This document shows, one piece after another, positions 1 through 11,624 of a stretch of 11,624 nt of DNA. This DNA comes from Desulfuromusa sp. (lineage in GTDB: Bacteria; Desulfobacterota; Desulfuromonadia; Desulfuromonadales; Geopsychrobacteraceae). The position numbers and the translations under genes are program-made. Where the stretch lies: assembly GCA_029934095.1 (NCBI GenBank), contig JAOZMV010000023.1, positions 1 through 11,624 on the forward strand. Reading direction: 5' to 3'. Position 1 is the stretch's first letter; the number at the start of each line of letters is the position of its first letter. The notes beneath the pieces are model-generated. The model was not told the origin of the DNA. It saw only the letters and a list, made by a program, of their open reading frames with translations, and searched no databases.

Positions 1-303
1 CTCAAGCAGCCAGACCCGGGAACTTCGGGCGGACAGCCCTCAATCGTTCCCCTATTCGACCTTGCTCCGGATGGGGTTTACCGAGCTTCCAACGTCACCG
101 TTAGAACTGGTGAGCTCTTACCTCACCCTTTCACCCTTATCCGCCTTCGCAATGCTTCGGCAGACGGTCTTCTCTCTGTGGCACTTTCCCTGGGGTTACC
201 CCCGGTTCCCGTTAGGAACCATCCTGTCCTCTGGAGCCCGGACTTTCCTCCCCCCACACCAGCTAAAGCTTTGGTGGGCGGCGATCATCTGTCCTTCTTT
301 GAC
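1..303 (-). ncRNA. rnpB: RNase P RNA, bacterial type A, 3' end cut off by window edge
   Basis: This is the catalytic RNA of ribonuclease P, which removes 5' leaders from tRNA precursors. On the minus strand the conserved block GAGGAAAGTCCGGGCTCC lies at 233-250. It is followed by stretches closely matching E. coli rnpB as I recall it: CAGAGAG, AAGGGTGAAAGGGTG, and TAAGAGCTCACC. The L15 loop GGTAAA, whose GGU pairs with the tRNA 3' CCA, is at 77-82, and AGCAAGGTCGAATAGG is at 51-66. The last bases in the window (CTGCTTGAG) correspond to roughly nucleotide 320 of about 377 in E. coli, so some 55-60 bases of the 3' end, including the 3' half of P4, lie outside. The 5' end is estimated from the promoter at 308-336 and is uncertain by a few bases. 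The gene lies 15 bases after the zinc-ribbon stop codon. Confidence 0.95.
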
Positions 304-307
304 CAAA

Positions 308-336
308 TTTATAGCTGATTATTGTTTCTCTGTCTC
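308..336 (-). promoter_or_regulatory. Candidate sigma-70 promoter of rnpB inside the end of the upstream gene
   Basis: On the minus strand, GAGACA (331-336, 4 of 6 to TTGACA) is separated by exactly 17 bases from TATAAA (308-313, 5 of 6 to TATAAT). The predicted start is near 301-303, at the 5' end of the RNase P RNA. The -35 box lies in the last codons of the zinc-ribbon gene, whose stop is at 319-321, and the -10 box follows the stop. The match is seen in the sequence; its use is inferred. Confidence 0.6.
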
Positions 337-1032
337 AGCATATAAAATCCGGTTGCAATGGGGGCAGGTTTGGATTTCTACAACTTGCAACAGCTTATTA
401 TACTGCTGTGGTGGCAGCTGCATATTACAACCAAGACAAGCTCCATTTTTGGCTAATGCAAGAGCCAACCCGCCCCGACGCTTGAACAGGGTATGGTACT
501 TTCGCAACAAACTGACAGGAAGTTCTGCCGCAACCGATTCTCGGGTCTTAGTCCGCTTCAATAGTACTTTTTCAGACTCATCGAGCAATTGTTTCAACTC
601 AGCACCACGAGCTTCTGATTTTTCCTGAATGGCAGCAAGTTCATCCTGCTTCTCCTGAAGATCCTCCTCAAGAGTTGTCACTTCCTGTTGCTTGGCCTGC
701 ATCTGTTCTTCAACATCCTTGTTCGCCTTTTTGGCAACATCAATCTCTTTCAGAACAGCCACATATTCTTTCTGGGTTTGGATCTCAGGCAAGCGCGCCT
801 CCACCCGGGTCACATTGTCCCGTTCCTTCAGCAAGCCTTGCTGCAGCTCTGCTTCCGCCTGTTGCAACTGAGCCACCTCATCGTTCAACTGATCAAGCAT
901 TGCCTGAACACGAGTGGCATCAGTCTCAAAAGTATCCAACTCATCAGAATAATCCTTGCGGGTTGCTTCGATAGAGCTGATTTCCTGGTCAATTTCCTGA
1001 AGATCTCTCAGCAGGTTCATTTTGTTTTGCAC
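319..1032 (-). CDS. Coiled-coil protein with C-terminal C4 zinc ribbon (COG1579 / zf-RING_7 family)
   Basis: This gene encodes about 237 residues. The first two thirds are rich in Glu, Gln, Lys and Leu with heptad-like spacing and should form a long antiparallel coiled coil. The C-terminus holds a zinc ribbon of two Cys pairs, CLGC and CPHC, about 20 residues apart, with coordinating Cys at about 199, 202, 223 and 226. The family is widespread and suspected to bind nucleic acid, but its role is not established. I chose the GTG at 1030-1032 because a perfect GGAGG (1041-1045) sits 8 bases upstream. An in-frame ATG at 1045-1047 overlaps that GGAGG and has no ribosome-binding site of its own, so the longer 242-residue form is less likely. 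The gene follows nif3 by about 36 bases, probably in one transcript, and rnpB starts just after it. Confidence 0.88.
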   Translation of the reverse strand: MQNKMNLLRDLQEIDQEISSIEATRKDYSDELDTFETDATRVQAMLDQLNDEVAQLQQAEAELQQGLLKERDNVTRVEARLPEIQTQKEYVAVLKEIDVAKKANKDVEEQMQAKQQEVTTLEEDLQEKQDELAAIQEKSEARGAELKQLLDESEKVLLKRTKTRESVAAELPVSLLRKYHTLFKRRGGLALALAKNGACLGCNMQLPPQQYNKLLQVVEIQTCPHCNRILYAETEKQ

Positions 1033-1040
1033 GTTAATAT

Positions 1041-1045
1041 CCTCC
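1041..1045 (-). promoter_or_regulatory. Strong ribosome-binding site that points to a GTG start
   Basis: GGAGG on the minus strand lies 8 bases before a GTG (1030-1032). The alternative ATG (1045-1047) supplies the first G of this motif. A ribosome bound here cannot start at that ATG, so the motif decides the start codon of the zinc-ribbon gene. Confidence 0.7.
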
Positions 1046-1068
1046 ATGTTCAGTCCATGTTGCGACAG

Positions 1069-2196
1069 TCAGAATACCACCAATGGATCACTCTCTGCTG
1101 TCATTTCTATAACCTCAAGATGAAATTGTTGTTCGGTAGAAACTTTTCGTAACCGCTGGGAAAGTTCTGCTACCATTATTTGTTCCGTGGCAAAGTGGCC
1201 AGCATCAATCAATGCAACACCTTCCGCTCTGGCTCTTTGTGCTTCATGAAATTTGATATCTGCAGTGACCAGACAATCTGCACCATGGCTTACTGCAGCG
1301 GAAAATAGCGACATTCCGGTGCCACCACAAACAGCGACCCGGTTGATCTGCTGTTGTAAATCGCCAACCAGTTTGAGCGCCGGAAGCTGTAAATTCACCT
1401 TCACCTGCTCCGCAAACTGCTGCAATGAAATAGTTTGTTCAAGTTGACCAACCCGCCCCAAGCCAACATCATGGCGTTCCTTTTCCAAGGGAATCAGGTC
1501 ATAAGCCACCTCTTCATAGGGGTGAGCTTTTAACATCCGGGAAACAATCTTATTCGACAAAGAAACAGGAAGAATTGTCTCCAACCGCACCTCTTCAGTC
1601 GCCTCAAGCTCACCGGGAGTCCCGATAAACGGCTGTGTTCCCTGATTGCCACGAAAGGTTCCGGTGCCACGACTGCTGAACGAGCAGTGGTCATAAGCAT
1701 CAATATGTCCCGCGCCAGCAGCAAAAACAGCATCCCGAACTTCCATTGCATATTCGGGAGGGACATAGACAACCAGCTTGTAGAAATGGCCCTTCTGCGG
1801 ACGCTCCAGCGGGACTATGTTGGTTATCCCCAACCGCTGAGCCAACCAGTCGTTTAAGCCATCAGCAGCTCGATCCAGATTGGTGTGGGCACTCACTACG
1901 GCGATATCCTGCTTGATCGCCTGGAACAGAACCCGCCCGGTCATATCTGTAGGGCTCAGATGTTTAATCGGCCTGAATATCAAGGGATGGTGTGAAACAA
2001 TTAGCTCTGCTCCGAGGCGCTGTGCCTCCTGAACGGCAATCTCCTCAGCATCCAGACAAACCAGAACCTTGGTAACTTCAGCTTTCGGGTCACCAACTTG
2101 CAACCCGACATTATCCCACTCTTCAGCTAAATCCGGGGGACAAAGTTGATTCAGTAAACCGATGATATCGGTTAAACGAGCAGTTTTTGGCTTCAC
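1069..2196 (-). CDS. Nif3-like dinuclear metal-centre protein (GTP cyclohydrolase I type 2 homologue)
   Basis: This is a 375-residue member of the Nif3/YbgI/YqfO family of toroidal hexamers with a two-metal site. Metal ligands visible in the sequence are H69 and H70 in SHHP, H104 and D108 in AHTNLD, and H334 and E338 in DAGHFATE. Residues about 138-238 form the insertion found in the longer YqfO-type members, a PII/CutA-like domain that includes AHPYEEVAYD. The family's cellular role is unresolved; some members have been reported as GTP cyclohydrolases, but I would not assert that here. The start is GTG (2194-2196) with GAGGG a few bases upstream. A strong terminator hairpin ends only about 17 bases before this start. 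The zinc-ribbon gene follows in the same direction, a frequent pairing of these two families. Confidence 0.93.
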   Translation of the reverse strand: MKPKTARLTDIIGLLNQLCPPDLAEEWDNVGLQVGDPKAEVTKVLVCLDAEEIAVQEAQRLGAELIVSHHPLIFRPIKHLSPTDMTGRVLFQAIKQDIAVVSAHTNLDRAADGLNDWLAQRLGITNIVPLERPQKGHFYKLVVYVPPEYAMEVRDAVFAAGAGHIDAYDHCSFSSRGTGTFRGNQGTQPFIGTPGELEATEEVRLETILPVSLSNKIVSRMLKAHPYEEVAYDLIPLEKERHDVGLGRVGQLEQTISLQQFAEQVKVNLQLPALKLVGDLQQQINRVAVCGGTGMSLFSAAVSHGADCLVTADIKFHEAQRARAEGVALIDAGHFATEQIMVAELSQRLRKVSTEQQFHLEVIEMTAESDPLVVF

Positions 2197-2213
2197 TAGC
2201 CGCCCTCTTCTGC

Positions 2214-2252
2214 AAAAAGAAAGAGTGCACCGGTTTTCCGATGCACTCTTTC
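2214..2252 (-). terminator. Intrinsic terminator after the tRNA / leader RNA, just before nif3
   Basis: On the minus strand, bases 2252-2238 pair with 2233-2219 in a 15-base-pair stem with an AAAA loop (2237-2234), followed by UUUUU (2218-2214). One pair, at 2241/2230, is G-U on the minus strand but would be a C-A mismatch on the plus strand, so the structure favours minus-strand RNA. It should end transcripts coming from the tRNA gene. The nif3 start codon is only 17 bases beyond the U run. Confidence 0.85.
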
Positions 2253-2362
2253 ACTATCTAGTTCTCCACAGTTGCGAACTGTGTCCCAATCTTTTCGCTT
2301 CTCCGTGGTTCAATATCGGGAAGCATCAACCTTGTTAAGTAATTATTTCCGTTCAATCCAGA
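2214..2362 (-). ncRNA. Candidate structured leader or small RNA between the tRNA and nif3
   Basis: Three hairpins lie in a row on the minus strand. The first is GCTTCCCG (2324-2317) with CGGAGAAGC (2305-2297), 8 pairs with one bulged A. The second is CACAGTT with AACTGTG (2283-2277 with 2273-2267), 7 pairs and a 3-base loop. The third is the terminator at 2214-2252. A weak promoter match upstream, GTGACG (2392-2397), 17 bases, TGTATT (2369-2374), would start an RNA of roughly 150 bases. No open reading frame of note is present. I do not recognise a known RNA family. It may instead be the trailer of the tRNA transcript or an attenuator for nif3. Confidence 0.35.
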
Positions 2363-2406
2363 TTACCTAATACAATAAGTTAGTTACATAACGTCACTAG
2401 AGTTAA

Positions 2407-2483
2407 TGGTGGGCCCACCAGGACTCGAACCTGGGACCAGCCGGTTATGAGCCGGCGGCTCTAACCAACTGAGCTATGGGCCC
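2407..2483 (-). tRNA. tRNA with CAT anticodon, probably tRNA-Ile2 (lysidine type), otherwise elongator tRNA-Met
   Basis: The 77-base minus-strand sequence folds into a full cloverleaf: acceptor stem GGGCCCA with TGGGCCC, D arm GCTC/GAGC, anticodon stem GCCGG/CCGGC with loop CTCATAA, and T arm CCAGG/CCTGG with loop TTCGAGT. The discriminator is A and CCA is encoded. The anticodon is CAT. A first pair of G1-C72 argues against the initiator. C4-G69 and C5-G68, the pairs known to favour the lysidine synthetase TilS in E. coli, are present, and the loop CTCATAA resembles tRNA-Ile2 of other bacteria, so I favour Ile2, which reads AUA codons after C34 becomes lysidine. Elongator Met remains possible. 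Confidence 0.95.
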
Positions 2484-2499
2484 CCTCGCACAAGAGTAC

Positions 2500-2529
2500 A
2501 GAATAAGAAAAGTGACCCACCACTGTCAA
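2500..2529 (-). promoter_or_regulatory. Candidate sigma-70 promoter of the tRNA gene
   Basis: A perfect TTGACA (2524-2529) and TATTCT (2500-2505, 4 of 6 to consensus) are 18 bases apart on the minus strand. The predicted start is close to 2493, about 10 bases before the mature tRNA 5' end. This gives the tRNA its own transcription, separate from rpoD. Confidence 0.65.
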
Positions 2530-2595
2530 GTGAAAGTATCTTTTTCACCTACAAAAATTGATGACCTGCAAGGCGTAGGGGACTGAATTCACATT

Positions 2596-2636
2596 CTGTC
2601 TCCCGAAACCCGGGGACAGACCTCAGGTCAGGCCCC
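2596..2636. repeat. REP-like palindrome pair after rpoD
   Basis: The plus strand holds an imperfect palindrome with arms GGGG (2612-2615) and CCCC (2633-2636) around GACCT (2619-2623), C, AGGTC (2625-2629). Overlapping it is a second hairpin: CTGTC (2596-2600) with GACAG (2615-2619), plus CCCG with CGGG. The two share bases and cannot form together. The core (GGGGACAGACCT) resembles repetitive extragenic palindromes I recall from proteobacterial genomes. Only one copy is in this window, so its repeated nature is unproven. No U run follows on either strand, so it is not a typical intrinsic terminator. The rest of 2530-2701 shows nothing else I can name. Confidence 0.4.
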
Positions 2637-2701
2637 TCACAGTCGAGATCCTGAAAAACTGCTGCAACACCGGAGGGTGGACTTTTTGCCACGCCAAGCT
2701 A

Positions 2702-4447
2702 TCAACTTTCAGTGGAAGCAAATCCCCGCAATCTTTTTGCTCGACTTGGATGGCGTAGTTTACGCAGAGCCTTGGCCTCAATCTGTCGAATCCGCTCACG
2801 GGTTACGTTGAAATCTTGACCAACTTCTTCAAGGGTATGGTCAGATTTCTCACCGATTCCAAACCGCATTCGCAAAACTTTTTCTTCCCGTGGGGTCAAA
2901 GAAGCGAGCACTCGCGAAGTTTGATCGGAAAGATTTCCCTTAAGAACCGCTTCCAATGGTGAGATAACGGCTTTGTCTTCAATAAAATCACCAAGTGAGG
3001 AGTCTTCCTCCTCTCCGATTGGAGTTTCCAGACTGATGGGTTCTTTGGCAATCTTCAGGACTCGCCGAACCTTATCCAGGGGAAGGTCCATCCGCTCAGC
3101 AATTTCCTCCGGAGTCGGTTCACGACCACACTCCTGAACCAACTGCCGGGTGGTTCTTATCAGCTTGTTGATCGTCTCTATCATATGCACCGGAATCCTG
3201 ATAGTCCGAGCCTGGTCAGCGATCGCCCGAGTGATTGCCTGACGAATCCACCAGGTTGCATAGGTGGAAAACTTATAGCCTCGGCGGTATTCGAACTTGT
3301 CAACCGCCTTCATCAAGCCGATATTCCCCTCCTGAATCAGGTCAAGAAACTGCAAACCACGATTGGTATATTTTTTTGCAATGGAAACAACCAAGCGCAG
3401 ATTGGCCTCAACCAGCTCAGCTTTTGCTTTTTTGGCAATCCACTCACCCTTATAAACTTTTTTCAGGTATTCCAGCAAATCGCCAGGTTCAAACCCGGAC
3501 TCTTCCGTAACCCGTTTAAATTTACGTTCCGCCGATAACAAGCGTTTCTCTACCGACAAAAGGATATCACCGGCAACATTCAACTCGTTGGCAACAGCGT
3601 GTGCATCCTCATCACTCTGCCGCATCCGGGTCAAATAGCCACTGATCTCACTATAAGGACGACTGACTTTCTCTTCACAGTCAGCGATTTCAGCCTTCCC
3701 TTTTTTCACCTGATCACCCATATCCTTCAGGCGGTCAACGATTTTGGCAACCTGAAAATCCTTCAGGTGAACCTCCCGCAGCAGCTTGATCAGTTGATCG
3801 CGGGCAGCAGTCTGTTGTGTTTCCAGTTCTTTCTGCTTTTTCTTAGCCGGAGCTGCCAACAATGATTCCTGGATTTCCCCTAGATGTTGTTCCAGAGCAC
3901 CGAGCTTTTCGTGCAGTTCCAACAGCCGCTTACGCTGCGTCCCTTCAACTTCGCCCCCCTCTTCCTCATCATAGTCGCGGGTTATATCAGAAACCCGGGC
4001 CTGTTCCTTTTCCAGCCGCCCCAGCAACTGCATCACTGCATGAGCAGCAATCGGGGTTCGCATCACCACTTTAGTCACCTGGGCTTCACCCTCTTCAATC
4101 CGTTTGGCGATTTCAACTTCACCCTCACGGGTCAGCAGGGCAACCTGGCCCATTTCACGCAGATACATACGTACCGGGTCACTGGTTCTGCCAAGGGTTC
4201 CCGCCTCTAACTCAACTTCTCGTTCGTCACCTTCACTCTCATCATCCTTTGAGTTTGAAGCTTTACTCTCAGATTCGACTACTTCGATATCCATTTCACC
4301 AAACATACTCATGACATCCTCAAGTTGCTCCGAGGAGACCATGTTGGCGGGCAACATATCATTCACTTCGTCGTAGGTGAGAAAACCTCTCTCCTTGCCC
4401 ATATCGATCAGCTGTTGAATTTCATCCGGATTAATTTTTTTAGCCAT
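2702..4447 (-). CDS. rpoD: RNA polymerase primary sigma factor (sigma-70)
   Basis: The housekeeping sigma factor directs RNA polymerase to -10/-35 promoters. The 581 residues show the full domain order. Region 1.1 is about residues 1-55, followed by an acidic linker (about 55-80). Region 1.2 contains [11 protein letters not shown] (90-100). A charged non-conserved region, partly coiled coil, spans about 130-330. Region 2 runs about 344-415, with [21 protein letters not shown] for -10 recognition and melting. Region 3 is about 420-500. Region 4 is about 515-575, with [14 protein letters not shown] and the helix-turn-helix [10 protein letters not shown] that reads the -35 box. The ATG start has AGGAG about 12 bases upstream, a rather long spacing. 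It lies 65 bases after dnaG, last in the macromolecular-synthesis operon, and ends in TGA. Confidence 0.98.
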
Positions 4448-4469
4448 TATTGCACCGTTCTCCTCTGCC

Positions 4470-4487
4470 GTCTGAACATATTCAGAC
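4470..4487 (-). other. Hairpin between dnaG and rpoD
   Basis: GTCTGAA and TTCAGAC form a perfect 7-pair stem with a 4-base loop, in the short dnaG-rpoD gap just upstream of the rpoD ribosome-binding site. There is no U run after it, so it is unlikely to terminate. It could be a processing or stability element separating primase from sigma-factor mRNA, as known for the E. coli dnaG-rpoD junction. That role is inferred. Confidence 0.4.
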
Positions 4488-4512
4488 TTATATATTTAAG
4501 TAAGTGTAACGA

Positions 4513-6351
4513 CTACTTTAGATTTGTAAACTCTTTCAACGAATCATTTAGATTTTCTGTTTCGCTACCCTGCTCATAGTAACGAATTTTATCAAGCGAC
4601 TCCCCCCGTCGCCGCTTGCTTTGTTCGTATTGTAATGCCTTCAGACAGTCGGTAAAAATAGCATCAACATTCTCACTGAATTGACCCTGATCAAATCTGG
4701 ATAAATCAATCAGTAGAGGGACCTTGTCGGGGTCAAGCTTGCTGATTAAAGATTTTATATCGAAGCCGGAATCGGTGGCATTATCCAGCAGAAGCTGTGC
4801 TATTTCCAGGGCATCCTGATGATTAAAAAGATCGTGCCCCCCGGCCGCGATTATTTTTTCTTGAGAAACATGATTCTGCAATAAAAGACAGAGTAAAGTT
4901 TTTTCCGAACGACTCCAGCCCGGTTTCAATTCAGCCGGTTTGACTACTTCAGTATAAACATCTCCGACAGCACCGGAAAAAGGGGCTTCCGGGAGGGGAT
5001 AATCCTCAGGCGGTGGCGCTGCGGAATAAATACTCCTTTTCTGCTGCCCCCGATCAGTTACCTTTTTCTTCACCTCTTTCAGCTGCTCCAGGTCAATGCC
5101 ACTGCGTTGAGCCAATTCTTTCAAATAAAGGTCCTGCTCCAGCTCGCTACTCAACCCGGCAATCTGCTCTACAATCTTTTCAGCTGCCTGCGCCTTCTGT
5201 TCAATCCCACGACCCGCTTCAGTCAGAAGATCATCAATAAACAGATCCATCACCGAACGTGCTTTTTCAAGTCGAAGCCGAAAAGCCTCAGCACCCTCCC
5301 GCTGGACGAAAGAATCGGGATCATCTCCACCGGGCAACTCAATCACCGCAGCCGGGAGCCCTCCCTCTTGCAATACCGTCATCGCCTTGAATGTTGCCTT
5401 CCTCCCGGCGGTATCCTGATCAAACAACAGCACCACCCGTTGCACGTAGCGCTTGAGAATTCGCACATGATCCACAGTTAAAGCAGTTCCACAGGTTGCA
5501 ACAACCTGGGGAAACCCGGCTCGACACAACGCCAGTTGATCAAAATAACCTTCAACTACCAGGACCTCCCCACTCTGGCGCATCGCTTGCCGCGCCTGAT
5601 AGAGGCCAAACAGAACCCCCCCTTTATGATAAATCGGAGATTCCGGTGAATTGATATATTTTGGTTTATTGTCATCCAGTACCCGTCCGGCAAAAGCAAC
5701 AATCTGTCCAGACAAATCATAAATCGGAAAGATCAACCGCCCTCGAAACAGGTCATAATCACCTTCGTTCTGCTTGCGCGGACGAATCAACCCAAGAGTC
5801 CGAGCATCTTCAGTCCGGCATTCTTTTTCTTCAAGATGCCTTTTCAACCCATCCCAGGAATCAAGGGCAAAACCAATTTGATACTCCCCGGCAGCCTTAC
5901 GTCCATAACCGCGAGTTTTCATATACGTTCTTGCCACAGCACCAGCCGGGTGATCCATCAATAATTGATGAAAATAGCTTGCAGCAACTTCATTGACCCG
6001 ATAGAGCCGTTCCCGCTGCCGCTGCCGTTGTTCTTCTTCAGGCGACAGCGTTCGCTCTTCCAGATCGATCCCGATCCGTTCCGCTAAACGGCGCACGGCA
6101 TCAGGAAAAGTGAGCCCTTCGATCTGCATCAAAAAGGAGAAAGCATCTCCACCAACGCCACAACCAAAACAATGAAAGAATTGCCGGGCAGAGTTCACAC
6201 TGAACGAGGGGGACTTTTCTGAATGAAATGGGCAGAGACCCATATGATTAACACCGGAGCGCTTCAAACTGACATATTGTGAAATCAATTCGACAATATC
6301 AGTCTGTTCACGAACTTCGTTAATCTTACCTTCTGAAATTTGTCCGGTCAT
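4513..6351 (-). CDS. dnaG: DNA primase
   Basis: Primase makes the RNA primers for the lagging strand and chromosome initiation and works with the DnaB helicase. The 612 residues, near the usual length, begin with a CHC2 zinc finger whose ligands are C40, H43, C61 and C64. The catalytic core follows. Its TOPRIM fold carries E267 in VVEGYFD and the DxD pair D311/D313 in LLFDQD, which bind metal, and a further GGDDPD at about 341-346. The C-terminal 150 residues are the helical DnaB-binding region. The ATG overlaps the TGA that closes the mutS2 reading frame (ATGA), and there is only a weak GAG upstream, so translation probably relies on coupling to mutS2. The gene ends in TAG. An in-frame extension of 21 codons would reach a TAA that overlaps the rpoD ATG. 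Confidence 0.98.
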   Translation of the reverse strand: MTGQISEGKINEVREQTDIVELISQYVSLKRSGVNHMGLCPFHSEKSPSFSVNSARQFFHCFGCGVGGDAFSFLMQIEGLTFPDAVRRLAERIGIDLEERTLSPEEEQRQRQRERLYRVNEVAASYFHQLLMDHPAGAVARTYMKTRGYGRKAAGEYQIGFALDSWDGLKRHLEEKECRTEDARTLGLIRPRKQNEGDYDLFRGRLIFPIYDLSGQIVAFAGRVLDDNKPKYINSPESPIYHKGGVLFGLYQARQAMRQSGEVLVVEGYFDQLALCRAGFPQVVATCGTALTVDHVRILKRYVQRVVLLFDQDTAGRKATFKAMTVLQEGGLPAAVIELPGGDDPDSFVQREGAEAFRLRLEKARSVMDLFIDDLLTEAGRGIEQKAQAAEKIVEQIAGLSSELEQDLYLKELAQRSGIDLEQLKEVKKKVTDRGQQKRSIYSAAPPPEDYPLPEAPFSGAVGDVYTEVVKPAELKPGWSRSEKTLLCLLLQNHVSQEKIIAAGGHDLFNHQDALEIAQLLLDNATDSGFDIKSLISKLDPDKVPLLIDLSRFDQGQFSENVDAIFTDCLKALQYEQSKRRRGESLDKIRYYEQGSETENLNDSLKEFTNLK

Positions 6352-6500
6352 GAGTGACTCAATTCAGCGATCGTTATATTTTCTCCACCCTGATCTGCCG
6401 GTGCAGCATAAAATGCTGTAACCCCTTTTTCCCCGGCTAAATGTTCACGCACCGCTCGGCGGAGAATACCTTCCCCGGCGCCATGGATAATTTCAACCTG
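6348..6500 (-). pseudogene. C-terminal part of the MutS2 Smr domain, cut off by an in-frame TAG
   Basis: Read in the same frame as mutS2 straight through the TAG at 6501-6503, this stretch encodes 50 residues beginning QVEIIHGAGEGILRRAV and ending at a TGA (6348-6350) that overlaps the dnaG start. IIHGxGxG is the signature glycine-rich loop of Smr domains, followed by the expected helix and a closing strand (ITIAEL). The full frame 6348-8762 would give 804 residues, normal for MutS2. There are no other stops or frame breaks. No start codon with a good ribosome-binding site is visible, so it is unlikely to be made separately. It is either a remnant of a recent nonsense mutation or the readthrough tail of MutS2. 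Confidence 0.8.
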
Positions 6501-8762
6501 CTATAAGTTATTCAGCATGGCATCATCAATAAAGCGTTCTAAATGAGCCAGTGCTTCATCAACCCGCTGACCTATCAACTTTAACCGGGTACTGATCTGC
6601 CGCTCTACGACTTTACGGGAGACTTGTCCGCTAACCTTGAATGGTTCAACAAAACGGCGTGGTTTAAACTGCTCCAGTGCCGCCAATGGTTGCCGCATCC
6701 GCTTACCACCCACCAGCAACTCGACACTCTCACCATGCAAACGCTCAACCTGTGCTTCAATCCCCAAAGCCGGGATTCGCAACAACTCTCCTACCACCAA
6801 TTCTACCGGAATAGCTCCTGTCCGTTTCTGCTTTGGCTTAAACGGTTTCAGCTCCTCCCTGGCAATGGTGAGTTGCTGCCGTTCATCGATAGATTGGAGC
6901 GGCAAGACCGGGCCGGGTTTATGCTTACGCAATTTTTTCATGCGTGCCTCGGTCGCCGTAATCAACTCCTCCGCCTGACGGGTTGCCCGAGCAAGAATCT
7001 CCCGCTTTTTCTCTTTGAGCTGGCTCAATTGCCGCTTCCGTAACTGCTGCGCAATATCCGCCTCAATGCGGGACTGTTTTACCTGCGACAATTCATCTTC
7101 CAACTCCTGCTGGCGGGCATTGAGTCGTGTCAGCAGAACGCTATGGTCATGCTCCTCTTCACCGAGGTATTGAACCGCCCGCTGGATAACTGGAGTGGGC
7201 AAACCCAGCCGTCTGGCCGTTGTCAACGCACTACTGGCACCAGGAATCCCATAACGCAACCGATAAGTCGGGAGCAGTGTTTCAGGATCAAACCCAACCG
7301 CAGCATTTTCAATCGCAGCATGCCCGTGAGCAAAATGCTTCAATTGTCCCAGATGGGTCGTCAGCACTATTTTCGCCCCCTGCCGGCAAAGCTGGTCAAG
7401 AACCGCCTGGATCAGGGCTGCCCCTTCTGCCGGATCGGTTCCGGTCCCCGCTTCATCAAGCAAGACCAAAGTTTCTGCATCAGCCTGTTCAAGAATTTCT
7501 CGAACCTTCAACAAGTGACCGGAAAAAGTTGACAGACTCTCTTCAATACTCTGTTCATCACCAATATCGACATGCAGATGCTGATAGAGGTGGAGCCGGC
7601 TATCGGGATCGCAAGGGATATGCAGCCCTGAACGCACCATCAACAACAGCAATCCCAGAGTTTTTAATGCGACCGATTTCCCCCCGGTATTCGGGCCGCT
7701 GATCACCAGAGCATGACAGCCCTCTGGCAGCAGGATATCGACTGGAGCGGCAGCCGACAGATCAAAGTGACCGTCCACTTCCATCAATAGCGGGTGTCGA
7801 GCTTGCCGCAGTTCGACAATCGAGTCGCTCACCAATTCAGGACGGCAGCCATGATAGCTGCGCGACAATCTTGCCGCTGCAAAACGGAGATCTATCCGTG
7901 CCAGAAAAGTCTGATTTATATCCAGAACAGCGGCATCACGCCGTACCAACTCTGCCAGCTGCAACAGAATCCGTCGTTCCTCACGCTGTTCTTCTCGAAC
8001 TAACTGCTGGAGCCGATTGTTCCCTTCCAGAACCTGAGAAGGTTCTAGATAAAGAGTTTGCCCACTCGCTGATTCATCCTGAACAAAACCTTTTATCTGG
8101 CCCCGACAATCACTTTTTAACGGCACCACATAGCGATTATTGCGGATGGTTATCAACCGCTCCTGAAACAAGCTGGATGAATGATCCCCGGTCAACAACT
8201 GATCCAACTGCTGCTTGATCCGACTCTTGGTCTGGCGAATCTGATAACGCAAATCGCCCAGCTCAAACGAGGCGCTATCGAGAAGTTCACCACGCGAACT
8301 GATTGAATCCTGCAGGCGCCGCTGCAACTCAGGCAGTGCTACTATCCCTGCGGCCGCTTGAGCCAATCGAGATTTCTGATCCTGGGTCTTGAACCAATGT
8401 CGACAATCCCCCATAACCCGCAATGACTGGGCTACTTTCAGCAGATCTTCGACAACAATCAGGCTCCCTTCAGCCTGAACCGACTTGAGCAATACTGACA
8501 GATCCCAACAACCACCTAACGAGGGAGACTGTCCATCGAGTAACCACTGAACCGACTCATCAACCTCCGTCAAGGCCGCATCAATAACATCCCGGTCGGA
8601 CAATGGGACTAATTGTGCCGCCTGTAAATATCCCGGCTCCGATTGAGTTTGACCTGCCAACAGGGTTCTCAGTCGTGGGTATTCAAGTCGTTGTAATGCT
8701 GCTTCGTTACAGATCATCTGGATTTCAAATAAATTGGGTCGTGTTGCCCCGCTATCGACCAA
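6501..8762 (-). CDS. mutS2: MutS2-family ATPase, Smr domain interrupted by an amber codon
   Basis: MutS2 is a MutS-related dimeric ATPase linked to suppression of recombination and, in some Firmicutes, to rescue of collided ribosomes. The 753 residues before the stop include the core and lever helices (about 1-330) and the ATPase. Walker A is GPNTGGKS (356-363), the signature loop is STFSGHL (411-417), and Walker B is LVLLDEAGTGTDP with D436/E437. A coiled coil of about 540-610, a KOW-like beta region of about 655-700, and the start of the Smr domain from about 725 follow. TAG at 6501-6503 ends the frame inside Smr. The Smr motif that usually reads LDLRG is LKLIG here (727-731), so nuclease activity is doubtful even if read through. 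The TTG start has GGAG 5 bases upstream and overlaps cvpA by 11 bases. An ATG at residue 16 (8717) is an alternative that matches family N-termini but has no clear ribosome-binding site. Confidence 0.93.
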   Translation of the reverse strand: MVDSGATRPNLFEIQMICNEAALQRLEYPRLRTLLAGQTQSEPGYLQAAQLVPLSDRDVIDAALTEVDESVQWLLDGQSPSLGGCWDLSVLLKSVQAEGSLIVVEDLLKVAQSLRVMGDCRHWFKTQDQKSRLAQAAAGIVALPELQRRLQDSISSRGELLDSASFELGDLRYQIRQTKSRIKQQLDQLLTGDHSSSLFQERLITIRNNRYVVPLKSDCRGQIKGFVQDESASGQTLYLEPSQVLEGNNRLQQLVREEQREERRILLQLAELVRRDAAVLDINQTFLARIDLRFAAARLSRSYHGCRPELVSDSIVELRQARHPLLMEVDGHFDLSAAAPVDILLPEGCHALVISGPNTGGKSVALKTLGLLLLMVRSGLHIPCDPDSRLHLYQHLHVDIGDEQSIEESLSTFSGHLLKVREILEQADAETLVLLDEAGTGTDPAEGAALIQAVLDQLCRQGAKIVLTTHLGQLKHFAHGHAAIENAAVGFDPETLLPTYRLRYGIPGASSALTTARRLGLPTPVIQRAVQYLGEEEHDHSVLLTRLNARQQELEDELSQVKQSRIEADIAQQLRKRQLSQLKEKKREILARATRQAEELITATEARMKKLRKHKPGPVLPLQSIDERQQLTIAREELKPFKPKQKRTGAIPVELVVGELLRIPALGIEAQVERLHGESVELLVGGKRMRQPLAALEQFKPRRFVEPFKVSGQVSRKVVERQISTRLKLIGQRVDEALAHLERFIDDAMLNNL

Positions 8763-9237
8763 TCAAGCTCCGGCTCCCGGCAAATATCGACTCCCCGAGA
8801 GCAACAAATGGGGGTGCCAGATGTGAACTCTTGAGCTTTTCCCTGGCAGCACCCGGAGCCACCGAGGAACTGAGAGCAAGAATGATCATCGCCAAAATAA
8901 CCACCCCCTGAATAATTCCAAACACCGCCCCAGCCAACCGATTAAAGCCACCCAGAAAAATATGTTTGATAAAGCGGTGCAGAACAAAGCCAATTAAGGC
9001 AAAAAGGATGACCACTAGCAGAAAAATGGAGAGAAAAGCCCCCCAGATACAAAGCTGTGCCGGCAGATTGAAAGAATCCTGTAAAAACTGCGCTAACGGC
9101 AGATGAAAGGTGAAAGCAAAAATACCCCCCAAGACCAACCCGAGCAGCGAACAAACTTCCTTTAGTAATCCGCGAAAAACCCCTTTTAACAGAAAAAAAC
9201 AGAGGATCACCAATATAGCGATATCAACCAATCCCAA
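8752..9237 (-). CDS. cvpA: CvpA family inner-membrane protein
   Basis: The 161 residues contain four hydrophobic segments at roughly 5-22, 27-48, 62-88 and 100-125, and a short polar tail. The start (VDIAILVILCFFLLKGVFRG) is typical of CvpA, where an Asp precedes a long first helix with a conserved KGxxRG turn. CvpA is named for colicin V production. Family members are linked to envelope integrity and bile resistance, but the molecular role is not settled. The start is TTG (9235-9237) with GGAG 7 bases upstream, located just after the yqeY stop. It ends in TAG and overlaps mutS2 by 11 bases, so the two are likely translated together. Confidence 0.88.
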   Translation of the reverse strand: MGLVDIAILVILCFFLLKGVFRGLLKEVCSLLGLVLGGIFAFTFHLPLAQFLQDSFNLPAQLCIWGAFLSIFLLVVILFALIGFVLHRFIKHIFLGGFNRLAGAVFGIIQGVVILAMIILALSSSVAPGAAREKLKSSHLAPPFVALGESIFAGSRSLIGR

Positions 9238-9249
9238 AAATTGCTCCGC

Positions 9250-9696
9250 TTATCCTGCCAACAGTTCCCGGACCAGTTGATTGACCACTTTACCGTCGGC
9301 ACACCCTTTGGTTCTGCCCATAACCTGCGGCATGACCTTGCCCATGTCCTTTATCGAAGTTGCACCGGTTTCAGCAATGACCGCAGTCACAATATCCCGA
9401 ACTTCCGCTTCACTTAGCTGAGCAGGAAGATAACCCTGCAAAATTGCCATTTCAGCTTCCTCTTTAGCCGCCAGTTCAGGACGATCATTATCACTGTACA
9501 TCTGTGCAGCTTCGCGTCTCTGCTTCACTGCGGTACCTATAACACCAAGAATCCCGTTATCGTCCAGATCCTGACGCAGTTCGATCTCTTTATTTTTAAT
9601 TGCACTGCGCAACTGACGAATGGTTCCAAGACGATCCACCTGTTTAGCTTTCATCGCCGTTTTCATATCCTGAACAAGTTGGTCTTTGAGACTCAT
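9250..9696 (-). CDS. yqeY: GatB/YqeY domain protein
   Basis: The 148 residues from MSLKDQL are a stand-alone YqeY protein related to the C-terminal, tRNA-binding tail of the GatB amidotransferase subunit. The family pattern is clear: an N-terminal helix pair ending in RLGTIRQLRSAIKNKEIE, the motif EEAEMAILQGYLPAQLSEAE, and the C-terminal KDMGKVMPQVMGRTKGCADGKVVN, which resembles the GatB tail. The function is not firmly known; a role with tRNA is inferred from GatB. The reading frame is open up to an ATG at 9756, but that codon lies inside a leader hairpin and the extra residues are not family-like, so I start at 9696. An ATG at 9705 is also possible. It is first in the operon and lies divergent to nfeD. 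Confidence 0.92.
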   Translation of the reverse strand: MSLKDQLVQDMKTAMKAKQVDRLGTIRQLRSAIKNKEIELRQDLDDNGILGVIGTAVKQRREAAQMYSDNDRPELAAKEEAEMAILQGYLPAQLSEAEVRDIVTAVIAETGATSIKDMGKVMPQVMGRTKGCADGKVVNQLVRELLAG

Positions 9697-9733
9697 AGGC
9701 TGCATCCGCGAGCAAGAGAATAAAATACAAAGA

Positions 9734-9758
9734 GGGTGCCCAGAGAATTCTGGCACCC
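9734..9758 (-). terminator. Attenuator-like hairpin in the yqeY leader
   Basis: GGGTGCC and GGCACCC (9752-9758 and 9734-9740) plus AGA/TCT pair into a 10-pair stem with one bulged base and a 4-base loop. On the minus strand a U-rich stretch follows (TCTTTGTATTTTATT, 9733-9719). It lies between the predicted yqeY promoter and the yqeY start, so it could stop part of the transcripts before the operon. The U tract is broken, so strength is uncertain. Confidence 0.45.
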
Positions 9759-9783
9759 ATACTTAAGTTTTTTCTGTCAACCA

Positions 9784-9807
9784 CCCCAGAAACACCCAAT
9801 TCTGGAG
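9784..9807 (-). other. Second hairpin in the yqeY leader
   Basis: On the minus strand, CTCCAGAA (9807-9800) pairs with TTCTGGGG (9791-9784), 8 pairs including one G-U, with an 8-base loop. The loop carries GGGTG, which could also pair with CACCC of the downstream hairpin at 9734-9758, and both hairpins contain CCAGAATT. Mutually exclusive folding is possible but unproven. Confidence 0.35.
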
Positions 9808-9826
9808 CCATTTAAACGAATTTTGT

Positions 9827-9855
9827 AGTTTATTTGTTTCATCCCCATAAATCAA
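9827..9855 (-). promoter_or_regulatory. Candidate sigma-70 promoter of the yqeY-rpoD operon
   Basis: TTGATT (9850-9855) and TAAACT (9827-9832) lie 17 bases apart on the minus strand, matching 4 of 6 consensus bases each. It would start an mRNA near 9820 with a leader of about 125 bases holding two hairpins. A perfect TTGACA nearer the gene on the same strand has no -10 box at proper spacing. Confidence 0.45.
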
Positions 9856-9906
9856 GAATTTCTTTGACTTTCCTACACTTTTTCTTGCCTGGAAGCTTTT
9901 ATTGAA

Positions 9907-9934
9907 TTGACAGTGGAGAGATCAACGCTAAGCT
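9907..9934 (+). promoter_or_regulatory. Candidate promoter of nfeD-slipin, implying a leaderless mRNA
   Basis: A perfect TTGACA (9907-9912) is followed after 16 bases by TAAGCT (9929-9934, 3 of 6 to consensus). The predicted transcription start falls at or next to the ATG at 9941. No good ribosome-binding site precedes that ATG, which fits a leaderless message. The -10 box is weak. Confidence 0.4.
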
Positions 9935-9940
9935 AAAGTT

Positions 9941-11269
9941 ATGGATAAAATTCTACTCTTTACAATTCTGAGCCTGTTTCTATTGATTGGATCTCCAGTC
10001 AGATCGGGCGATCCTGCAGGGACAACCATCCGCCACCTGCACATTGCCTCATCCATCAATCCGGTGACCGCCTCATTCATAGTCACACAGATCAGCATTG
10101 CCAACCAGAACGCCGAACGGGCGATCCTGATTCAGATCGACACCCCCGGTGGACTGGATACGGCCATGCGTGACATCATCCAGGCTGAATTAAATTCGAT
10201 CATTCCAGTGATTGTCTATGTTGCTCCCCAGGGGGCACGGGCCGCCTCAGCCGGGGCACTAATTACCCTGGCGGCAGATTTTGCCGTTATGGCTCCGGGG
10301 ACCAATATCGGCGCTGCCCACCCGGTTGCAATTGGTGCAGGTAAGCAACCTGATAGCACGATGATGGAGAAAGTTGAAAACGATGCTGCGGCCTATGCCC
10401 GAAGTCTGGCACAAAAACGCGGGCGCAATCAGGACTGGGCAGAGCAGGCAGTTCGAGAAAGCGTCTCAATCTCTGCGCAAGAAGCATTGGACCTGTCGGT
10501 CATCGATCTGATTGCAGATAATACCGAGAATTTATTGCAGCAATTGGATGGCTATAAATATATCCGTGGCGGTGAGACTCGAATCTTTTATGGCACCGAT
10601 GCGGTCTTCGAGCCGATTGAAATGACCTGGCGACAAAAGGTTCTCAATGCCCTCAGCAATCCGAATATCGCCTATCTGTTGATGATGCTAGGTATCGCCG
10701 GAATCTTTTTTGAAATTTCCCAGCCGGGAGTTGTTTTCCCGGGAGCTATCGGCGCCATCGCCATTCTGCTGGCACTGTTTGCTTTTTCATCTCTGCCGGT
10801 CAATTACGTTGGCGTGCTGCTGATTATCCTTGCCGTCGTCCTATTTATCCTTGAGGTAAAGGTTGTTTCTTACGGAATGCTCTCGGTTGGCGGAATTATT
10901 GCCATGGCATTCGGCTCGCTGATGCTGATCGACAGCAGTGAACCCTACCTGCAGATTTCCCGGGCAGTGATCGCCGCAACCGTAACCGTCAGTGCCGGAT
11001 TTTTCCTCCTCGCTACCGGGATGGTCATCCGCACTCAGCGCCGGCCAGTCACCTCCGGGAAAGAAGGAATGGTCGGGGAAACCGGGGAAGTCATCGACGC
11101 AGTTAATGGCAAAGGGATGGTTTTCGTCCACGGCGAATATTGGCAGGCATGTTCTGACCAGCCAATAGCGGCAGGGGCAACTATCGAAATTGTTCGGGTT
11201 ATGGCCGGACTCAAACTGGAAGTCAAAGAAATCAACCTGGCGGAAACAATCGAGCCACAGGAGGACTAA
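9941..11269 (+). CDS. NfeD family membrane-bound serine protease (ClpP class)
   Basis: The long form of NfeD, 442 residues, partners SPFH/slipin proteins; the archaeal homologue PH1510 cleaves the slipin tail. An N-terminal signal sequence (about 1-22) is followed by a ClpP-like protease domain (about 28-220) with DTPGG at 67-71. The nucleophile is Ser103 in AASAGA and the general base is Lys144 in EKVEND. Their 41-residue spacing equals that of the Ser97-Lys138 dyad of PH1510. Membrane segments follow at about 243-260, 266-283, 290-305, 312-330 and 343-362. A C-terminal NfeD OB-fold domain spans about 370-432. The start is chosen by the signal peptide; there is no clear ribosome-binding site. 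The slipin gene starts 3 bases after the stop. Confidence 0.93.
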   Translation: MDKILLFTILSLFLLIGSPVRSGDPAGTTIRHLHIASSINPVTASFIVTQISIANQNAERAILIQIDTPGGLDTAMRDIIQAELNSIIPVIVYVAPQGARAASAGALITLAADFAVMAPGTNIGAAHPVAIGAGKQPDSTMMEKVENDAAAYARSLAQKRGRNQDWAEQAVRESVSISAQEALDLSVIDLIADNTENLLQQLDGYKYIRGGETRIFYGTDAVFEPIEMTWRQKVLNALSNPNIAYLLMMLGIAGIFFEISQPGVVFPGAIGAIAILLALFAFSSLPVNYVGVLLIILAVVLFILEVKVVSYGMLSVGGIIAMAFGSLMLIDSSEPYLQISRAVIAATVTVSAGFFLLATGMVIRTQRRPVTSGKEGMVGETGEVIDAVNGKGMVFVHGEYWQACSDQPIAAGATIEIVRVMAGLKLEVKEINLAETIEPQED

Positions 11270-11272
11270 AAT

Positions 11273-11624
11273 ATGTTTGGACTGGGATCTGGGTTTTTCT
11301 TGATTATAGCACTCGCCTTCATCGTGATGATTATCGCGTCTGCTATCCGTATTCTGCTTGAATACGAACGGGGAGTGGTCTTTCGCCTCGGTCGGTTTTC
11401 GGGGGTCAAAGGGCCGGGTCTGAAGTTTATCATCCCGGTTATTGACAAGTTGGTAAAAATCAATATGCGCACCATCGCTATGGATATCCCCCCACAGGAT
11501 ATTATCACCCGCGACAATGTCTCTATCAAGGTCAACGCGGTGCTCTATTTTCGTGTTGTCCATCCGGACAAAGCACTGATTGAGGTCGATAACTACCTCT
11601 ATGCAACCAGTCAACTGGCTCAGA
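11273..11624 (+). CDS. Slipin/stomatin-like SPFH (band 7) protein, 3' end outside window
   Basis: The first 117 residues show one N-terminal membrane helix (about 6-26), then the SPFH start [20 protein letters not shown], the proline-rich [10 protein letters not shown] segment, and the band-7 strands [20 protein letters not shown]. Slipins form ring-like oligomers at the membrane and associate with the NfeD protease encoded just upstream. The ATG has a perfect AGGAGG (11259-11264) 8 bases before it, placed over the end of nfeD, so the pair is translated from one message. The reading frame is intact to the window edge; roughly half of a typical protein of about 250 residues is missing. Confidence 0.93.

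What the first reader, a model, noticed from the sequence alone, without database searches (positions are those of the whole stretch)
6348..6520. In-frame amber codon inside the Smr domain of MutS2, with an intact reading frame beyond it
Seen: TAG at 6501-6503 follows ...DDAMLNNL, and the same frame continues for 50 sense codons with the Smr signature IIHGxGxG, to a TGA overlapping dnaG. No second lesion is present, so the event is very recent, an assembly error, or tolerated because the UAG is sometimes read. Known: UAG can be read as pyrrolysine in some bacteria that carry the pyl genes, or by amber suppressor tRNAs. Inference: the cell makes either a MutS2 lacking most of Smr or a mix of short and long forms. 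A plain nonsense mutation is the simplest reading.
Basis: partly seen in the sequence, partly recalled or inferred. Interest (0 to 1): 0.72.

Follow-up and report, generated by a model that had tools for sequence, protein, structure and literature searches.

The report
Premature stop in one MutS2 gene
In this draft genome of an uncultured bacterium related to Desulfuromusa, one base makes an early stop codon in the gene for MutS2, a ribosome-rescue and DNA-transaction protein; a near-identical protein and the relatives read lack it, so it is most likely an ordinary recent mutation or a sequencing error, not unusual decoding.

Summary
On the minus strand an in-frame TAG at 6503-6501 splits mutS2 into a long front part and 50 open codons that hold the rest of the Smr domain, ending at a TGA that overlaps the dnaG ATG.

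The genome is a MAG (1.78 Mb, 309 contigs, 79% complete) near Desulfuromusa.

0 of 28 relatives read at the site have a stop. A near-identical full-length protein and the closest relative have serine, one substitution from TAG. The tail has 5 synonymous changes and no amino-acid change besides the stop against that relative.

Reading of UAG found no support. RF1 is intact. TAG ends 67 of 320 sampled ORFs. PylD and PylS reach cut-off in none of 98 and 60 genomes. No CTA anticodon is among 19 own tRNAs or 46 of a complete relative. The own tRNA set is incomplete, so this is not excluded.

Best reading: a very recent nonsense allele or a one-base consensus error. Only reads can decide.

The parts
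6504..8717 (-). mutS2 front part from the ATG at 8717 that relatives use as start (738 codons; an upstream TTG at 8762 is also in frame and gives 753): core and ATPase regions plus the first part of Smr
   Evidence: Scored from 8762: NCBIfam TIGR01069 mutS2 698.9 bits, profile 2-741 of 790; Pfam MutS_V. Relatives' proteins begin MICNEAALQ
6501..6503 (-). in-frame TAG, premature stop
   Evidence: Read directly. No stop at this column in 40 of 40 relative rows: 28 relatives fetched plus 12 named records, largely the same contigs
6351..6500 (-). 50 open codons after the stop: the rest of the Smr domain, with IIHGAGEG
   Evidence: Pfam Smr 44.8 bits, positions 29-76 of 77; TIGR01069 positions 744-790
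6348..6350 (-). the mutS2 stop TGA of the uninterrupted frame, overlapping the dnaG ATG (ATGA)
   Evidence: same overlap in 21 of the 28 relatives whose 3' end was read
4513..6351 (-). dnaG (primase), downstream, no stop inside
   Evidence: TIGR01391 449.4 bits, over its cut-off of 283.6

Best explanation
A very recent single-base nonsense substitution in mutS2 of one Desulfuromusa-like lineage. Shown: an in-frame TAG where a near-identical full-length protein and the closest relative have serine, with an otherwise intact tail. Inferred: the cell ends MutS2 after residue 738 (counted from the ATG at 8717), inside Smr, so the product lacks the HGxGxG half of Smr and is probably impaired; binding to collided ribosomes would be weakened, as for Smr-less MutS2 of B. 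subtilis, though some activity may remain. Also inferred: loss of translation over the last 150 nt may lower coupled initiation of dnaG. It is an ordinary loss-of-function or reduced-function allele, not a decoding system.
For: The closest relative has a serine codon with identical 9-base flanks on both sides. P0001, 804 aa, matches the window read-through except at 154 (I/V), 726 (R/Q) and 754 (stop/S), ignoring the TTG start. Tail against the closest relative: 5 synonymous codon changes and no amino-acid change other than the stop. Of the 120 best homologues listed (of 7998), only P0106 has no Smr call. RF1 is intact in the own genome (563.5 bits, no stop inside; over cut-off in 12 of 14 genomes of the genus). 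TAG ends 67 of 320 ORFs that have a stop, in 81 contigs sampled, 452 kb. 313 of 7092 single substitutions in this gene give a stop. B. subtilis MutS2 without SMR binds ribosomes much less (PMC10897456, section 14 and passages).
Against: No reads or second assembly of this strain could be checked, so a consensus error fits almost equally well. P0001's source is not shown by the tool, so that it comes from the same species is inferred from identity. For the functional step: the B. subtilis paper's discussion says that the KOW-uS10 contact may suffice for partial activity without SMR (passage).
Confidence: 0.57

Rival explanations
1. A one-base consensus or assembly error in a metagenome-assembled genome, for example from low coverage or mixed strains. 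The organism has an intact MutS2.
For: The source is a fragmented MAG of 309 contigs, 79% complete. A near-identical protein in the database is full length with a serine. No second lesion in the tail. In a homology survey of 72 alignments one other possibly gene-internal stop was seen, a TAA in L154, in a 51%-identical alignment that ends 23 residues after the stop, so isolated disruptions may occur in this assembly.
Against: No coverage or quality data available. The neighbouring dnaG, rpoD and Nif3-like genes match their families over cut-off with no stop inside, and the sampled ORFs show few such lesions.
Confidence: 0.37
2. The UAG is decoded part of the time by a suppressor tRNA or by leaky termination, so that a mix of short and full-length MutS2 is made.
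For: The tail is intact. A second sampled ORF, L115 (contig C89), has an in-frame TAG followed by 40 coding-like codons.
Against: No CTA anticodon among 19 own tRNAs, 46 of G001 and the 21 of 22 that ARAGORN could read in the closest relative G010. RF1 intact. TAG ends 67 of 320 ORFs. The L115 ORF has no match in the other 13 genomes of the genus and no Pfam match, so its frame is unproven. The MAG is incomplete, so absence in it is weak.
Confidence: 0.04
3. The UAG encodes pyrrolysine.
For: Some marine Deltaproteobacteria do use pyrrolysine (PMC8318568, passages only; that text does not mention Desulfuromonadales or Desulfuromonas).
Against: PylD: 0 of 98 genomes (own included) over cut-off and no match at E 0.001 in the own genome. 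PylS: 0 of 60 (own included) over cut-off, one 18.6-bit hit in the own genome. Pyl-type trimethylamine methyltransferase: 0 of 14 in the genus. Of the 14 control genomes, one was over cut-off in each of these searches (named as Methanosarcina acetivorans only). The residue at this site is variable in homologues.
Confidence: 0.01
4. The truncation is a selected, stable form: this lineage uses a MutS2 without most of Smr.
For: Only that the core and ATPase parts are intact.
Against: Of the 120 best homologues listed only P0106 lacks an Smr call, and it is a shorter entry (683 aa, 85% of the query covered). The near-identical P0001 keeps Smr. No decay of the tail.
Confidence: 0.01

Closest known systems
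MutS2 (NCBIfam TIGR01069)
   Same: The read-through frame scores 763.1 bits, profile positions 2-790; it lies next to dnaG and rpoD in the window.
   Different: A stop after residue 738 (from the ATG) removes the second half of Smr.
MutS2 delta-SMR truncation of B. subtilis (PMC10897456, passages and section 14)
   Same: Loss of Smr by C-terminal truncation.
   Different: There an engineered truncation that removes all of SMR; here a natural or artefactual stop within Smr.
Pyrrolysine decoding in bacteria (PMC8318568, passages; PMC7593587, search listing only)
   Same: An in-frame TAG with an intact frame beyond it.
   Different: No pyl genes over cut-off, no Pyl-type trimethylamine methyltransferase, and a site whose residue is not conserved.

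Membership tests
MutS2 | Match to the mutS2 equivalog profile above its cut-off | tested here: met
   698.9 bits for the front part alone against a cut-off of 400; 763.1 read through
MutS2 | C-terminal Smr domain in the product as translated by the standard code | tested here: not met
   Pfam Smr is not called in the 753-codon front part; it is called in the tail and in the read-through
Pyrrolysine-encoding organism | pylD and pylS genes | tested here: not met
   0 of 98 and 0 of 60 genomes over cut-off, own genome included; own MAG 79% complete
Pyrrolysine-encoding or amber-suppressing organism | tRNA with CTA anticodon | tested here: inconclusive
   None of 19 own tRNAs, none of 46 in G001, none of 21 readable of 22 in G010; the own set is incomplete, and in G001 150 of 202 first-look candidates were scored
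Amber-recoding genome | TAG rare or absent as terminal stop, or RF1 missing | tested here: not met
   TAG ends 67 of 320 sampled ORFs; prfA intact
Ordinary nonsense allele | Sense codon one substitution away in the nearest kin, tail otherwise intact | tested here: met
Assembly error | Reads disagree with the consensus | not testable with these tools
   no reads available

The most novel reading that the evidence does not exclude
A strain-specific amber suppressor tRNA, on a part of the genome missing from the MAG, lets this lineage make a regulated mix of short and full-length MutS2, and with it adjusts dnaG translation through the ATGA overlap.
Probability: 0.02. Interest if true: 0.6.

Novelty: already known. 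Interest (0 to 1): 0.08.

Why it matters
If real, it is a natural loss-of-Smr allele of MutS2 next to primase, useful at most as a natural truncation example. Mainly it shows how a single in-frame stop in a MAG should be judged: with near-identical copies, terminal stop usage, release factor and tRNA content, before any claim of recoding.

Tried and rejected
Pyrrolysine: rejected. Weak PylD and PylS hits under cut-off occur in 87 of 98 and 49 of 60 genomes; they also ring in controls such as E. coli and B. subtilis, so I take them as cross-hits to other families (not identified here).

Restart of translation after the stop: the first in-frame ATG, GTG or TTG in the tail is preceded by 16 codons, beyond IIHGAGEG, so a separate Smr half is unlikely.

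Shared stop in relatives: one search flagged one stop in the MutS2 rows of G007, G011, G018, G022, G033, G045 and G051. For the four whose DNA was fetched (L006, L010, L019, L014), the alignments show none at this site (G007's is at query position 15, before the ATG; the other three show none inside the alignment). G033, G045 and G051 were not fetched and not examined.

Genome-wide TAG recoding: a first codon-usage scan was poorly trained, because overlapping antisense ORFs were included; it was redone with non-overlapping, mechanically called ORFs. There, 95 ORFs had 25 or more same-frame codons after the stop (46 TAA, 29 TGA, 20 TAG). Of the 28 printed (score over 0.05), most overlap another called ORF. 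mutS2 is the one I see as a clear domain interruption; L115, L159 and L100 (TAG) and L112 and L163 (TAA) are weak candidates. The 67 rows at or below 0.05 were not printed or examined. L159's nucleotidyltransferase domain ends before its TAG. The homology survey with 708 ORFs of G001 gave 72 usable alignments and 6 stops (3 TGA, 2 TAG, 1 TAA), of which I judge four, by eye, to be upstream or off-frame artefacts, and one possible frameshift split, which lies in the RNase P RNA region of the window.

Not done: structure prediction and fold search, judged not to bear on the question.

Full report
What is there. The window is the whole 11,624-base contig C96 of a MAG (1.78 Mb, 309 contigs, 78.7% complete). 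On the minus strand a mutS2 gene is interrupted by TAG at 6503-6501. From the TTG at 8762 the front part is 753 codons; from the ATG used by relatives at 8717 it is 738. After the stop the frame stays open for 50 codons to TGA 6350-6348, which overlaps the dnaG ATG. The front part scores 698.9 bits against NCBIfam mutS2 and the tail alone 45 bits to the last 47 positions of the same profile. Pfam Smr is called in the tail and in the read-through, not in the front part.

Is it more than chance? Fifty open codons have a chance of about 0.19 at this composition, so openness alone means little. The homology of the tail is what counts, and it is strong.

What sits there in relatives. One search covered 60 genomes, the own one included; 59 had a match, one of which (G050) is only a weak 28% match. 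Loci were fetched for 29 relatives; 28 reach the site (L016 does not), and none has a stop there: Gln in 15, Ser 4, Arg 3, Thr 2, Ala 2, Asp 1, Asn 1. Twelve named-record rows, largely the same contigs, also have no stop. The closest relative G010 has a serine codon one substitution from TAG, with identical flanks. In the protein search the best match, P0001 (804 aa, cluster of 12 member sequences, longest contig 22,783 bases, source not shown), is identical to the read-through except at 154 (I/V), 726 (R/Q) and 754 (stop/Ser), ignoring the TTG start. In the 120 listed homologues plus G010 the site holds Q 48, R 20, S 18, T 9, K 8, H 5, P 5, A 3, N 3, D 1, and one gap, so it is a tolerant position.

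Age. Against G010 the tail has 5 synonymous codon changes and no amino-acid change apart from the stop; the rest of the gene has 138 synonymous and 73 non-synonymous codon differences. This fits a tail under selection until very recently. P0001 has the serine, so the stop arose, or was introduced by error, after the window lineage split from that of P0001 (inference).

Is UAG read? RF1 (prfA) is intact in the own genome at 563.5 bits, with no stop inside; 12 of 14 genomes of the genus have it over cut-off. In 81 of 309 contigs (452 kb, and the window) 373 non-overlapping ORFs were called mechanically; the 320 with a stop end in TAA 144, TGA 109, TAG 67. PylD: none in the own genome, 0 of 98 genomes over cut-off. 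PylS: one 18.6-bit hit in the own genome, 0 of 60 over cut-off. Pyl-type trimethylamine methyltransferase: 0 of 14 in the genus. Limits: the own MAG is incomplete and its tRNA set clearly so.

Results that go the other way. L115 (contig C89) has an in-frame TAG followed by 40 coding-like codons, but it has no match in the other 13 genomes of the genus and no Pfam family, so it cannot be called an interruption. In a homology survey of 72 alignments (24,836 aa) there were 6 stops: the mutS2 TAG, one TAA in a 51%-identical alignment (L154), and four that look to me like upstream or off-frame artefacts. I see no excess of TAG. The survey covered about a quarter of the MAG against 800 kb of G001.

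Consequences, inferred. A MutS2 ending there keeps the core and ATPase parts and presumably the KOW region (recalled, not called by a profile here) but loses the HGxGxG half of Smr. In B. subtilis, truncation of SMR after residue 701, or mutation of the conserved His before GxG, strongly reduces binding to collided ribosomes; the discussion adds that the KOW contact may give partial activity without SMR (PMC10897456, passages and section 14 read). The mutS2 TGA overlaps the dnaG ATG in 21 of 28 relatives read, which suggests translational coupling; a stop 150 nt upstream might then lower dnaG translation. Neither effect was tested.

Verdict. Ordinary: a very recent nonsense allele or a one-base consensus error. 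These two cannot be told apart without reads. Recoding remains possible only through something not seen in this incomplete genome.

Noticed in passing
window 1-300 (-): RNase P RNA (RF00010, 235 bits), cut off at its 3' end by the contig start.
   Followed up: no
window 6348-6351: The mutS2 TGA and dnaG ATG overlap as ATGA, as in 21 of 28 relatives read; probable translational coupling.
   Followed up: partly
L115 (G000 C89) about 2508-3146 (-): An ORF of 172 codons with an in-frame TAG and 40 coding-like codons beyond; no match in the other 13 genus genomes, no Pfam match.
   Followed up: partly
L154 (G000 C245): A TAA inside an alignment (51% identity) to a G001 ORF, with 23 aligned residues beyond it.
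   Followed up: no
L073 (JADFVC010000135.1): A contig whose record is titled Chloroflexi bacterium encodes a MutS2 73% identical to this Desulfuromusa-like one; probably a misplaced contig in that MAG.
   Followed up: no
L008 and L062 (G012): mutS2 ends in TAA and no dnaG start follows at once, unlike most relatives read.
   Followed up: no
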